This document shows positions 1 through 64,000 of a DNA stretch of 64,000 nt, one piece after another. The DNA lies in the NCBI RefSeq assembly GCF_015207005.2, contig NZ_JADEXS020000001.1:7525001-7589000 (forward strand), in the 5' to 3' direction. The position numbers and the translations under genes were made by a program. The stretch's first letter is position 1; each line of letters begins with the position of its first letter. The notes beneath the pieces were generated by a model. It saw nothing but the letters and a program-made list of their open reading frames with translations. It had not been told where the DNA came from and did no database searches. Source of the stretch: Desmonostoc muscorum LEGE 12446. GTDB taxonomy: Bacteria > Cyanobacteriota > Cyanobacteriia > Cyanobacteriales > Nostocaceae.

Positions 1-527
1 CGTTTCTCCCTGTCATAACCCCGGACTTCAAATAAATCAACAAAATCGGCATCGAAGCTGATGCTGAGTTCAAAACTGACAGTGGTGGTGCTGTAGTTAG
101 AAACTTCTATTTCTTCAAATAGTGCGCCATTAAGCACCATTTCCCGGCTAATTCCTATAGTCTCGGCTCTCAAGCGTTCGTCGATTCTGGGGTTGGTACA
201 CAAAACTGACAGTGAAAACCCTTTTTCGGCGCTACTACTCAAGAGTACAGGCGATCGCCCTTCAATTTGCAACTCCAAGCGATTCAGAAATCGCGTATCA
301 CAGCAAAACAGTCCCATGCTGGGGTTCCCATCATTGAGGGAACAGCCAGAAATGTTCCCTATGGTATCTGTGACGAAAAATAAATCATCATCTTTAACCG
401 TCAGTGTTGGCTGTGGTCTTTCACTGACAACACAAGGCCACTCCGGGATAGGTAATTGGTCAGCAGCAATAAAAGTTTTTCCATCAAACAAAATTTTTTC
501 CGGGGTCATGAGTGCATCTGATGTCAT
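1..527 (-). CDS. Amylo-alpha-1,6-glucosidase family protein, N-terminal part (runs off left edge)
   Basis: The minus strand is open from ATG at 527 to the window edge, about 175 residues. The reading contains MGLFCCDTRFLNRLEL, then SPVLLSSS, then DADFVDLFEVRG near the edge. These match what I remember of the N-terminal beta-sandwich of glycogen-debranching-type amylo-alpha-1,6-glucosidases, which precedes an alpha/alpha-barrel catalytic domain that would lie outside this window. Members hydrolyse alpha-1,6 branch points in glycogen-like glucans in the cytoplasm. An in-frame stop lies about 15 codons upstream of the ATG, and a second in-frame ATG at 509 is an alternative start. The catalytic domain cannot be seen, so substrate is inferred from family only. 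Confidence 0.75.
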   Translation of the reverse strand, partial: MTSDALMTPEKILFDGKTFIAADQLPIPEWPCVVSERPQPTLTVKDDDLFFVTDTIGNISGCSLNDGNPSMGLFCCDTRFLNRLELQIEGRSPVLLSSSAEKGFSLSVLCTNPRIDERLRAETIGISREMVLNGALFEEIEVSNYSTTTVSFELSISFDADFVDLFEVRGYDREK

Positions 528-1467
528 TAGCCAAAGTTCCGCGTACAGGTCTATATTTTTGGGATCGTATTATTTATAGCTGTTCTCGATTGCGTGGAAT
601 ACATCCTCAAAGAGGAGAGAGAGTAGGTAAGAGATTGTCAAAATAATTTACTGTGTTCAACAATTCCTTTCAACAATTCCGACTCAAATAATGATCAATG
701 GTTCCAAATCATCAGGTAGCAAATAAATAGTAATATCCTCAGTAATGCGTTGCCGTTATCTAAATCCTACTCAAAATTACTCATGAGCTTGGTTTACTTG
801 CTGCTTCACTCTGGTAGTGTCGGCACTATCCAGCAGTCCACAGGCTAAGACTGTCTAAATCACAGTTTTACTCAAATTAATAGCCCTTTCACATGAAGTA
901 TGCCAAAAGGAACCCTATGGTCAAAGCTGCCCAGACCCACCTTCAGACCAAGACAATTGTTCTCGTGCAGCAGCCAATAATTTTCCGGGATTGATCTTTT
1001 CAAAATTTCGAGAGGCGATCGCCGCTTTAGGGTGGTAGTTTACCACAGTTACTAACCTTTTAACTTTTTAGTTTTGTCTTGTTTGGTGATGATAAAGGCG
1101 ATCGAGAATGTATATTGAGCTTAGTGGTCTATCATTTAAAACATCACAATGTCAGCCAATGGATGAAAAGACTTGAGTTAAGAACAAAGCGATCGCGGTC
1201 AATGACTACGCCACACCAAGGTGCAAAAGACGAATGCATTGCCGCTGTTGCTTTATTTTCTACTCAAAGCTTTGAAATTTTGTAAATGAAGCTAGCTGCA
1301 CCCACTCCTGCTAATTGGTAACAAAGTGTTGCGTTTGCCTGAGCCAAAAGTGCTTATTAGCGTTGTTTACATATTGAAACTGTCTATTTAACTTGAGAGT
1401 CCTTTGGAATTTGTACAATGCAGCTGTGACGTGGATCTTGTTGAGATTGGGCGTTTAACGATAATTC
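528..1467. other. Intergenic region, 940 bp, no convincing gene
   Basis: This gap separates the divergent debranching-enzyme gene and the first DICT kinase. It holds several HIP1-like octamers (near 1015 and 1190) and short AT-rich stretches. Open frames inside it, including a 68-codon one at 1079-1285, have no recognisable domain, no good ribosome-binding site and look like chance. I see no strong terminator. The promoters of both flanking genes should lie here but I could not pick boxes with confidence. Confidence 0.6.
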
Positions 1468-3477
1468 ATGAGCATTTCGACTTCTGTGCTGAGTGATCTG
1501 CTAAAGTCCCTACCCTACTTGCGGCCCCAGCTATATTTTAAGGCTTCACTAACGGCGCTCTCCCACGCAATGGAAGATCAAGTTTTGGCTGCGACTTTAG
1601 CCCAACCCCTTGTAATTGCTAGTTTCCAGCGAGAGCGATTCTACCGCCAAGAGGCTCATCGCTACCAGCGACTTGCCTTGCGAAGTAATCAAATATACGT
1701 ATTGTCGGCTCCGGAAACTGATTTCGCTAACAGTTCGGAATACTACGAAAAAGTAGCTTTTGAGCCAGAGGATGGCTTAAGTCAAGAGTGGCATTTGGTT
1801 GTGATTGCTGACAGTTACGCGACTTGTTTGGTTTGCCGGGAAAACCTTGGTTCTATTGCCAAAAACAAAGAACTACCAGAGCAAAGCCCCAGTCTGGATA
1901 TGGACACAGCGCGAAGATTTGAGGGAATTTGGACATCAGAAAGGGGAGTTAGCCTCAAAGCCGCCGAATTGCTGTTAGAGAGGATCTTGGTCTACAGACC
2001 AGAACTGGCAAGCAAAATTGAGCAGGCACGTCAGAGGTTTGGTATTGGGCAGACGAGAAGCTACTTTGGAGCAGAACAGATCAACGAATATGCTTGTGAC
2101 ATTGACACAGATCCCTTTGTGCAACGCTTAGTGACCTACTTACAAGCTAGTCAGTACAAATTGCACAAAGCCTACCGTTCAATTACTGCCCAAGCACGTA
2201 AAGAACGATTAGTCAATACCATTAGTACTGCCATTCGGCGATCGCTCGATCCCCACGAAGTTCTCCAGGTGGCAGCACAAGAATTAGGACAACACCTAAA
2301 TGCTTGTCGCTGTCTAATTTACCGCGCCCAAGCCGCAGATAGCCAAGCGATCATTGAACATGAATTTTTGACTGCTGGTGTTTTATCTATTCGGGGACAA
2401 ACCTGGGAGTTAGAAAAAAATTCCCTATTTCGGGACATCATCCAACAAGGCGAAGGTGTTTGTATCACCGATACACTGGGTGACCCTCGGGTGACGAATT
2501 CGGCGGGACTTTCGTTGATTGCCAAAAAATTTGCCATTCGTTCTTGGCTGATGGAACCAGTATTTTATCAAGGACGATTATTGGGGATCGTCGAGTTACA
2601 CTACTGCCGAATGCCGCCCCACGAATGCCAACCAGGGGAATTGGATTTGGTAAAAGCGATCGCCACCCAAGTGGGAGCAGCTCTCATCCAAGCCGAAGCT
2701 TACGCCAACCTCGAAGAACTCAATCAACAGCTAGAAGCCCTAGACCGCACCCGCAGCAACCTCATAGCCATTACCGGACACGAACTCCGTACCCCCCTCT
2801 CCACAATTCAAGTGTGCCTAGAAAGTCTCGCTAGCGAGCCAGATATGCCCTTAGAATTGCAACAGGTGATGCTCAACACCGCCCTTACCGACTCAGAACG
2901 GATGCGGAAACTCGTGCAAGATTTCCTCACACTTTCCAACTTGGAAAGCGGTCGCGTGGAATGGCATCCAGAATCTCTGACTTTACAAGAATGTGTAGAT
3001 TTAGCACTCAGCCGCCTTCGCACCCGTTCCTCAACGGAAAAGCCCCCCCAAATCCAGACTGAAATTCCCGAAAACCTACCTTTGGTGAGAGCTGATGGTG
3101 ATTGGCTGGTAGAAGTACTAGCAAAACTCATAGACAACGCTTGTAAATTTACGCCATCCCAAGGAGAAATCACCATTGAAGCGATTACCAATAGCCATCA
3201 AATGGTTGAAGTCACTGTCGCTGACACAGGACGCGGCATTGAACCGAATCGTTTAGAAGTAGTTTTTGACCGTTTCTATCAAGAAGAAGGAGCGCTCCGA
3301 CGCACCACTGGCGGTACTGGACTGGGCTTAGCAATTTGTCGTCAAATTGTCAATGGCTGGGGTGGAGAAATTTGGGCTAAATCAGACGGCAAAGACCAAG
3401 GGAGTGAGTTTCACTTCACCATCCCAATTGTTCCGAGTACCCAAGAGGAAAAGCGGACTAAAGTCAAGAGTAAATAG
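1468..3477 (+). CDS. DICT-GAF sensor histidine kinase (paralogue A)
   Basis: A 669-residue soluble histidine kinase without membrane segments. Residues about 15-135 form a DICT domain (LYFKASLTALSHAMEDQVLAA; later QEWHLVVIADSYATCLVCRE), a sensory module found in cyanobacterial two-component proteins. Residues about 250-400 are a GAF domain. After a coiled-coil linker comes HisKA with an intact H-box, ITGHELRTPLST near residue 435, then HATPase_c with N-box (KLIDNACKFTP), G1 (VADTGRGIEP) and G2 (GGTGLGLAI). It should autophosphorylate and pass phosphate to an unlinked response regulator, as none is encoded nearby. It is closely related along its whole length to the kinase at 9454-11439. The signal sensed is unknown. 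Confidence 0.9.
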   Translation: MSISTSVLSDLLKSLPYLRPQLYFKASLTALSHAMEDQVLAATLAQPLVIASFQRERFYRQEAHRYQRLALRSNQIYVLSAPETDFANSSEYYEKVAFEPEDGLSQEWHLVVIADSYATCLVCRENLGSIAKNKELPEQSPSLDMDTARRFEGIWTSERGVSLKAAELLLERILVYRPELASKIEQARQRFGIGQTRSYFGAEQINEYACDIDTDPFVQRLVTYLQASQYKLHKAYRSITAQARKERLVNTISTAIRRSLDPHEVLQVAAQELGQHLNACRCLIYRAQAADSQAIIEHEFLTAGVLSIRGQTWELEKNSLFRDIIQQGEGVCITDTLGDPRVTNSAGLSLIAKKFAIRSWLMEPVFYQGRLLGIVELHYCRMPPHECQPGELDLVKAIATQVGAALIQAEAYANLEELNQQLEALDRTRSNLIAITGHELRTPLSTIQVCLESLASEPDMPLELQQVMLNTALTDSERMRKLVQDFLTLSNLESGRVEWHPESLTLQECVDLALSRLRTRSSTEKPPQIQTEIPENLPLVRADGDWLVEVLAKLIDNACKFTPSQGEITIEAITNSHQMVEVTVADTGRGIEPNRLEVVFDRFYQEEGALRRTTGGTGLGLAICRQIVNGWGGEIWAKSDGKDQGSEFHFTIPIVPSTQEEKRTKVKSK

Positions 3478-3486
3478 GCAAAGGGG

Positions 3487-3612
3487 CATGAGAGATGAGG
3501 GAGCAGGGGAGGCAGGGAGCAGGGAGCAGGGAGCAGGGGAGAAAATCTTCCCCTCTGCCCCCCGCCCCCTGCCCCCCTGCTTCTTCCCACGCCCAATGCC
3601 CAATGCCCAATC
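3487..3612. repeat. Low-complexity GGGAGCAG / CCCCCTGC repeat patch
   Basis: Purine-rich short units (gggagcag repeated) are followed by their pyrimidine-rich counterpart (ccccctgc), so the patch can fold back on itself. It lies between the kinase stop and psaD. The same unit types recur at many gaps in this window, as expected for short tandemly repeated repetitive DNA of heterocystous cyanobacteria. Frames read through it give only Gly/Ala/Glu or Pro/Ser peptides and are not genes. Confidence 0.75.
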
Positions 3613-3700
3613 ACTAAAAACTGTTACAGTCTATAACGCGATCGCAATATGATCCTGGTTACGATGTTAGTATGCCCTAAAAACGTTGAGAGAACACTTT

Positions 3701-4120
3701 ATGGCTGAAACACTCTCTGGACAAACGCCACGATTTGCTGGCAACACTGGCGGCTTGCTTTCTAAAGCAGAAGTGGAAGAAAAGTACGCTATCACTTGGA
3801 CTAGCCCGAAAGAGCAAGTATTTGAATTGCCTACAGGTGGTGCAGCTACTGCGCTCAAAGGCGAAAACCTGCTGTACTTAGCTCGGAAAGAACAAGGCAT
3901 CGCTTTGGGTGGTCAACTCCGGAAATTGAAGATTACAGACTACAAAATTTACCGGATTCTACCCAACGGAGAAACCACCGCAATTCACCCAGCCGATGGT
4001 GTCTTCCCCGAAAAAGTCAATGAAGGCCGTGAAAAAGTGCGTTTCGTCCCACGCAGCATCGGGCAAAACCCCAATCCCGCACAACTCAAGTTCAGCGGTA
4101 AAGCTACTCATGATGTCTAG
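3701..4120 (+). CDS. psaD: Photosystem I reaction centre subunit II (PsaD)
   Basis: The 139-residue product is the stromal (cytoplasmic) PsaD subunit that docks ferredoxin on photosystem I and stabilises PsaC. It begins [18 protein letters not shown], contains the conserved [20 protein letters not shown] and [19 protein letters not shown] segments, and ends in [10 protein letters not shown]. Length and sequence are typical of cyanobacterial PsaD. I chose the ATG at 3701 because it gives the standard MAETLSG start; a TTG 15 bases upstream is in frame but adds non-conserved residues. It precedes trpE on the same strand, the order known from Synechocystis (slr0737-slr0738), separated here by about 185 bp of tandem repeats. 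Confidence 0.98.
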
Positions 4121-4121
4121 G

Positions 4122-4298
4122 GACTAGGGACTGGGGACTGGGGACTGGGGACTGGAGATGAGGGAGATGAGGGAGATGTAGCTTTAGCTTCCCGCAGGGT
4201 GGGAGATGAGGGGAATAACCAATGCCCCATACACCATCCCCAATCCCCAATCCCCAATCCCCAATCCCCAATCCCCAATCCCCAATCCCCAACCCCCT
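4122..4298. repeat. Heptamer/nonamer tandem repeats between psaD and trpE
   Basis: Several tandem GGGGACT heptamers (4124-4155) are followed by GAGGGAGAT-type nonamers (4158-4180) and then at least seven CCCCAAT heptamers (4238-4292). The purine-rich and pyrimidine-rich halves are partly complementary. The array ends just before the trpE start and leaves almost no unique leader sequence, so trpE translation and any psaD-trpE readthrough must pass through it. It extends the trpE frame upstream with a spurious Pro/Ser/Asn-rich stretch. Confidence 0.85.
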
Positions 4299-4306
4299 CG
4301 CTATTT

Positions 4307-5848
4307 ATGGTATTCCCCGATTTCTCCGAATTTTCTGTGCTAGCTACACAAGGCAACTTCGTTCCGGTATATCAGGAATGGGTGGCAGACTTAGATACGC
4401 CAGTATCTGCTTGGTATAAAGTCTGTGCAGGTCAGCCCTATAGCTTTTTGTTGGAATCCATAGAAGGTGGAGAAAAACTTGGGCGCTATAGTTTGGTGGG
4501 TTGCGATCCGCTGTGGGTTTTGGAAGCAAGGGGCGATCGCACGACTCAAATCAACCGCGACGGTTCGCAGGTAGTTTTTGCAGGCGACCCTTTTACAGCT
4601 TTAGCCGAATGTTTAGCACCTTATCACCCAGTAAAATTACCACAGCTACCTCCAGGAATTGGCGGTTTATTCGGGTTTTGGGGCTATGAATTGATTCGCT
4701 GGATTGAGCCGCGTGTACCAATTCATCCACCAGATGAGCGAAATATCCCCGATGGATTGTGGATGCAAGTAGACCACCTGTTGATTTTTGACCAGGTGAA
4801 GCGGAAAATTTGGGCGATCGCCTATGCTGATTTACGTCATGTAGAGACGTTAGATGTAACGTCTTTACACGCAGCATATCAACAAGCAGGCGATCGCGTT
4901 ACCCAAATGCTCGAAAAGCTATCTCTCCCCCTATCACCACAAAAAACTAGATTGGAATGGAAGCCGCCAGGGAGCAGAGGAGCAGAGGAGCAGAGGAGCA
5001 GAGGGGCAGAAGAATATAACAGTAACTTTACCCGCCCCGATTTTTGTGCAAGCGTCCAAAAAGCCAAAGACTATATTAAAGCTGGTGACATTTTCCAAGT
5101 AGTTATTTCCCAGCGATTATCAACAACATACACGGGTGACCCCTTTGCTCTTTACCGTTCTCTACGTCAGATAAATCCTTCGCCTTACATGGCTTATTTT
5201 CACTTCCAAGATTGGCAAATCATCGGTTCCAGTCCCGAAGTGATGGTAAAAGCCGAAACTGATCCAGATGGTGGAGCGATCGCAACTCTACGTCCAATTG
5301 CAGGGACACGTCCACGCGGGAAAACCACTCAAGAAGATACAGCTTTTGCCCAGGATTTACTCCAAGATCCTAAGGAAATTGCCGAACATGTGATGCTTGT
5401 TGATTTGGGACGAAACGATTTAGGGCGTGTTTGCCAAAGTGGTAGCGTCAAAGTTGATGAATTAATGGTAGTTGAACGCTACTCCCATGTAATGCACATT
5501 GTCAGCAATGTTGTGGGTAAATTAGCACTTGATAAAACAGCATGGGACTTACTCAAAGCCTGTTTCCCAGCAGGTACAGTCAGCGGCGCACCCAAGATTA
5601 GGGCAATGGAAATTATCCACGAATTAGAGCCTAGTCGCCGGGGTGTTTATTCTGGTGTTTATGGATATTATGATTTTGAAGGACAATTAAATAGTGCTAT
5701 AGCAATTCGTACAATGGTAGTGCGTAATAACACTGTCAGTGTACAAGCGGGTGCAGGTTTAGTGGCTGATTCTGAACCTGAGAAAGAATACGAAGAAACA
5801 CTCAATAAAGCTAGAGGTTTATTAGAGGCGATTCGCTGTTTACGTTAA
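4307..5848 (+). CDS. trpE: Anthranilate synthase component I
   Basis: Catalyses chorismate plus glutamine-derived ammonia to anthranilate, the first step of tryptophan synthesis. The 513-residue reading has the N-terminal anthranilate synthase I domain (about 15-200) and the chorismate-binding domain (about 240-505), with the conserved PIAGTRPRG, EHVMLVDLGRNDLGRV, FPAGTVSGAPKIRAMEII and QAGAGLVADSEPEKEY motifs. The ATG at 4307 gives MVFPDFSEFSVLA; the longer in-frame opening at 4199 only translates tandem repeats. Two dispersed-repeat fragments lie inside the gene in frame: a 28-bp imperfect palindrome (4841-4868) and a GAGCAGAGG array (about 4970-5010) encoding a Gly/Ala/Glu/Arg linker between the two domains. 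Both sit outside conserved motifs, so activity is probably kept. Confidence 0.95.
   Translation: MVFPDFSEFSVLATQGNFVPVYQEWVADLDTPVSAWYKVCAGQPYSFLLESIEGGEKLGRYSLVGCDPLWVLEARGDRTTQINRDGSQVVFAGDPFTALAECLAPYHPVKLPQLPPGIGGLFGFWGYELIRWIEPRVPIHPPDERNIPDGLWMQVDHLLIFDQVKRKIWAIAYADLRHVETLDVTSLHAAYQQAGDRVTQMLEKLSLPLSPQKTRLEWKPPGSRGAEEQRSRGAEEYNSNFTRPDFCASVQKAKDYIKAGDIFQVVISQRLSTTYTGDPFALYRSLRQINPSPYMAYFHFQDWQIIGSSPEVMVKAETDPDGGAIATLRPIAGTRPRGKTTQEDTAFAQDLLQDPKEIAEHVMLVDLGRNDLGRVCQSGSVKVDELMVVERYSHVMHIVSNVVGKLALDKTAWDLLKACFPAGTVSGAPKIRAMEIIHELEPSRRGVYSGVYGYYDFEGQLNSAIAIRTMVVRNNTVSVQAGAGLVADSEPEKEYEETLNKARGLLEAIRCLR
4841..4868. repeat. 28-bp imperfect palindrome inside trpE
   Basis: The left arm GTAGAGACGTTA pairs with the right arm TAACGTCTTTAC around a four-base centre, with one mismatch. 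It is translated in frame within the N-terminal domain of TrpE (HVETLDVTSLH). Its length equals that of the intergenic 28-bp palindromes at 33021, 37421, 39473, 60589 and 61816. Confidence 0.7.
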
Positions 5849-5849
5849 A

Positions 5850-6002
5850 TTTGGGAATTGGGAATTGGGCATGGGTAAGAGGCAGAGGTGCAAAGGTGCG
5901 GAGGTCTGGGGAAAGAGTCCAGCAACTTCTCCCCTGCTCCCCTGCTCCCCTGCTCCTCTGCCTCCCCTGCTCCCTCATCCCCCTCACTCCCCACTCCCCT
6001 AC
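5850..6002. repeat. Purine/pyrimidine tandem repeats after trpE
   Basis: Short GGAATTG(G) units and a GAGGTGCAAAGGTGCGG stretch are followed by repeated CTCCCCTG and CCCCACTC units. No gene is present. The strand asymmetry switches from G-rich to C-rich, as in the other repeat patches of the window. Confidence 0.7.
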
Positions 6003-6303
6003 TCAGCATTCATGAATCGCACACTGATTTTTGTTCGTTGATTGCAAAATCGGACTCGATATCAATACAGTAATTATTCTATTGGCTGTATGAGAATCCA
6101 GACCAGATTTTAAAAGCTGATATACTAATATTCTTCTATTTTGAATTACATAAGTTTTGCTTTGAACAGCAAGGTGTTTGACAACAATTTCTGCTACTTC
6201 TAGACCTACATATCCACAATAGCGGGATAAATTGGGAAGATTTGTAAATCCAATTAACATCAACTTTTTTCCCAAGCTAATATTTTTTTACATCAATTAA
6301 CAG

Positions 6304-6348
6304 CTTCAACTGAAGTCTTGGGTTTTGATACCAAGACTTCAGTTGAAG
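6304..6348 (-). terminator. Strong hairpin downstream of the small HLIP-linked operon
   Basis: Perfect 18-bp stem: CTTCAACTGAAGTCTTGG (6304-6321) pairs with its complement at 6331-6348 across a 9-base loop. It lies about 30 bp beyond the stop of the 79-aa gene on the minus strand. There is no clear T-run, so it may be a transcript-stabilising or bidirectional structure rather than a classical intrinsic terminator. Confidence 0.6.
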
Positions 6349-6378
6349 TTACTACAGACAACAAACCAACAAAGTTGT

Positions 6379-6618
6379 TCATGCTAAGTGGCTGAAGTAA
6401 ATTGCCCAAATAATTCCAGTTACTCCAACAGCGATTAAGAGGTTGGTAAAAAACCTACCTAATTCAATTTGTTGTCCCAGGCGATTATCGTCTTGACCAG
6501 CAGAGAAAAACAATGACCAGGCTTGATTCACATTGATGATCTCAAAATTGTTGAAAGTAGGTCTAAAAACAACTGGCCCAATTAAATCTTTTCTGGGGTA
6601 ATCAAAATCAGTTTTCAT
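6379..6618 (-). CDS. Small protein with one C-terminal membrane segment, unknown function
   Basis: A 79-residue protein beginning MKTDFDYPRKDLIGPVVFRPTFNN. Residues about 56-76 (TNLLIAVGVTGIIWAIYF) form a likely transmembrane helix. I do not recognise a family. It starts 64 bp after the end of the hli pseudogene on the same strand, so the two were probably cotranscribed, and a strong hairpin follows. HLIP partners are often small thylakoid membrane proteins, so a role in chlorophyll or photosystem protection is possible but is inference from position only. Confidence 0.6.
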   Translation of the reverse strand: MKTDFDYPRKDLIGPVVFRPTFNNFEIINVNQAWSLFFSAGQDDNRLGQQIELGRFFTNLLIAVGVTGIIWAIYFSHLA

Positions 6619-6682
6619 AGTTATGCCTCTAAGTTATTGTATTCGTCAATTGAGGAAAATTCGGAATTTTCAAGCGTCTTGT

Positions 6683-6895
6683 TTAAAGGCTTGTTAGCCA
6701 TCCAATTAAACCATGTCCGGTAATAACTTCCAAGGCTATGAGTGAGACGAAACCGATCATTGCCAAACGCCCGTTGAGTCTTTCACACTATTCTGTAAAC
6801 CCAGCCCGTGGAGTTTCATCTACATAAACTTTGGGTTCAATAGCAAATCTGCTGACTTGGCCCAGTTCGTTAATGGTGAAGCCTCTAGCTGTCAT
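6683..6895 (-). pseudogene. High-light-inducible (HLIP/SCP) gene with an in-frame amber codon
   Basis: The 71-codon frame reads MTARGFTINELGQVSRF, then a TAG at codon 36 (6788-6790), then [20 protein letters not shown] and [11 protein letters not shown] before a proper TAA. The second half holds the chlorophyll-binding motif ExxNGRxAMIGF and a single transmembrane helix. Family members usually have Tyr or similar (FTEYAEKLNGRLAM in remembered relatives) where the stop is. Both halves stay in one frame with no indel, so a single base change explains it. HLIPs bind chlorophyll and carotenoid in thylakoids and protect photosystems under stress. It is divergent from ocp, 534 bp away. A sequencing error cannot be excluded. 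Confidence 0.85.
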
Positions 6896-7429
6896 TTGTT
6901 ACTCCTTGCTTTTGCTTCTGAACCTGCGAATAAATATAAATTAATGTAAATATTTTTTGCAACAGCTTGACACACCAATAAAAGTAGTAAAAACCGTACT
7001 AGGCACATAGGTGATTTCGGATTGTTCAGGAAGCGTTGTGTCCTAGTGTGGGATTGTGACGATTTCAGGCATTGCAAATAATTCTTAATTATGTCTAACT
7101 CACTTAAGTAAAACTTATAAAAAATATAAATAAAAATTATCATTATGTGGCTGAGAAAGGTATTGCTTATTTGTAACGATCTTGTTATATTTCTTTACAT
7201 AAAGACACAAAAGAAAGTCAAAAAATGCGTAAAACGTGAGCAATACTTCCTAAGTGTCTGTTCACATCTAAGTATCTAAAACAACAGAAGTAATTGCTGT
7301 GCCTTTGGTAGAGCGATCGCAACTGTAATTGTCTTGTCGTTAGTGTTGAGTGCCTTTGCTAACAGCCGAAGGCATCTCCGTTGTTTGCACATTTGATAGA
7401 ACTGTAATTTTCTTTTTGGAATTTCTGCT
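6896..7429. other. Divergent promoter region of hli and ocp
   Basis: A 534-bp AT-rich gap between two stress-protection genes transcribed away from each other. It includes one HIP1 octamer (near 7314). Frames within it (for example 6892-7143 on the minus strand) have no recognisable product and overlap the hli start. I could not identify specific promoter boxes or operator repeats. Confidence 0.5.
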
Positions 7430-8392
7430 ATGTCTTTTACCCTCCAGTCGGCTCAAAATATCTTTCCCGGCACCCTAGTTGCTGACATTGTTCCATCTAT
7501 CATTGAATCTTTTAATCAGCTCAACGCTGAAGATCAACTAGCATTACTTTGGTTTGCCTACACCGAAATGGGTAAATCGATTACCGTTGCTGCTCCGGGG
7601 GCTGCGAACATGATCCTCGCCCAAGGGCTTTTGGAACAAATTAAGCAGATGCCTTTTGATGCTCAGACACAAGTGATGTATGATTTGGCCAACCGTGCTG
7701 ATACTCCCATCTGCCGTTCCTATGCATCCTTCACCGTAAACATCAAATTGGGCTTTTGGTATCAATTAGGAGAATGGATGGCTCAGGGAATTGTCGCTCC
7801 CATACCACCGGGCTACAAGCTTTCTTCTAAAGCTGCTCAAGTGCTGCAAGCAATCCGAGGTGCCGATCCAGGTCAACAAATCACCATCCTACGCAATACC
7901 GTAGTTAGTATGGGATTTGACCCGAATGCTCCTGGTAGTTACAAAAAAGTCTCAGAGCCTGTGGCTCCTCCCATTGCACAAGCATTTCGGACTAAGGTCA
8001 CCATTGAGGGCACCGACAATGCCACTGTGTTGGGCTACATCAATAACATGAACGCCAATGACTTTGACAGTGCGGTTGCTCTGTTTAGCTCCGAAGGTGC
8101 CCTGCAACCTCCCTTTGAAAGACCAATTGTTGGTCAAGAGGCAATCCGCGCTTATATGCGTGAAGAATGCCAGGGATTGAAAATGATGCCAGAGCGCGGT
8201 GTATCTGAGCCAGTGGAAGATGGCTATACTCAAGTTAAAGTCACCGGCAAAGTCCAAACCCCCTGGTTCGGTGCGAGTGTAGGGATGAACATTGCATGGC
8301 GGTTTTTGCTAGATCCCCAAGGCAAAATCTTCTTCGTAGCGATTGACTTGCTGGCTTCTCCTAAAGAACTCTTGAACTTAGTACGTAAATAG
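7430..8392 (+). CDS. ocp: Orange carotenoid protein (full-length OCP)
   Basis: A 320-residue soluble photoreceptor that binds a keto-carotenoid, converts to a red form under strong blue-green light and quenches phycobilisome excitation. The N-terminal helical domain (about 20-165) and C-terminal NTF2-like domain (about 193-318) are both present. Tyr44, Trp110 and Arg155 are conserved; Tyr203, Glu246, Trp279 and Trp290 are the equivalents of Tyr201, Glu244, Trp277 and Trp288 in the Synechocystis protein, shifted by a longer linker. Position 101, Trp in Synechocystis, is Phe here. No fluorescence recovery protein gene (frp) or ketolase gene is next to it, so I cannot assign it to OCP1 rather than OCP2 or OCPX. 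A hairpin follows 28 bp downstream. Confidence 0.96.
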   Translation: MSFTLQSAQNIFPGTLVADIVPSIIESFNQLNAEDQLALLWFAYTEMGKSITVAAPGAANMILAQGLLEQIKQMPFDAQTQVMYDLANRADTPICRSYASFTVNIKLGFWYQLGEWMAQGIVAPIPPGYKLSSKAAQVLQAIRGADPGQQITILRNTVVSMGFDPNAPGSYKKVSEPVAPPIAQAFRTKVTIEGTDNATVLGYINNMNANDFDSAVALFSSEGALQPPFERPIVGQEAIRAYMREECQGLKMMPERGVSEPVEDGYTQVKVTGKVQTPWFGASVGMNIAWRFLLDPQGKIFFVAIDLLASPKELLNLVRK

Positions 8393-8419
8393 AGTACTAA
8401 GTTCGTAGCTCCTACGTAG

Positions 8420-8462
8420 GGTGGGCACTGCCTACAACGTAAAAGTATAAACAGTGCCCACC
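8420..8462 (+). terminator. Hairpin downstream of ocp
   Basis: GGTGGGCACTG (8420-8430) pairs with CAGTGCCCACC (8452-8462), an 11-bp perfect stem with a 21-base loop, followed by TTAACAAAATT. No strong T-run follows. It is the likely end of the ocp transcript or an RNA-stabilising structure. Confidence 0.55.
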
Positions 8463-8712
8463 TTAACAAAATTGCTGCGATCGCTTTTAAAAATAACTAA
8501 TCTATTTACCAAGATTGTAAAAGATTGTTAACTACTTTTAATGTTGTGGAATTTTAAGGCGATCGCAGACTCGGCACAGATGCGCTGTTGCTGGAAGCAG
8601 GCGCTGGTTACTTTCCCCAAAATCAAAAATTGCTATGAGACATATTTCCAGCAGCGATTGATTGGATATTCTGATTTTCAGGTGAGAAATGGAGACTTGG
8701 AAGGCGGGCTGT

Positions 8713-9333
8713 ATGGATGCCGATCAAATACTCAAGCGCTATTGTGCAGGAGAGAGAAATTTTACTCAGGTAAGCTTGCATTTGGCTAACCTCAGCGAGG
8801 TGTGTCTAGCTGGAATAAATCTCGATAGAGCTAATTTGGCTAATGCGACTTTATCTCATGCTAACCTGCGTGGAGCAAACTTGATCGAAGCAAATTTGAC
8901 TGCTGCGGCTCTCTGGAGAACTGACTTGAGTGGAGCTAACCTCATCTGGGCAAACCTCAAGGCTGCTAATTTGATCCGAGCAACTCTCAGCAAAGCAGAC
9001 TTGCACAAGGGAAACCTTGTGAAAGCAGACTTACGATTAGCAGATTTGCGTGATGCAGACCTTAGTGGTGCAAACCTAGCTGGAGCAGACTTGCGCTATG
9101 CCAACCTGAGTGGCGCCTTTTTGGCTAAGGCAAATCTCAGTGGTGCAGACCTGACTGGGGCAAACTTAAGCAATACAGACTTGAGTTATGCCAATCTAGC
9201 CAAAGCTATTTTATTTAAAACTGATCTGAGTTGCGTTGATTTCACCGAAGTAAACCTGACTCAGGTAGATCTGCATCATTGCGTCCTTAACGGAGTCATT
9301 TTGCCGGAATCAAGTTTGATGAAGACGGGTTGA
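8713..9333 (+). CDS. Pentapeptide-repeat protein
   Basis: About 206 residues, starting MDADQILKRYCAGERNF and then made of roughly 30 tandem A(D/N)LxX pentapeptides such as ANLRGANLIEANL and ADLSGANLAGADL. Such repeats fold into a right-handed quadrilateral beta-helix. The short N-terminal helix MDAxxxLxRYxAGERxF is common in cyanobacterial members, which is why I prefer the ATG at 8713 over the in-frame ATG at 8689. No signal peptide or membrane segment is seen. The biochemical role of these proteins is largely unknown. It stands on the same strand as ocp but 320 bp away, beyond a hairpin, and is 120 bp ahead of the second DICT kinase. Confidence 0.9.
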   Translation: MDADQILKRYCAGERNFTQVSLHLANLSEVCLAGINLDRANLANATLSHANLRGANLIEANLTAAALWRTDLSGANLIWANLKAANLIRATLSKADLHKGNLVKADLRLADLRDADLSGANLAGADLRYANLSGAFLAKANLSGADLTGANLSNTDLSYANLAKAILFKTDLSCVDFTEVNLTQVDLHHCVLNGVILPESSLMKTG

Positions 9334-9453
9334 AGTGCTAATTTTAGATTAAAAATTACTTCGGTACTCCTACAAAGAAGCCAGCTACATAAGCATTCTG
9401 CTCCATACCCGACCGGAATTAGTAATCGTTTATTCTCATCGACCTAGTTACCA

Positions 9454-11439
9454 ATGACTGTCTCGAATTCCTTGTTGGAAGATTTGTGCCAAGTTCTACC
9501 AGATTTGCAACCTCAAATCTATTTCAAGTCTTCGTTGACGGCTGTTTCTCACGCAATAGAAGACTTGGTACTGGCAGCGACAGATCAACCCCTAGTGATT
9601 GCGAATTTTCAGCAGGAGCGTTTTTATCGCCAGGAGATTCCTCGCTATGAAAAAATTGCTCAGCATACAGACCAGGTTTATGTATTAGCTGCACCAGAAA
9701 GTGACTTTGGTATTGTTTCAGCTCCTTATGCAACCATTCCTTTTGCCCCTAATGACGAATTAGCTCAGGAATGGCATTTGATTGTGATCGGTCAGCTATA
9801 TTCAGCGTGCCTGATTTGTCGAGAACATGCTTCACCCATAGATTCAGCATCCCTAGACCAAGCAAGGGAATTTCAGGGAATTTGGACATTTGACCCCGAA
9901 GTTTGTATTCAGGCTGCCCGCCTATTGTTCGAGCGGATTCTGACTTACCGACCAGAATTAGCCCCTAAAATCCGGCAAGCGCACAGACGTTATCGACTGT
10001 TGCGGGAATCGCAAGTGCAGACATCAAGAAATAAAACACTAGGAATTGACTTCAGGCTATTTACCAACCGCTTAGTTACATATCTACAAGCTAGTCAATA
10101 CAGGCTACTGAAAGCTTATCGTACCATAGCTAGTAAAGAGCGAAAAGAACGTTTGATTAATGCGATCGCCACTACTATTCGCCGCTCTTTTAATCCAGAA
10201 GAGATTTTAACTGTTACCGTTAGAGAATTAGGTCAAGTTTTTAGCGATTGTCGGTGTCTAGTTTATCTTTATCAACCAGATAGTCAAAACCAGCCAATTG
10301 CTTATGAGTCAACACCTGTGGGATTGGCATCTTTGAAGAGGGAAGTTTGGACATTGGCAAGTCATCCCCTATTTCACACTGCTTTAGTGCCAAGTCAAAC
10401 TCAGGGCGAAAACCAATCACAAACTATAGTTATTGCTGATATCAACCAGGATTTTGGCTTACAGTCCGATCCAGAATTAAAAGCTCAATTGGTGCGCTGG
10501 CAAATTCGTGCTTGCTTGTTGGTACCGATTTGCTATCAAGGAACTTGGCTGGGAATGCTCGAACTGCACCAGCCAGAAGCTCATTTGTGGACAGAAGATG
10601 ATATAGCTTTAGTAGAGGCGATCGCTACACAGGTTGGAGTAGCTTTGATGCAGGCACAAGCTTATCGCAACTTAGAAACTCTGAATCGTCAGCTGGTAGA
10701 CTTGGAGCGGACTCAAAGTAACTTAATTGCGATCGTTGGCCATGAACTGCGTACTCCTTTATCTACCATCCGCGTTTGCTTAGAGAGTTTAATTACAGAA
10801 CCACAAATGCCGCTTAACTTGCAGCAGACGATGTTGCAAGCTGCTTTAGACGATGCAGATCGTTTGCGTAAACTAATTCAAGATTTTATTACCTTATCTC
10901 GCTTAGAAGGCGGGTTGGTGCGCTGGCAACTAGAGCCAATATCCCTTGAAGAATACCTAGATTTAGCCCTCAGCGGACTCGAATACCGACAGAAACTGCC
11001 TAAAATTGTCGTAGAATTGCCCCATCACTTACCGCCAATCCAGGTAGATGGCGAAGGACTGATTGAAGTTTTAACAAAGTTACTTGATAATGCCTGTAAG
11101 TTTACTGATAAAAGCGGACAAGTCACTATTCGTGCAGACCTTTTGAATCGAGAAGAAGTTGACCCACCCTTAGGAAAACCCGAGAAAACATCTGTGTTAA
11201 AAGTTACTATTGCAGATACAGGTCGAGGAATTGAACCGAGCCGACTAGAAACTATCTTTGAACGTTTTTATCAGGAAGAAGGATTTTTGCAACGCACTGT
11301 AGGTGGTGCGGGACTTGGTTTGGCGATTTGTCGTCGGATTATTGATAATTTAGGAGGTAAAATTTGGGCTGAGTCTTTGGGGAAAAATCAGGGTAGCGAG
11401 TTTCATTTTACGGTTCCGGTTGCAGTGCCTATTTCTTAA
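9454..11439 (+). CDS. DICT-GAF sensor histidine kinase (paralogue B)
   Basis: A 661-residue soluble kinase with the same plan as the protein at 1468-3477. DICT is at about 15-130 (IYFKSSLTAVSHAIEDLVLAA; QEWHLIVIGQLYSACLICRE), GAF at about 245-400, HisKA with IVGHELRTPLSTI near residue 430, and HATPase_c with LLDNACKFT, IADTGRGIEPS and GGAGLGLAI. The residues needed for ATP binding and phosphorylation are all present. It differs from paralogue A mainly by short insertions in the GAF region and between the N- and G1-boxes. No response regulator lies beside it. The two may share a partner or form heterodimers; this is inference. Confidence 0.9.
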   Translation: MTVSNSLLEDLCQVLPDLQPQIYFKSSLTAVSHAIEDLVLAATDQPLVIANFQQERFYRQEIPRYEKIAQHTDQVYVLAAPESDFGIVSAPYATIPFAPNDELAQEWHLIVIGQLYSACLICREHASPIDSASLDQAREFQGIWTFDPEVCIQAARLLFERILTYRPELAPKIRQAHRRYRLLRESQVQTSRNKTLGIDFRLFTNRLVTYLQASQYRLLKAYRTIASKERKERLINAIATTIRRSFNPEEILTVTVRELGQVFSDCRCLVYLYQPDSQNQPIAYESTPVGLASLKREVWTLASHPLFHTALVPSQTQGENQSQTIVIADINQDFGLQSDPELKAQLVRWQIRACLLVPICYQGTWLGMLELHQPEAHLWTEDDIALVEAIATQVGVALMQAQAYRNLETLNRQLVDLERTQSNLIAIVGHELRTPLSTIRVCLESLITEPQMPLNLQQTMLQAALDDADRLRKLIQDFITLSRLEGGLVRWQLEPISLEEYLDLALSGLEYRQKLPKIVVELPHHLPPIQVDGEGLIEVLTKLLDNACKFTDKSGQVTIRADLLNREEVDPPLGKPEKTSVLKVTIADTGRGIEPSRLETIFERFYQEEGFLQRTVGGAGLGLAICRRIIDNLGGKIWAESLGKNQGSEFHFTVPVAVPIS

Positions 11440-11476
11440 TTTGATGTTTGGATTTTGAAATAACATCCTGTTGATT

Positions 11477-13798
11477 TTACAGCCAAAATTGGCGATCGCC
11501 TTCCACTGTCCCTGGGGCAATTCCTTGTAACCGCCGATAAGCTATTTTGTCAGAACCGTATAATGGGACTGGTAAGCGAGGTTCTTTCAACGCCCCGTGA
11601 TGTAGCAATGTCAGTTTAAGTGTAGCTTCTATTAAACTTTCAATTGATACTTGCTGTTCGTGTTCAGGATCGGGAATAATCTTTAAACGCAGAGGATAAG
11701 GTAAACCCATTTTCTCAGACTTAACTTCAGTAGTGACTAAAATTACTTCATACGGCGATAAGCGAAGAGCTAACCCTTTAGTTGGTGCTGTCACTACAGA
11801 CTGCTGAAATTTATATAGTCGTGGAATCTGAGATTTGACACACTCCACCAAAATAAACTTTGAACCAATAACTTTTGCTCTTTCTCTTAAATTCTTTATC
11901 TCATCACCACAAAAACGTCCATCACGGTAAATTACTACAGTTTTTTGTCTTAATTCAGCAGATGGTAGAAACCTTTCTAGTGTTCGTTTATCAATTGTTT
12001 CACCCTCGGTTAAAGCATCTTCTAGTCGGTAACGAATAAACTCCCCTTGCTTATCATAGAGACGTACACTCGCACAGACATTTCTACTTCCGATTCCCTT
12101 CTTTTTAGAAAATCGGGAAACATCAAATCCGATGAAATAATCAGCAATTTCTAAAGGTTCAGCTAAAATAAAGGGTAAGTTTCCTAATTTTGCTAGAATT
12201 CCTGGAATTACCTGGTTCAGGATATTTCCATAATTGCTGGTATTTTTTAATGTCTCTTCATAAATTACTTGACTAGCAATTTCACGCCGGAGTAAGCGTG
12301 AATAAATAAATGAATAAAAGCTACCATCATCACTATTATCAGCATGGCGATCGCTCTGAGGGAGAAATGTCAAAACAATGTCTGTAGGAATAGCCATTAA
12401 TTCATTAACGGCTTCCTTAATTTTTTCTCTATCTTCAGGAACCGCCATTAATTTATCAACAGTTTCTTCAACTTTTTCTCTATCTTCAGGCACACTTGAT
12501 CTACTCACTGACAGAGCAACTTTATGAACAACTATACTTTTAAATCCATAGTTTTCTAGACGTTTCTGGACTTCCCGAATAAAAGGATCTACTTTAAAAT
12601 CACAAAGCTTCAAAGCAGTAATACGAATTTCTGTCATTTTATCTTGATATTGAATTTGACGACGGTAAACGCCACCTTTTAATAATCCCTTTAGTATATC
12701 TCCTCTTCTACCAATAAAATTTTGTCCAGATTTATCCTTTCCAAATAGAAGTTGAGTATCTTCCAGCTTAAATTTTAGCGGCAAGAATAATTCAGAGCAA
12801 TTGCTACTTTTACTACTATTTAGACACTTTTCTGATAACTCAAACCCATAAATATTTAGAGCAAGTGCAGCTTCTTGTTTATATGATGCTAAAGTCGTTT
12901 GTCGTTGTTGATAAGGGATCTTAGCTTCTTTGAGTAAATCCCCATAAATTACATCAAATCGTTCAGCAGTTTCTTCTGTGATACAGGGAATAAGAGCAGC
13001 CATTGCATAAGGATACCGTTTTTTGTTCTTACTAAACTGCACAACTACAACAGGTTGATCTCTAGGTGCTTCAATAATAGCTATTTCACTGGTTGATGCA
13101 GGCTTATATTTGAGTAATTCTTCTTCACGCTCACCAATAGTTCCTTCAATATCTACAATAGTAGCTGAACTATTCTTTTCAATATCTCGAACATTTAAAC
13201 CAATTAATAAATCTCTTGGATTTTGTCTATAAGGATGATTTTCGTAAAAATCAGACAATTTTCCTTTGAATACAAAAGAACTGCGGATGGTTATAGCAAT
13301 AGCTGGGTGTGAAATATTTGTAATTTCAATTGCTTCTGCCCAAACTTTTGCTTCTCGCCTAACTTCAATTTTGTTAAATGGAATACTAAAATATGAAAAT
13401 GTCCGTCTAATTTTTAATATTCTTATAGCTAGTTCAGAAAGAATATCAGCAGATATCTGTGGTTGGCTTACCCATTGGATTGAATAGTAGCGATCGCCAA
13501 TATCTTTTTTCAATTCCTCTTGAATTTCTGTTAAAGCTTTTCGCCATTCATCTAAATTTGGCATTGCTTGATCGGGTTTAGCTAAAACCCAGAAATTTCC
13601 ATTTGCAAAGATGGCCATAATATCAGGAAATTTCTGGCTAAACCGCCAACTTAAGCGATTTCCTATTTCAGTATCTAATCTGGGAGTCAGTCGAAAGCAG
13701 ATTAAGTTAGGTTGAGGAATTTTTAGTAAAAATATCTCTGCCAAAAATATTGGGGATATATTAGTTTTTAAGGGAGATTGAAGCACACCAGCAGTCAT
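11477..13798 (-). CDS. Long prokaryotic Argonaute (pAgo) with intact catalytic tetrad
   Basis: A 773-residue Argonaute, of the size of long pAgo proteins carrying N, PAZ, MID and PIWI parts. The PIWI catalytic residues can be read as Asp559 (FIGFDVSR), Glu600 (TEGETID, glutamate finger), Asp626 (VVIYRDGRF) and Asp750 ([11 protein letters not shown]), a DEDD tetrad, so nucleic-acid-guided cleavage is expected. The MID domain (about 475-550) contains [19 protein letters not shown] and [10 protein letters not shown]; the guide 5'-end pocket looks Tyr/Tyr/Gln/Lys-like rather than the common Tyr/Lys type. A 17-residue tandem duplication lies at 436-469. The ATG overlaps the stop of the upstream Cas4-like nuclease (ATGA). 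Known long pAgos protect against plasmids and phage or help decatenate chromosomes; which applies here is unknown. Confidence 0.92.
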
Positions 13799-14475
13799 GT
13801 AGAAACCTCTGATATAGTAAATTCACAAATTGAGTTAAACGAACAGTAGCGACAACTTACACCCGGATTTTGGGGAAATATTTGACTGAAATCAGCAGAA
13901 TTTTGACGGTAGCGCTTCAAATCTTCTTGATGTCGTTGAGCTATTAGAGCAAGTTCTATCTGAAAAGCCTTAAGAGTGTTAGGTGTTGCGCTGATAGGTT
14001 CTGACCAGTTACCATTTTCTAAGTTATAAAAAGATGCTACTGCTTTTTGCTGGGGGTACAAATAACTAGCTGCTAGTAAGTAAACATACCCCTGTCGGCG
14101 ATCAAAATCAGAGTGGCCAGTTTTGAAATCTAAAATGTGCAAAGTATCATCTTCTTCGGCAAAAATGCAGTCAGTTGCAGCATATAAGTTAAAAGATTGA
14201 TTACCCTGCTTAATCAGAATTGGTTTTGGAAAACGCTCATCGCCTCGGCTAAGTTGAATAATTTTCTTCTCAGCAAGAATTGGATTTTGCTGGTAGTTTG
14301 TCAGTATCTGAAGTACTCGTTGCTGAACCAAATCTGACTCTTTCCGCAATTCCAGAATCTCTATCATTTGTTCTACAGCGTCTTCTTGATGTAACAAAGG
14401 AGAGTTTTGATGAAATTCATAAACTCCCCTTTGTGCTAGTAGTCCAATTCGCACAGGGGTGCTATCACTTGCCAA
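13795..14475 (-). CDS. Cas4/RecB-like PD-(D/E)XK nuclease, pAgo operon partner
   Basis: About 226 residues. The nuclease core is visible as [26 protein letters not shown] near residues 106-131, where the Asp, Asp and Lys of the [12 protein letters not shown] motif match the metal-binding PD-(D/E)XK signature, followed by a [14 protein letters not shown] helix. The C-terminus has [10 protein letters not shown], three cysteines of the kind that hold an iron-sulphur cluster in Cas4/AddB proteins; the expected distal N-terminal cysteine is not seen. The start is uncertain: the frame opens only 3 codons before a TTG at 14475, so the natural 5' end may be lost at the junction with the peptidase pseudogene. 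It overlaps the pAgo start by 4 bp. Such nucleases are known neighbours of pAgo and may trim guides or targets. Confidence 0.8.
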
Positions 14476-14483
14476 GATTGCTT

Positions 14484-15062
14484 ACTAGGGTATGTGACTT
14501 TTTGAATTTGAGTATTTGTTATACACAAATATCTCCTGATGAGCGGGGATTGATTGTAGCTATGATTTTACCTTTAGAACGTACAATTTTGATAAATGAT
14601 GATATTCCAGAAGTTCTAGGGGCTTTTACCGAATCGACAATTGCTCACGAAATAGGACATTGGTTACTTCATGTTAACAAGAATGAAAATGAAGCTTTAT
14701 GGGAAAAAAGAGATATCAATAATGACATTAAAGAAACTAATAATCCATTCTTCTGTCGTAGTGCTAGTGAGCCACTTGATAAGTATATTGCTAGTAGTCA
14801 GCTTGATAAGATTGAATGGCAAGCCCAGTATTTTGCAAGCTGTCTGTTAATGCCTCGCCATGTATTGCAAAAAATAAGTAAAGGGCGTGATCTAACTAAT
14901 TGGAAACATCTTTATATAATTAAAGATGAACTTGGTGTAACAATATCTAATCTCATAAATCGGCTGCAAGATATTGGATGGATTTATATTCCTAAAGGTT
15001 CTAAGCAAATATTTCCTGGAAGTATGGAATCAGAATCTCAACGAATAAAGTATTGGTTATGA
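14484..15062 (+). pseudogene. ImmA/IrrE-type metallopeptidase, 5'-truncated copy
   Basis: From codon ACT at 14484 onward the reading aligns with the intact paralogue 24 bp downstream (RxxDxLxxxI, then ILPLER, then ESTIAHEIGHWLLHVN). The zinc motif HEIGH and the downstream glutamate motif EWQAQYFASCLLMP are intact, and the tail INRLQDIGW is conserved. About 45 N-terminal residues that the paralogue has are missing. There is no start codon at the homology boundary; the frame merely stays open upstream, antisense to the nuclease gene. The boundary lies about 10 bp from the start of that nuclease, so a deletion or rearrangement probably fused the two truncated ends. ImmA/IrrE peptidases cleave repressors to induce mobile elements or stress genes. 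Confidence 0.75.
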
Positions 15063-15085
15063 GTCAAGAATGTGAGGAGTAAAAA

Positions 15086-15781
15086 ATGAACATCTTCAAA
15101 AAATATCAATTTTATAGCAAAGAACAAATTGAGTTGAAAGCTAATGAAGTTTTAAGAATTATGGAGGTTGAGAATTTTCCTCCAAAGTGGCCTTTTGAGG
15201 CTAGTCGTGCTGCTGATGCTTTGGGAATAATGATTGACAGGCAAAGCATACCTCCTGATACTCAAGGGTCAATAGTGGCTAAAATTCTCCCATTGGAGAG
15301 AAAGATTGTACTCAATGAATTAATTCCTAATCTAAATGGAGGATTTGAACAATCGACAATAGCTCATGAAATTGGACACTGGATACTCCATGTCAATCAA
15401 GATGAAGCTGACGGGTTTACAGAACAGTTAGAATTAAATCTAGGACTAGAAGATGTCACGAAATATTTTTTATGCCGCACTGTAGACGCTAAAATTAGCC
15501 AGATAAATATGAATAACCAGTTAGGAAATATTGAATGGCAAGCTCAGTTTTTTGCTAGTTGTCTGTTAATGCCTATACACATTCTAGAGGCTACACTAAA
15601 AGGACGTGATTTAACTAACTGGAAACATCTTTATGCAATGAAAGACCAACTTGGTGTCACAATTTCTAATTTGATAAATCGCCTAGAAGACCTCGACTGG
15701 ATTAACATTCCTAAGGGATCTAAGCAAATATATCTCGGTAAAGCTGTACCAAATGGGCAGACAAATTTGTTTAATAGCTAA
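15086..15781 (+). CDS. ImmA/IrrE-family zinc metallopeptidase
   Basis: A 231-residue protein with a GAGGAG ribosome-binding site just before the ATG. The N-terminal helices (FYSKEQIELKANEVLRIMEV) lead to the catalytic region: STIAHEIGHWILHVN near residue 92 supplies HExxH, and GNIEWQAQFFASCLLMP near 152 supplies the third zinc ligand. The C-terminal TNWKHLYAMKDQLGVTISNL segment resembles the small helical domain of the family. No N-terminal XRE helix-turn-helix is fused, and no separate repressor gene is beside it. Relatives cleave HTH repressors such as ImmR or DdrO. The closeness to the pAgo operon suggests a regulatory or defence-island role, which is inference. It is a tandem duplicate of the truncated copy upstream. 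Confidence 0.85.
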   Translation: MNIFKKYQFYSKEQIELKANEVLRIMEVENFPPKWPFEASRAADALGIMIDRQSIPPDTQGSIVAKILPLERKIVLNELIPNLNGGFEQSTIAHEIGHWILHVNQDEADGFTEQLELNLGLEDVTKYFLCRTVDAKISQINMNNQLGNIEWQAQFFASCLLMPIHILEATLKGRDLTNWKHLYAMKDQLGVTISNLINRLEDLDWINIPKGSKQIYLGKAVPNGQTNLFNS

Positions 15782-15865
15782 AGTGCGATCGCTCTCCATT
15801 ATCTCCTGGCAGCGATCGCACCCCACACACCACTAAACTAGAAAGTAAGATGTCGGGATAAGTCT

Positions 15866-16453
15866 ATGAACGCTACTACAGTCGCTTTACCTTCAATCGT
15901 CAAACTAAAAATTGATTTGAGCGATGAACAATTTTTCCAAATGTGTCAGAAAAACCGCGATTATCGATTTGAACGTACAGCGTCAGGAGAAATATTAATT
16001 ATGCCACCTACAGGTAGTGATACTGGCAGACGTAATGTTAAAATTACCACTCAATTGGATATTTGGAATTCTGAGAGTAATTTAGGCGAAGTTTTTGACT
16101 CTTCAACAGGTTTCACCCTACCCAATGGTGCAGAACGTTCTCCCGATGCTTCCTGGGTGAAAATTGAGCGGTGGAATGCTTTAACCCCACAACAACAAGA
16201 AAAATTTGCCCCGATTTGTCCTGATTTTGTAGTTGAGTTACGTTCTCCTAGTGATTCTCTAAAAGATTTGCAGGAGAAAATGCAAGAGTATATCGAAAAT
16301 GGCGCTCAATTAGGCTGGTTAATCGACCGAAAAAATAAGCGAGTAGAAATTTATTGTCCAGGTAAAGATGTAGAAATATTAAACAATCCTACTAGTTTAT
16401 CAGGGGAAAATGTCCTGCCTGAATTTATGTTGAATTTACAAGATATTATGTAG
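15866..16453 (+). CDS. Uma2-family (DUF820) putative restriction-type endonuclease fold protein
   Basis: A 195-residue protein of the Uma2 family, abundant in cyanobacteria and built on a PD-(D/E)XK fold. Recognisable parts are the ISLEEF-like start replaced by LKIDLSDEQFFQMC, the IMPPTGSDTGRRN turn, RSPDASWVKIERW, and the core CPDFVVELRSPSDSLKDLQ followed by the Lys-containing KMQEYIENGAQLGWLID and RVEIY strand. The Asp, Glu and Lys of the fold seem present. Biological role and substrate are not established for the family. It is 85 bp after the ImmA gene and meets the next gene tail to tail 2 bp away. Confidence 0.88.
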   Translation: MNATTVALPSIVKLKIDLSDEQFFQMCQKNRDYRFERTASGEILIMPPTGSDTGRRNVKITTQLDIWNSESNLGEVFDSSTGFTLPNGAERSPDASWVKIERWNALTPQQQEKFAPICPDFVVELRSPSDSLKDLQEKMQEYIENGAQLGWLIDRKNKRVEIYCPGKDVEILNNPTSLSGENVLPEFMLNLQDIM

Positions 16454-16455
16454 CT

Positions 16456-17868
16456 TTATTGATTAAGATACACATGGCGCATTTCAAAGCGACTCTGTTC
16501 CCAAAGTGGTTGCAAAGCTTGTTGAGCAGCATTTAACTGAGCTTGAGAAAAACTAATTTTTCCATTTTCTATTATCCAGATAAAAGTCCGAGTTATTAAA
16601 TCTGCGTTGAAACTCTTTTCATATTTACTATTATTTATTCTTGCTACTTGTTCATCTAAGCAATTGATAGCATATTTAAAATTCCAGTGTGTAGAATTAC
16701 TAGGGATTTCTTCTTGTGTATTCTTCCATTTAATCCTCAGCAAATTTCTCATAATATAGTCTATGCCTGTTATGGCAGAATCAGTATTCCGGATCAAATC
16801 TGTAAATGCTTGATAATAAGATTGCAATAGTGAAGCAGCAATATTTTCCTTATATATATGTAACCAAGACTGGATATCACGAAGATAAGGTAATAAATCC
16901 CTAATATGATTTATTTCTTTTATTTGCAGGCGTTCGCCTTTATAATTTATGATTTCAGCTAGTAATTCAGCTTCAGATAATTGAAACTTGTCTAAATAAT
17001 AATTAATAACTTTAGGAATATATTTATCCAATAACCAATGCTTAGTATATCTAGCTGTCCAGGTTCCCCGTAGACCGATGTCTTGTTGCCAAGAAGTGAC
17101 TTTCCCTCTTTCAATAGATTGCAAATAAACATCATTTATTTTATATATGATATTTATTTTATAATTAGGTAATAATGATAAATCACTATCAACTCTGGGC
17201 AAGATAAATGCATGATCACGAATTCCTCGACTCACTCGAATTGAGATATCTTCATTATGAAATAAATGCCATTCTGACTTGCCCTTACTATAATCAAATT
17301 CATCAGCAAATTGCTGCATTAACTTCCACAGTTTTTGTCCTACAGAAAACAATATAAAACCTCGAACATTTGCAACATCTATAAATTCAAAATCCCAGGT
17401 TTGTAGAGAATTTTCAAATTCAATTATTGATTTTCTGTATTCTTGACAAACTCCATCAACACACAAACACAAATCTAATGTTTCTAATTTCGATAAAACA
17501 ACTGTTGTTTTGCCTAAATTTACTTCAAAATTATTTTGATCTAGCTGTTTCAAAAACCGACGACAACCCCAATCTGGTTGAGTGTTTATTCCAGTCATTA
17601 ATTGACCCAAAATATCTTGATGGTTTAAGCTTATTTTCAGACCTCTTAAAATGATGTTGCTGAAGTCTATTTCACAATTACCTTCTGCAAAAGCTTGGGG
17701 TAAATTACAGGCGATCGCTACTTTTGGTTGCACAACAACCAAGCGGTTACCTTCTCGCTTAGTTAAAGGCTCAAAATTACATGTTTCTAAAATATCCTGT
17801 AAATCTGGGTGACGCCTTATAATCTTTTCTATTAAATTATATTTAGTATTTATCCAAATATTACTCAT
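16456..17868 (-). CDS. Unrecognised 470-residue protein
   Basis: I do not recognise this family. The reading MSNIWINTKYNLIEKII opens a soluble protein without signal peptide, membrane segments or obvious nucleotide-binding motif. The N-terminal third is mixed alpha/beta with scattered cysteines (LETCNF, LDLCLCVDGVC). The C-terminal half is strongly helical and rich in Leu, Ile, Asn and Lys (LSEAELLAEIINYKGERLQIKEI). The gene is AT-rich like the pAgo operon and is convergent with the Uma2 gene, with 2 bp between stop codons. The position next to pAgo, ImmA and Uma2 genes raises the possibility of an island function; nothing in the sequence proves it. Confidence 0.75.
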   Translation of the reverse strand: MSNIWINTKYNLIEKIIRRHPDLQDILETCNFEPLTKREGNRLVVVQPKVAIACNLPQAFAEGNCEIDFSNIILRGLKISLNHQDILGQLMTGINTQPDWGCRRFLKQLDQNNFEVNLGKTTVVLSKLETLDLCLCVDGVCQEYRKSIIEFENSLQTWDFEFIDVANVRGFILFSVGQKLWKLMQQFADEFDYSKGKSEWHLFHNEDISIRVSRGIRDHAFILPRVDSDLSLLPNYKINIIYKINDVYLQSIERGKVTSWQQDIGLRGTWTARYTKHWLLDKYIPKVINYYLDKFQLSEAELLAEIINYKGERLQIKEINHIRDLLPYLRDIQSWLHIYKENIAASLLQSYYQAFTDLIRNTDSAITGIDYIMRNLLRIKWKNTQEEIPSNSTHWNFKYAINCLDEQVARINNSKYEKSFNADLITRTFIWIIENGKISFSQAQLNAAQQALQPLWEQSRFEMRHVYLNQ

Positions 17869-18454
17869 TTTATAAATTGTCTAATTTACTCTGGAGTTGA
17901 CATGAAATAATCTACCTGGGTCTACAAATTTGTTACACCTTATTTTATTCGTATAATTAGCAATTTATCAAGCAATTTTAGATTAGATAGTGATTTTGAA
18001 TACTTTACTAATAATTATCGATTTAATCTTTATTAGGTTGCGTGTGCAAATCTGATTCATTATATCTGTAAGTTTTCTGGAGAAGTTACCGAAGATAAAT
18101 AGGGTAGCACAGTTATCTGTGCTAACTACAGTAGTTTATTCTACAAATTGCTATGGTGTACTACATTTATTCCAACAAAAAACCCTACTGTTAATTAACA
18201 GTAGGGCAAGTTACTTAATTGTGTCGTTTTCTCAAGCTTGCTAATTCAGTAGAGATTTAAATTTTTAAAATTTTTAGATTTGATAGACAATATAATTTAT
18301 CCCTTATATTTTCAAGTGACTAGCTTCTGTTTGGTTTTTTGGCTATATAGAGAGCTACACAATTAAAATGCAGGATTCCGGATTATGGCAGGAATATATT
18401 AAAAGTACCTTTCCATCAGACATTGCCTTGCTACTGTTCTGAATGTGGAAATAG
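17869..18454. other. Intergenic region with two small palindromes
   Basis: 586 bp of AT-rich sequence without a credible gene. It contains a hairpin TAGCACAG/CTGTGCTA (18105-18124) and a perfect 24-bp palindrome with half-site CCCTACTGTTAA (18183-18206) preceded by six A's. The second could act as a terminator on the minus strand, but no transcript clearly ends there. Confidence 0.55.
18183..18206. repeat. Perfect 24-bp palindrome
   Basis: Half-site CCCTACTGTTAA followed directly by its reverse complement. A-rich on the left (AACAAAAAA before it), giving a U-tract if transcribed leftward. No associated gene end is close. Confidence 0.65.
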
Positions 18455-19087
18455 CTAGATGTGTATTTCACCAAGGACTTTTGGCGCATGAACTCGCAAA
18501 CTCATCTGCTGATGACGCACAGTTAACCAAGGTTTACCTAAACCTATTCCAGAAAAAGGACTTTCAGTAGGGATTTCTAACTGAGAACCAATCAAACCCA
18601 ACAAAGACTTAAAATCAGCGGAGAATATCAGCAAATCATTACCCTTGGCGCTGAAAGTAGATGCGCCTAATTGTATAGGCCATGCCCAGCTTTGTCGATT
18701 ATGGTTAATACTACACAGGTTCTGGTTTCCCTGATGCACAGTGGCACGTTCTCCTTGGAGAGTAAACTCAGCTAGTTCCTTCGGTAGTCCCCAAATTTCT
18801 CGACCACCAGCCACAGAATCAGGATTATCTACATAAATGTGCGAAATCCAAGCGCCGATTTTCTTTTGGTAATGAACCAAAGCCGGGGCAATAATTAACT
18901 CATTGTACTCCAATACCGAGCCTGAACCGTAATTAGATAAATACACACTACCAAGGGTTTTACCAGGCCATACAGAAATAATTCCTAACTCTGAGGGAAT
19001 TAAAGGGCGCACTTGGTCAATACTCACCAAATGCAGAGTTTGAATAGCGTAGCCTTGAAGTGTCCAAGGTGCTTGAGGATAAGGCAT
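18455..19087 (-). CDS. Acetoacetate decarboxylase-like protein
   Basis: A 210-residue protein from MPYPQAPWTLQGYAIQTL. The segments QVRPLIPSELGIISVWPGKT, GSGSVLEYNELI and GGREIWGLPKELAEF match the acetoacetate decarboxylase superfamily as found in cyanobacteria. The GREIWGLPKE motif holds the Lys that forms the Schiff base in true decarboxylases, but many cyanobacterial members have unknown substrates. I start at the ATG at 19087; the in-frame ATG at 19114 only translates TAATTCG heptamer repeats (NYELRI). It stands alone on the minus strand, downstream of dnaK in the opposite reading sense of the window but same strand. Confidence 0.8.
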   Translation of the reverse strand: MPYPQAPWTLQGYAIQTLHLVSIDQVRPLIPSELGIISVWPGKTLGSVYLSNYGSGSVLEYNELIIAPALVHYQKKIGAWISHIYVDNPDSVAGGREIWGLPKELAEFTLQGERATVHQGNQNLCSINHNRQSWAWPIQLGASTFSAKGNDLLIFSADFKSLLGLIGSQLEIPTESPFSGIGLGKPWLTVRHQQMSLRVHAPKVLGEIHI

Positions 19088-19089
19088 AG

Positions 19090-19126
19090 TAGTAATTCGT
19101 AATTCGTAATTCATAATTCGTAATTA
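19090..19126. repeat. TAATTCG heptamer tandem repeat
   Basis: Four copies of TAATTCG-like units in tandem directly before the start of the decarboxylase-like gene. It lies in the expected ribosome-binding region, and it produces a false N-terminal extension when read in frame. Confidence 0.75.
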
Positions 19127-19229
19127 ATACAACATTCAAAAAAGCTTGATATAGGGGCTTTTCATAACTTCACCTTGTTCTACAAAGAATACTTCCTTTC
19201 CCAATTTAGTATAAGAAGCTTAGGAGTAG

Positions 19230-19249
19230 AGACGCGATTAATCGCGTCT
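19230..19249. repeat. 20-bp perfect palindrome AGACGCGATT
   Basis: Half-site AGACGCGATT followed by its reverse complement. A near copy with ATATAT centre and one mismatch lies at 36579-36598. It sits in the gap between dnaK's terminator and the decarboxylase-like gene. Confidence 0.65.
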
Positions 19250-19336
19250 GTTAAAAATAAAGTTTAAAATTTCCAGTTAAGAATTAGTAATATTATTTCT
19301 AACTCTCAACTCCTAACTTCTAACTCCTAACTTATT

Positions 19337-19371
19337 AAAAAAAATCCCACCCAAGGAAAAGCTTGGATGGG
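19337..19371 (-). terminator. Intrinsic terminator of dnaK
   Basis: On the minus strand CCCATCCAAG pairs with CTTGGGTGGG (one mismatch) across a short CTTTTC-type loop and is followed by eight T's. It lies about 47 bp past the dnaK stop, in a canonical intrinsic-terminator arrangement. Confidence 0.85.
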
Positions 19372-19417
19372 CAATGTGAGGTGGAACAAAATAATCTTCC
19401 CGAAATCAATAGAAGAA

Positions 19418-21319
19418 CTATTTGGTTTCTGTAAAATCAGCGTCAATTACATCATCACCGCTACCTGCGGAGGAGGAACTGCCATCTTGAGGTTCAGCAC
19501 CAGGTGCAGCACCGCCACCAGCTTGTTGATAGATGTTGCTACCAACGGCGAATAGCGCTTGTTGCAATTCTGGGGTCAGCTTCTTGATTTGCTCATCGTC
19601 ATCTTTAGCGATCGCTTCCCGCAGTTCTTTCACCAAACCTTCGACTTTGGTTTTGTCAGCAGCGGGAACTTTATCGCCCAATTCTTGTAGCTGCTTCTCG
19701 GCTTGGTATGCTAAAGAGTCGGCTTGGTTCTTGCGTTCAATCTTCTCACGCCGTTCTTTGTCAGATGAGGCGTTTTGTTCAGCTTCTCTTACCATCCGGT
19801 CAACGTCATTTTTATCCAGTGTGGAAGCACCAGTGATGCTGATGGACTGTTCTTTACCAGTGCCTTTGTCCTTGGCGGTGACGTTGAGGATACCGTTAGC
19901 GTCGATGTCGAACACGACTTCAATTTGGGGGACGCCGCGTGGTGCAGGAGGAATTCCATCGAGGCGGAAGGTTCCCAAACTCTTGTTGTCGTTAGAAAAT
20001 TCCCGTTCGCCTTGGAGGACGTGAATTTCTACGTTGGTTTGACCATCCACAGCGGTGGAGAACACTTCAGATTTCTTGGTGGGAATTGTGGTGTTGCGGG
20101 GGATAATTTTGGTCATCACGCCGCCCAATGTTTCAACACCCAAAGAAAGCGGTGATACATCTAACAATAAGATGCCAGTAACTTCATTATTCAACACACC
20201 TGCTTGAATGGCTGCACCAATTGCTACAACTTCATCGGGGTTAACGCTTTGGTTGGGGTCTCTACCCAATACCTGCTTGACAATCTGTTGTACTGCGGGA
20301 ATGCGGGTGGAACCACCAACTAACACCACTTCATCAATATCGCTTTTGCTTAACTTGGCATCCCGGAGAGCGTTTTCCACAGGGATACGGCAACGGTCGA
20401 TTAAGTCAGAGCAAAGTTCTTCAAATTTAGCGCGAGTCAGGGTTGTATCCAGGTGCTTAGGCCCGTCCTGAGTAGCGGTGATAAATGGTAAGTTGATTTC
20501 TGCTTGGGTGACGCTAGAAAGTTCAATTTTCGCTTTTTCTGCGGCTTCAGTCAAACGTTGTAAAGCTTGTTTATCTTTGCGTAGATCGATGCCTTCGTCT
20601 TTCTTGAACTTTTCAGCTAAGAAGTCAACTATTTTTTTATCAAAGTCGTCACCGCCAAGGTGGGTATCACCAGATGTGGCTAATACTTCAAAAACTCCAT
20701 CGCCTACTTCCAGCACGGATACGTCGAAGGTACCACCACCAAGGTCAAATACCAGAATTGTTTCGTTGCTCTTTTTATCAAACCCGTATGCTAGAGAAGC
20801 GGCTGTGGGTTCGTTGATAATCCGCAGAACTTCAATACCTGCAATCTTACCAGCGTCTTTTGTCGCTTGCCGTTGGGAGTCATTGAAGTATGCCGGGACT
20901 GTGATTACTGCTTGGGTTACAGTTTCACCCAGGTATTTGCTAGCGTCTTCAACCAGTTTGCGGAGAACTTGTGCAGAAATTTCTTCAGGGGCAAATTGCT
21001 TACCAGCGCCTGGAGAGTCTAGCTTGACATTGCCGCCGCTACCGAGGACTTTGTAAGAAACTTCAGTGGTTTCCTTGGTAACTTCATCAAAGCGGCGTCC
21101 GATAAAGCGCTTGACAGAGTAAAACGTATTTTCGGGGTTCATCACCGCTTGGCGCTTAGCGATTTGACCGACCAAGCGATCGCCATTTTTGGCAAATGCA
21201 ACTACTGATGGTGTTGTCCGAAAACCTTCTGCATTAGCAATAACTGTGGGTTTACCACCTTCCATCACTGCCACGCAGGAGTTCGTTGTACCTAAGTCAA
21301 TTCCAACTACTTTTGCCAT
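19418..21319 (-). CDS. dnaK: Chaperone protein DnaK (Hsp70)
   Basis: A 633-residue Hsp70 that folds client proteins in the cytoplasm with DnaJ and GrpE. The ATPase domain begins [53 protein letters not shown] and [14 protein letters not shown] are all intact. The substrate-binding domain starts after the [14 protein letters not shown] linker, and the tail ends [12 protein letters not shown], the EEVD-like conserved Asp-rich end. Length and sequence are typical of cyanobacterial DnaK2-type proteins. No grpE or dnaJ gene is next to it in the window. An intrinsic terminator follows. I looked for a CIRCE element upstream and did not find one. Confidence 0.98.
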
Positions 21320-21828
21320 TTTAGGTGCTGGCTCCGTATAACTACAAATGAATGAATGAGAATATAAAGGACTAAATTTTGAACCAACAGGGTCAATAAA
21401 TCAGCCAGTTCAGCATTTATACCTTAGTTTGGCTTTCTCTGGGGTTAAAACTCCAGACTATGCTGATATATATATTGAGAGCTACAGTGGTAGCCAGTCC
21501 ATGAAGGGTGGTTTCCCGAACCTTGCTTGGGACGGTTAAACTAACTCAATAGTTTTTCTAAGTTGATTCATGGATTGATTTGCTTTCACTTTGTCTAATG
21601 TATGAGAATTAATACTTTCAGTAATTAGGGTGAACCGTAACGTCTGAGTGGTGTTTGCCGTCTTTAGAGGTAACAAATTACAGATGTCCTTGGAGATTGG
21701 GCATAGGGCATGGGGCACTTGTACTGAGCGGAGCCGAAGTATGGGGCATGGGGCATTGGTTATTAATTCTTATTCCTCACTCCCTCATCTCCCCATCTCC
21801 CCATCTCCCTCATCCCCCTCATCCCCAC
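21320..21828. other. Intergenic region upstream of dnaK with repeat patch
   Basis: 509 bp between dnaK and the SDR gene. The right part (about 21690-21835) carries GGGCATGGGGC and CATCTCCC-type repeats and a TGTACTGAGCGGAGCCGAAGT unit of the kind dispersed in Nostoc-type genomes. The dnaK promoter must lie in the left part; I cannot assign boxes. No gene was recognised. Confidence 0.5.
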
Positions 21829-22650
21829 TCACCCAAGCCCAGAAAAAAGAGTTTCCCAGTCAATCACAGGGGGTCTTTGTCCCTTATTGACTATTTCAAA
21901 AATTTTCCTGGAAGTACTTGGGTAAGAAAGACATTCTACACAAGCGTTGGCTACATCAATCCGGCTGGCATCACCTGAAAGTGTATCCCCTGTGCCAAGT
22001 ACCACACCGTATTTCCCTCCTGTTTTTGCCTTCAGGAGGGTGTTGAGGTCGTATGAAGTGTAAGGCCCGTCAATGAGTCGTCCTGGGCGGATAATAGTGT
22101 AGGGTAATCCTGAATTGGCGATCGCCTCCTCGCCCTTCTGTTTGGCATCCAAGACGCCGAATGCATTGAGAACGCTAAAAGGAAACTGATCTTTACGCCC
22201 AATTCCGCAGGAGGAGACGAAAACGAATCGCTGCAAATTCCGAGGGGCTGCTGCTACAAGGTTACTGACTCCTTCGGCATCGATTTTTGCTGGACTATTC
22301 TTTGCTTTTGCTTGACTAGATTCGGGGTTGAGAAAAGTTAAACCCCATTCAATTAAGTTCGGGGATTGCTCAAATTCCCATCTGGCAGAGGGAAAGGCTG
22401 TGGTTCCGGTGCAACATATAATGTGGCTGACATTTGATGTTGCGGCTGGGAGTGTAGCTGGCTGGCGGGTATCACCAACGACAATTTCCACTTGCTGATT
22501 AAACATTTGTTCAGCTTTTGCGGCATTGCGTGTCAGAACACGAACCCTAAAGCCCTTTTCCAGCAGCTTGCCTACCACTAGTTGCCCTACTCCGCCAGTA
22601 GCACCAGCAACTAGCACCAAATCCTCAACTGAGGCTTCCAGAGAAGTCAT
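21829..22650 (-). CDS. NAD(P)-binding SDR/NmrA-like protein
   Basis: A 273-residue atypical short-chain dehydrogenase. The Rossmann glycine motif is VLVAGATGGVGQLVVGKLLE near residue 12; VRVLTRNAAKAEQMF and VEIVVGDTRQPATL follow as in NmrA-like/DUF2867-type proteins, with a FVFVSSCGIGRKDQFPF strand-Ser segment and LPYTIIRPGRLIDGPYTSYD. The usual YxxxK catalytic pair is not evident, so it may act as a redox sensor or an assembly factor rather than an oxidoreductase. Cyanobacterial relatives are thylakoid-associated. It lies alone on the minus strand. Substrate is unknown. Confidence 0.85.
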   Translation of the reverse strand: MTSLEASVEDLVLVAGATGGVGQLVVGKLLEKGFRVRVLTRNAAKAEQMFNQQVEIVVGDTRQPATLPAATSNVSHIICCTGTTAFPSARWEFEQSPNLIEWGLTFLNPESSQAKAKNSPAKIDAEGVSNLVAAAPRNLQRFVFVSSCGIGRKDQFPFSVLNAFGVLDAKQKGEEAIANSGLPYTIIRPGRLIDGPYTSYDLNTLLKAKTGGKYGVVLGTGDTLSGDASRIDVANACVECLSYPSTSRKIFEIVNKGQRPPVIDWETLFSGLG

Positions 22651-22874
22651 AAAGTTTTCTTGAGATAGTTTATTGCTAATCTAACGTCAGTTCGATGGGT
22701 CATATCAAGTATGCCTAATTAGTCGAATCAAAAGACCTCTCCCTGGTTTGACACAGCAACGATAGAAGCGGAGGTAGACCTTCCGAACGTTACAAACACG
22801 TAGAACAGCTAGTAGCACACATAAAACAGTGTCTTAGTCCAATACCTAATAGCTTTATTGAGAGTGGGGTTTAG

Positions 22875-23051
22875 ATGGAACCAACAACAGAACAGTTGAG
22901 AGCGTTTTACAGTAGATGTGTGAGAGCAAGTAATATGTTTCAGCCTATTAACGTGGTGCGACTGGACGAAAGAACAAAGCGCATATACGTTTTAATTGGG
23001 GACACAATACAAATAGAGATATATCCTAATGGTGAGGTGACATTTCCATGA
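22875..23051 (+). CDS. Small DUF6888-like protein
   Basis: A 58-residue frame from ATG at 22875: MEPTTEQLRAFYSRCVRASN, then a PINVVRLDERTKRIYVLIGD strand pair, ending IEIYPNGEVTFP. It resembles the short cyanobacterial DUF6888-type proteins as I remember them. Its stop overlaps the next gene's start by 4 bp (ATGA), so the two are translationally coupled. The two-gene layout recalls a toxin-antitoxin pair but no toxin fold is recognisable. Function unknown. Confidence 0.7.
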   Translation: MEPTTEQLRAFYSRCVRASNMFQPINVVRLDERTKRIYVLIGDTIQIEIYPNGEVTFP

Positions 23052-23233
23052 CTAAACCTAATTATCAAGCCATGTCAGATGATGAATTAAGAGATTGGGT
23101 CAGATATCACCCACAGGACACCGAGGCATTTCATATTTTAATGGACAGGTTAGACCAGCGACCAAAAGTAATCACTCGCACCGATGAGGAATTTGAAACC
23201 GAGTTACAACGGCGTATTAGCCAAGCTAGTTGA
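23048..23233 (+). CDS. Small DUF6887-like protein
   Basis: A 61-residue acidic protein: MTKPNYQAMSDDELRDWVRY, then HPQDTEAFHILMDRL, a probable helical protein. The pattern NYQAMSDxELRxYVxxHxxDxEAFxxxxDR is what I remember of DUF6887, usually partnered by DUF6888 in cyanobacteria. It overlaps the upstream gene by 4 bp and is followed by an intrinsic terminator, so the pair forms a closed two-gene transcription unit. Role unknown. Confidence 0.75.
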   Translation: MTKPNYQAMSDDELRDWVRYHPQDTEAFHILMDRLDQRPKVITRTDEEFETELQRRISQAS

Positions 23234-23252
23234 AGTGAATTAAAATTAGCGA

Positions 23253-23290
23253 AAAACCACCAACTTTTACACTGGTGGTTCTTTGTTTCA
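23253..23290 (+). terminator. Intrinsic terminator of the DUF6888/DUF6887 pair
   Basis: AACCACCA (23255-23262) pairs with TGGTGGTT (23273-23280) over a 10-base loop, preceded by A's and followed by CTTTGTTT. It begins about 20 bp after the stop of the second gene. Confidence 0.8.
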
Positions 23291-23316
23291 AACTGTTTTT
23301 TTTAAAATATCCCCGT

Positions 23317-23393
23317 AGCGGAAATTCCACCCAAATTGTTCGGTTCTACGACTGTCACCTGTACACAAATGGCTATAACCTCTTAGGTAGTAG
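23317..23393. repeat. 77-bp dispersed repeat, copy 1
   Basis: Begins AGCGGAAATTCCACCC and ends CTCTTAGGTAGTAG. It is identical to 24796-24872 except for one base (G/C at the CTAC-ACTG position). The copies are direct repeats about 1.4 kb apart and flank the NTF2-like gene. Confidence 0.9.
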
Positions 23394-23397
23394 ATAC

Positions 23398-23532
23398 GTA
23401 GTGGCGTGGCAAGGCTAAAATGTTGCAATAAATTTTATTGTAGTGTGGGCTTCTAGCCCGCACCGGACGGGCGAGACGCCTATCCCACAAGAGTCAAGCG
23501 AATGCACTACTTTAGTCTTGACACGCCACTAC
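23398..23532. mobile_element. 135-bp MITE-like element, copy 1
   Basis: Terminal inverted repeats of about 30 bp: the left end GTAGTGGCGTGGCAAGGCTA pairs with the right end, whose reverse complement is GTAGTGGCGTGTCAAGACTA. The middle holds an internal palindrome around CCCGCACCGGACGGGCGAGA. A second copy lies at 63664-63797 with matching changes in both ends (GTAGTAGCGTG). It encodes no protein and is the type of element mobilised in trans by a transposase elsewhere. Confidence 0.75.
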
Positions 23533-23782
23533 AAATACTTAATGTTGTTCAACAATAAAACCGGATTCCTATATGATTCTAATGCTTTGCAAATAGCACC
23601 ATTTTTTGATATCGGTAACCACAGGTAATTTCCCGTTTGGGGTCAGGATTGCTTTGGCAACCCAGTTGAGATTAAAGTCTGCGTTTAGATTACGGTATCC
23701 CTCTACCATTCACATCTGTTAGAGGGAATACCCTGCAAAATAAAGGTCTTACCTTTTGCCTGAGATATCAAACGTTTTGGTT

Positions 23783-24352
23783 TTAAGGCTTCCAAAAATT
23801 AGGCATTTTCCATATAAAATTATATTGCTCACTTAGGCTAGTAGAAGGTGGTAATGGTGCTGCTTGAGTAGGCGATGACCCTATAGCAACCTCGTTATAA
23901 TTGCCTTTATACCATCTTCTATATACTAATAGCCAACCGTTATTAGTTTTTTTCCATACGTCTTCGTATGGTATCTGGCGGTGTATACGTTTATTACCAA
24001 TGATGGAATCAGCGTATTGTAAACCTATTATTCCGGCACTATTTCCATCAACACTAACACGAATCACTTCTTCACGGAGTTGATAGTAACTAGCTTGCTG
24101 AAAACTTCGTTGTATACCTTGGATATCTTCTATTAAATTAATAGTCGTTCCATCTGGTTGAGTGGCTTGAAAATTATCTGAGCAGTAAGCGTAACATTGT
24201 TGGATATTCCTGGCGTTGCAGCCCTCGATCATTGAGTGTATCCTCTGGATAATCTGTTGTCTATCCGATTGTGTGTTGGCTTTTACTATGCCAGCATTAA
24301 CAAATATCCATGCTGTTAATAAAGTTGTTAGTGCAAGATTACTTTTTTTCAT
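23783..24352 (-). CDS. Exported NTF2/SnoaL-like domain protein
   Basis: A 189-residue protein with an N-terminal signal peptide (KKSNLALTTLLTAWIFVNAG, cleavage likely after IVKA). The mature part, about 28-150, has the NTF2-like cone pattern: RQQIIQRIHSMIEGCNARNI, CYAYCSDNFQATQPDGTTI, and a final strand pair IPYEDVWKKTNNGWLLVYRRW, as in DUF4440/SnoaL-like proteins. A Pro/Ser-rich tail follows. Such domains bind small ligands or act as protein modules; the ligand is unknown. The gene lies between two direct copies of a 77-bp repeat and downstream of a MITE, in a repeat-rich area. Confidence 0.75.
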   Translation of the reverse strand: MKKSNLALTTLLTAWIFVNAGIVKANTQSDRQQIIQRIHSMIEGCNARNIQQCYAYCSDNFQATQPDGTTINLIEDIQGIQRSFQQASYYQLREEVIRVSVDGNSAGIIGLQYADSIIGNKRIHRQIPYEDVWKKTNNGWLLVYRRWYKGNYNEVAIGSSPTQAAPLPPSTSLSEQYNFIWKMPNFWKP

Positions 24353-24795
24353 GATGTCAATCCACTAATAATTGCTTTATCAGGCAGATTAGTTCATGGA
24401 ATGAATTTTAATAAATAAAGTAAGATAAAACTTGTAGAGTAAATTAATTTTTACTTTTTTTAATTTCTTTCAAAAAAGTAAATAATATTTTTTTGTATTT
24501 AAAAATATATAAATCTCAGAAATCTGTCGAAGCCGCAAACTGGCAAAAAAGGTGTCCAACAATCTGAAGATGGGGAGCTTCGTTTTTAAGAAATGAAATT
24601 GCTTGTTTCTCGTCTTAGTTAAAAATTAAGCGATGTCTACGACGGGCTGTGACGCTCGTTCGCCTTTGGCGTCTCCCTTTGGAGAAGACTTGCTAATGCT
24701 TCGCTATCGGTGACGCAATAACCGCTACAATCGTCTTGACTCCGAGGTTAGGGGCTGAAGAATTATGTCCAATGCCCGATAGCGATCGCTCTCAA
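24353..24795. other. Intergenic region upstream of the NTF2-like gene
   Basis: Very AT-rich from 24360 to 24520, probably containing the promoter of the minus-strand gene. A stretch at about 24632-24715 (gtctacgacgggctgtg, then ttggcgtctccctttgg) resembles dispersed GC-rich repeats of Nostoc-type genomes. No gene was recognised. Confidence 0.45.
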
Positions 24796-24872
24796 AGCGG
24801 AAATTCCACCCAAATTGTTCGGTTCTACCACTGTCACCTGTACACAAATGGCTATAACCTCTTAGGTAGTAG
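24796..24872. repeat. 77-bp dispersed repeat, copy 2
   Basis: Same orientation as copy 1 at 23317-23393 with one mismatch in 77. It ends 55 bp before the GTG start of the degenerate kinase gene, so it probably lies in that gene's promoter or leader. Confidence 0.9.
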
Positions 24873-24927
24873 TGAGGTGTCTACCCTAGACGCTGTTAGT
24901 CGCTCTTGAATTAAGGGGTGAAAAGTT

Positions 24928-26376
24928 GTGTACCAATGGATATTGCCAAGTCTATGCGAAATCTTGGCACAAAATCAATCAAGTGTAGCTGAATCTTCAC
25001 CAGCTAAAGCAGAGCGGCAGTGGCGTGTCAGCCTTGCAGCAACAGAACACTTACTATTAAATACTTTAGCAACTGTTTCAGGTGACACGACCCAAGGATT
25101 AGTTTTAGCTGCACCAGCACCTTTATTTAGTCACCCAAAACTGACTCAAAGCTTACAGACAGTAACTTTTACAGGAAAACCATTTAATCCCTTGGCGTTG
25201 ATGCCATTTCAGATGCCAGATGCGATCGCACCTGAAGATTATGAAGTCGCTCCCCATGAATCGGTACTTCCTTTACTACCCGCCGATCCGCTGGGCGCAG
25301 AACAGTTTTGTTTAGTTTTTACAGATAAATTTACATTAGTACTAGTTTTAGCTACACACAATAACGGTAAAAAAACCTTTTCATTTTCTTTTGAACCAGA
25401 AGTAGTGCAGCAAGCTTGGCGATCGCTAGGAGCGCGGGTAATGCTGACTAATCGAGAATTTTTCAGCCAACTGGATGAATTAGTACAACAGTATTCTCCA
25501 GTAGAACCAGATTACCGCATGGTGGTTCAGTTTAGCCAGCTGTTACTTCAGGAATTAACAGAAACAGAAGAAACTAGGGACTCTTTACTAGGGACTGGGA
25601 ATAAGGAAGACAAAGAAAATAACCCATGCCCCATGCCCAATCCCGATGTCGAATTACTCCAGGCCTTTGCGCACGAAGTTCGTACACCTTTGACAACTAT
25701 TCGCACCATGACGCGCCTATTGTTGAAGCGGCGGGACTTAGCCCCCAGTGTCATCAATCGCTTAGAAATTATCGATCGCGAGTGCAGTGAGCAAATTGAC
25801 CGCATGGAGTTACTGTTTAAAGCAGCAGAATTGGAAACTTCTGCCCCAGTAAAATCCTCAAAAACTCAACTCACGCCGATGTCTTTAGATCAAGTGTTGC
25901 AACAAAGTATTCCCCGTTGGGAACAAGCAGCACAGCGGCGTAACTTAACTTTAAATGTTGTTTTACCCCAACAACTGCCAACTGTGGTCAGTAATCCCAG
26001 TATGCTGGATCGGGTACTCACCGGTTTGATCGAGAATTTTACTCGCAGTTTACCCCCTGGTAGCCACATTCAAGTACAAGTTATTCCGGCTGGAGATCAA
26101 CTGAAGTTACAATTATCGCCACAATTCTTGTGCAAAGATACAAATAAATTTGCTACACCAGCAACGCCGCCAATTCGCAAAGCCCTTGGTCAACTGCTGA
26201 TGTTCCAACCGGAAACAGGTACTATTAGTTTGAATATGGCTGCAACCAAGCATTTGTTTCAGGCGATCGGTGGCAAACTGATTGTTCGTCAGCGTCCACA
26301 CTATGGGGAAGTATTGACGATTTTCCTCCCCTTAGAAGTTAGCAGCAATCAGCAAAAATTAGGCATTAAAAGTTAG
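24928..26376 (+). CDS. Histidine-kinase-like protein with degraded ATPase domain
   Basis: A 482-residue soluble protein starting at GTG (AAGGGG lies about 10 bases before). An unassigned N-terminal sensor part (about 1-230) is followed by HisKA with an intact H-box, QAFAHEVRTPLTTIRTM near residue 252. The HATPase_c part keeps an N-box-like LIENFTRSLPPGS but lacks the G1 motif DxGxG, and the G2 region reads ETGTISLNMAATKHLF instead of GxGLGL. ATP binding therefore looks impaired, while the phosphoacceptor His is kept. Residues about 215-238 (LGTGNKEDKENNPCPMPNP) are translated intergenic-type repeat (actagggactgg, ccatgccc). It may be a phosphotransfer or scaffolding protein. Confidence 0.8.
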   Translation: MYQWILPSLCEILAQNQSSVAESSPAKAERQWRVSLAATEHLLLNTLATVSGDTTQGLVLAAPAPLFSHPKLTQSLQTVTFTGKPFNPLALMPFQMPDAIAPEDYEVAPHESVLPLLPADPLGAEQFCLVFTDKFTLVLVLATHNNGKKTFSFSFEPEVVQQAWRSLGARVMLTNREFFSQLDELVQQYSPVEPDYRMVVQFSQLLLQELTETEETRDSLLGTGNKEDKENNPCPMPNPDVELLQAFAHEVRTPLTTIRTMTRLLLKRRDLAPSVINRLEIIDRECSEQIDRMELLFKAAELETSAPVKSSKTQLTPMSLDQVLQQSIPRWEQAAQRRNLTLNVVLPQQLPTVVSNPSMLDRVLTGLIENFTRSLPPGSHIQVQVIPAGDQLKLQLSPQFLCKDTNKFATPATPPIRKALGQLLMFQPETGTISLNMAATKHLFQAIGGKLIVRQRPHYGEVLTIFLPLEVSSNQQKLGIKS

Positions 26377-26602
26377 GAGCAAAGGCACAGAGAATCAGCC
26401 TTTGGTGAAATAATTTTGGATTTTAGATTTTAGATTTTGGATTAACAAAAGACGTTCATATTACAAGTTGCTATCTTTAGATATGAGGTTGCCCAGTTGT
26501 TCTCTTCACTAACTTGCCATTTCTAAAAATCGATGCCAAAAATGTATATAAATTCTGCTTCAGAGTCAACTATACATTTTTGCGAAAATCAAAAGGAAAA
26601 TT

Positions 26603-26758
26603 ATGGCAATTTTTGAAGTGATTGAACGAGAAAGTTTACGTTTAGTCAAGGTAACTTTGCAAAACGAAACAGTACGGACTGAATCTGGTGCTATGTACTA
26701 TATACGTGGCAACATTCAAATGGAATCTAAAGCACCTTCAGCAGGTGGGTTTTTAAAA
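26603..26758 (+). pseudogene. AIM24-family protein, N-terminal fragment
   Basis: With an AAGGAA leader and ATG at 26603 the frame reads MAIFEVIERESLRLVKVTLQ, NETVRTESGAMYYIRGNIQM, ESKAPSAGGFLK. This is the N-terminal strand pattern of AIM24 (DUF124/TIGR00266-type) proteins, which are normally over 200 residues. After GGFLK the sequence loses similarity and the frame stops at 26809 inside the tail of the convergent WD40 gene. The rest of the gene is absent from the window, so this is a 3'-truncated relic, with the break near 26755. Confidence 0.7.
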
Positions 26759-26912
26759 CAATTTAGCTTTTGTCTTGCACTAATTAATCTCTTGTTCAAT
26801 TGCTCCTAATGCTTTTAGTGTAGCTTTCTGAGCATTTGTTATCCCGCTAGCTCCAGTAATATTCATTCCCTCATAAGGCGCACCAGCCTTGAGAGTGTTC
26901 AAACACTTGCCT

Positions 26913-28656
26913 GTATGGACATCCCAAAGCTTAATCGTTTCATCATTAGAACCACTAGCAAGGATTTGTCCATCTGGACTCCATGCCACTGACCAAATTG
27001 AATTGCTGTGACCTTGTAAGATATACAGGCAATGGCCTGTGCTTGCATCCCACAATCTCACCGTTTCATCGGTACTACCAGTAGCCAGAGTTAGCCCATC
27101 TGGACTCCATGCCACTGAACATACCCAATTGCTATGTCCCTTTAAGATATTAAGGCATTGACCAGTGCGGGTATCCCATAGCCTTACTGTTTGGTCTACA
27201 CTACTACTAGCAAGTGTTTGTCCATCTGGATTCCATGCAACTGAATATATCCAATTGGTATGTCCCTTTAAGATATTAAGGCATTGACCAGTGCGGGTAT
27301 CCCATAGCCCCACCATGTGGTCACTAGCACCAGTGGCAAGAGTTAGCCCATCTAGACTCCATGTCACTGATAGTAACAAATCTACATGTGAACCTAAGAT
27401 TTTGAGGTATTGATCAGTACGAATGTCCCATAGTCTTACCATGTGGTCACCACTACTAGCAAGCGTCTGTCCATCTGGACTCCATGAAACTGACAGTACC
27501 CAATTGCTATACCCTTCTGAGGTTTTGAGGCACTGACCAGTGCAAATATCCCATAGTTTTACCATGTGGTCGCCACCGGTGGCGAGAGTTAGCCCATCAG
27601 GACTCCATGCGATTCCCCAGATTTGACTCGTATAATCTTGGAAAGTACTAAAGCATTGGGTAGTGCGAGTATTCCATAACCTTATCTTTTGGTCAATACC
27701 ACCACTGGCAAGGGTTTCTCCATCTGGACTCCATGCCACTGCCCAGATTTGACTTGTATGCCCCTTTAAGGTAATTAGGCATTGACTCGCATTAGCATCC
27801 CATATTCTTACCGTTTGGTCAACACTACCACTGGCAAGGGTTTGTCCATCCGAACTCCATGATACTGACCAGATTCCACTTGTATGCCCCTGTAAGGTCT
27901 TAAGACATTCACCAGTGCTGCTGTTCCATAGCTTTACTGTTTGGTCAATACTACCACTGGCAAGGGTTTGTCCATCCGGATTCCATGCTACTGACCAGAT
28001 TCCACTTGTATGCCCCTGTAAGGTCTTAAGACATTCACCAGTGCTGCTGTTCCATAGCTTTACTGTTTGGTCAACACTACCACTGGCAAGGGTTTGTCCA
28101 TCCGGATTCCATGCTACTGACCTGATTGTACTCGTATGCCCCTGTAAGGTCTTAAGACATTCACCAGTGCTGCTGTTCCATAGCTTTACTGTTTGGTCAA
28201 TACTACCACTGGCAAGGGTTTGTCCATCCGGACTCCATGCGACGGAATATACCCAATTGGTATGTCCTTCTAAAATATTAAGACATTGACCAGTACGGGT
28301 GTTCCATAGTCTTACTGTTTCGTCACTACTGCCACTGGCAAGGGTTTGTCCATCGGAACTCCATGCCACTGACCAGATTGCACTTGTATGACCCTGTAAG
28401 GTCTTAAGACATTCACCAGTGCGTGTCTCCCACAGCTTTACTGTTTCGTCAAAGCTAGCACTGGCATAATTTAGACCATCTGGACTCCATGCAATTGATA
28501 ATATCCAACTTGTGTGTTCCTGAGAGGTTAATAGTGGTTGACCATTCGCTACTTGCCAAACATAAATTTTGTTACTAGTATCGCCTGTTGCTAATAGTTT
28601 TCCATCTGGACTAAAGGCAAGGGACATGATTCCACACAGAGCTTGAGTAAAAGCAG
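26913..28656 (-). repeat. Fourteen tandem WD40-coding repeats of about 126 bp
   Basis: Each unit encodes roughly 42 residues of the form SVAWSPDGQTLASGSxDxT, VKLWxxxTGECLKTLQGHT. Units four to six (about 27880-28260) are almost identical at the nucleotide level, differing by a few bases, which points to recent duplication or gene conversion, while outer units are diverged. Two units (LATGGDHMVKLWD and LASSGDHMVRLWD) lack one residue. Confidence 0.9.
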
Positions 28657-29452
28657 ACTTGGTTAAGTCAGAATAAGCAAAGTTAACTTGACGTAAATAC
28701 ATCTTCTGAAGATGAGCGTGCCAAATCTTCAGGTAAGAAAAATCATATCCTGTTAAATCAATTTGCAGATGATGACAAAGGTTAATCAGATTTCCTCCGC
28801 CATACCCAAACAGATTGTTCTCACCTCGCAATTGTTCAAGAATGCTTTGAATTTGCTGTTTTACTGCCGATTTTGAAACAGCATGACGGTGAATTTGTTG
28901 AGCTATTGGCTCTAAAATCAATCGGCGTTGCGTCTCAGTAACATAATCTTTGACTGTAGTTTTAAGTAAGGCATAACTCTGAAATAAAACATAAGATTCT
29001 GTTTTTGTGCCTTGTTCTGTTGCTATCTCCGAGCTAACCTGCTCAATGAAACGTTCAGTCACATACTCCATCACCACAGGCTGCTGAGTGTAACGACTGC
29101 CTTGCTGTTCAATTAGAGAACGCCAACTCAACGACTCTAATGCTTCTATTAAGTTGGCTTTGGCAACCGCAGGCACAATGTCTTCATATAACTCGCCAAT
29201 GCTTGTCCATTCCCGGTTGATTCCCAACCAGTACATGATACTTTTCTCTAAAGCCGACAGCCGTTGAAATTGTTGGTCTAATAAACGACGAATGCCGTTG
29301 AAAACTGCTGTATCTTCGTCTAAAAATTTGCTTATCTTGCCATCAAATAAGTCTTCAATTGAGGTAGCAACTATCTTTAATGCTAGGGCATGTCATCAAT
29401 TAGATAAACTGGAATCAGAACTGCTGGAAAAGAATAAACACTATTGAAACCG

Positions 29453-29827
29453 ATGACGCGCCGATACGCACTACGAGATGATCAGTGGGAGAGAATCAAA
29501 GACCTGCTACCTGGGCGAGAGGGCTATGTGGGAGCCACAGCTAAAGATAATCGATTGTTTGTTGAAGCAGTATTATATCGTTATCGAGCAGGCATTCCCT
29601 GGCGTGACTTGCCATCGAGATTCGGGGATTTTCGGGTGATTCACACCCGCTTCAGTCGATGGTCAAAAACAGGCGTGTGGGAGCTGGTGTTTCAGCACTT
29701 GGCCGATGATGCCGATAACGAATATGCCATGATTGACTCGACAATTGTCCGCGCCCACCAGCATAGTGCGGGTGCAAAGGGGGGGATGCGTCCACAGAAG
29801 CCATTGGTCGCAGCAAAGGGGGATTGA
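29453..29827 (+). CDS. IS5-family transposase, ORF A (N-terminal half)
   Basis: From ATG at 29453: MTRRYALRDDQWERIKDLLP, the insertion-element DUF4096-like DNA-binding head, then RYRAGIPWRDLPSRFGDF and MIDSTIVRAHQHSAGAKGG, where the first catalytic Asp (IDST) lies. The frame is family-like up to AGAKGG, then meets an A3G7 run (29776-29785) and continues out of frame to 29827. A -1 slip at that run continues into ORF B with the expected DASTEAIGRSKGG. ORF A alone would lack the remaining DDE residues. Confidence 0.9.
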   Translation: MTRRYALRDDQWERIKDLLPGREGYVGATAKDNRLFVEAVLYRYRAGIPWRDLPSRFGDFRVIHTRFSRWSKTGVWELVFQHLADDADNEYAMIDSTIVRAHQHSAGAKGGMRPQKPLVAAKGD

Positions 29828-30213
29828 GTACTAAGATTCATGCTGTGGTAGATGCTTTGGGCAACCCACTGAGCTTTCACCTGACACCCGGACAAGCTTG
29901 TGATCTTGATGGCTCTGACCAACTGCTACCCAATATTGTGGCGGACACAGTACTGGCAGATAAAGGCTATGATGCCGATGAGCGAGTAATTGAGCGACTT
30001 CAGGCACAGGGCAAAACCGCAGTGATTCCTCCTAAACGCAACCGTACCAGACCTCGTGACTACGACCGAGATTTATACAAAGCCCGTCATCTCATTGAAA
30101 ACTTTTTTGCCAAACTCAAGCAGTACCGAGCGATCGCAACGCGCTACGACAAACGCGCTGCCAACTTTCTGGGTGCAATTTATTTGGCTGCTTCTGTCAT
30201 TTGGCTCAATTGA
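29785..30213 (+). CDS. IS5-family transposase, ORF B (C-terminal DDE half, frameshift product)
   Basis: Entered by a -1 shift at the A3G7 run; the reading DASTEAIGRSKGGLSTKIHA continues into the DDE core: ADTVLADKGYDADERVIERL supplies the second Asp, and RHLIENFFAKLKQYRAIATRYDK carries the Glu of the Y-R-E-K-type motif. It ends LAASVIWLN eight bases before the right inverted repeat is complete. An independent TTG at 29824 could start it but gives no RBS. The joined protein is about 253 residues, normal for the group. Confidence 0.88.
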   Translation, partial: DASTEAIGRSKGGLSTKIHAVVDALGNPLSFHLTPGQACDLDGSDQLLPNIVADTVLADKGYDADERVIERLQAQGKTAVIPPKRNRTRPRDYDRDLYKARHLIENFFAKLKQYRAIATRYDKRAANFLGAIYLAASVIWLN

Positions 30214-31293
30214 TGACACGCCCTAAGGGTGTATTGCTGTAGCGATCGCATAATTGTTGTTTTTCTTCGTCTGTTCCCAATAGTCCCCTGGACTTGACTA
30301 AAGCTTGTGCCACCTCTGATGATCCTTTAAGTGCCAAAGAATGCACTGCTTGGTCTACTCCTGCCATTGCTGCAATTTCAGCTGGTTTTTCTCGACTAGT
30401 CAGCAGCAGACAACTTTGATGTGCAACTTCACCAATTACCTTGAGTAGCTCACCATAACTTTCATAACCAGGGCGATATTGTCCTACGTGGTCGCCTGCA
30501 AGTAATATTGTTTCCCAGTTGTCCAAAATCACTAAGCAACGTGAACCGCGTAGATAATGGATGAGAAGACTAATTTCAGCTTTAGTTTCTTGCTGGTTAG
30601 AAACAAAAGGTACTAGTTCTGCTAAAAGGGTTTCTAGCGGTGGGGCGTTTCGCAAACTTCGCCAAATTACATATTCAAATTCTGCTTGAACTTGTTGTGC
30701 TAATTTGGCTGCTAGTGCTGTTTTGCCTATACCTCCTATGCCTAAAATTGCCACAATGCGGCTGCGAGTGCCTAAAATCCATTGTTGTAGATGATTCAGT
30801 TCTGTTGTGCATCCGTAGAATACGGAGACATCAATTGCTTCTCCCCAATCTGAGCGTTTGTTAACAAAATTAATTGCGGATTTTATTGAGATTGAGCTTG
30901 CCGCTTCTGCGTTGCCTAAGTCGGCAATCGCTTGCCAATCTAAACCTAGCTTTAAACATATTTCCCGAAAAATTTGATAATCTACGGGTTTGCCAGTTAA
31001 AAATTTACTGACTGTGGCTAAAGCTAGCCCTAGTTCTTGTGCCAGACTCGTTTGGTTGGGATAACTGTTGCGCTTGAGAGCTAGTCTCACCTTTTCTAAA
31101 ATTTCGGGCTTAACCTTGATCGAGCGTGGCATAAATCATAGGCGGTAAGTTAGTAGAATTACTGCTTTTTTCATCATCTTACTTAAAAGTCAGTAAAAAG
31201 TCAGTAATTTCTCAGTCTTGAACTTAGTTATCAGCCTGTTTTTATAAGGTTATGCAGTTGATGTTGAGTCGAGATGTTAATGACTTGCTGCAA

Positions 31294-31332
31294 AATTGTT
31301 CAAAACGTTATCTGATAAGGTTTTGAACAATT
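31294..31332. repeat. 13-bp inverted repeat ahead of the exported-protein gene
   Basis: AATTGTTCAAAAC (31294-31306) pairs perfectly with GTTTTGAACAATT (31320-31332) over 13 bases. It lies between the STAND gene start (31132, minus) and the gene at 31419 (plus), about 87 bp before the latter. It could be an operator or an RNA hairpin in a leader. Confidence 0.6.
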
Positions 31333-31418
31333 GATGATAGGAAAAAACATCACCTTTGCATAAAGCAGAGCAGACTTACCTAATAAATAGTAAACGATAA
31401 CAACAAAGAGGTTTTCTT

Positions 31419-31646
31419 ATGAAGACACATGTAAAGATTGCGCTTGTTTTTGCCACAATTACTGTAGGCACATTTTTCCATATTGCACAAGTCAGAGCGG
31501 GTATTGTTCAAGGAAGTGGCAATAGGCTTTTATGTCGAGGAGAAACATCCTGCACAGCGCTAAAACAAGTTTGTAATGATGTAGGTGGTAGGTACGTAGA
31601 AGGAAATGGCGGAACCGGCCAGTGTACTTTACCACCAGCACCATGA
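31419..31646 (+). CDS. Small exported cysteine-containing protein
   Basis: A 75-residue protein preceded by an AGAGG-type ribosome-binding site. The first 27 residues (KTHVKIALVFATITVGTF, ending QVRA) form a signal peptide. The mature 48 residues contain Cys in RLLCRGETSCTALKQVCNDV and a final Cys near GGTGQCTLPP, four in all, suggesting two disulphides outside the cytoplasm. I do not recognise a family. It lies 340 bp before another exported protein on the same strand. Confidence 0.7.
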   Translation: MKTHVKIALVFATITVGTFFHIAQVRAGIVQGSGNRLLCRGETSCTALKQVCNDVGGRYVEGNGGTGQCTLPPAP

Positions 31647-31986
31647 GAAAATTCCGCATCTCGGCTGTGCGAGTCGTTTTAAGGGGAATACATAACTTTG
31701 GGTGAACATCCGGTGGTCACACATCCAAAATGTTTATAACCTTGATTCCGCACCCAGAACTTTCACACACCGAGAAGAGGGGTATTTTTAGTACAAATAA
31801 ACTATTACTTGTCAGATCTACGCCAAAACGAAATCATAAGGGTTTCAGTCCTGTCATTGGGATACTACTAACCTCAGTTTTAGGTAAATTTGTACTATCT
31901 TGCCCCTGGTGTCAGTTTGGCTATATCTACGCCTAATTGAACGCCAAGATTCACCATCAACATTAGTAAAAACACGGAGGAAAACT

Positions 31987-32784
31987 ATGAAGCCAATATT
32001 GCGAACCTTAGCAACTTTTGTTGTGGCCGTCACTATCTTTTTGAGCGCAGAGTTAGTAGTTATTAATTTGTACGTTCCAACTGCACTGGCGCAGAATGTT
32101 ATCGAGGGTGTTCCTGAAACACAAGATTCGACTGCTGATTCTCTGCGTAAATCTGCTGCATTAGGTACTATTGCCAGTGATGCAGTAGAAATAAAAACAG
32201 AAATTACCAAACCCATTGGTGAGCCGACGACTCAGGAACGAAGCAAGAATTTGGCGTGTAATAATAATAACTTTTCATCTTCAGTTATTGGTGGATTTTT
32301 GTCCAACGATCCATTTCTGAGGACAGACAAAACACCCAGTAACTATGTTGCTTTCAAACCAGACTGTCTAAATCCTGCTGCTAACGGAGAGTGTTGGGAT
32401 CAGCCTCGCTATAGGTACTACGCCACATTTAATAATATCAAAGAATGGCGGGGGAAAATTTGCGCCAAGTCAGTAGAAAGTGCCAACCACACTCATGTTA
32501 TTAACTATAAAACTACGTCCAGTCAAACTTGCCCAATAGGAGGACAAAAATATTGTCAAATATATGAAGGTCCAAGAGTAGGTTTCCAAGTTAGAGGGCG
32601 TAATCAACCCGAAAAAGAATGGACATGGCTGAAAAAGGATGAAGAGTTAGCTTTGTACGAGATTCCTGCAAGCGAAACAAAAGTTTATAATTGGGCATGG
32701 AAGACTTCTCAACCCAGTGACTTTCGCTTGGTAGTTTGGTATGCCAAGCCGTTAGATGAATTCGATTTCATGATGGATAAGTAA
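31987..32784 (+). CDS. Exported protein of unknown function
   Basis: A 265-residue protein whose ATG at 31987 follows a good GGAGG site (ACACGGAGGAAAACT). Residues 1-32 (KPILRTLATFVVAVTIFL, ending ALAQ) are a signal peptide. The mature part has ten or more cysteines-and-aromatic-rich stretches such as CLNPAANGECWDQPRYRYYA, CPIGGQKYCQIYEGPRVGF and a C-terminal FRLVVWYAKPLDEFDFMM. The pattern suggests a beta-rich, disulphide-bonded periplasmic domain. No family was recognised. The frame stays open upstream to 31900, but only the 31987 start gives an RBS and signal peptide. Confidence 0.75.
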   Translation: MKPILRTLATFVVAVTIFLSAELVVINLYVPTALAQNVIEGVPETQDSTADSLRKSAALGTIASDAVEIKTEITKPIGEPTTQERSKNLACNNNNFSSSVIGGFLSNDPFLRTDKTPSNYVAFKPDCLNPAANGECWDQPRYRYYATFNNIKEWRGKICAKSVESANHTHVINYKTTSSQTCPIGGQKYCQIYEGPRVGFQVRGRNQPEKEWTWLKKDEELALYEIPASETKVYNWAWKTSQPSDFRLVVWYAKPLDEFDFMMDK

Positions 32785-32809
32785 GCTCTACTCTAAAGAC
32801 ATATGGCAG

Positions 32810-32896
32810 TTCGCGCTGGCGTATTTACAAATTCCGAATTGAATATCCTTTTGGATAGCTGTTCCCAGGTTCGATCTGTAACTATACCAGCGCGAA
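32810..32896. repeat. Inverted repeat TTCGCGCTGG after the exported protein
   Basis: TTCGCGCTGG (32810-32819) pairs with CCAGCGCGAA (32887-32896) across 67 bases. It lies 25 bp after the stop at 32784. It may be a long-loop transcript-end structure or a small non-coding repeat unit. Confidence 0.5.
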
Positions 32897-33020
32897 GCAC
32901 TATACTTAAAGTGAAGCAGAATCGGTCAGATTCGTTGCTGTTTAATGATTCGCTGGTAAGAAAACGCCCTTAGCGTATCGAAGGATAAAATTACAGCAAT
33001 TTGCAGTTGAATAGACCACA

Positions 33021-33048
33021 GTAGGGGCGCACAGCTGTGCGCCCCTAC
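33021..33048. repeat. 28-bp perfect palindrome (GTAGGGGCGCACAG family), copy 1
   Basis: Half-site GTAGGGGCGCACAG followed directly by its reverse complement. Identical copies lie at 37421-37448, 39473-39500 and 61816-61843. It abuts a run of TGAATTC heptamers. As RNA it would form a 14-bp stem with almost no loop. Confidence 0.95.
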
Positions 33049-33051
33049 AAG

Positions 33052-33085
33052 AATCTGAATTCTGAATTCTGAATTCTGAATTCTG
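33052..33085. repeat. TGAATTC heptamer tandem repeat (STRR)
   Basis: Four to five TGAATTC units in tandem, adjoining the 28-bp palindrome and ending 5 bp before the stop of the minus-strand kinase-like gene. The same heptamer, in one or the other orientation, recurs at 37290, 44411 and 60689. Heptameric STRR sequences are known from heterocystous cyanobacteria. Confidence 0.9.
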
Positions 33086-33090
33086 CTCCA

Positions 33091-34569
33091 TCACTCATTT
33101 TCCGTAGCCGTGCCTGGACTATCACCAACACTGGCTAATTGCACTGTAAATGTGGAACCCTCATTTAATTTACTTTTCACAGAAATAGAACCACCACAGC
33201 GTAGTAGCAATTGCTGTACAATTGTTAATCCCAATCCAGCACCGCCATGATCTTCAGCTGCTGTTGTCCGCACACGATAAAAGCGGTCAAATATTTTGGG
33301 AATTTCAGTTTCAGCAATACCGATACCTGTGTCACGGAATTCTAATTGCACATGAGCGCCTTGAACACGGGCACGCACCCATACTTGACCACCATTGGGG
33401 GTAAACTTAATACTATTGTGCAGCAGATTAATTACAATTTGCCTCAGCCCACCACTGACGCACCAAACAGATGGAAGTTCGGTAGGTACGGTGTAAGCTA
33501 GCATAATTCCTTTTTCTTGGGCTACAGGTTGGTAGGTACTAACAACTCCAGGGACAATCTCTGAGAGACGCACTGACTCTAAATTCGTCCCCTCTAAATC
33601 ACGTTCGAGTTGCACCAGATCTAACAAACCAGTAATTAAAGAATTTTGCTGATCGCACTGGGTATTTAACATCTGTAAATAACGTTGTCGTTGCGGTGGT
33701 TTGAGATTAGGAGAATTCAATAATGAGAGTGCTGTCTTCATATGTGTCAAGGGTATACGCAATTCCTGACAGACATTTTTCAGGTATTCATCTTTTAGTT
33801 GTTCTTTGTTGTGTAGTTCTTGATTTTGGCGCTGCAATTTGGTAGTGCGTACTGTAACTATTTGACGATTAATTTCATCTTGGCGCAGCAGTTGTTTTGC
33901 CAACAATTGATTCATCAATGCAGGTTCAGGCACAGTTGGACAAATAAAATCAGCAGGTATGATTGGAGATGATTCTGGCGTAACTGTTTGTTGAATACCA
34001 TTTAATACTTGCTGAATTATTCTCCCCTCAACGGTGGTGATAATCAACAAGGGCTGATTTTTATTAGTACTTGCTTTCCCAGATGTTTGATTTTTACGTT
34101 TTTTCAGTGGTCGATGAGCCAAAATTAAACTACAAAACTGGGGAGACAATACCATCAGAAAATTTTCCCGTCGCAGTTGGCTATGGGGTGGTAGGTAAAC
34201 GGGGATGTGATGGGGGGATGAGGAGGATGAGGAGGATGAGGGAGATGAGGGGGTATTTTGTTCCCCTACTCCCCCTGCTCCCTCATCTCCCCCTGCTCCT
34301 TCACTCCCAGTCTCCTGGATTTGGCAAGTATAGATGAGACTAGATGCACCCACTGAGGATTGATAACGGGCTAGTTCTAATTGCCAAATTTTTTCTGGTG
34401 GTAGCTTCACCCATAAAGTGGCTGCAATTTGTTGCTCAATGAGTAAGTCAATTTGCGCTCTCACCAGTGATAGCAGAGTAGCAGGACTGAGGGACAATGG
34501 TTTAGGAGGCGCTTGCACTCCCATAACCAGTTGATAAACAGACAGATCCTTAGCCAAAGAAACATTCAT
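33091..34569 (-). CDS. Histidine-kinase-like protein lacking the phosphoacceptor His
   Basis: A 492-residue soluble protein. An unassigned N-terminal region (about 1-210) is followed by a coiled coil and a DHp-like domain whose H-box reads NVCQELRIPLTHM near residue 270: the His of the usual SHELRTPL is Gln. The HATPase_c domain is intact, with LLHNSIKFTPNGG, FRDTGIGIAETEI and GGAGLGLTIVQQLL. It can probably bind ATP but cannot autophosphorylate at the normal site. Residues about 88-118 (a Glu/Gly-rich stretch, then Ser8) are encoded by GGGGGATGAGGA-type repeat DNA. It could phosphorylate another protein or act as an ATP-dependent scaffold. Confidence 0.85.
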   Translation of the reverse strand: MNVSLAKDLSVYQLVMGVQAPPKPLSLSPATLLSLVRAQIDLLIEQQIAATLWVKLPPEKIWQLELARYQSSVGASSLIYTCQIQETGSEGAGGDEGAGGVGEQNTPSSPSSSSSSSSPHHIPVYLPPHSQLRRENFLMVLSPQFCSLILAHRPLKKRKNQTSGKASTNKNQPLLIITTVEGRIIQQVLNGIQQTVTPESSPIIPADFICPTVPEPALMNQLLAKQLLRQDEINRQIVTVRTTKLQRQNQELHNKEQLKDEYLKNVCQELRIPLTHMKTALSLLNSPNLKPPQRQRYLQMLNTQCDQQNSLITGLLDLVQLERDLEGTNLESVRLSEIVPGVVSTYQPVAQEKGIMLAYTVPTELPSVWCVSGGLRQIVINLLHNSIKFTPNGGQVWVRARVQGAHVQLEFRDTGIGIAETEIPKIFDRFYRVRTTAAEDHGGAGLGLTIVQQLLLRCGGSISVKSKLNEGSTFTVQLASVGDSPGTATENE

Positions 34570-34682
34570 GAGTCAAGCACAATAAGGATGAAGCAAAGAA
34601 ATAATTCTGTTTTCGATTTTCACCTTTATGTGTGCATTTTTTACAAAATTCCCACGGAAAGAAACATGAACTATGATATTGT

Positions 34683-34718
34683 CTAAGTAAGGTAGCACAT
34701 ATGTGCTACCTTACTTAG
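34683..34718. repeat. 36-bp perfect palindrome downstream of murE
   Basis: Half-site CTAAGTAAGGTAGCACAT followed directly by its reverse complement, 18 bp each arm. It starts 3 bp beyond the murE stop on the minus strand. No T-run follows in either direction, so it is not a typical intrinsic terminator, though it may stabilise or end the murE transcript. Confidence 0.9.
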
Positions 34719-34720
34719 AA

Positions 34721-36223
34721 TTAATGTTGTATGTTCAGTCTTGTTTGTAAAGCTTCGCGTGCGTGTTCTCGGTCATCAAAATGGATTTTTTCGGTACCGA
34801 GAATTTGGTAGTCTTCGTGACCTTTACCAGCAAGCAGTACCCCATCACCGGGTTGTGCTTGTAAAATAGCGGTACGAATTGCGATCGCTCGATCGCAAAT
34901 TACTGTTGGCTGCACGGTTTCGGGAATTCCCGCCAAAATGTCCTCTAAAATCCGTTCTGCGTTTTCGGTACGGGGATTATCCGATGTCACCACCGCCCAA
35001 TCAGCTAATTCAGCCGCTATTTTACCCATTTTTGGGCGCTTGGTGCGATCGCGATCGCCGCCACAACCAAACACACAAATCATCTTACCAGGTATAAACG
35101 GACGTGCCGCTTTCAGCAAATTTTCTAAGCTGTCTGGAGTATGAGCATAATCTACAATCACGCTAATATCTTGCTCAGAAAGAATTTGTACTCGTTCCAT
35201 CCGTCCGGGAACTCCAGGAAATTCAGGTATCACAGATGCCACTAATTGCAAATCTAAACCTAAGTGTAAAACTGCTCCTACCGCTGCTAAAAGATTTTCT
35301 AAATTATATTGACCGACTAAAGGCGATCGAAAAGCCACATCACCCTTTGGTGTATGCAAAGTCCCACTGACACCATTCGGCTCATAACTTAAGTCACTCA
35401 TCCATAAATCAGTGCTGTTGTCGTTAACACTGTAACTCCAAACTTTTTCTGGATTCAACGAGGCAATTAACCGCTGGCCGTAGGAATCATCAGCGTTAAT
35501 TATCGCCCGTCCCTTGAGATATTCAGGACTAAACAACAACGCTTTGGCAGCAAAATAATCTTCCATATCGCTGTGGTAGTCGAGATGGTCTTGAGTAAGA
35601 TTACTGAATACCCCTACCTCAAATTTACAGCCCAACACTCGACCTTGCGCCAAAGCGTGAGAACTGACTTCCATTACCCCAAACTCATTACCAGCATTTA
35701 CAGCCTCAGCTAGCTGCTGTTGCAGTTCCACGGCAAACGGTGTCGTGTGGACAGCAGTTTGCTCAAAACCAGGCCAACGAGTGTAGAGAGTCCCCATCAA
35801 AGCCGTAGCTAGATTAGCTTTGGCAAGGAGAAATTCAATTAAGTGGGTGGTTGTAGTTTTGCCATTCGTCCCAGTTACACCCACTAACTTGAGTTTTTGC
35901 CCTGGATAACCGTAAAAAGCACTAGCTATCTGGGCACAAGCTTGAGTGATGTTACTGGCGCTAATCACCACAGCCTCATCTGTGGGAGGATGTTTTTGTG
36001 CTGCTTGGGGAGAGATAATTGCTGCCACAGCACCAGATGCGATCGCACTAGGCCAAAATTCTCCACCATCGACCCGCGTTCCTGGCATTCCAATAAACAA
36101 ATCTCCCACACCGCAAGCATGGGAATTCGTCTTCAAACCCCTAACTTCCGCATCTTCCAAAGCCGGATGCTTAGGTAATTGCTCAACACTATCTACCGCC
36201 GTTAGTAATTCCCGCAATTTCAT
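34721..36223 (-). CDS. murE: UDP-MurNAc-tripeptide synthetase (MurE)
   Basis: Adds meso-diaminopimelate to UDP-MurNAc-L-Ala-D-Glu in cytoplasmic peptidoglycan synthesis. The 500-residue protein has the Mur N-terminal domain (about 20-100), the ATPase domain with the P-loop VGVTGTNGKTTTTHLIEF near residue 115 and the ligase tail domain. The DNPRTEN motif, which selects meso-DAP over Lys in MurE, is present (TSDNPRTENAERI). I start at ATG 36223 (MKLRELLTAVDSV, the usual beginning); a GTG 9 bases upstream is in frame. It is followed by a glutaredoxin-like gene upstream on the same strand with a 52-bp gap, so the two may be cotranscribed. Confidence 0.97.
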   Translation of the reverse strand: MKLRELLTAVDSVEQLPKHPALEDAEVRGLKTNSHACGVGDLFIGMPGTRVDGGEFWPSAIASGAVAAIISPQAAQKHPPTDEAVVISASNITQACAQIASAFYGYPGQKLKLVGVTGTNGKTTTTHLIEFLLAKANLATALMGTLYTRWPGFEQTAVHTTPFAVELQQQLAEAVNAGNEFGVMEVSSHALAQGRVLGCKFEVGVFSNLTQDHLDYHSDMEDYFAAKALLFSPEYLKGRAIINADDSYGQRLIASLNPEKVWSYSVNDNSTDLWMSDLSYEPNGVSGTLHTPKGDVAFRSPLVGQYNLENLLAAVGAVLHLGLDLQLVASVIPEFPGVPGRMERVQILSEQDISVIVDYAHTPDSLENLLKAARPFIPGKMICVFGCGGDRDRTKRPKMGKIAAELADWAVVTSDNPRTENAERILEDILAGIPETVQPTVICDRAIAIRTAILQAQPGDGVLLAGKGHEDYQILGTEKIHFDDREHAREALQTRLNIQH

Positions 36224-36275
36224 CTTCTGCACCTCATCACATACTTTTCTTGCGCTTATTCTGCATTATTTTTTT

Positions 36276-36548
36276 CTAATTGGCGAAATACTTACGCAAC
36301 ATTTGCTCCAACTGCTGCACACTAGCACGAGGAGAAGGACGCGGCAAAAGTTCCTCCGCGCCCTCCGCGCCTCTGTGGTTCGCTAAAAAAAGTACAGGCA
36401 CCTCATACTGATACGCACCGAACCAATCTTCACGAGTCGTAATATCCCGAATTTCCAATTCAAAACTGAGATTTTGGATTTGTTCGAGCTTTTCCTGCAA
36501 ACCCTCACATAAATGACATCCAGGTTTACTGTATAAAATCAATCGCAT
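36276..36548 (-). CDS. Glutaredoxin-like thioredoxin-fold protein
   Basis: A 90-residue protein: MRLILYSKPGCHLCEGLQEK contains a CxxC redox motif on the first strand-helix turn, as in DUF836/glutaredoxin-like proteins, and VPVLFL supplies the cis-Pro loop. Residues about 63-74 (NHRGAEGAEELLPRP) are encoded by an AGAGGCGCGGAGGGCGCGG stretch, the kind of repeat usually found between genes in Nostoc-type genomes, inserted in frame just after the cis-Pro strand. Whether the fold tolerates it is unclear. It is upstream of murE on the same strand. It probably reduces a disulphide in the cytoplasm; partner unknown. Confidence 0.85.
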   Translation of the reverse strand: MRLILYSKPGCHLCEGLQEKLEQIQNLSFELEIRDITTREDWFGAYQYEVPVLFLANHRGAEGAEELLPRPSPRASVQQLEQMLRKYFAN

Positions 36549-36578
36549 TTGCTTCTACTAAATTTGCCTATGTAAAAT

Positions 36579-36598
36579 AGACGCGATATATCTCGTCT
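36579..36598. repeat. 20-bp near-palindrome related to 19230-19249
   Basis: AGACGCGATATATCTCGTCT, one mismatch from a perfect palindrome, lies just upstream of the glutaredoxin-like gene. It shares its AGACGCGAT arm with the palindrome at 19230. Confidence 0.55.
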
Positions 36599-36720
36599 TT
36601 AAAAGTCATAATATGCATATTAGTTATAAAATTGCTAATTTTAAATTTGAGAGAAGTCAAAAGCTTCTAGTTTACTGAAACTCAGAACAAGGCGTGATTT
36701 TGCACAAGGAGATAGCGACC

Positions 36721-37284
36721 ATGACTCAAGTCAAATCTCAAATCACACTAGAAGAATTCCTTGCACTCCCTGAAGGGGAAGGGGATATCACCTACGAATT
36801 AGTTGATGGAGAACTAAAACCCAAAATGTTACCAAAAAGATATCATTCTAGGTTAACAGGCACAATCTACACAATCCTAAAATTGTGTGTGCAAAATCGC
36901 GGTGAGGTTGGTATCGAGTGGGCGATTACCTTAAAACGTCGGGGTCGAGATTGGGCGCCAGTACCAGACTTACTTTATGTTTCCTACTCTCGGCTTAACA
37001 CTGATTTAATTGAGGATGAAGCCTGTCCCATACCTCCAGATTTAGCTATTGAAATTATCTCTCCCGACCAAACTTTTGGAGAAACGAGTGCAAAAGCCAC
37101 AGATTATCTCAATGCAGGCGTTCTGAGAGTTTGGGTTCTGGATGCAAAAGCGAAAACAGTCACTATTTTTTATCCGGATGCCCGTCCGGAAACAAAAAGT
37201 GGTACAGATATTTTAGAAGATTCTCTGCTTGAAGGACTGGGAATTACAGTCGAACAAATATTTCAACAAGCAGGAATTCCGTAA
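36721..37284 (+). CDS. Uma2-family (DUF820) endonuclease-fold protein
   Basis: A 187-residue Uma2 protein. The ATG at 36721 follows CAAGGAGATAG, a good ribosome-binding site, and yields MTQVKSQITLEEFLALPEGE. The core is readable: YELVDGELKPKMLPKRYHS, DWAPVPDLLYVSYSRL, PPDLAIEIISPDQTFGE with a Lys-containing helix SAKATDYLNAGVLRVWVLDA, and a final strand KTVTIFYP. These are the Asp/Glu/Lys positions of the PD-(D/E)XK fold. No cellular role is established for the family. It is one of three Uma2 proteins in the window. Confidence 0.9.
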   Translation: MTQVKSQITLEEFLALPEGEGDITYELVDGELKPKMLPKRYHSRLTGTIYTILKLCVQNRGEVGIEWAITLKRRGRDWAPVPDLLYVSYSRLNTDLIEDEACPIPPDLAIEIISPDQTFGETSAKATDYLNAGVLRVWVLDAKAKTVTIFYPDARPETKSGTDILEDSLLEGLGITVEQIFQQAGIP

Positions 37285-37287
37285 AGA

Positions 37288-37320
37288 GAGAATTCAGAAT
37301 TCAGAATTCAGAATTCTGAA
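37288..37320. repeat. GAATTCA heptamer tandem repeat
   Basis: Four to five GAATTCA units directly after the Uma2 stop. A related pair of 'ttcatccgccattagtacagaattca' stretches (37347-37376 and about 37499-37529) shows a local duplication around the next palindrome. Confidence 0.85.
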
Positions 37321-37420
37321 TCAATTAGTGAGGGACTTAAACCCACATATTCATCCGCCATTAGTACAGAATTCAGAATCAATTATAGCGGTTTACAATT
37401 GCATGGAGTACAGACAATTC

Positions 37421-37448
37421 GTAGGGGCGCACAGCTGTGCGCCCCTAC
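37421..37448. repeat. 28-bp perfect palindrome (GTAGGGGCGCACAG family), copy 2
   Basis: Identical to the copy at 33021-33048. It lies between two partial direct repeats that include CATCCGCCATTAGTACAGAA, in the gap between two Uma2 genes. Confidence 0.95.
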
Positions 37449-37590
37449 CGTGTGCCTCATTCAAATGAAAATCGCTATAATGAGGGAATTAAACCCATAT
37501 ATTTATCCGCCATTAGTACAGAATTCACACTGAATTCTGACTCCTAAATTCTGAATTCTTCTTCATAAATTATTTAACACTTAAAATCCT

Positions 37591-38247
37591 ATGGTTACAC
37601 TTCAACTCAAACAAATTCGAGTTCCGCCAGGGGAAAGAATAATCCTGGAAGATGTGAGTTGGGAATTATTTGAAGCAATTGTTGATGAGTTAGGAGAACA
37701 TCGTGGAAGTCGAGTCGCATACAGCCAAGGAACCCTAGAAATTATGGCTCCATTACCAGAACATGAGCGAGCTAAAGTCATTATCGGAAACCTAGTCATA
37801 ATCTTGCTAGATGAACTCGATTTGAATTGGGAATGTCTAGGTTCAACCACTTTTAAAAGAAAAGATTTAAGTGCATGTCTTGAACCTGATGATTGTTTTT
37901 ATATTCAAAACTATCAGCTAATGATTGGCAAAGACCGAATTGACCTAACTATTGATCCTCCTCCTGATTTGGCAATTGAAATTGATGTCACTTCTCGAAC
38001 CAAAATTAGTGCATATCAGGCTTTGAAAGTACCTGAAAGATGGCGATATGAAAACAGAAACCTAGAAATTAACTTGTTGCAAGGTGAACAATATGTGAAG
38101 TCCCAAACAAGCCCTACATTTCCTGATTTTCCTATTACTGAAATTATTCCCAGATTTGTGGAAATGGCACGAACTACAGGAACAAGTTCAGCAATCAGAA
38201 ACTTTCGACAATGGGTAAGAGAACAGATACAAGATAGAGAAACTTAA
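37591..38247 (+). CDS. Uma2-family (DUF820) endonuclease-fold protein, long form
   Basis: A 218-residue member of the Uma2 family. It reads MVTLQLKQIRVPPGERIILE, DVSWELFEAIVDELG, then the conserved RVAYSQGTLEIMAPLPEHE and EPDDCFYIQN segments. The core is PPPDLAIEIDVTSRTKISAY, the Asp and Glu of the nuclease-like fold, followed by KVPERWRYENRNLEI. This subtype, with the SYxxGxLEIMxPLxxHE motif, is distinct from the copy at 36721 and is probably not a recent duplicate. Role unknown. Confidence 0.9.
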   Translation: MVTLQLKQIRVPPGERIILEDVSWELFEAIVDELGEHRGSRVAYSQGTLEIMAPLPEHERAKVIIGNLVIILLDELDLNWECLGSTTFKRKDLSACLEPDDCFYIQNYQLMIGKDRIDLTIDPPPDLAIEIDVTSRTKISAYQALKVPERWRYENRNLEINLLQGEQYVKSQTSPTFPDFPITEIIPRFVEMARTTGTSSAIRNFRQWVREQIQDRET

Positions 38248-38453
38248 AAAGTCAACATATTTTGGATTTTAAATTTTGGATTTTGGATTTATCCTACCCA
38301 TAAACGGATGAAACTCGAAGATTGAGGATTTGAATCGAAAAGCGAAAATTGGCACAGTTAAAAGTTAAAATTAAAAAAGATTATGGAATTCAATATTTAT
38401 TTTGCCTTAATCCGCACTTGAGTTAAAAAATTAGGAATTAATTTAAAGCAATT

Positions 38454-39395
38454 GTGACCGAATTTAATTTACAAATCCAAGAAAATAGTGATGGTTCGGG
38501 CGATCGCCTTGACCGCTACCTTTCCCAAGAATTACCAGATTTATCCCGTTCCCGCATCCAACAGTTAATCGAAGAAGGTAATGTCCAACTTAACGGCAAA
38601 GTTTGCACATCTAAAAAGATTAATGTCAAGGTGGGCGATCGCATTACTCTAGAAATACCACAAGCCCAACCTTTACAACTCCAAGCAGAAGATATTCCCC
38701 TCGATATCCTCTACGAAGATGACCAGTTACTCATTCTCAACAAACCCGCCGGTTTAGTTGTCCATCCCGCACCCGGTCATCCAGATGGCACCTTGGTAAA
38801 TGCCCTGTTGGCACACTGTCCCAATTTACCAGGAATTGGGGGAGTCCAGCGTCCGGGAATTGTTCATCGCTTGGATAAGGATACAACGGGAGCGATCGCG
38901 ATCGCCAAAACAGAAGTTGCCCATCATCACCTCCAAGCACAACTCAAAGCCAAAACAGCACGGCGAGAATACTTGGGTGTAGTCTACGGTGCGCCTAAAA
39001 CTGACAGTGGCACAATTGATATGCCTATTGGTCGCCATCCCCAAGACCGCAAGAAAATGGCTATTATGCCTGTTGAACAAGGCGGACGAGTCGCCGTCAC
39101 TCATTGGCAAATACTAGAACGCCTCGGTAACTATACATTAATTCACTTCCAACTAGAAACCGGACGTACCCATCAAATTCGCGTCCACAGCGCCAAAATC
39201 GGTCATCCTATTGTCGGCGACCCTGTTTATAGTTCTGGTCATTCAGTAGGGGTAAATTTGCCTGGTCAAGCACTGCACGCTTGGCGACTAAAATTACAGC
39301 ATCCTATATCTGGTGAGATGATTGAGGTGAAAGCAACTCCTCCTAGCCACTTTACAAAACTTTTGGAGATGCTAAAAAGACGAATTGCGTCTTAA
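38454..39395 (+). CDS. rluD: RluA-family pseudouridine synthase (RluD type)
   Basis: Converts specific uridines in 23S rRNA to pseudouridine. The 313-residue reading starts at GTG 38454. It has an S4 RNA-binding domain (DLSRSRIQQLIEEGNVQLNG, about 30-80), then the catalytic domain with NKPAGLVVHPAPGHPDGTLV and GIVHRLDKDTTG, whose Asp is the catalytic residue, and ETGRTHQIRVHSAKIGHPI. Length and motif order match RluD-like proteins; exact target positions cannot be told from sequence. Composite repeats begin about 50 bp after the stop. Confidence 0.92.
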   Translation: MTEFNLQIQENSDGSGDRLDRYLSQELPDLSRSRIQQLIEEGNVQLNGKVCTSKKINVKVGDRITLEIPQAQPLQLQAEDIPLDILYEDDQLLILNKPAGLVVHPAPGHPDGTLVNALLAHCPNLPGIGGVQRPGIVHRLDKDTTGAIAIAKTEVAHHHLQAQLKAKTARREYLGVVYGAPKTDSGTIDMPIGRHPQDRKKMAIMPVEQGGRVAVTHWQILERLGNYTLIHFQLETGRTHQIRVHSAKIGHPIVGDPVYSSGHSVGVNLPGQALHAWRLKLQHPISGEMIEVKATPPSHFTKLLEMLKRRIAS

Positions 39396-39443
39396 CCTTT
39401 TTTTAGTCAAAGGCGATCGCACTTTTGTCGGGATTTTCAACAA

Positions 39444-39530
39444 ATAAATTATCCCAAATTATTTGTACATTTGTAGGGGCGCACAGCTGTGCGCCCCTAC
39501 GATGGGATGTTTTTTTCATTGGAAGTCCCT
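39444..39530. repeat. Composite dispersed repeat (AT unit + 28-bp palindrome copy 3 + hairpin unit)
   Basis: Three blocks in order: ATAAATTATCCCAAATTA (rest of a 26-bp block, 39444-39469), the 28-bp palindrome at 39473-39500, and GGGATGTTTTTTTCATTG followed by GAAGTCCCTA. The last two blocks recur together at 61816-61871, and the first recurs inverted at 59089-59114. Repeats combine in a mosaic manner. Confidence 0.85.
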
Positions 39531-39741
39531 AATCACTGATCATTAAAATCTCCCCGTCAGTCTAATGATGGGCACACCAAGGCGTTGGTTGTGCATCTAA
39601 ACAAACGACTAGCGTGCATCAAACATGGGATCCAGTCTGCTTCACTAGTTATACCTAAATGAAACTCCTACGTAACCCAGGACTGATGCACGCTATCAAA
39701 TAATTAAACAGATGTACTAGCTAGCCGCCGACCAAAAATCG

Positions 39742-40509
39742 TTATTTGATTCCTGCTATTTGGCGATAAGGTACAGACTTTTCGATATCAATGTTGAATG
39801 ACGAAACTCTTTGTGGAGCATTGCCAGTTGCATTGATACTTTGCGCCATACCCAAGAATTGAGATGGATCGCCAGCTTTGGGCTTCTGTTCTTGGGGGAT
39901 GAACCGACGTACTTCTACCTGCCAAATAATTTGGGGGAAGCCCAGTTTGGCACGGTGGTAATCCTCGTATCGCGGAGATTTGATGTTGAAAGGCAACTCA
40001 CCTTCAGCGCGAGATGGCAGAATACGACGCCGTTGGTAAGGCACTGTAGAGTATCCAAAATTGCTCAGGTACTCTTCAGAGTCGAGTATTTGATCGATAA
40101 AGCCTTTAATACCCTTGGTAGCAACAACAATTGACCAAGCAATTTTTTCCCGCTCGCTGTATACGTCGCGTCCTAGAACTCGCTGTACTACTTGCTCAAC
40201 AAAGCGGTAGTTGTTGTTGAGTTCGTAAAAGCTTTTCTTAAAGGTATTGGAAAGCACCAACCCACGAACAAAGTCGCGCACTGTAATCTGTCCATTACGG
40301 AGTTGCGACTCTAAGTATGTTTCGCGATCAGCAGCAAACGCATAGAAGAAAAGTTGACGATATGCTGCTTCGATCAGATCGCCAAAATCTGACGGAGAAA
40401 GCAGATTGTCTGTAGAAAAAATTCTGGGCTGTTCATCACCCGGCACTTCATATGCAGCTACACGCTGATTTTGACTTGAAGGTGCATATGTTAACAGAGG
40501 AATTGCCAC
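39742..40509 (-). CDS. cpcG: Phycobilisome rod-core linker CpcG
   Basis: A 255-residue linker that attaches phycocyanin rods to the allophycocyanin core. It begins [20 protein letters not shown], and residues about 30-160 form the PBS linker domain ([78 protein letters not shown]). The C-terminal tail is basic and not hydrophobic, as in CpcG1-type core-binding linkers rather than the membrane-anchored CpcL form. It is apart from any cpc operon here and lies on the same strand as cpeS, about 640 bp downstream of the gene next to it, with repeats between. Confidence 0.95.
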
Positions 40510-40975
40510 TCTAAAGCCTCCATGTTCTTAATTAAAGTTAACAACTTTTAAATCACATATTAAGGGACGTAGTTGGATCAGAACCTCAGATTCTGATAAA
40601 GTTTCACGAAACTTAACCAAAAGTGGTTAAGTATTCGTAAGAAACACCGCTGAGCCTGCTGGATTTAAGCCACTGCCAGCTTCAGCAAGGCGCTGCGGCT
40701 TCCAGGTTAATGAATAGTGACATCTACTACACTGTTTGCAAAGCATAGGGTGTAGTGTTATCAGCTAATCCAGCTATTGGTTAGGATATGCTGAAGCTCA
40801 CTTTCAAGTCCTGGAAATGCCCTACCGCAGGTTATGAATTTTCTTGCTTTATCGGGGTTTTTTGGGATTTAGCTAAATAAGTAAAAGCTTTGTTCACATA
40901 ATTCAGATTAGGAGATTGAGTTTCACTTTTTTGAACTCAAGTAATAATTTTTAACATTTAGCAAAAGAAATTAAA
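40510..40975. other. Upstream region of cpcG
   Basis: About 465 bp without a credible gene. It is the likely promoter and leader of cpcG. A short GCCACTGCCAGCTTCAGC patch near 40670 and a T-rich hairpin-free stretch near 40855 (GGGGTTTTTTGGG) are the only notable motifs. No operator repeat was recognised. Confidence 0.45.
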
Positions 40976-40979
40976 GAAG

Positions 40980-41160
40980 AATGGGGAGTGGGGAATGGGG
41001 AGTAGGGAGTAGGGCATTGGGCATTGGTTATTCTTTCTCCCCCTGCCTCCCCTGCTCCCCCTGCTCCCTCATCTCCCTCATCTCCCTCATCTCCCTCATC
41101 TCCCTCATCTCCCTCATCTCCCCACTCCCCACTCCCCACTCCCCACTCCCTACTCCCCCT
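40980..41160. repeat. GGGGAGT / CATCTCCCT tandem repeat patch
   Basis: Heptamers GGGGAGT are followed by at least six CATCTCCCT nonamers (about 41068-41125) and then CACTCCC heptamers. The arms are complementary. The patch ends at the stop codon of the metallopeptidase-like gene on the minus strand. Confidence 0.85.
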
Positions 41161-41698
41161 TACCTATCCAAAATTCCAGGGGATCTATGGTTGACTGACA
41201 GTAAGGCCAGCTACGCAAAGTTGCTTCCATTCCTGCTTCCCAGTAAGGTGGTTCTAGTCCCAGTCCTAAACACAGATGAGACAGAATATTAGCAAAATGC
41301 TGATTGTGACCAAAGTCTCCTAGATGAGCATGAGCGTATTCATGGACGACGATACCGAACCAATCTTTGGGTGCAACTCGCCCGACATCTACCAGAATGG
41401 TGATTGGGTTTGTGAGAATGTTGCACAGACCGTCAATACCGAAAGATTGAGCGATGGGTACTGCAAAAATTTGGATGTGGCGGCGCTCTTGGGGATGAAA
41501 GCACTGATGACAGGCTTCCAGATAGGTGTTGATCCGAGCGTTAACGGTGTTAATGTTTTTGCCGATCCAAGTGCAAATCGCAATGCGATCGCGCAGGTTA
41601 TCGAATACATCCACCATACCCGGTTCTAGAGCAAATCCCTGTACCAGATGTAGATAATCTCGCCCACGAGTAAAAGCATCGGTCTGCTTGAGAATCAT
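41150..41698 (-). CDS. Putative zinc-metallopeptidase-like protein coupled to cpeS
   Basis: A 182-residue protein with the HExxH motif in WFGIVVHEYAHAHLGDFGHN near residue 120, a possible zinc site of a gluzincin-like peptidase. The preceding ITILVDVGRV strand and the following HFANILSHLCLGLGLEPPYW helix fit such a fold. No signal peptide or membrane segment. Its ATG follows the cpeS stop with no gap (TGA then ATG), so translation is probably coupled and the protein may act in phycobiliprotein maturation or turnover. I do not know a named family member; the link to pigment metabolism is inference from position. Confidence 0.7.
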   Translation of the reverse strand: MILKQTDAFTRGRDYLHLVQGFALEPGMVDVFDNLRDRIAICTWIGKNINTVNARINTYLEACHQCFHPQERRHIQIFAVPIAQSFGIDGLCNILTNPITILVDVGRVAPKDWFGIVVHEYAHAHLGDFGHNQHFANILSHLCLGLGLEPPYWEAGMEATLRSWPYCQSTIDPLEFWIGKGE

Positions 41699-42283
41699 TC
41701 ACCAGCCTAAAACGGAATAAAACTGTTGTTTAGAAGTTACCTCTTCTTTGTTGGAAACTTCTGAAGAAGTCTCAATGCGGGTTTCAGTGCAAAAGGATGC
41801 AGTGCTGAAGCCACCAAACCGTTTTACTGTACTGCTTCGCAGTCTCATATTTGGGCTGGCGAACCAAAATCGCTCAATGGAGCTCATTGTTTCGTATTCG
41901 GTTGTCAACACTAATCCATCTTCATCATCCATGTGAAAAAGACCGATCACGGGCACAATTTCCGCGTAGCCTCTTTCGCGGAGTAATTTGCCTTGTCTTG
42001 GGTTATCGGCATCAGGCACGATCGCAAATATGGTTTTACCTTGATGATTTTCCTCGTCCTCTCTATCCCAAGCCATTGTCCCTAACCAGCGCACCCTTGA
42101 CCCCCCTACTGCAAGGCTAGGGTCAATCTGATGATACTGGCACAGTTCAATGATTTCTGGATGATCGGCAGCCAGAGTTTCCACCTGTATGTCAGATTCT
42201 CCCGTCTCTGAGCGCTTGAACGCCAGGTGATGGGTTGCACGTTGCGATCGCCACTTACCAGCACTTAGCTGAAAAAATTCCAT
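41699..42283 (-). CDS. cpeS: Phycobiliprotein lyase CpeS
   Basis: A 194-residue lipocalin-like bilin lyase that attaches phycoerythrobilin to Cys82-type sites. It starts MEFFQLSAGKWRSQRATHHL and contains DPSLAVGGSRVRWLGTMAWD, PRQGKLLRERGYAEIVPVIG, YHMDDE-like FHMDDEDGLVLTTEYETMSS, and IERFWFASPNMRLRSSTVKR, all typical of CpeS. I prefer ATG 42283 to the TTG at 42295. The last 30 residues (SSEVSNKEEVTSKQQFYSVL) look variable. It is followed without spacing by the metallopeptidase-like gene and is divergent from nblA. Confidence 0.92.
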   Translation of the reverse strand: MEFFQLSAGKWRSQRATHHLAFKRSETGESDIQVETLAADHPEIIELCQYHQIDPSLAVGGSRVRWLGTMAWDREDEENHQGKTIFAIVPDADNPRQGKLLRERGYAEIVPVIGLFHMDDEDGLVLTTEYETMSSIERFWFASPNMRLRSSTVKRFGGFSTASFCTETRIETSSEVSNKEEVTSKQQFYSVLGW

Positions 42284-42607
42284 TACGTCTATCAATCTTC
42301 TGACTCCTACGTTTGACTCCTGCGGATGATGTAACCCTTGTTTTTTCTTTTTAAACTTGTTGGTATATAAACATTCTAAACATTACAGCCATCAGCGCTT
42401 AGCTTCAACAAACTCCTCACAAAGGAAGAGAGGAACATGTTTTTTAGTAATTGTAAACTTTTATAATGTTAACTTCTCATCACTTGACAATATGGACATT
42501 TTAATATCTCAGTGCTAGACTAACAGAAAGTGATGCCCACGCCTACGCCTTCACAGTACCAGTAACAACAAACACCTTCGATCCAGTGAACCAGAGGAGT
42601 GAATCTT

Positions 42608-42775
42608 ATGGACTTCCCCATAGAACTAACCTTAGAGCAACAGTTTCGCTTAAAGAATTTGAAAGACCAGGTAAAGAATTTGAGTCAAGAAGAGGCTCAG
42701 GAATTCTTACTAGAAGTTTTACGGCAGATGATGGTGAAAGATAATTTGGTCAAACATCTGCTCAAACAAGCCTGA
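42608..42775 (+). CDS. nblA: Phycobilisome degradation protein NblA
   Basis: A 55-residue frame from ATG 42608: MDFPIELTLEQQFRLKNLKD, then QVKNLSQEEAQEFLLEVLRQ, then MMVKDNLVKHLLKQA. This is the NblA pattern (MxxPIELxLEQQFxLxxxxxQVxxMSxxQAxxxLxxLxxQMM), a helical adaptor that brings Clp protease to phycobilisomes under starvation or stress. An intrinsic terminator follows. It is too short for most gene-length cut-offs but every conserved position is present. It lies in the cpe region, divergent from cpeS and upstream of cpeBA. Confidence 0.92.
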   Translation: MDFPIELTLEQQFRLKNLKDQVKNLSQEEAQEFLLEVLRQMMVKDNLVKHLLKQA

Positions 42776-42801
42776 GCCACTAAAAAAAGAATATTTTTCC
42801 C

Positions 42802-42840
42802 TAAGACTTAGGCTGTGGCTGCATAAGTCTTAATTTTTTT
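42802..42840 (+). terminator. Intrinsic terminator of nblA
   Basis: TAAGACTTA (42802-42810) pairs with TAAGTCTTA (42824-42832) over 13 bases and is followed by ATTTTTTTT. It lies 26 bp after the nblA stop. Confidence 0.88.
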
Positions 42841-43018
42841 GGGGATTGGGGAGTGGGGAGTGGGGAGTGGGGGAGATGAGGGAGATGAGGGAGATGAGGG
42901 AGCAGGGGAAGCAGGGGAAGCAGGGGAAGCAGGGGGAGGATAACTCTTAACTACTAACTCAGCACTCCCCATGCCCAATGCCCTACTCCCTACTCCCCAC
43001 TCCCTACTCCCCAAAAAA
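42840..43018. repeat. GGGGAGT / CCCCACT repeat patch with inverted arms
   Basis: GGGGAGT heptamers and GAGGGAGAT, GGGGAAGCA units (42850-42940) are followed by CCCTACT/CCCCACT heptamers (42965-43015), forming potential long inverted arms. The patch separates nblA from cpeBA and ends about 140 bp before the cpeB start. Confidence 0.85.
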
Positions 43019-43152
43019 ATATTACAGATTATTACTTTCTCTCTCATAGAAAAGACTAGGGTACTATTAATCCCCTATGTTTTACTTTGGCTACTCGCAG
43101 TTCATCTGACGAAACTAAGCCGAAAATAATATCCGCCATTTGTGAATATTAA

Positions 43153-43719
<567 letters not shown>

Positions 43720-43792
43720 TAGCTCATAGTTAACGGCTATCTAGCCAAACGAAGTGAAATCAAAACCCGATCAAATCCCATCTGGAGTATAA

Positions 43793-44293
<501 letters not shown>

Positions 44294-44338
44294 TACACGG
44301 ATTGAGTAGCCGACGAGCGATCGTTGCACTCTAAAACT

Positions 44339-44397
44339 AGGGACTCTCGGTCTATTGCTTTGCCTAGATTAGGTTGAGCGATGGACTTAGAGTCCCT
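44339..44397 (+). terminator. Stem-loop after cpeBA
   Basis: AGGGACTCT (44339-44347) pairs with AGAGTCCCT (44389-44397) over a 41-base loop that itself contains CCTAGATTAGG. It lies 45 bp after the cpeA stop. There is no T-run, so attenuation or mRNA protection of cpeBA is as likely as termination; cpeZ follows on the same strand. Confidence 0.55.
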
Positions 44398-44410
44398 CAG
44401 TTGTAAATAA

Positions 44411-44452
44411 AAGAATTCAGAATTCAGAATTCAGAATTCAGAATTCAGGATT
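44411..44452. repeat. GAATTCA heptamer tandem repeat before cpeZ
   Basis: Five consecutive GAATTCA units followed by a variant, ending 20 bp before the cpeZ start. The array occupies the leader of cpeZ. Confidence 0.9.
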
Positions 44453-44471
44453 CAAAACGAAATTTTTTCTT

Positions 44472-45080
44472 ATGACGACAGATTCTCTATTTGAACAGTT
44501 AAAACACCCTAACCCGAATCTGCGGGAACGGGCTATGTGGCAGCTCGCAGAAGTCCGCGATGAAAATACGATTCCTCGACTGATGAGTATTTTGGATGAT
44601 GAAGATGTGACCTATCGTCGAGCTGCGGTAAAGGCATTGGGTGCCATTGGTGTAGATGCTGTACCAGCAGTGGTAGAGTCATTGGTCAATAGTGATAACC
44701 CCACCATTCGGGGCAGTTGTGCTAAAGCCTTGGCACAAATCGCCGCCAATCATCCAGACGTACCCTTCCCAGAAGAGGGTTTACAGGGATTAAAAACAGC
44801 ACTCAATGACGAAAATGGTGTTGTATATATTGCATCTGTGATGGCTCTGGGTGAGATTGGTTCTCCTGCCTTTGAAATTTTAACTGAAGCTTTGAAAACC
44901 ACAGATAATGTTGCGGTAGCTGTGGCGATCGTCAATGCACTCGGTTCAATGGGTGATGTCCGAGGGGTGGAAGTGCTGACAGCATTGACTAACGATGAAA
45001 CTGTCGATACTTATGTTCGGGAGTCAGCGGTGAGTGCCTTACCTCGATTAGAGCAGGTGATTAAATATAGCAGAAATTGA
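44472..45080 (+). CDS. cpeZ: Phycoerythrin lyase/chaperone CpeZ (HEAT-repeat)
   Basis: A 202-residue HEAT-repeat protein: TDSLFEQLKHPNPNLRERAM, DEDVTYRRAAVKALGAIGVD, NPTIRGSCAKALAQIAANHP and ENGVVYIASVMALGEIGSPA are successive helical repeats. Size and sequence fit CpeZ, which assists CpeY and CpeF in attaching bilins to phycoerythrin. The last codons read AGA AAT TGA, and the TTGA lies at the very end of the adjoining TnpB element (45077-45080). The stop codon is thus supplied or overlapped by the element, and the natural C-terminus may have been longer. Confidence 0.88.
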   Translation: MTTDSLFEQLKHPNPNLRERAMWQLAEVRDENTIPRLMSILDDEDVTYRRAAVKALGAIGVDAVPAVVESLVNSDNPTIRGSCAKALAQIAANHPDVPFPEEGLQGLKTALNDENGVVYIASVMALGEIGSPAFEILTEALKTTDNVAVAVAIVNALGSMGDVRGVEVLTALTNDETVDTYVRESAVSALPRLEQVIKYSRN

Positions 45081-46395
45081 CACTCCTGGGCGTCATGCTG
45101 AGGATTCTTGCTTCGCGGGGATTCCAATGAATTTACCCGAACTCTTGCATCTTGACCGTATGCCCTACGGCTGCAAGTCCCCTCTGGAGAACTACTTGAG
45201 CGGCCGCCACATCTCTATCAGTGGTATAGCCACAATTTGAGCAAACATGAGTACGTTGTGACAATTCCTTTTTACCTGTTTCAACACCGCAGTTAGGACA
45301 AATCTGACTGGTTTTTCGGCTATCTACTTTTTGGAAATAGACACCACGTTGAAAACAGGTTTGCTCTAGAATGTTGAAGAATTGACCAAACCCTGCATCT
45401 AAACAATGCTTGCCCAGCATTCCACTGGACAAACCAATTAGATTTAAATCTTCAACAAATACCATTCCGGTATTGTTGCAGATTTGGTGAGACATTTTTC
45501 TATGCCAGTCTTTACGACAATTAGCAACGTACTCATGCAATGAAGCAACTTTCTTTTGTGCTTTCTTCCAATTGTTCGAGCCGTGGGGTTTTTTAGAAAC
45601 ACGCTGTTGCAGCAATTTCAGCTTGCGTTCGGCATCTACAAAAAACCTCGGACGCTTGATAGTTAGACCATTAGAAGTTGCAATAAAACTGGTTAACCCT
45701 ACATCAATCCCTAATGCTTCCCCGTGTGGCGTTGGCTGGGGTACGGACACATCCCATTGAATAGTTAGCATCACATACCATCCAGAAACACGCTTGACCA
45801 CACGCGCCTGTTTGATTATCCCTCCGTCACAAATCTGTCGGGACTGACGAACTTTCACTTCCCCAATTACAGGTAATTTTATGTACCCATTACCTAATGA
45901 ATTTACTCCCAATTGTGGGAACGAAAAAGACCGCATCCGTCCTGGCTTTTTAAAGCGGGGAAACCCATGATTTTGTTCCCACATACTTACAAAAGCCTTT
46001 TCAAGTCGCCTTAATGTCTGCTGTAAAGACTGAGCATTGACACGTTTTAAGTATTCGCTTTTTTTGCGTGCAGCAGTTAAAGACTTGCACTGATTAGCAA
46101 ATGTTGGACGGGGAGCATCAGCAGGGATGATGTATTCAGAATGAAGTGAGCAAGCATTAACCCGACAGCTACGAGACTTATACCAATCCTTGCGCTCTGC
46201 TAGAGCGTGGTTGTAAACCCGTCTATGAGTTTCTAACCATTCCTCAAACATCACAACTTGGGACTGTGTTGGCTTTAATTTAAACTCGTAAGTTAGGTTA
46301 AACACTTAATCACCTCGTGACTTATTTTAATACATCTAACAATCGTTATGACGGTTTTTAGAATAAAGTCGCCCTAGAAGGGCGAGGCTCTAACC
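45077..46395 (-). mobile_element. IS200/IS605-type TnpB element A (no TnpA)
   Basis: Read on the minus strand, the right end is GGAGTGTCAA at 45086-45077, whose last four bases TCAA are the kind of right-end cleavage site known for IS605-group elements. The left end lies upstream of the tnpB start at a subterminal hairpin CGCCCTTCTAGGGCG (about 46369-46385); its exact border is uncertain. The only gene is tnpB. The 56 bp after the tnpB stop, together with its 3' end, should encode the omega RNA. No Y1 transposase is in the element, so it must be mobilised in trans if at all. Confidence 0.75.
45133..46305 (-). CDS. tnpB: TnpB, RNA-guided endonuclease (element A)
   Basis: A 390-residue IS605 OrfB-type TnpB. 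The start MFNLTYEFKLKPTQSQVVMF is the usual helix-turn-helix-like beginning. RuvC-like catalytic positions are Asp in ALGIDVGLTSFIATSNG, Glu in GMVFVEDLNLIGLS and Asp in YTTDRDVAAAQVVL. The zinc ribbon is CPNCG...CSNCGY. Every expected catalytic and zinc residue is present, so it looks active. TnpB proteins use an omega RNA made from the element's right end plus flanking guide sequence to cleave DNA next to a short TAM motif. It is not a close relative of the TnpB at 47381. Confidence 0.92.
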   Translation of the reverse strand: MFNLTYEFKLKPTQSQVVMFEEWLETHRRVYNHALAERKDWYKSRSCRVNACSLHSEYIIPADAPRPTFANQCKSLTAARKKSEYLKRVNAQSLQQTLRRLEKAFVSMWEQNHGFPRFKKPGRMRSFSFPQLGVNSLGNGYIKLPVIGEVKVRQSRQICDGGIIKQARVVKRVSGWYVMLTIQWDVSVPQPTPHGEALGIDVGLTSFIATSNGLTIKRPRFFVDAERKLKLLQQRVSKKPHGSNNWKKAQKKVASLHEYVANCRKDWHRKMSHQICNNTGMVFVEDLNLIGLSSGMLGKHCLDAGFGQFFNILEQTCFQRGVYFQKVDSRKTSQICPNCGVETGKKELSQRTHVCSNCGYTTDRDVAAAQVVLQRGLAAVGHTVKMQEFG

Positions 46396-46469
46396 CCATG
46401 TTTGTGGTAGCGATCGCCCTTGGCGTTGGCGCAGCGATCGCTTTTAAATGCAACTCCCTTAATTAATAT

Positions 46470-46868
46470 TTAGATAAACAGGCTAGGTGTGACCTTAAAG
46501 TAATCTCCAAGTGCCTTAGCTTGTGCCTTACTAATTGAGCGTTTGCCGTTCACAACCTCAGACACCACGCCACTCGACCCGATGATGCCCACTAAGTCAG
46601 CTTGACGGGTATCACTTGCTTCCATTATGTGTTGGAGAATTTCATGGGGTGCAGATTCATCCATTGGATAGTTCTGGGCTTCATAAGCTTCAATCAAAGT
46701 TACTATCAGTTTATGCAAGGCTTGCTCTTCTGGAGTGCGGTTCTTGGCAAACGTTAGGCGCTCTGCAATTGCTAGGGCGCGATCGTACTCTTCTTCCGTC
46801 TCGATCGCCTTGGGAGCAACTTCAGCTAGTAGCTTACTATAAGCAGCTTGGTCAAAAGTAAGGGTCAT
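46470..46868 (-). CDS. higA: HigA-type antitoxin (XRE helix-turn-helix)
   Basis: A 132-residue HTH protein. The N-terminal part (FDQAAYSKLLAEVAPKAIET, EEEYDRALAIAERL) is the HigA-type leader that binds the toxin; residues about 82-130 are an XRE fold (ILQHIMEASDTRQADLVGII, GSSGVVSEVVNGKRSISKAQ). It should neutralise the HigB-like toxin and repress the operon. Its ATG lies inside the toxin gene (17-bp overlap), toxin first, the usual higBA order. It sits between the left ends of two outward-pointing TnpB elements. Confidence 0.9.
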   Translation of the reverse strand: MTLTFDQAAYSKLLAEVAPKAIETEEEYDRALAIAERLTFAKNRTPEEQALHKLIVTLIEAYEAQNYPMDESAPHEILQHIMEASDTRQADLVGIIGSSGVVSEVVNGKRSISKAQAKALGDYFKVTPSLFI

Positions 46869-47151
46869 TTTTCCAGTTGCCTTTGTCGTATTCGCTATGG
46901 GTCAGAAAATATTTGTAGTAAACTGTTTGGTCTTCGTAATCTATACCGACAATCAGGCGATAGTCATTACCTTTGATGTTAAAAACAGTAAAATTTCCAA
47001 CCGCTTCAGCATCCCGATAAATCTGACGAACGTCCTCCAAGTTCTGCCATTCTGCTTTTTTGAGGGTTGTGTACCAATTGTCGATTTGCTTTTTGACATC
47101 GGGGTGCTGAGAAGCATCAGTGCGGAGGTTACGAATCGCAATCAGATGCAT
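46852..47151 (-). CDS. higB: HigB-type mRNA interferase toxin
   Basis: A 99-residue toxin of the HigB/PF09907-type. It begins MHLIAIRNLRTDASQHPDVK, has the KAEWQNLEDVRQIYRDAEAV helix, FTVFNIKGNDYRLIVGIDYE and ends YYKYFLTHSEYDKGNWKND, the family signature. Such RelE-fold toxins cut mRNA on the ribosome until bound by the antitoxin encoded just downstream. It is the first gene of the two-gene operon. A complete TA pair between two mobile elements would be maintained by post-segregational killing. Confidence 0.9.
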   Translation of the reverse strand: MHLIAIRNLRTDASQHPDVKKQIDNWYTTLKKAEWQNLEDVRQIYRDAEAVGNFTVFNIKGNDYRLIVGIDYEDQTVYYKYFLTHSEYDKGNWKNDPYF

Positions 47152-47244
47152 TCGTCTCTATGTTTTCTTGGATATACATCAATCAACGAAAATTAATTCC
47201 TATTTCAACACTCTCAAAATGAGAGCAAAATGTCAAGGTGTAAG

Positions 47245-48622
47245 TTTCTGTCGCCTTATGAGGCGTGATGCGTAAAACCCCCGAATTTTATTCGGGGGAT
47301 ATAAGCGAATGCGCCAAATTTATTTGGCAGTGTTTATGTAAGTCATGGTAACATAAGATTGTGGTTAATTGGTCGATGCCATGATTGTCTATGAGTTCAA
47401 AATTAAGGGCAAAGATTTGCAGTATCGCGCTATTGATGAGGCTATACGTACTAGCCAGTTCATTCAAAACAAGTGCTTGCGCTACTGGATGGATAACAAA
47501 AATGTTGGTAGATATGATCTCAATAAATATTGCGCTGTATTAGCTGGTGAATTTCCCTTTGCCGATGAACTTAATTCAATGGCTAGACAATCTGCTGCCG
47601 AACGAGCATGGTCTGCAATAGCGCGGTTTTACGATAACTGTAAAAAGAAAATCAAGGGCAAAAAGGGGTTCCCAAAGTTTAAAAAACATTGTCGCTCAGT
47701 TGAATATAAGACTACTGGGTTCAAACTTTCCACTAATCGCAAAGCGATTACTTTCTCTGATAAGAAAGGTATTGGAACTTTGAAGCTAAAGGGAACCTAC
47801 GACCTTAATTACTACAACATCAAGCAAATCAAGCGTGTGCGTTTGGTACGCCGTGCTGACGGGTATTATGCCCAATTTGCGATTGATGTTGATGTCAAGG
47901 TTAAAACTCAACCAACTAACCAAATAGTGGGTATTGACTTAGGATTGAAGTACTTCATTGCCGATAATATTGGCAATGTGGAACCTTCACCCCAGTTTTA
48001 CCGAAAGTCAGAAAAACAGTTAAACCGTGCTAACCGCAAAAAGTCTAAGAAGTTTAGTTTAGCCAAAAAGAAGTCTAAACAACAGCAGTCCAACAATTAC
48101 CACAAAGCTAGGAATAGATATGCCCGTAAACATTTAAAAGTAAGTAGGCAACGAAAAGAATACTGCAAGAGATTAGCGTATTCCGTTATCCAATCTAACG
48201 ATTTGGTAGCCTATGAAGATTTAATTGTGTTAGGGTTAGTTCGTAATCGACATCTAGCTAAATCAATTTCTGATGCTGGTTGGTATACTTTCCGCACTTG
48301 GTTAGAATATTTTGGTCATAAATATGGGAAAGTAACTGTTGCAGTACCTCCCCACAATACAAGCCAAAATTGTTCTAACTGTGGCGAAAAAGTGAAAAAA
48401 TCTCTGTCTACTAGGACTCATATTTGTCCTCATTGCAACTACGTTGAAGACAGAGATGTCAATGCAGCAATCAATATCTTGAGACTAGGACTCAGTACGG
48501 TAGGGCATACCGGAACTTACGCTACAGGAGATTTGCCCTCTTGGGCGGTTGGCGCAAGCCTGCCCTCTTACGGCGAGTCGGTGAATGTAGAATCCCCGAA
48601 TTTCTAATTCGGGGAGTGTCAA
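47245..48622 (+). mobile_element. IS200/IS605-type TnpB element B (no TnpA)
   Basis: Left end region has a CGCCTTATGAGGCG hairpin (about 47251-47264) and a second hairpin CCCCCGAATTTTATTCGGGGG-like stem at about 47278-47298; the exact border is uncertain. The right end is the hairpin CCCCGAATTTCTAATTCGGGG (about 48592-48614, slightly trimmed) followed by AGTGTCAA ending at 48622, with terminal TCAA as in element A. The right-end hairpin overlaps the 3' end of tnpB and is the probable omega-RNA scaffold. No TnpA gene is present. Confidence 0.75.
47381..48607 (+). CDS. tnpB: TnpB, RNA-guided endonuclease (element B)
   Basis: A 408-residue TnpB. Starting at ATG 47381 it reads MIVYEFKIKGKDLQYRAIDE. 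Catalytic RuvC positions are Asp in VVGIDLGLKYFIADN-like IVGIDLGLKYF, Glu in DLVAYEDLIVLGL and Asp in YVEDRDVNAAINIL. The zinc ribbon CSNCG...CPHCNY is intact. After the usual end (RLGLSTVGHTGTYA) the frame runs on through TGDLPSWAVGASLPS to a stop within the right-end hairpin, so the CDS and omega-RNA sequence overlap. The subfamily (long basic KKSKKFSLAKKKS stretch) differs from the copy in element A. Confidence 0.92.
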   Translation: MIVYEFKIKGKDLQYRAIDEAIRTSQFIQNKCLRYWMDNKNVGRYDLNKYCAVLAGEFPFADELNSMARQSAAERAWSAIARFYDNCKKKIKGKKGFPKFKKHCRSVEYKTTGFKLSTNRKAITFSDKKGIGTLKLKGTYDLNYYNIKQIKRVRLVRRADGYYAQFAIDVDVKVKTQPTNQIVGIDLGLKYFIADNIGNVEPSPQFYRKSEKQLNRANRKKSKKFSLAKKKSKQQQSNNYHKARNRYARKHLKVSRQRKEYCKRLAYSVIQSNDLVAYEDLIVLGLVRNRHLAKSISDAGWYTFRTWLEYFGHKYGKVTVAVPPHNTSQNCSNCGEKVKKSLSTRTHICPHCNYVEDRDVNAAINILRLGLSTVGHTGTYATGDLPSWAVGASLPSYGESVNVESPNF

Positions 48623-49527
48623 TCCCAAGTATCCTCCTCTAACTGTCTTTCAATTTGAGAAATCGCTAATTTAATCACCGCCTGAACTCCTGCTTCCTGT
48701 TCTTGGCTCAATGCGGTTTGTAGAGGCTGTAGGGCGACGCCATCGCCAATTTTCATCAATGCCAAAGCAGCTGCTTTTCGAGTTTCCCAATCGGGATGAT
48801 GCAATAACTCAACGAGGTTGGGAATCGCTGCTTGATGAGCTAAACTGCCCAAAGCTACCGCCGCTTCGCACCGCACCATTGTGGATGGATCGGTGAGGGC
48901 ATTAATCAAAATTTGAAATGCTTCAGCCTCGGTGCGTTCTTCAGCGATTTTAGCGATCGCTCCCACCACTCCCGCCCGAACTTCTGGGGAGTCAGAGTTA
49001 ATTTCCCGATACAAGTGTTCCTTGGCTTCTGCTCCAATAAATGCCAATGCCCATACTGCATATCCTTTGGCACTTTCTGGATATTCGGATGAGGCTAAGA
49101 TTTTCAACAATGCTGGGACAGCAGCCTCACCAATTTTCGCCATCGCTCCCACTGACGAGGCTTTGACTACGGTATCTTCATCATTTAGGAGGGCGTTCAC
49201 CAAAGTGGGAACTGCGATCGGATCGGCAATCAGTGTCAAAGTTTTAGTGCTAGCTCGCCGCACAACTGGGTTTGGGTGATTTGCCACGGCTTCCATCAAC
49301 AAAGGAGTTACAGGCTTACCAACTTTACCCAATGCCTCTGCAAAACTCAAACGTACCATCCCCCGTGAATCCCCCATACTCTCAATCATCTGCTTGAGGA
49401 TTTTTTGGTCATCAGGGTTGAAGGTATTGAGATTTAATTGCTCACTCACCGCTGCAAGTAAAGCATCAGTTTCGGCGTGGGATAGCTGAATTGAATTTTC
49501 CCCGGACTGAGTTTCAAAGTTGACCAT
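48619..49527 (-). CDS. cpeF: Phycoerythrin bilin lyase CpeF-like (HEAT-repeat)
   Basis: A 302-residue HEAT-repeat protein with seven or more repeats (MVRLSFAEALGKVGKPVTPL, NPVVRRASTKTLTLIADPIA, AKGYAVWALAFIGAEAKEHL, MVRCEAAVALGSLAHQAAIP, DWETRKAAALALMKIGDGVA). Length and N-terminal QLSHAETDALLAAV fit CpeF/MpeV-type lyases, which attach the doubly linked bilin to CpeB Cys50/61; an NblB-like assignment is less likely for its length. The stop codon TGA (48621-48619) falls within the terminal TCAA of TnpB element B, the mirror image of cpeZ and element A. The promoter region carries GAGGGAGAT repeats. Confidence 0.83.
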   Translation of the reverse strand: MVNFETQSGENSIQLSHAETDALLAAVSEQLNLNTFNPDDQKILKQMIESMGDSRGMVRLSFAEALGKVGKPVTPLLMEAVANHPNPVVRRASTKTLTLIADPIAVPTLVNALLNDEDTVVKASSVGAMAKIGEAAVPALLKILASSEYPESAKGYAVWALAFIGAEAKEHLYREINSDSPEVRAGVVGAIAKIAEERTEAEAFQILINALTDPSTMVRCEAAVALGSLAHQAAIPNLVELLHHPDWETRKAAALALMKIGDGVALQPLQTALSQEQEAGVQAVIKLAISQIERQLEEDTWD

Positions 49528-49646
49528 GTGAATTAGGGAATGGGGGGTGGGGAGTGGGGAGATGAGGGAGATGAGGGAGATGGGTAATAACTAATTACCA
49601 ATGCCCTATGCTTAATCCAAAATCCAAAATCTAAAATCCAAAATAT

Positions 49647-49883
49647 TTAGTTACTTCCAGTTAGAGCAGCGTGCTGATTACGCAGTTCTTGGAGCGCGGC
49701 ATCAATTTTGACAAGCTCAGGCTCCAATTTTGCCATGACGCTTACCCTCATCAATTTGGCGCGTTTTGCTGTTTCTGTAGTTTCTTGAACTAGACGTTCT
49801 CGATATTGCTCAAGTTCTGTAATGGCCTCTGCTAGATCTTGAGCAGTTACATCATTTGTTGTCAGTTCTGAGGTTTCATCCAT
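49647..49883 (-). CDS. Small coiled-coil protein of the cpe region
   Basis: A 78-residue acidic protein: MDETSELTTNDVTAQDLAEA, then ITELEQYRERLVQETTETAK, then a basic patch AKLMRVSVMAKLEPEL and DAALQELRNQHAALTGSN. The heptad pattern suggests a two-helix coiled coil. I do not recognise a named family; small proteins like this occur beside phycoerythrin genes in related genomes as I remember. It is upstream of cpeF on the same strand (119 bp, repeat-filled). Confidence 0.7.
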   Translation of the reverse strand: MDETSELTTNDVTAQDLAEAITELEQYRERLVQETTETAKRAKLMRVSVMAKLEPELVKIDAALQELRNQHAALTGSN

Positions 49884-50262
49884 ATGTTTTGTTTGCCTTA
49901 TGTGTATTTATGATGATTTTTTGCCAGTGTTTCGTTACTTTTTCGAGGCTGGTAGTTGTCTCATTCATACAAATGATTAATTGTCAAGAAAAAACTAACT
50001 AATAGCTGACAAAAGATACATTCCGATCTTCTCAGATTGCGTTACCACTGGTAAAGCTTTTTGGAAAAAATGTTTTCAAAGTCTTAGATCCCCCCAACCC
50101 TCCTTAAAAAGGGGGGCAAAAACTTATCAAAGTCTCCCAATTTATCGGGGTATTTAGGGGGATCTAAAAAATTACGAGGCTAAACGAGTAGCTTAAAAAC
50201 ACGCCCTACTCCCCACTCCCTTTTTCAAGTTAGACATCTTCTCAGCACCCTACAAAAAACAA
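49884..50262. other. Intergenic region with GATCCCCC-type dispersed repeat
   Basis: 379 bp without a gene. At 50083-50166 there is a repeat pair: GATCCCCCCAACCCTCC, AAAAAGGGGGGCAAAAAC and TTTAGGGGGATC form a large inverted repeat typical of Nostoc-type genomes; a relative occurs near 58935-59025. Confidence 0.65.
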
Positions 50263-51063
50263 TCAAGAGGTTTCTTCTAGTGGAAAGATATCGCCGCGCA
50301 AATAAGATTCAAAGTGTTTTTTAAAGTATTGAATACTCGTTATATTCGGTTCATCGCTTTCTGTCGGCGTGAATTCATAAATTGGGACTTTTTCCCTGAC
50401 TAGCTTCACCAATTTAGGATCGAGTTGCTCAAAATTATCTACTCTGAATATTGTAGTTTCAAATCTTAATTTAGCTGGATGAGCATATCCTAATTTCATC
50501 CAAGGCATCCAAGGACAATCTCTTGCCCATTTAGCAGGAGGAACTTCAGTTACATCGGGTCGGCAAGCATTTGAGATAAAATATTCAACTCCCTTAAACT
50601 TTTCCCCAGGGCAATAATCTGAGTATTTACTATCTCCTGCTAAGGGATGGGGGTATTCTAAAGGAATTTCCATCACAGAGGTGAGATATCCCTGACCTTT
50701 GGGGATGATAAATTTTTTTGGTTTGACTGAGCCTTGGACAATTCTGTTAGCAATATGTACTACTGGTACTGGTTGACTTGCTGTTGGTGAGTGCCAAAAA
50801 TGAAGAATTTCTTGAGTGTTTGGGTCACAAAATAGACCTAATTCTCTATTTATTCTATGTCCCACTTCGCCATACTCAGAATCGGGTTTGATAAATACTT
50901 TTGTCGCATTCATCCCAATAATAGAGAACAATTTTTCTTTTGGTTTCTCTGGTGTTTCTTGCCACCAAATTTCTCCAGACCAATTGTAATAAAGCTGTAA
51001 TCCATGATTTTTTTTGTAAAAATCAAGATTATTAAGTTCGTAGTCATCTAAGTAAGCACCCAT
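50263..51063 (-). CDS. DUF1838-like protein in the phycoerythrin region
   Basis: A 266-residue soluble protein: LQLYYNWSGEIWWQETPEKP, LFSIIGMNATKVFIKPDSEY and LGLFCDPNTQEILHFWHSPT show the W-rich strand pattern I associate with DUF1838, a family seen in phycobilisome gene clusters of phycoerythrin-containing cyanobacteria. A later part has ECFISNACRPDV-like YFISNACRPDVTEVP and WMPWMKLGYAHPAKLRF. No signal peptide, no known active site. A pigment-related function is inferred only from neighbours. The start codon follows directly after ATTTTAGATTTTGG repeats. Confidence 0.65.
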   Translation of the reverse strand: MGAYLDDYELNNLDFYKKNHGLQLYYNWSGEIWWQETPEKPKEKLFSIIGMNATKVFIKPDSEYGEVGHRINRELGLFCDPNTQEILHFWHSPTASQPVPVVHIANRIVQGSVKPKKFIIPKGQGYLTSVMEIPLEYPHPLAGDSKYSDYCPGEKFKGVEYFISNACRPDVTEVPPAKWARDCPWMPWMKLGYAHPAKLRFETTIFRVDNFEQLDPKLVKLVREKVPIYEFTPTESDEPNITSIQYFKKHFESYLRGDIFPLEETS

Positions 51064-51227
51064 AGTTATTTTGGATTTTAGATTTTAGATTTTGGATTGG
51101 GCATGGGGCATTGGTTATCAATTCTTCTGCATCACTCCCTCATCTCCCTCATCTCCCCCATCTCCCCAGTCCCCAGTCCCTAGTACGATAGTAAACGTGA
51201 TAATTCTCCTCAGCAATTAATAAATCA

Positions 51228-52499
51228 ATGGATAAACGGTTTTTTAGCATTTTTGGGCTAACAGAAGAACAAGCGATCGCCATTATCGATACACCGTTAG
51301 AACAACTTGAAGACGCTTCTGATAAATACATTGCTGTTTCGCATCTGATTAATTTCCCCACTGAACAATCGATCGCGGCTTTGGTGCGGGCGATTGAAAC
51401 CAGTAACCCAGCTGAATTAGACCACCGCATTGTCCGACGCAAGGCTGTGGAAAGTCTGGGACGATTGCAGGCCGAATCTGCTTTACCTGTAATTCGTCAG
51501 TGCCTTCACGATGATGATATTTATACTGTGGAAAATACTGTGTGGGCAATTGGGGAAATCGGGACTAAAGACCCGGAAATTCTCGAAGAAGTGGCAGAAT
51601 TACTCGATAAACCAGGTCAAATTTATCGGGTAATTATTCATACTTTGGCTCATGCTAATTATCAGCCGTCTTTGGATCGTGTGCGTAAATTCACTGAAGT
51701 TGAGGATGAACCTACACGTAGTGCGGCGATCGCTACAGTTTGTCGCTTTACGGGTGACTATTCCCAAATAACTGAGGTAACGGCGTTGTTGCAGAGTTCC
51801 AACGTCAATGCACGACGGGGTTGTATTCAAGATTTAATTGATTCGCGCTACTACAAAGCCATCCCAGAAATCGCCCGTTGTCCTGTATCTTTGGTGTTTC
51901 GATTGCGAGCATTACGGATGCTTTTAGATGCAGGTGTTCCATCTGGTGAAATTGCATTTGCAGAAGTTCAACCTCACTTAGAACAAGTATTGTACGATCA
52001 TCCCAACAAAATTGATTTAGTACATGAATATGATGTTACTCCTGTGTTGAATTTTGTGATTGAGGAACTCTATCAAACTGATTTTGGAAGGTGCTATTTA
52101 GCAACAAAAACCTTACTAGATATCTATCCACAGGAAGCACCAGCGGCACTTTTAACAACTTATGCAGAACGAGCATATAACGATTATGGCGCTCATTATC
52201 ATGTGATGAAACTTTTGGGCTGGCTAAAATATGCTCCTGCTTATGATTTGTTAGTAGAAAATTTGCACAATCGGGAACCCCAATTTCAAAAATCTCGTGC
52301 TGCTTGTGCGATCGCTCTTGGTGAATTGGGCAATTCACAGGCAATTCCTGAACTCAAAATTTGCCTGAATTCACCAATTTGGGATTTGAAATATGCTTGT
52401 TTATTGGCGCTAGACCGCTTAGGAGATTCATCTGGTCGGGAAATTGGCGCTCAGGATGCTGACTGGTTAATTAGAGCGAAAGCAGAGAGTAATAAATAG
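51228..52499 (+). CDS. cpeY: Phycoerythrin alpha lyase CpeY (HEAT-repeat)
   Basis: A 423-residue HEAT-repeat lyase beginning MDKRFFSIFGLTEEQAIAII, followed by DKYIAVSHLINFPTEQSIAA, LDHRIVRRKAVESLGRLQAE, DDIYTVENTVWAIGEIGTKD and later RARRGC-like NARRGCIQDLIDSRYYKAIP. Length and sequence match CpeY, which with CpeZ attaches phycoerythrobilin to CpeA Cys82. In many genomes cpeY and cpeZ are adjacent; here they are about 6 kb apart with TnpB elements and higBA between. Repeats of the AAATCCAAAATCTAA type flank it on both sides. Confidence 0.9.
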   Translation: MDKRFFSIFGLTEEQAIAIIDTPLEQLEDASDKYIAVSHLINFPTEQSIAALVRAIETSNPAELDHRIVRRKAVESLGRLQAESALPVIRQCLHDDDIYTVENTVWAIGEIGTKDPEILEEVAELLDKPGQIYRVIIHTLAHANYQPSLDRVRKFTEVEDEPTRSAAIATVCRFTGDYSQITEVTALLQSSNVNARRGCIQDLIDSRYYKAIPEIARCPVSLVFRLRALRMLLDAGVPSGEIAFAEVQPHLEQVLYDHPNKIDLVHEYDVTPVLNFVIEELYQTDFGRCYLATKTLLDIYPQEAPAALLTTYAERAYNDYGAHYHVMKLLGWLKYAPAYDLLVENLHNREPQFQKSRAACAIALGELGNSQAIPELKICLNSPIWDLKYACLLALDRLGDSSGREIGAQDADWLIRAKAESNK

Positions 52500-52577
52500 T
52501 TATGAGTCATTGGATTTTGGATTTTTACTAAAATCTAAAATCTAAAATCCAAAATCCAAAATCTAAAATTGCCACGG

Positions 52578-54353
52578 TCAATTATTGCTCTGGACTATGG
52601 AACCTTGCCAATCAGTAGGCAATTTCAATTCATTAGAGTTTAGCGGTTTTTGTAATTGATACAAAGGAATCTCAATCCAAAATTCAGTTCCTTTGCCCAA
52701 TTCAGACTCACATCGTAGGACTCCAGAGTGTCTTTGCACAATAATTTGATAGCTAATCGATAAGCCTAACCCTGTTCCCTGGCCTACAGGTTTAGTCGTG
52801 AAAAATGGATCAAACAATTTCTGCTTAACTTCTTGGGTCATACCTGGGCCGTTATCTGCAATTCTCACTGCCACTCGGTTATTATCAACAAGTTTAGTAT
52901 TAATTATAATCTGACTAGGATTGCTCTCAATCTCTTGTTTGGAACGTTGAGCATTGCACATATCCAAAGCATCGATCGCATTATTAATCACGTTCATAAA
53001 CACCTGATTTAATTGCCCTGCATAGCACTCTACCAAAGGCAACTCACCATACTCCTTGATGATTTCAATTTTGGGATGTTCTGGCTTACCTTTGACTCGA
53101 TTCTGCAAAATCAGCAGCGTGCTATCAATACCTTCGTGAATATCAACTTCTTTCATATCTGCTTCATCCAGATGAGAGAAGGTGCGTAAAGACAGGACAA
53201 TCTGCTCAATTCGCCGCGATCCCATTTTCATTGAAGTTAATATTTTCGGTAGATCCTCTATGAGAAATTCCAAATCAATATTGTCAATTTTTTCCTGAAT
53301 TTTCTGTTTAGAATTCGGAAACTCTTCTTGATAAAGCCGTACTAATTCTAGCAAGTGTTGTGTGTATTCGCTGACGTAAGTAATATTGCCAGAGATAAAG
53401 TTGACGGGGTTATTAATTTCGTGTGCTACTCCTGCCACCATTTGACCCAGACTAGACATTTTTTCAGTTTGAATTAATTGAGCTTGGGTGTTTTGGAGTT
53501 CTTGTAAAGCTTTCTGGAGTTCAGACTGTGCCTGTTTGCGTTCAGAAATTTCTAACTCCAGGCGTTGATTCATGTGAGTTAATTCAGTGTTTTTCATTAA
53601 AGTTTCACGAGATTCGGCTAGTTTCACTGCCATGTAGTTAAATGCATTGGCAAGATCTTCTACTTCATCTCCTGTGTGAATATCTAAACGGTAGTCTAAA
53701 TTCCCGGCTGCAATTTCTGTGGTTCCTGCTTGTAAATTCTGCAAAGACTTAACTGTTGGACGCCAAATCAGCATAAATTTGCCAACAAATAAAATTATAA
53801 TTACTTGCACAACTGCAAAGGAAATAATTCTCTGTACTTGATATAAATTTTCTAATTGTTCTTCAACTACAATACTCTGCTGATTAGCACGTTTAATCAG
53901 TTGAGTAAGAAACAATTCAATGTCTCTGTCAAAAGAATTAATAGCCCGAAAATACTGTTGGGAATCAGCTAGAGAAGTGTCGCTGTAATTGCGGTGAGTT
54001 AGTTGAGTTCCCAAGTTGCTAAGAAACTGGTGACGCCGACGAATCACTGAAATTTCCGTAGCATTTGGCATCAATTTTTCTAACTGTTTGAGGGAGTCAA
54101 GAAACTCTGTTGCAGAGTTAAGCATTGCTGTATCTTGACTCTTAAGTAAAACAATATCCTTGAGTTCAATAATTTCAGACTTTAAAGCATTTTCGGCAGT
54201 CAGAGCAACTTGAATAATTTCAGTGGTTCGATTGCTTTTTTCACGGATAGTCTGCTTAATTTGCTGGACAGCTACAGCATTGCCAACAAGAATTGCTACT
54301 ATCAGTCCGACAGACACAGCGGAACCTGTAAAAAATTTGGTAGAGATTTTCAT
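52578..54353 (-). CDS. Membrane sensor histidine kinase coupled to PhnD-like protein
   Basis: A 591-residue kinase. Two membrane segments (GSAVSVGLIVAILVGNAVAV at about 10-29 and ISFAVVQVIIILFVGKFMLI at about 172-192) enclose a helical periplasmic sensor; then HAMP (about 195-250), a coiled coil and HisKA with VAGVAHEINNPVNFISGN near 309, and HATPase_c (VINNAIDAL, IADNGPGM, GTGLGLSIS). The start overlaps the stop of the upstream solute-binding protein by 4 bp (ATGA), so the binding protein probably presents its ligand to this sensor, as periplasmic-binding-protein/sensor pairs such as TorT-TorS do. No response regulator is nearby. Confidence 0.9.
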   Translation of the reverse strand: MKISTKFFTGSAVSVGLIVAILVGNAVAVQQIKQTIREKSNRTTEIIQVALTAENALKSEIIELKDIVLLKSQDTAMLNSATEFLDSLKQLEKLMPNATEISVIRRRHQFLSNLGTQLTHRNYSDTSLADSQQYFRAINSFDRDIELFLTQLIKRANQQSIVVEEQLENLYQVQRIISFAVVQVIIILFVGKFMLIWRPTVKSLQNLQAGTTEIAAGNLDYRLDIHTGDEVEDLANAFNYMAVKLAESRETLMKNTELTHMNQRLELEISERKQAQSELQKALQELQNTQAQLIQTEKMSSLGQMVAGVAHEINNPVNFISGNITYVSEYTQHLLELVRLYQEEFPNSKQKIQEKIDNIDLEFLIEDLPKILTSMKMGSRRIEQIVLSLRTFSHLDEADMKEVDIHEGIDSTLLILQNRVKGKPEHPKIEIIKEYGELPLVECYAGQLNQVFMNVINNAIDALDMCNAQRSKQEIESNPSQIIINTKLVDNNRVAVRIADNGPGMTQEVKQKLFDPFFTTKPVGQGTGLGLSISYQIIVQRHSGVLRCESELGKGTEFWIEIPLYQLQKPLNSNELKLPTDWQGSIVQSNN

Positions 54354-55414
54354 TTTGCCGGAACAGAAATTAAGTTGAGATCTTTTCGGAGTTGCTCAAT
54401 AGAAGTGTAATCTGAAGGGGTAACAAGTGTGTATCCGGCTGACTCAATTCCCAGAATATCCTCAAGACCTTCTGGGCTACTAATAAAAGCCTGCTTTAGT
54501 CGTTGAATTAACTCTGGTGGTAATTTTTTAGATACTACTATTGGAAAATTGACTATGGGGGTAGATTGCCACACTACTCTGGTATTGTGAGGTGTTAAAT
54601 TGCCAATTTTTTGTTCCTTCAAATAAGAGGAAGTATTAGTGGCTGCGGCATCAACAATGCCATCTTCTAATGCAGACATACTTTTACTATGGCTACCAGT
54701 ATATAGGACTTGAGCAAAATCGCGTTTTTCATCAATTCCTAGTTTTTTAAAAGTAGCCAGTGGCATCAAATAGCCAGAGGTTGATAATTTGTCTACAAAG
54801 GCAATGCGCTTACCTTTGAGGTCTTTTAAGGTTTTAATCGGGCTGTCTTGTTTGACAATGATACAAGCGCGATACCAGGGTTCTCCTGTATGTTTATCGA
54901 TCGCAGCAACCAACGGTTCAATTTTAGCACCCCGGTCTACTGCCTCCAGATAGCTCAGAGGCCCTAAATAAGCCATATCGACTTTATCCTGCACCAACCA
55001 ATCAACGACTTGCTGGTAACTTTTGCCAATTTGGAAATCTAGTGAAATGGCGATCGCATTTTCTGTTTTCTGAATCTCTTGTCTTTTTTGTCTTCCTTGT
55101 CCCCCTGGTGTCTTGGATTGCAACTCACTATCAATCCCTCCTCTAAGGGATTGCTCTAAGTATTCTTTGAGAGGTTTAATCATCCGTTCTTGCTCTATTG
55201 GGTTTTCTGTGGGAACCACCCCAATTCTTAAAGTGGATAACTTCTGTTTATTATTAGTTGAGACATTATCCACAACAGAGTGGTTATTTTCAGATACTTT
55301 TCCACTACAAGCTGTAGTCAGTAGCGCCATGATTACTGCTAAAATCCAAACTCTATTTTTACTGAATAAACGATATCTGACAATGAGCAACGGCGCTACT
55401 AAGAACTTGTTCAT
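54350..55414 (-). CDS. PhnD-family phosphate/phosphonate-type substrate-binding lipoprotein
   Basis: A 354-residue periplasmic protein with a lipoprotein signal (VWILAVIMALLTTACSGK, lipobox LLTTAC). The mature part has the PhnD fold: LRIGVVPTENPIEQERMIKP, VDWLVQDKVDMAYLGPLSYL, LKDLKGKRIAFVDKLSTSGY and VLYTGSHSKSMSALEDGIVD. No ABC permease or ATPase genes follow; instead a sensor kinase overlaps its stop by 4 bp, which suggests a sensing role rather than transport. Residues about 96-118 (SKTPGGQGRQKRQEIQKT) are encoded by a GGGGGACAAGGAAGACAAAA-type repeat unit usual in intergenic DNA, expanding a surface loop. Ligand unknown. Confidence 0.88.
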   Translation of the reverse strand: MNKFLVAPLLIVRYRLFSKNRVWILAVIMALLTTACSGKVSENNHSVVDNVSTNNKQKLSTLRIGVVPTENPIEQERMIKPLKEYLEQSLRGGIDSELQSKTPGGQGRQKRQEIQKTENAIAISLDFQIGKSYQQVVDWLVQDKVDMAYLGPLSYLEAVDRGAKIEPLVAAIDKHTGEPWYRACIIVKQDSPIKTLKDLKGKRIAFVDKLSTSGYLMPLATFKKLGIDEKRDFAQVLYTGSHSKSMSALEDGIVDAAATNTSSYLKEQKIGNLTPHNTRVVWQSTPIVNFPIVVSKKLPPELIQRLKQAFISSPEGLEDILGIESAGYTLVTPSDYTSIEQLRKDLNLISVPAK

Positions 55415-55419
55415 GATTA

Positions 55420-55502
55420 AATTTAGGAGTGGGGAGTGGGGAGTGGGGAGTGGGGAATGGGGAGTGGGGAATGGGGAATGGGGGCTGGGGACTGGGGGCT
55501 AG
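55420..55502. repeat. GGGGAGT/GGGGACT heptamer array upstream of the PhnD-like gene
   Basis: About nine heptamers GGGGAGT, GGGGAAT and GGGGACT in tandem, 6-90 bp upstream of the PhnD-like start on the minus strand, where its promoter or leader would be. A complementary CCCTACT/CCCCACT array lies at 55616-55675. Confidence 0.9.
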
Positions 55503-55615
55503 GAAATAAATAGACTGATTGCAAAAATCCTTCTTTGCGTTCTTTTTTCTAAAAAAATATTTATGCAAAAGACTCCATGAGTTGCACTCATAAGGAGCAA
55601 TGAGAATTTATTTTC

Positions 55616-55675
55616 CCTACTCCCTACTCCCTACTCCCTACTCCCCACTCCCTAATCCCCATTCCCCAATCCCTT
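55616..55675. repeat. CCCTACT heptamer array
   Basis: Tandem CCCTACT, CCCCACT and CCCCAAT heptamers ending at the stop codon of the large kinase gene. With 55420-55502 they form inverted arms about 110 bp apart. Confidence 0.88.
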
Positions 55676-58378
55676 TTAAATTGGAATTTGAATCCAAAAT
55701 TCTGTACCTTGTCCCGGTTCTGATGTACACTTCAGAATCCCGCCATGTTTTTCTACTACAATTTGGTAGCTAATTGATAATCCTAGTCCTGTTCCTTTAC
55801 CAACAGGTTTTGTTGTGAAAAATGGATCGAATAAGCGCGTTCTAACTTCTTCTGGAATTCCGGCTCCATTATCGATAATCCGAATCACAACAAAATTATT
55901 GTCGGAAATTTCCGTCCGAATTATAATCTGGGGTTTTTCTGTTGTTTTACCTTTAATTTTTATCTCTTCTAATGCATCGATCGCATTAGTCAAAATGTTC
56001 ATAAATACTTGATTAAGCTGACCAGGATAGCAGTCAATCAAGGGCAATTTACTATATTCTTTGACAATAGATATATCCAGCCCAATTCCATTATTTTTCC
56101 AGCGGTGATGCAAAATTAATAAAGTGTTGTCAATTCCTTCATGAATATCAACTTGTTTTTTTTCTGCTTCATCATGTCGGGAAAAATTTCGTAATCCTAA
56201 AACAATTTCACGGATACGATTAGTACCCATTTCCATTGAAGATAGGAGCTTATAAAGGTCGTTAGTAATAAAATCTAAATCAATTTTTTCAGCAAAATCT
56301 TCAATTTCTGTATTGGGCTTGGGATAGTATTGCTCATAGAGGTGCAACAGAGTTAGTAACTCTTGAAAATATTCGTGAGCATAAGTTAAATTACCGTGAA
56401 TAAAATTAACGGGATTGTTGATTTCATGGGCAACACCAGCTACTAATTGTCCCAAACTAGACATTTTTTCATGTTGTATCAGTTGAGATTGAGTTTGCTG
56501 CAACTGATACAAAGTTTCGGTGAGTTTTTCGGCTTGAGTTTCAGCGGCTAAAGTAGCAGAACGACTTTGAGTATAAAGTTGTGCATGATCGATGGCGATC
56601 GCTAGTTGGTCACAAACAGCTTGTAGTAGACTAATTTCACTGTTAGTCCAAATGCGATCGCCACTACAATGACTGCAAACAATTGCCCCAATTTCACCGG
56701 AATTACTCTTAACTGGTAGCACTAGTTGAGCTGTAATACCAAACTCAGTTAACAGCTCTTGCATATCATCGTCAACGCATAATTTACTCTTAATATCGTC
56801 GATACAAATTAGCTCTTGAGAGAGGAGTATTTTGGTCAAGTACTTGCTTTTTTGCGGCGGAACACTACCTAACATTGTCGGTAAGTTAGGGTAGTTAGGA
56901 TTTCGCGCTTCAGAGGTGATAGTCAGGTTTGGCTGGGATGGGTGTGCTGAATAAGAAAGAAAGTAACAACGGTCAATTTGTAATAAACTGCGAATTTCAT
57001 TAACAGCAGTTTCTAGAATAATATCTAAGTCAAGAGAACTGCGGATTTGGCTAGCTAAACGCAGTAATAATGCTTCACGACGGCTGAGGAGTTCTTCTCT
57101 AGCCCAAATCCGGTCAATAGCTACAGCAATATTATTAGCAATCCAATTTAACAAGTTATGAGTTGGTTCACTAAATAATTGCTGGCTAAATAAAGCGATT
57201 ATGCCGATTAATTGCTGCTCTACTATTAAAGGATAAGCAGAAAAACGAAAAATTGATAATGTAGAATTTAGTGGTAGTTCTGGATGATTAATTACTACTT
57301 CTTGGTTGAAAATAGCTTGATGGTTTTGAGTCATTAAGCCAACAATGTTATTGGCTAAAACCATGTGATTGGGAAAATCTTGGCTATTGTTCAAAGCACT
57401 ACAGGTAAGTTCTGTGCAATGAACACCAGCCTGTAATTCTAGCTGATTTGTTTGTCGCTCAAAAGTCCAGATACAAACAAAAGCGATCTTCAGGTATTGT
57501 GAAATAGTATTTGTACAGTTTTGCAAAATTTCTGCAAGTGTACCACTTTGAGATAATGCTAAACTGACTTCTGCACTCAAAAGTGATAAACGCGATCGCT
57601 CCACTAAAGCAAACTCTGAAAGCTTACGCTGTGTGATATCTGTACGAATTGATACATATTGATAGGGCTTTCCTTCTGAATCCAACATTGGGGTGATTAA
57701 AGTATCCACCCAATAAAAAGTCCCATCTTTGGCTTTATTTTTGATTTCTCCCTTCCAAATTTTGCCTTTGCTAATAGTTTCCCACAAATTTCCAAAGAAT
57801 TCCTTTGTATGATGACCAGAATTAATAATTCGATGATCTTGTCCTAAAAGTTCTTCTCTAGAATATTTAGAAACTTCACAAAATTGGTCATTAGCATAGG
57901 TTATTCTGCCTCTTCTATCAGTAATAGCTACCAATGAATGAGCATTCAAGGCAAATTTAAAAGCTTCTAATTCTCGAATAGTTCTTTGTAGTGCGATTTC
58001 ATTCTCTTTCTTCAGAGTAATATCACGAGCTACTGCATAAATTAACTTTTCTTCCATGAAGCCTGTTGCGTTCCATGACAGCAATTTATAGCTACCATCC
58101 TTACAAACATAACGATTTTCAATATAAATTGGATCTATACATTGTGCAATTTTTTGTGCTGCTCGAATAGTTAATTCGTAGTCTTCAGGGTGAACAAATT
58201 CGATAAAGGGTTTAGCAAGCAATTCCTCATTTGACCAACCTAGTGTTTTTGTCCATACTGGATTTAAATACTTGAAATAACCATCAAAACTAGCAATACA
58301 CAATAAATCTATAGAAAGTGAGAAAAATCGAGAGTATTTTCCTTCCAATTGTTGGAACTTAGATTTAACTAGTTTCAT
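55676..58378 (-). CDS. PAS-PAS-GAF-GAF sensor histidine kinase
   Basis: A 900-residue soluble kinase. Order: PAS (about 10-130; FFSLSIDLLCIASFDGYFKY, LGWSNEELLAKPFIEFVHPE), PAS/PAC (about 140-255; VAITDRRGRITYANDQFCEV, YRTD-like IRTDITQRK), GAF (about 270-420), GAF (about 440-590; IRSSLDLDIILETAVNEIRS), then HisKA with VAGVAHEINNPVNFIHGN near 650 and HATPase_c (ILTNAIDALEEI, IIDNGAGIPEE, GKGTGLGLSIS). The kinase core is closely similar to that of the kinase at 52578. No response regulator is beside it. PAS and GAF pockets may hold haem, flavin or bilin, but a chromophore Cys cannot be confirmed. Confidence 0.9.
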   Translation of the reverse strand: MKLVKSKFQQLEGKYSRFFSLSIDLLCIASFDGYFKYLNPVWTKTLGWSNEELLAKPFIEFVHPEDYELTIRAAQKIAQCIDPIYIENRYVCKDGSYKLLSWNATGFMEEKLIYAVARDITLKKENEIALQRTIRELEAFKFALNAHSLVAITDRRGRITYANDQFCEVSKYSREELLGQDHRIINSGHHTKEFFGNLWETISKGKIWKGEIKNKAKDGTFYWVDTLITPMLDSEGKPYQYVSIRTDITQRKLSEFALVERSRLSLLSAEVSLALSQSGTLAEILQNCTNTISQYLKIAFVCIWTFERQTNQLELQAGVHCTELTCSALNNSQDFPNHMVLANNIVGLMTQNHQAIFNQEVVINHPELPLNSTLSIFRFSAYPLIVEQQLIGIIALFSQQLFSEPTHNLLNWIANNIAVAIDRIWAREELLSRREALLLRLASQIRSSLDLDIILETAVNEIRSLLQIDRCYFLSYSAHPSQPNLTITSEARNPNYPNLPTMLGSVPPQKSKYLTKILLSQELICIDDIKSKLCVDDDMQELLTEFGITAQLVLPVKSNSGEIGAIVCSHCSGDRIWTNSEISLLQAVCDQLAIAIDHAQLYTQSRSATLAAETQAEKLTETLYQLQQTQSQLIQHEKMSSLGQLVAGVAHEINNPVNFIHGNLTYAHEYFQELLTLLHLYEQYYPKPNTEIEDFAEKIDLDFITNDLYKLLSSMEMGTNRIREIVLGLRNFSRHDEAEKKQVDIHEGIDNTLLILHHRWKNNGIGLDISIVKEYSKLPLIDCYPGQLNQVFMNILTNAIDALEEIKIKGKTTEKPQIIIRTEISDNNFVVIRIIDNGAGIPEEVRTRLFDPFFTTKPVGKGTGLGLSISYQIVVEKHGGILKCTSEPGQGTEFWIQIPI

Positions 58379-59088
58379 AAGTTTTCAGGCATAAACTTTA
58401 ATTTAATATTGGTCAAATAAGTTAATACGTTTTTCGTAAATTGAATAACCATCCTTATGGGATATTGTCGAGCTAGAGGCTGCTTAACTTCTATCCTGAT
58501 GAGGACTGTTGAATATACGAATAATCGCGTAAGTATATTGGCAAAAAAAAGTAGTGAATATAGCTTTTTTACGGCAAATATACTAGCTTAGTATTAGCTA
58601 AATCCTCTATTTAATATAGGTTTCCCTAAAAAACTGTAAAGTAAACATTTATATTTTAGATTTAAGATAAGAAGTGTTACGTAATACAAATATAGCAATC
58701 CGATTTGATTTCTGAATGACTTGTAGAGGTAAGGGACTGGGGATTGGGGACTGGGGACTGGGAAGGAGCAATAAAGGTGTACTGAGTTTTGTTCAAAAAT
58801 CAAATATGAGTCCTATAGGTGGGTAGAGGTTTAGCGATACTCATAGGTGTGAACTTAACGTGAAACCCTTGTGAAGACATGATATTTAGTTCATTCACTT
58901 AGCGTTACTCACCGCGTCACCCCACCCCGGTTTTGTCTAAAGCCAAAACCGCCCCTCCCCTTGGTAAGGGGAGGGAACTGAATTTCTTTTTCCCCCCTTA
59001 GAAAGGGGGGATTAAGGGGGGTAAAAGGTGTGTGGAACAAGCATTTGAGCTTAATTTGACACCAATGACAACTGTGCTACCCGAAAAA

Positions 59089-59114
59089 TGTACAAATAAT
59101 TTGGGATAATTTAT
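59089..59114. repeat. 26-bp AT repeat block, inverted relative to 39444
   Basis: The exact reverse complement of 39444-39469 (starts TGTACAAATAATTTGGG). A GGAAGTCCCTAAACTC stretch, part of the composite repeat, appears 210 bp later at about 59318. Confidence 0.9.
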
Positions 59115-59134
59115 GAAAAAAGTAAAGGTTCAAA

Positions 59135-59205
59135 ACCTCGCCCCTAGTGGGCGAAAAAATCCTTGTATCGCAAGGTAGGTTGAAACCCCACCCCTAGTGG
59201 GTGAC
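59135..59205. repeat. Two CCCCTAGTGGG hairpins, possible orphan IS605-type ends
   Basis: AACCTCGCCCCTAGTGGGCGA (shortened) and AACCCCACCCCTAGTGGGTGA are two similar hairpins about 55 bp apart. The first resembles the left-end hairpin of TnpB element A (CCTCGCCCTTCTAGGGCGA). No transposase gene is near, so they may be remnants. Confidence 0.5.
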
Positions 59206-59215
59206 TTAGTTTAAT

Positions 59216-59307
59216 CCCCCTGCTCCCCCTGCTTCCCCTGCTTCCCCTGCTCCCCCTGCTCCCCCTGCTCCCCCTGCTTCCCCTGCTCCCCCTGCTCCCC
59301 CTGCTCT
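59216..59307. repeat. CCCCCTGCT(T/C) tandem array
   Basis: About ten units of CCCCCTGCTC or CCCCTGCTTC in tandem, just before the stop of the nurA gene on the minus strand. Confidence 0.9.
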
Positions 59308-59333
59308 CTTCATTTTCTGGAAGTCCCTAAACT

Positions 59334-60509
59334 CTAAGCAATACTTCCCCGTTTTCTGGCTTCTTTGTAGGAAGTTCCGACATTTTTTAAACCAGCTTTA
59401 ATCATTTGTTGTTCCAGGAGGGCAAAGAAACGCGCTCTATCTCCACCTTTTACCACTGCTTGATTATGGGCTTCGGCGATCGCCACTGGGTATCCGTATC
59501 CTTTTTGTACTTGTGCTAACATCAATCCCAGTGCTTGATTTAACATAGCTGTATTTTGCGCTACCCATGCCGGAATTTCAATCCGGGCAATTTCGGTGCC
59601 AACATGGACATAACAAAAGTAAATAATTTGGTCGCCGTAGAGTTCAAGAATTTGATTATTACTGCGCCATAAAGCACTGCGTTGTCCTGGTTTGAGTTGG
59701 GTTGCCCAAAGAGAAGTATCTCGTAAATCATCAAACTTTTTACAAGGTACTTTTTCTAGCTGATTTGGGCAATGACTTTTACAGTCTGGCGCTGGATGGG
59801 GACAAGCCAACAACCGTAAAAAATTCGTGCTTTCGATGTTGCGGGAGGCGCTAAGATAGCCCATCAAAGGAATTTGAGCATCACGCATTTGCTGCCAAGC
59901 TTCCAGAATGGGGGGTAAAATGCGATCGCGTGCATCCATCGGTAATTGTTCCAAAAACCAGTAAATTAAGGAACCATCTACCATCGCCAGGGCTGGTGCT
60001 TCTGCTTTGGCTGCACAAGCTAATTCGGCTAAAACCGTTGTTTCGGAAGCGGTACGGCGAAAACTCATCCATTCTTCGGTACGAATTCCCCATTGCCGAG
60101 ACATATACAAATCTTCTGGGCGGTAAAATACCTCTGGCAAACTATCAAGTAGGGGATGGCGGTTTTGTCCGTAGTGCAAGACGACTCTGCCGATATTTAA
60201 GAGATAACAATAAGCAATTTCGTGGTGGTTGGGGGCAATTTGGGAACCGTCTGTAGCGATGACAGTATGAATTTTTGGCGGAACTGGAATATCAATGCAT
60301 GTTTCTAGCGGCTCAACTGGGGTAGCATTAGCAAAGAGAATGCGATCGCGCCATTTCTCCTGGCGATCGATTAAATCTTGTTGAGATTGGTAAGCATTTT
60401 TTAGATGTTGTTGCGCCAATTCTAAACGCTGGCGACTAGCAGCAGCTTCCGAAGAAAGATGCTGACTTAAACCCTGCATTTGTCGCGCTAGTTTCGTCAG
60501 GTCAAGCAT
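59334..60509 (-). CDS. nurA: NurA-domain nuclease
   Basis: A 391-residue protein with a NurA domain. Residues about 85-110 ([20 protein letters not shown]) carry the first acidic motif, [18 protein letters not shown] near 175 the second, and [20 protein letters not shown] near 340 the C-terminal conserved part. NurA proteins are 5'-3' nucleases acting with HerA in archaeal end resection; the cyanobacterial role is not settled, and no HerA gene is in the window. The N-terminal 60 residues are a coiled coil ([20 protein letters not shown]). Four cysteines at about 236-256 ([21 protein letters not shown]) could bind metal. Confidence 0.85.
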
Positions 60510-60588
60510 AAACGTAAGTGCTGAGTTAGGAGTTATAAGTTAGGAGTTTTTTTAATTTTTGCGTATTTCAGGTAAATGAAGTACACGG

Positions 60589-60616
60589 GTAGGGGCACAA
60601 CATGTTGTGCCCCTAC
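60589..60616. repeat. 28-bp perfect palindrome, variant family (GTAGGGGCACAACA)
   Basis: Half-site GTAGGGGCACAACA followed by its reverse complement. It has the same length and outer GTAGGGGC as the other family, but the inner six bases have changed in both arms together, so the palindrome is preserved. Confidence 0.95.
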
Positions 60617-60687
60617 GATTATCTGTACCTCACGCCTGTTGCAATCTGCTGTAAGTTCCTGGCGGGATATCGCTAAGAGATTGCATT

Positions 60688-60718
60688 CAGAATTCTGAAT
60701 TCTGAATTCTGAATTCTC
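60688..60718. repeat. GAATTCT heptamer tandem repeat
   Basis: Four GAATTCT units ending about 10 bp before the stop of the HAD gene on the minus strand. Confidence 0.9.
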
Positions 60719-60728
60719 TTTTCACATC

Positions 60729-61514
60729 TTAAACCCAATTCGAGAAATCTTTGGCAAATTGAGACAGTGATAAAAGATGAATTAGCGGATTCTGTTGGGC
60801 AGATTCTCTTTCTGCTTGAGTATTATAACCCCAGTCTGCAAGCAAAAGTTTCACATCTTCAAGGTCTGTTTGTTGTTGAACTAACTGCAAAGTTTTGAGT
60901 CTATCTTCTACAAACCAGAGGCTAACTGGTTTGTTTAGTTCCGCCTGCTTTAATTCTCGCAAAATTTCGTATTTAGGACGCTTGACTTCTTTACCAAAAA
61001 TTGCTGCTGCTGGTAAATTCACCCCTTCTTGTTGTAACAACTGCTGTACAAAACGCCCTTCTTTAGTTGTTACAATATATAGCTTAACTCCACCGGCAAG
61101 AGTTAATTTAATTTTTTCGACTACACCAGGATAGAATCTATGCAGACTTAGCCAGCCGTCTAAATCTCTAGCAATCCATTCATCTCGCATGTTGTCTAGT
61201 TTGGCACCAATTTCTCTTGCCTGTAGTTTATTGTCTAACAATATTTGTGGAGTAATAGTTACCCACTGATGAAGAATCTTTTCATCAGGGATTCCATCCA
61301 TTAAGGCTTTGATTAAAACAGGCATTTCCCAACCTGTTTCAATTACAGGGCGCAGGCGATAGAATCTCAAAGCTAAATCATCTGGTGGTGTGTCGTTAGC
61401 AGACGACCAAATTTCAGAGTAGGTACGCCATGCTACCTCAAAATATTCAATTAGTCCGTCGCAAATCACTCCATCAAAGTCCAGGGCTAAAATCGTGGGA
61501 CTACTTGCTGTCAT
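60729..61514 (-). CDS. HAD-superfamily hydrolase
   Basis: A 261-residue protein with HAD motif I, ILALDFDGVICDG (nucleophile Asp and acid/base Asp), near residue 10, motif II region LYIVTTKEGRF (Thr) near 150, Lys of motif III in FGKEVKRPKYEIL and the acidic motif IV in LWFVEDRLKTL. Helical cap residues lie between motif I and II (about 20-140), as in type C1 caps. All catalytic residues are present. Likely a cytoplasmic phosphatase; substrate unknown. It stands alone on the minus strand, divergent from the peroxidase gene. Confidence 0.88.
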   Translation of the reverse strand: MTASSPTILALDFDGVICDGLIEYFEVAWRTYSEIWSSANDTPPDDLALRFYRLRPVIETGWEMPVLIKALMDGIPDEKILHQWVTITPQILLDNKLQAREIGAKLDNMRDEWIARDLDGWLSLHRFYPGVVEKIKLTLAGGVKLYIVTTKEGRFVQQLLQQEGVNLPAAAIFGKEVKRPKYEILRELKQAELNKPVSLWFVEDRLKTLQLVQQQTDLEDVKLLLADWGYNTQAERESAQQNPLIHLLSLSQFAKDFSNWV

Positions 61515-61976
61515 TGTTTTGAGGATTAAAACTGCTGTTTCAGCTTAACTGAACTAGCAATAATTTTTTGTATCAGGACACTGACAGGAAAAATAATTTG
61601 GATAATTGGAGGCGATCGCTCTATCATTCCCAAGGGAGTAAGTTTTCATGATTCCCAAGCGCTTCGACCTTTTAGTGTCCAATAGTACCCATAGGGGTAC
61701 TATTATTTTGATAATCGAAATGTCATCATTTTATATAAATTTCTGGGTGTAAATCTACTGACTGCTAAGAAAGTAGGGTAAGTGCTTTTTTTCATATTTA
61801 GCGATCGCCTGCTAAGTAGGGGCGCACAGCTGTGCGCCCCTACTTAGGGATATTTTTTTCATTGGAAGTCCCTAGTACCAGATCCAAAAATCTTTGCAAC
61901 ATAACCTAATCGGCTGTAGGTCCCTACAGCGCGTCAGTCTTGAAGAGAAGAAAGAATGTAACTAAAGGAAAAAACA
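61515..61976. other. Divergent intergenic region between HAD and peroxidase genes
   Basis: 462 bp. It contains a 10-bp stem AATAGTACCC with GGGTACTATT (61681-61704), followed by ATTTTG, and a composite repeat at 61816-61871. The promoter of the peroxidase is probably in the last 100 bp; no boxes can be assigned with confidence. Confidence 0.5.
61816..61871. repeat. Composite repeat with 28-bp palindrome copy 4
   Basis: The GTAGGGGCGCACAG palindrome (61816-61843, extended by two more pairing bases each side) is followed by GGGATATTTTTTTCATTG and GAAGTCCCTA. It is nearly identical to 39473-39530. Confidence 0.92.
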
Positions 61977-63656
61977 ATGCCAAATCTCCCTTTTGAGTTT
62001 AGCCACGGCGGATATATCAAAGAAGAGAGTGTGCAACAAAGAATTGCCTTACGTCCGCCAACGACTGAGGCAATTGATGTAGAGACAGATTTCGATTATC
62101 TCTTCCCAGATCTTGCCAGAGATCCAAACAGCCTGCTTCCAGCAGACAACAACCAAGATATTATTGAGAAACTTAAAAATCTAGGCGAGCAAATAATTGA
62201 CAGAGAAGACCCTGAGCCTGAGAATACTAACTCAAAAATACCTCCGGTTTATACTTATTGGGGACAGTTTATCGACCATGATATTACTGCCAATACTGAT
62301 AGGGCTGTCACAGATCTGCAAACTGATATCACGAAAGACGATTTCACACCTTTATCACCCGACTTTGTAATCGATAAGCTCAAGAATCTACGTCGCCCCA
62401 CCTTCGATCTTGACAGTGTTTATGGTGACGGGCCAACTCTAGACCCGAAAAAGCCCACCCAAGCAAAGGACTTTTATCAACAAGACGACCCAGTAAAACT
62501 GAAAGTTGGGCGAAATGCTGAACAGAATGCTAACGGCGATGCAATTCCTGGAGCCAAAATTCCGCCAGAAAACGATTTATCGCGGGATTTGCCACGCAAT
62601 AAGAGAATAGCTGCGATCGGCGACAGTCGCAACGACGAAAATCTCATCGTGGCACAGTTCCACACTGCCTTTCTGCGTTTCCACAATGCAGTAGTAGATT
62701 GGGTGCGGAAGAATGAACCCAAAAATGCCAAAAACAATAAAAAACTATTTCTTCGGGCGCAGAATCTGGTTCGTTGGCACTACCAGTGGCTTGTTATCAA
62801 TGATTTTCTCAAAACAGTAACTACAACTGGAACAGTAGACAGCATCCTCCGCAACGGGCCGAAATTCTACTATCCCCGCAATGGAAATCTTTTCATGCCT
62901 CTAGAATTTTCCGTTGCAGCTTACCGTTTTGGACATAGTATGATACGGGCTGCTTATGACTACAACCGCAATTTTACAGACCAACCGGGAGCGCTGACAG
63001 ACGCAACGTTCGTTTTACTGTTTGCTTTTACAGGAAGACGTGATATTGGCGGTCCACCAGGCCCTGGACCATCCAACACTCTGCCTTTTAACTGGATTAT
63101 TGAGTGGGATCGGTTTGTTGACAAACAAAGCGCTGCCAAAAGGCAGAGAAATTCTGCGCGAAAAATCGACACCCATCTTGCGTTTCCTTTATCAGATCTA
63201 CTTAATGAAGGCAACGATGCACAACCTCCTGTTCAACAACTTCTGAAGCACCTTGCTAAACGGAACCTACTGCGTGGATATTTCCTCAGTATTCCCACCG
63301 GACAGAGTTTAGCTAAGAAGCTAGGTGTCAAACCACTGACAGTGGACGAACTTAAAAAAGACAATTCCGCAGAATTGAATCAAGCCCTCGAACCTTTCCT
63401 AGAAAAGACTCCAGCGTGGTATTACGTCCTTAAGGAATCCGAAGTTCGCGCTCATGGAGACTCTTTGGGCGAAGTTGGTAGCCGTATTGTTGCTGAAACC
63501 ATCATCGGTCTAATTAAGAATGACCCGTCTTCGTACCTCAATAAGAGTTATTTCTATGAAATTTGGAACCCTTCTAGAGGTGTCAAGCTGCCAAATGGTG
63601 ACCAAATTCGCGGGATTAGTGATTTTCTGAAGTTTGCCGGAGTACTGCCAGCATAG
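61977..63656 (+). CDS. Animal-type haem peroxidase
   Basis: A 559-residue protein of the peroxidase-cyclooxygenase superfamily, preceded by AAAGGAAAAAA. Key parts: VYTYWGQFIDHDITANTDR with the distal His (WGQFIDHD) near residue 103, RRPTFDLDSVYGDGPTL (Ca-binding-like loop and FDLDSxYG), LIVAQFHTAFLRFHNAVVDW, and SVAAYRFGHSMIRAAYDYNR with the proximal His near residue 322. RNSARKIDTHLAFPLSDL and GEVGSRIVAETIIGLIKNDP follow. No signal peptide is seen; secretion by other routes is possible. Cyanobacterial members are ancestral to mammalian peroxidases. Natural substrate is unknown. A MITE follows 7 bp after the stop. Confidence 0.93.
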   Translation: MPNLPFEFSHGGYIKEESVQQRIALRPPTTEAIDVETDFDYLFPDLARDPNSLLPADNNQDIIEKLKNLGEQIIDREDPEPENTNSKIPPVYTYWGQFIDHDITANTDRAVTDLQTDITKDDFTPLSPDFVIDKLKNLRRPTFDLDSVYGDGPTLDPKKPTQAKDFYQQDDPVKLKVGRNAEQNANGDAIPGAKIPPENDLSRDLPRNKRIAAIGDSRNDENLIVAQFHTAFLRFHNAVVDWVRKNEPKNAKNNKKLFLRAQNLVRWHYQWLVINDFLKTVTTTGTVDSILRNGPKFYYPRNGNLFMPLEFSVAAYRFGHSMIRAAYDYNRNFTDQPGALTDATFVLLFAFTGRRDIGGPPGPGPSNTLPFNWIIEWDRFVDKQSAAKRQRNSARKIDTHLAFPLSDLLNEGNDAQPPVQQLLKHLAKRNLLRGYFLSIPTGQSLAKKLGVKPLTVDELKKDNSAELNQALEPFLEKTPAWYYVLKESEVRAHGDSLGEVGSRIVAETIIGLIKNDPSSYLNKSYFYEIWNPSRGVKLPNGDQIRGISDFLKFAGVLPA

Positions 63657-63663
63657 TCTTAAA

Positions 63664-63797
63664 TAGTAGCGTGTCAAGGCTAAAATGTTGCAATAAATTT
63701 TTCTTGTAGTGTGGGCATCTTGCCCGCACCGGACGGGCGAGACGCCCATCCCACAAGAATCAAGCTAATGCACTATTTTAGTCTTGACACGCTACTA
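63664..63797. mobile_element. 134-bp MITE-like element, copy 2
   Basis: Ends TAGTAGCGTGTCAAGGCTAA and complement of TAGTAGCGTGTCAAGACTAA. The interior is nearly the same as copy 1 at 23398-23532, including CCCGCACCGGACGGGCGAGA. It lies 7 bp past the peroxidase stop and may serve as its terminator. It codes for nothing. Confidence 0.78.
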
Positions 63798-64000
63798 CAA
63801 TAATTTGATTTTTACTTTATAAATAGCCTTTGAGTAATTTGTACAGTGCGTAAGTCCTGGCTTGTATGTTTTTTGTCAAATTTTCATTTAGGACAATATG
63901 CGATCGCAACACGAATCACAGGTTTTTTCTGCTGTAATCAAACATTCAATAACCGAAGGAGATTTTCTATGTGAAATGTCCAATAGTTATCTGATAACTA
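63798..64000. other. Right-edge non-coding sequence
   Basis: AT-rich 200 bp without a credible gene. AAGGAGATTTTCTATG near 63956-63972 looks like a ribosome-binding site and start, but the codon after ATG is a stop (TGA), so any gene must start elsewhere beyond the window. Confidence 0.5.

Follow-up and report, generated by a model that had tools for sequence, protein, structure and literature searches.

A probably damaged nuclease-Argonaute locus in Desmonostoc muscorum, and the repressor and peptidase genes beside its intact relatives

The locus encoding a Cas4-like nuclease and a long prokaryotic Argonaute (pAgo) in Desmonostoc muscorum LEGE 12446 is most likely a broken copy, and comparison with intact copies in other genomes suggests that such a pair usually adjoins its own repressor-protease switch, which a deletion has removed here. 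The locus lies in a stretch of 64,000 nt (GCF_015207005.2, NZ_JADEXS020000001.1, 7,525,001-7,589,000, forward strand), hereafter the window. Probably the window holds a degenerating member of a four-gene cyanobacterial system, losing its function, whose intact copies would be controlled by the switch; for these copies we infer function from their observed architecture and a shared palindrome. Features are listed in Table 1.

Table 1. Features of the nuclease-Argonaute locus, numbered from the first nucleotide of the window
Feature	Position	Strand	Basis
Long pAgo, 773 aa, open frame; DEDD D559/E600/D626/D750; MID Y495/Y499/Q510	11477..13798	-	PADLOC, PDB, alignment
Cas4-like PD-(D/E)XK nuclease, N-terminally truncated, 226 aa	13795..14475	-	PADLOC, PDB, relatives
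Deletion junction, 1,236 bp missing relative to Nostoc sp. LEGE 12450 (L076 10205-11440)	14482..14483	.	blastn
XRE-ImmA fusion remnant, about residues 173-365 of a 365-aa relative; HTH lost, M78 core left	14483..15062	+	
Second ImmA/IrrE-type (M78, CapP-like) peptidase, 231 aa, open, HEIGH motif	15086..15781	+	
Uma2-family putative endonuclease	15866..16453	+	
Island extent	11441..15811	.	Stretch missing in conspecific genome G062

The Argonaute, the truncated nuclease and the deletion

The Argonaute matches the PADLOC model pAgo_II over its full length (E=0, residues 10-773 over model positions 5-737) and PDB entry 9iad_A (E=3.6e-281). A Piwi domain (PF02171) was found, and no PAZ domain was among the Pfam matches listed. 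In an alignment of 34 full-length loci, the window included, D559, E600 and D626 are identical throughout, and at position 750 there are 29 loci with D, four with H and one with a gap; the tetrad Asp559/Glu600/Asp626/Asp750 proposed in the preliminary description is thereby confirmed. The overlap reported there between nuclease stop and pAgo start is real as well, the ATG lying in a 4-bp ATGA (-4), and the overall reading holds, namely that a Cas4-like nuclease is coupled to a long cyanobacterial pAgo whose catalytic residues are intact. Y495 and Q510, at positions of the 5'-phosphate MID motif, occur in all 34 loci, and the second position (499) is Y in 15, S in 12 and K in 7. The described Tyr/Tyr pair is indeed present (Y495/Y499). 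Its suggested meaning, unusual guide ends, is unsupported, because relatives vary between Y, S and K at the second residue; LEGE 12450 and JL33, the nearest loci that are complete, have Ser there (as do 14 of 16 close sequences). Ryazansky et al. 2018 (PMC6299218) accept Y as second residue of this motif and consider that most such variants bind 5'-phosphate guides, with some possible exceptions.

The window pAgo forms the longest branch among its close relatives, with 19 private substitutions against 10 or fewer in the 15 other close sequences, and carries no substitution at the 55 columns invariant in the others. Compared with LEGE 12450 it has a non-synonymous excess (p=0.036), a signal that loses significance once JL33 is compared as well (p=0.115).

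The nuclease matches PF12705 and PDB 9iab (E=1.6e-93). Its ORF is without the first 47 of about 273 residues, the conserved N-terminal Cys among them, and its alignments begin only at position 46 in the PADLOC model and at residues 50 and 55 in the PDB relatives; relative to a 276-aa ORF of G024, the first 48 residues are missing from the frame. The earliest start codon that remains is the TTG at 14475, two codons past an in-frame TAA. All 73 other pAgo-linked nucleases, with ORFs of 269-349 aa, carry the N-terminal Cys, which is absent only in the window. In Cas4 and AddB this residue takes part in a four-Cys Fe-S site. The window protein keeps the C-terminal trio C208/C211/C217, which is the CxxC...C tail noted earlier, and the residues D152, D166, K168 and Q178 (L032 numbering; invariant in 22 rows, window counted), which we take to be the putative catalytic residues (D/DxK/Q) of a Cas4-like nuclease. 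Decay of what remains is not visible, since there is no substitution at the 23 columns invariant in the others and no non-synonymous excess (16 synonymous and 11 non-synonymous changes versus 12 and 7). A window-only Gly-to-Arg change in GDEG, seen in the 22-row alignment, was dropped as a sign of decay because a test on 74 sequences found no window change at strictly invariant columns. Of 563 homologues, the 120 listed include none of 226 aa; four of these 120 have 214-244 aa.

Aligned by blastn with Nostoc sp. LEGE 12450 (G068), the window closes directly over the missing segment. The deletion took the nuclease N-terminus and the intergenic region that the two genes share, and from the adjacent XRE-ImmA gene the half encoding DNA binding (residues 1-172 of the fusion), so that the HTH repressor is absent. 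When the junction was used as a probe against eight genomes, its left part stopped at the same base in five relatives and its right part started at the next base in two of these five. The missing 1,236 bp were not found in the rest of the genome, and a relocated nuclease start was thus rejected. Neither the truncation nor the shortened XRE-ImmA gene had been noticed in the preliminary description. The listed ORF 14280-15062 (+) is the truncated XRE-ImmA gene; its apparent start falls within the opposite-strand nuclease and is probably spurious. A dN/dS value for the immA remnant was dropped, having been computed in the wrong frame.

At the position of the island, the conspecific G062 carries a segment of about 1.5 kb that contains a DUF559-type gene, and in G032 the island is present only as a ruin. 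The ImmA-type peptidases and the Uma2 gene do adjoin the pAgo locus as described, and a Uma2 gene stands next to ImmA in several Nostoc relatives too. The further claim, that no other locus in the window is as good a candidate for a defence system, is doubtful for the copy found here, given that the deletion took the N-terminus of the nuclease, the intergenic region and the regulator's domain for DNA binding. Rfam and tRNA scans of the whole window found nothing. A phage origin was considered and rejected, tblastn with a relative's nuclease giving no match in a phage collection.

A divergent XRE-ImmA module beside the pair in relatives

The same nuclease lies upstream of pAgo in 73 of 78 other pAgo loci, and the pair is thus established in other genomes. 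Regulators were counted in 71 cyanobacterial loci from 19 families, seven of the 78 being set aside: five without the nuclease, and G475 and G496 with less than 1.5 kb upstream. (G496 does carry an XRE gene and was counted among the 40 palindrome loci below.) A pAgo search matched 75 genomes, of which eight with split or partial matches were left out (G477, G488, G501, G549, G585, G648, G682 and G694). Fragments in G023, G025 and G009 and a broken second copy in G024 (L084) were also excluded. XRE and/or ImmA genes stand divergently beside the nuclease-pAgo pair in 59 of the 71 loci, in 17 of the 19 families; 52 loci have both as separate genes, the figure of 59 including those with either one or a fusion, and 12 have none. 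Regulator examples that were scanned carry the Pfam domains HTH_3 and Peptidase_M78. At 21 loci of the stand-alone nuclease paralogue, all from one genus, no XRE or ImmA gene was found. The ImmA genes are part of a conserved divergent module and not incidental neighbours.

Single XRE proteins match PADLOC capH with E-values of 4.6e-6 to 4.6e-11, their best match being HTH_VI, not capH. ImmA proteins match capP (1.7e-15 to 9.9e-20) and have no credible PDB match by sequence; for the XRE-ImmA fusion the best PADLOC match is RmrA, not capP.

Of 40 held-out loci, 24 carry the palindrome TGTTGAC-N7-GTCAACA between the diverging genes with at most two mismatches, against none of 40 for the reversed control; with at most three mismatches the figures are 29 versus 2. 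Outside family f8, which contributed one training member, it is found in 12 of 25 held-out loci. In the 12 loci devoid of XRE and ImmA it does not occur at two mismatches or fewer. In the 20 discovery loci, at three mismatches or fewer, the pattern occurs in 12 and the reversed control in 6. Across nine genomes, two-mismatch counts are close to the control (346 versus 331), so the case for the palindrome rests on its location; its use as a mark of a genome-wide regulon was rejected and, for the same reason, no regulon is claimed.

The pairing of nuclease and pAgo is already known, PADLOC holding models and the PDB relatives of both proteins. Proteins, gene order and overlap are alike in the cyanobacterial long-A pAgo with its Cas4-family nuclease (PADLOC pAgo_II and Aga_Cas4-like_Nuc; 9iad, 9iab and 9iac, the last being nearly the same as the nuclease beside pAgo in G295). 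Unlike that system, the window has a nuclease shorn of its N-terminal 47 residues and first Cys, and has lost the intergenic region and the regulator HTH. CapH/CapP, which controls CBASS and other immune operons, likewise places an HTH and M78 pair beside an immune operon and supplies the PADLOC models matched here. In contrast, the relatives' pair adjoins nuclease-pAgo, its scores are modest with other HTH or M78 models equal or better, and the window retains peptidase parts only. The PprI/DdrO pair governs a wider repair regulon, as against the single adjacent operon proposed here. CapP is reported to be activated by ssDNA binding and to cleave CapH (PMC13373217), and Deinococcus PprI(IrrE) is described as a metallopeptidase that cuts its repressor when bound to ssDNA (PMC10904395). 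By description, this ssDNA-dependent repressor cleavage may liken PprI(IrrE)/DdrO to ImmA-XRE. Synechococcus elongatus PCC 7942, with SeAgo and a Cas4-like nuclease, also has a cyanobacterial DNA-guided pAgo, and its ago and cas4 are reported both to restrict RSF1010 plasmids (PMC10653904).

A proposed switch and competing readings

In intact copies, XRE and ImmA genes on one strand face genes for a Cas4-like nuclease and a long pAgo diverging on the other. The XRE protein, sitting on the palindrome, would repress the locus; ImmA, to judge from its relatives CapP and PprI, may sense ssDNA and cut the repressor, after which nuclease and pAgo would be expressed. The nuclease would then make or trim DNA guides, and the guided pAgo would cleave invading DNA. 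In the window, the 1.2-kb deletion removed the HTH, the palindrome, the intergenic region in which the promoter is presumed to lie, and the start of the nuclease together with the first of its conserved Cys residues; judged from sequence, the nuclease is therefore probably inactive, the native pAgo promoter probably lost and the locus on its way out. A fuller proposal, for which we see the balance as even, is that by analogy the four genes form a damage-inducible system, with a CapH/CapP-like XRE-ImmA switch that would act through TGTTGAC-N7-GTCAACA and be triggered by a build-up of ssDNA. A literature search, which did not extend to the principal paper of 2025 about this pair, met no report of ssDNA-released nuclease-pAgo expression.

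It is very improbable that the truncation is an assembly artefact. The junction was found only in the window's own genome among the eight searched, and the absence of a 226-aa form from the listed homologues points the same way, but the join is blunt, no microhomology or repeat links the breakpoints (the one 13-nt repeat, in the relative, does not join them) and the junction is internal to a contig of 8.86 Mb, in an assembly that has 12 contigs and is 100% complete. Were the deletion real and harmless, the 226-aa protein begun at the TTG would fold without its first 47 residues and act with pAgo; this is improbable too. The open frame, the retained putative PD-(D/E)XK residues and Cys trio, the unmutated invariant columns and the preserved start/stop overlap fit an intact locus, whereas the full length and N-terminal Cys of 73 out of 73 other nucleases, the loss of the intergenic region and regulator HTH along with the N-terminus, and a start only two codons past an in-frame stop speak against it. 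Possible, though still unlikely, is that the pAgo remains useful alone or with a full-length Cas4-like paralogue (C1:3288430) in place of its truncated partner. This paralogue has the N-terminal Cys and 57% identity over the matched part, a copy of like identity (55-59%) occurs in all but one of the 34 congeneric genomes compared, the pAgo tetrad is intact, and in S. elongatus a cas4-like gene appears with ago among the plasmid-interference hits (PMC10653904). The presumed pAgo promoter region is gone, however, and the long pAgo branch also counts against continued use.

A different objection concerns the switch. ImmR/ImmA pairs are typical of integrative elements, and one intact copy of the locus, that of Nostoc sp. 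CENA543, is carried by a mobilizable plasmid (pCENA543b) and has an integrase gene in its vicinity. XRE-ImmA could accordingly be a switch serving island maintenance or a mobile element, moving together with the locus but leaving nuclease-pAgo uncontrolled. We consider this rather unlikely, given the divergent placement beside the nuclease across 17 families, the palindrome that lies between the diverging genes, and the lack of XRE and ImmA genes at the paralogue loci. A damaged copy of a switch-controlled system is thus the reading we prefer.

Argonautes that draw guides from host DNA need restraint and, to our knowledge, control of their expression is largely open. A conserved repressor-peptidase pair and a shared palindrome beside nuclease-pAgo make this question directly testable, and the window offers a natural case in which a pAgo has been parted from both the nuclease N-terminus and the switch. 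If the damage-inducible proposal is true, pAgo expression would be tied to the same ssDNA, from stalled forks or invaders, that yields its guides, and the pAgo of D. muscorum LEGE 12446 would have been left with neither control nor partner.

The nuclease-pAgo pair in cyanobacteria

The catalytic tetrad D559/E600/D626/D750 that the preliminary description had read in the pAgo is confirmed by a 34-locus alignment, in which the first three residues are identical throughout and position 750 is D in 29 loci, H in four and a gap in one. The reported overlap of its start with the stop of a PD-(D/E)XK nuclease also stands (table). PADLOC assigns the two proteins to pAgo_II (E=0) and Aga_Cas4-like_Nuc (E=6e-119), and in a PDB search the pAgo matched 9iad_A (E=3.6e-281) and the nuclease 9iab_A and 9iac_A. 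These entries would fit a Molecular Cell study of 2025 in which cyanobacterial Argonautes and Cas4-family nucleases reportedly act together. The 9.6-Mb host genome, in which the window occupies G000:C1:7525001-7589000, holds a single pAgo match, whose nearest named relatives are from Nostoc.

The same pairing is found in other genomes. The nuclease lies upstream on the same strand at 73 of the 78 other cyanobacterial pAgo loci, within 150 bp at 72 of these; of the pAgos at the five loci lacking it, four share no more than 42% identity with that of the window and the fifth 51%. Matches to the pAgo occur in 14/53 genomes of the genus (the window's own included, three by fragments only), 75/388 of the order sample and 19/386 of the phylum sample. 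The pair is therefore real and common, and it is already catalogued, since Ryazansky et al. 2018 (PMC6299218) list Cas4 proteins in pAgo operons.

Features of the pAgo island and related loci (window positions unless a handle or accession is given)
Feature	Position	Strand	Remark
pAgo, 773 aa	11477-13798	minus	open ORF
PD-(D/E)XK nuclease ORF, 226 aa	13795-14475	minus	overlaps pAgo by ATGA
Second ImmA, open frame	15086-15781		follows XRE-ImmA remnant
Uma2 gene	15866-16453		follows second ImmA
DUF559/RAP-type putative endonuclease, 255 aa	G062:C197, L102:8719-9486	minus	site = window 11441-15811
Intact four-gene system	NZ_CP023282.1 29626-33952 (L183)		44-kb mobilizable plasmid pCENA543b, Nostoc sp. 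CENA543 (G399)
Stand-alone Cas4-like nuclease paralogue, full length	G000:C1:3288430-3289086 (L035:8287-9138)		same genome as the window

A divergent XRE-ImmA module with a shared palindrome

Of the 71 loci that carry the nuclease together with 1.5 kb or more of upstream sequence, 59, covering 17/19 families, have an XRE and/or ImmA gene divergent to the nuclease, with a median of 173 bp between the two ORF starts. Two genes with XRE nearest are present at 52, a long ImmA ORF is nearest at six and an ImmA fragment at one. Three of the six long ORFs were examined, and all three are XRE-ImmA fusions; the long ImmA ORF of genome G024 has no HTH as listed. Twelve loci have neither XRE nor ImmA. 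At four Nostocaceae-family loci among them (G021, G006, G397 and G102; L082, L083, L094 and L095), a Uma2 gene occupies the same divergent place. As a control, phmmer found no XRE or ImmA within 1.5 kb at 21 loci of the stand-alone paralogue, which all come from one genus and are therefore few independent cases, nor in longer flanks at the window genome's own paralogue locus. In PADLOC, the capH model hits the XRE proteins (E 4.6e-6 to 4.6e-11 in single-domain proteins, 1.3e-8 in the fusion) and the capP model the ImmA proteins (E 1.7e-15 to 9.9e-20), but each single-domain XRE that was scanned scores better with HTH_VI than with capH, and the XRE-ImmA fusion better with RmrA than with capP. 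The motif TYLSKLEN is invariant across 14 aligned XRE proteins.

The palindrome TGTTGAC-N7-GTCAACA was suggested by perfect inverted repeats in the intergenic regions of 20 loci. It was scored over 14 positions, and its reversed but non-complemented form served as a control on the same set of sequences. With up to two mismatches it occurs at 24 of 40 held-out loci versus none for the control, these loci not being independent, as family f8, with one discovery member, holds 12 of the 24; outside f8 it is found at 12/25 loci. With up to three mismatches the held-out counts are 29 versus 2, the 29 sites representing 21 distinct sequences. The 20 discovery loci give 8 versus 0 and 12 versus 6 at the two thresholds. 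Three held-out sites are perfect, and the copy on pCENA543b carries a perfect palindrome. Most of the 24 sites precede the XRE ORF start by 33-39 bp (13 sites) or about 80 bp (four). At the 12 loci that lack XRE/ImmA the palindrome is absent when up to two mismatches are allowed, and one of these loci has it with three. Genome-wide, its frequency is near background (346 versus 331 for the control over nine genomes at two mismatches).

The damaged copy in the window and its island

The preliminary description was mostly right in what it observed, but its local reading fails because the window nuclease is a stump. The profile match begins at model position 46 and the PDB alignments at residues 50 and 55; homologues are mostly about 273 aa among the matches listed, and five genomes (G024, G028, G068, G069 and G071) have a 276-aa ORF at the equivalent place. 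Positions 11475-14482 and 14483-16605 each align at 93% with Nostoc sp. LEGE 12450 (G068), whose intervening 1,236 bp are missing from the window. The left part of a 141-base junction probe stops at the same base in all five genomes, and the right part begins at the next base in LEGE 12450 and G024. Queried with the G024 copy of the deleted stretch, the window's genome yields only a 39-base match, at the junction itself, which is also straddled by an in-frame TAA upstream of the TTG at 14475. The 47 lost N-terminal residues include a Cys present in 73/73 other pAgo-linked nucleases; the remaining four conserved Cys are present in 74/74, window included. In Cas4 and AddB, an N-terminal Cys and a C-terminal Cys trio bind an Fe-S cluster. 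By analogy, the same residues of the pAgo-linked nuclease would bind such a cluster, and loss of the N-terminal Cys should then inactivate the window protein. A copy of the stand-alone paralogue is present in 33/34 other genomes of the genus; this protein could partner the pAgo in trans.

In LEGE 12450 the divergent neighbour of the nuclease is a 365-aa fusion of XRE HTH and M78 peptidase. The window retains this gene only from about residue 173 onward, the regulator having been hit by the deletion too; ORF 14280-15062 has its listed start within the oppositely oriented nuclease gene. The LEGE 12450 palindrome falls inside the deleted stretch, and the best remaining match in 11400-17000 has five mismatches.

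Branch length and substitutions are weak evidence of relaxed constraint on the window pAgo. Among 16 close sequences it has the longest branch and 19 private substitutions (next highest, 10), and non-synonymous changes number 49/101 on its branch versus 15/51 on the LEGE branch (p=0.036), which becomes 36/98 (p=0.115) when JL33, another close full locus, is added. Counting against relaxed constraint, none of the strictly invariant columns is altered (0/23 in the nuclease, 0/55 in the pAgo). The window's nuclease and pAgo probably no longer work as a pair.

Relative to G024, G028 and G071, the nuclease and N-terminal half of the pAgo are about 85% identical and the C-terminal half about 77%; 12414-12832 (residues about 322-461) has no blastn alignment to G024 and G028. 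From these alignments the pAgo looks mosaic. A tandem 17-aa duplication (VPEDREK...; 12392-12493, residues 436-469) is shared with LEGE 12450 and, judged from length, P0001; the unit is single-copy in the pAgos of JL33 and P0002-P0014.

Positions 11441-15811 are absent from a conspecific genome (G062) that is 98-99% identical around the site and has there about 1.5 kb with a DUF559-type gene instead; the site therefore looks like a small exchange spot for defence-type genes. In genome G032 all that remains of the nuclease at this site is its C-terminal half, accompanied by the opening codons of the pAgo and two ImmA pieces. Short window repeats at 4219-4296, 42839-42945 and 59217-59308 cross-match L034 14366-14480, near this G032 ruin.

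A candidate ssDNA-responsive switch

CapP and PprI (PMC13373217 and PMC10904395, respectively) are models for an ssDNA-activated ImmA that cleaves a repressor. According to PMC13373217, BREX, Pycsar, CBASS and DISARM operons are controlled by regulators that respond to damage, either CapW/BrxR or CapH plus CapP; the words Argonaute and pAgo occur in this paper 0 times. Building on the gene order, palindrome, protein families and deletion established here, the proposed mechanism is that XRE represses the nuclease-pAgo genes. ImmA, on the model of CapP and PprI, would be activated by ssDNA and then cleave XRE, after which nuclease and pAgo would be made, and the nuclease may supply or process DNA guides for pAgo.

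Among the matches listed, no literature was found linking Argonaute with ImmA, XRE, CapP/CapH or the IrrE family; the listed papers that contain both 'prokaryotic Argonaute' and 'XRE family' use the two terms apart. A Cas4 phylogeny (PMC5704561) mentions neither Argonaute nor XRE. The public annotation of pCENA543b gives a helix-turn-helix regulator and an ImmA/IrrE peptidase, so the neighbourhood is already visible there, even if no statement of its meaning turned up in the literature searched. The part worth following is the CapH/CapP-like switch as a component of a cyanobacterial pAgo-nuclease system.
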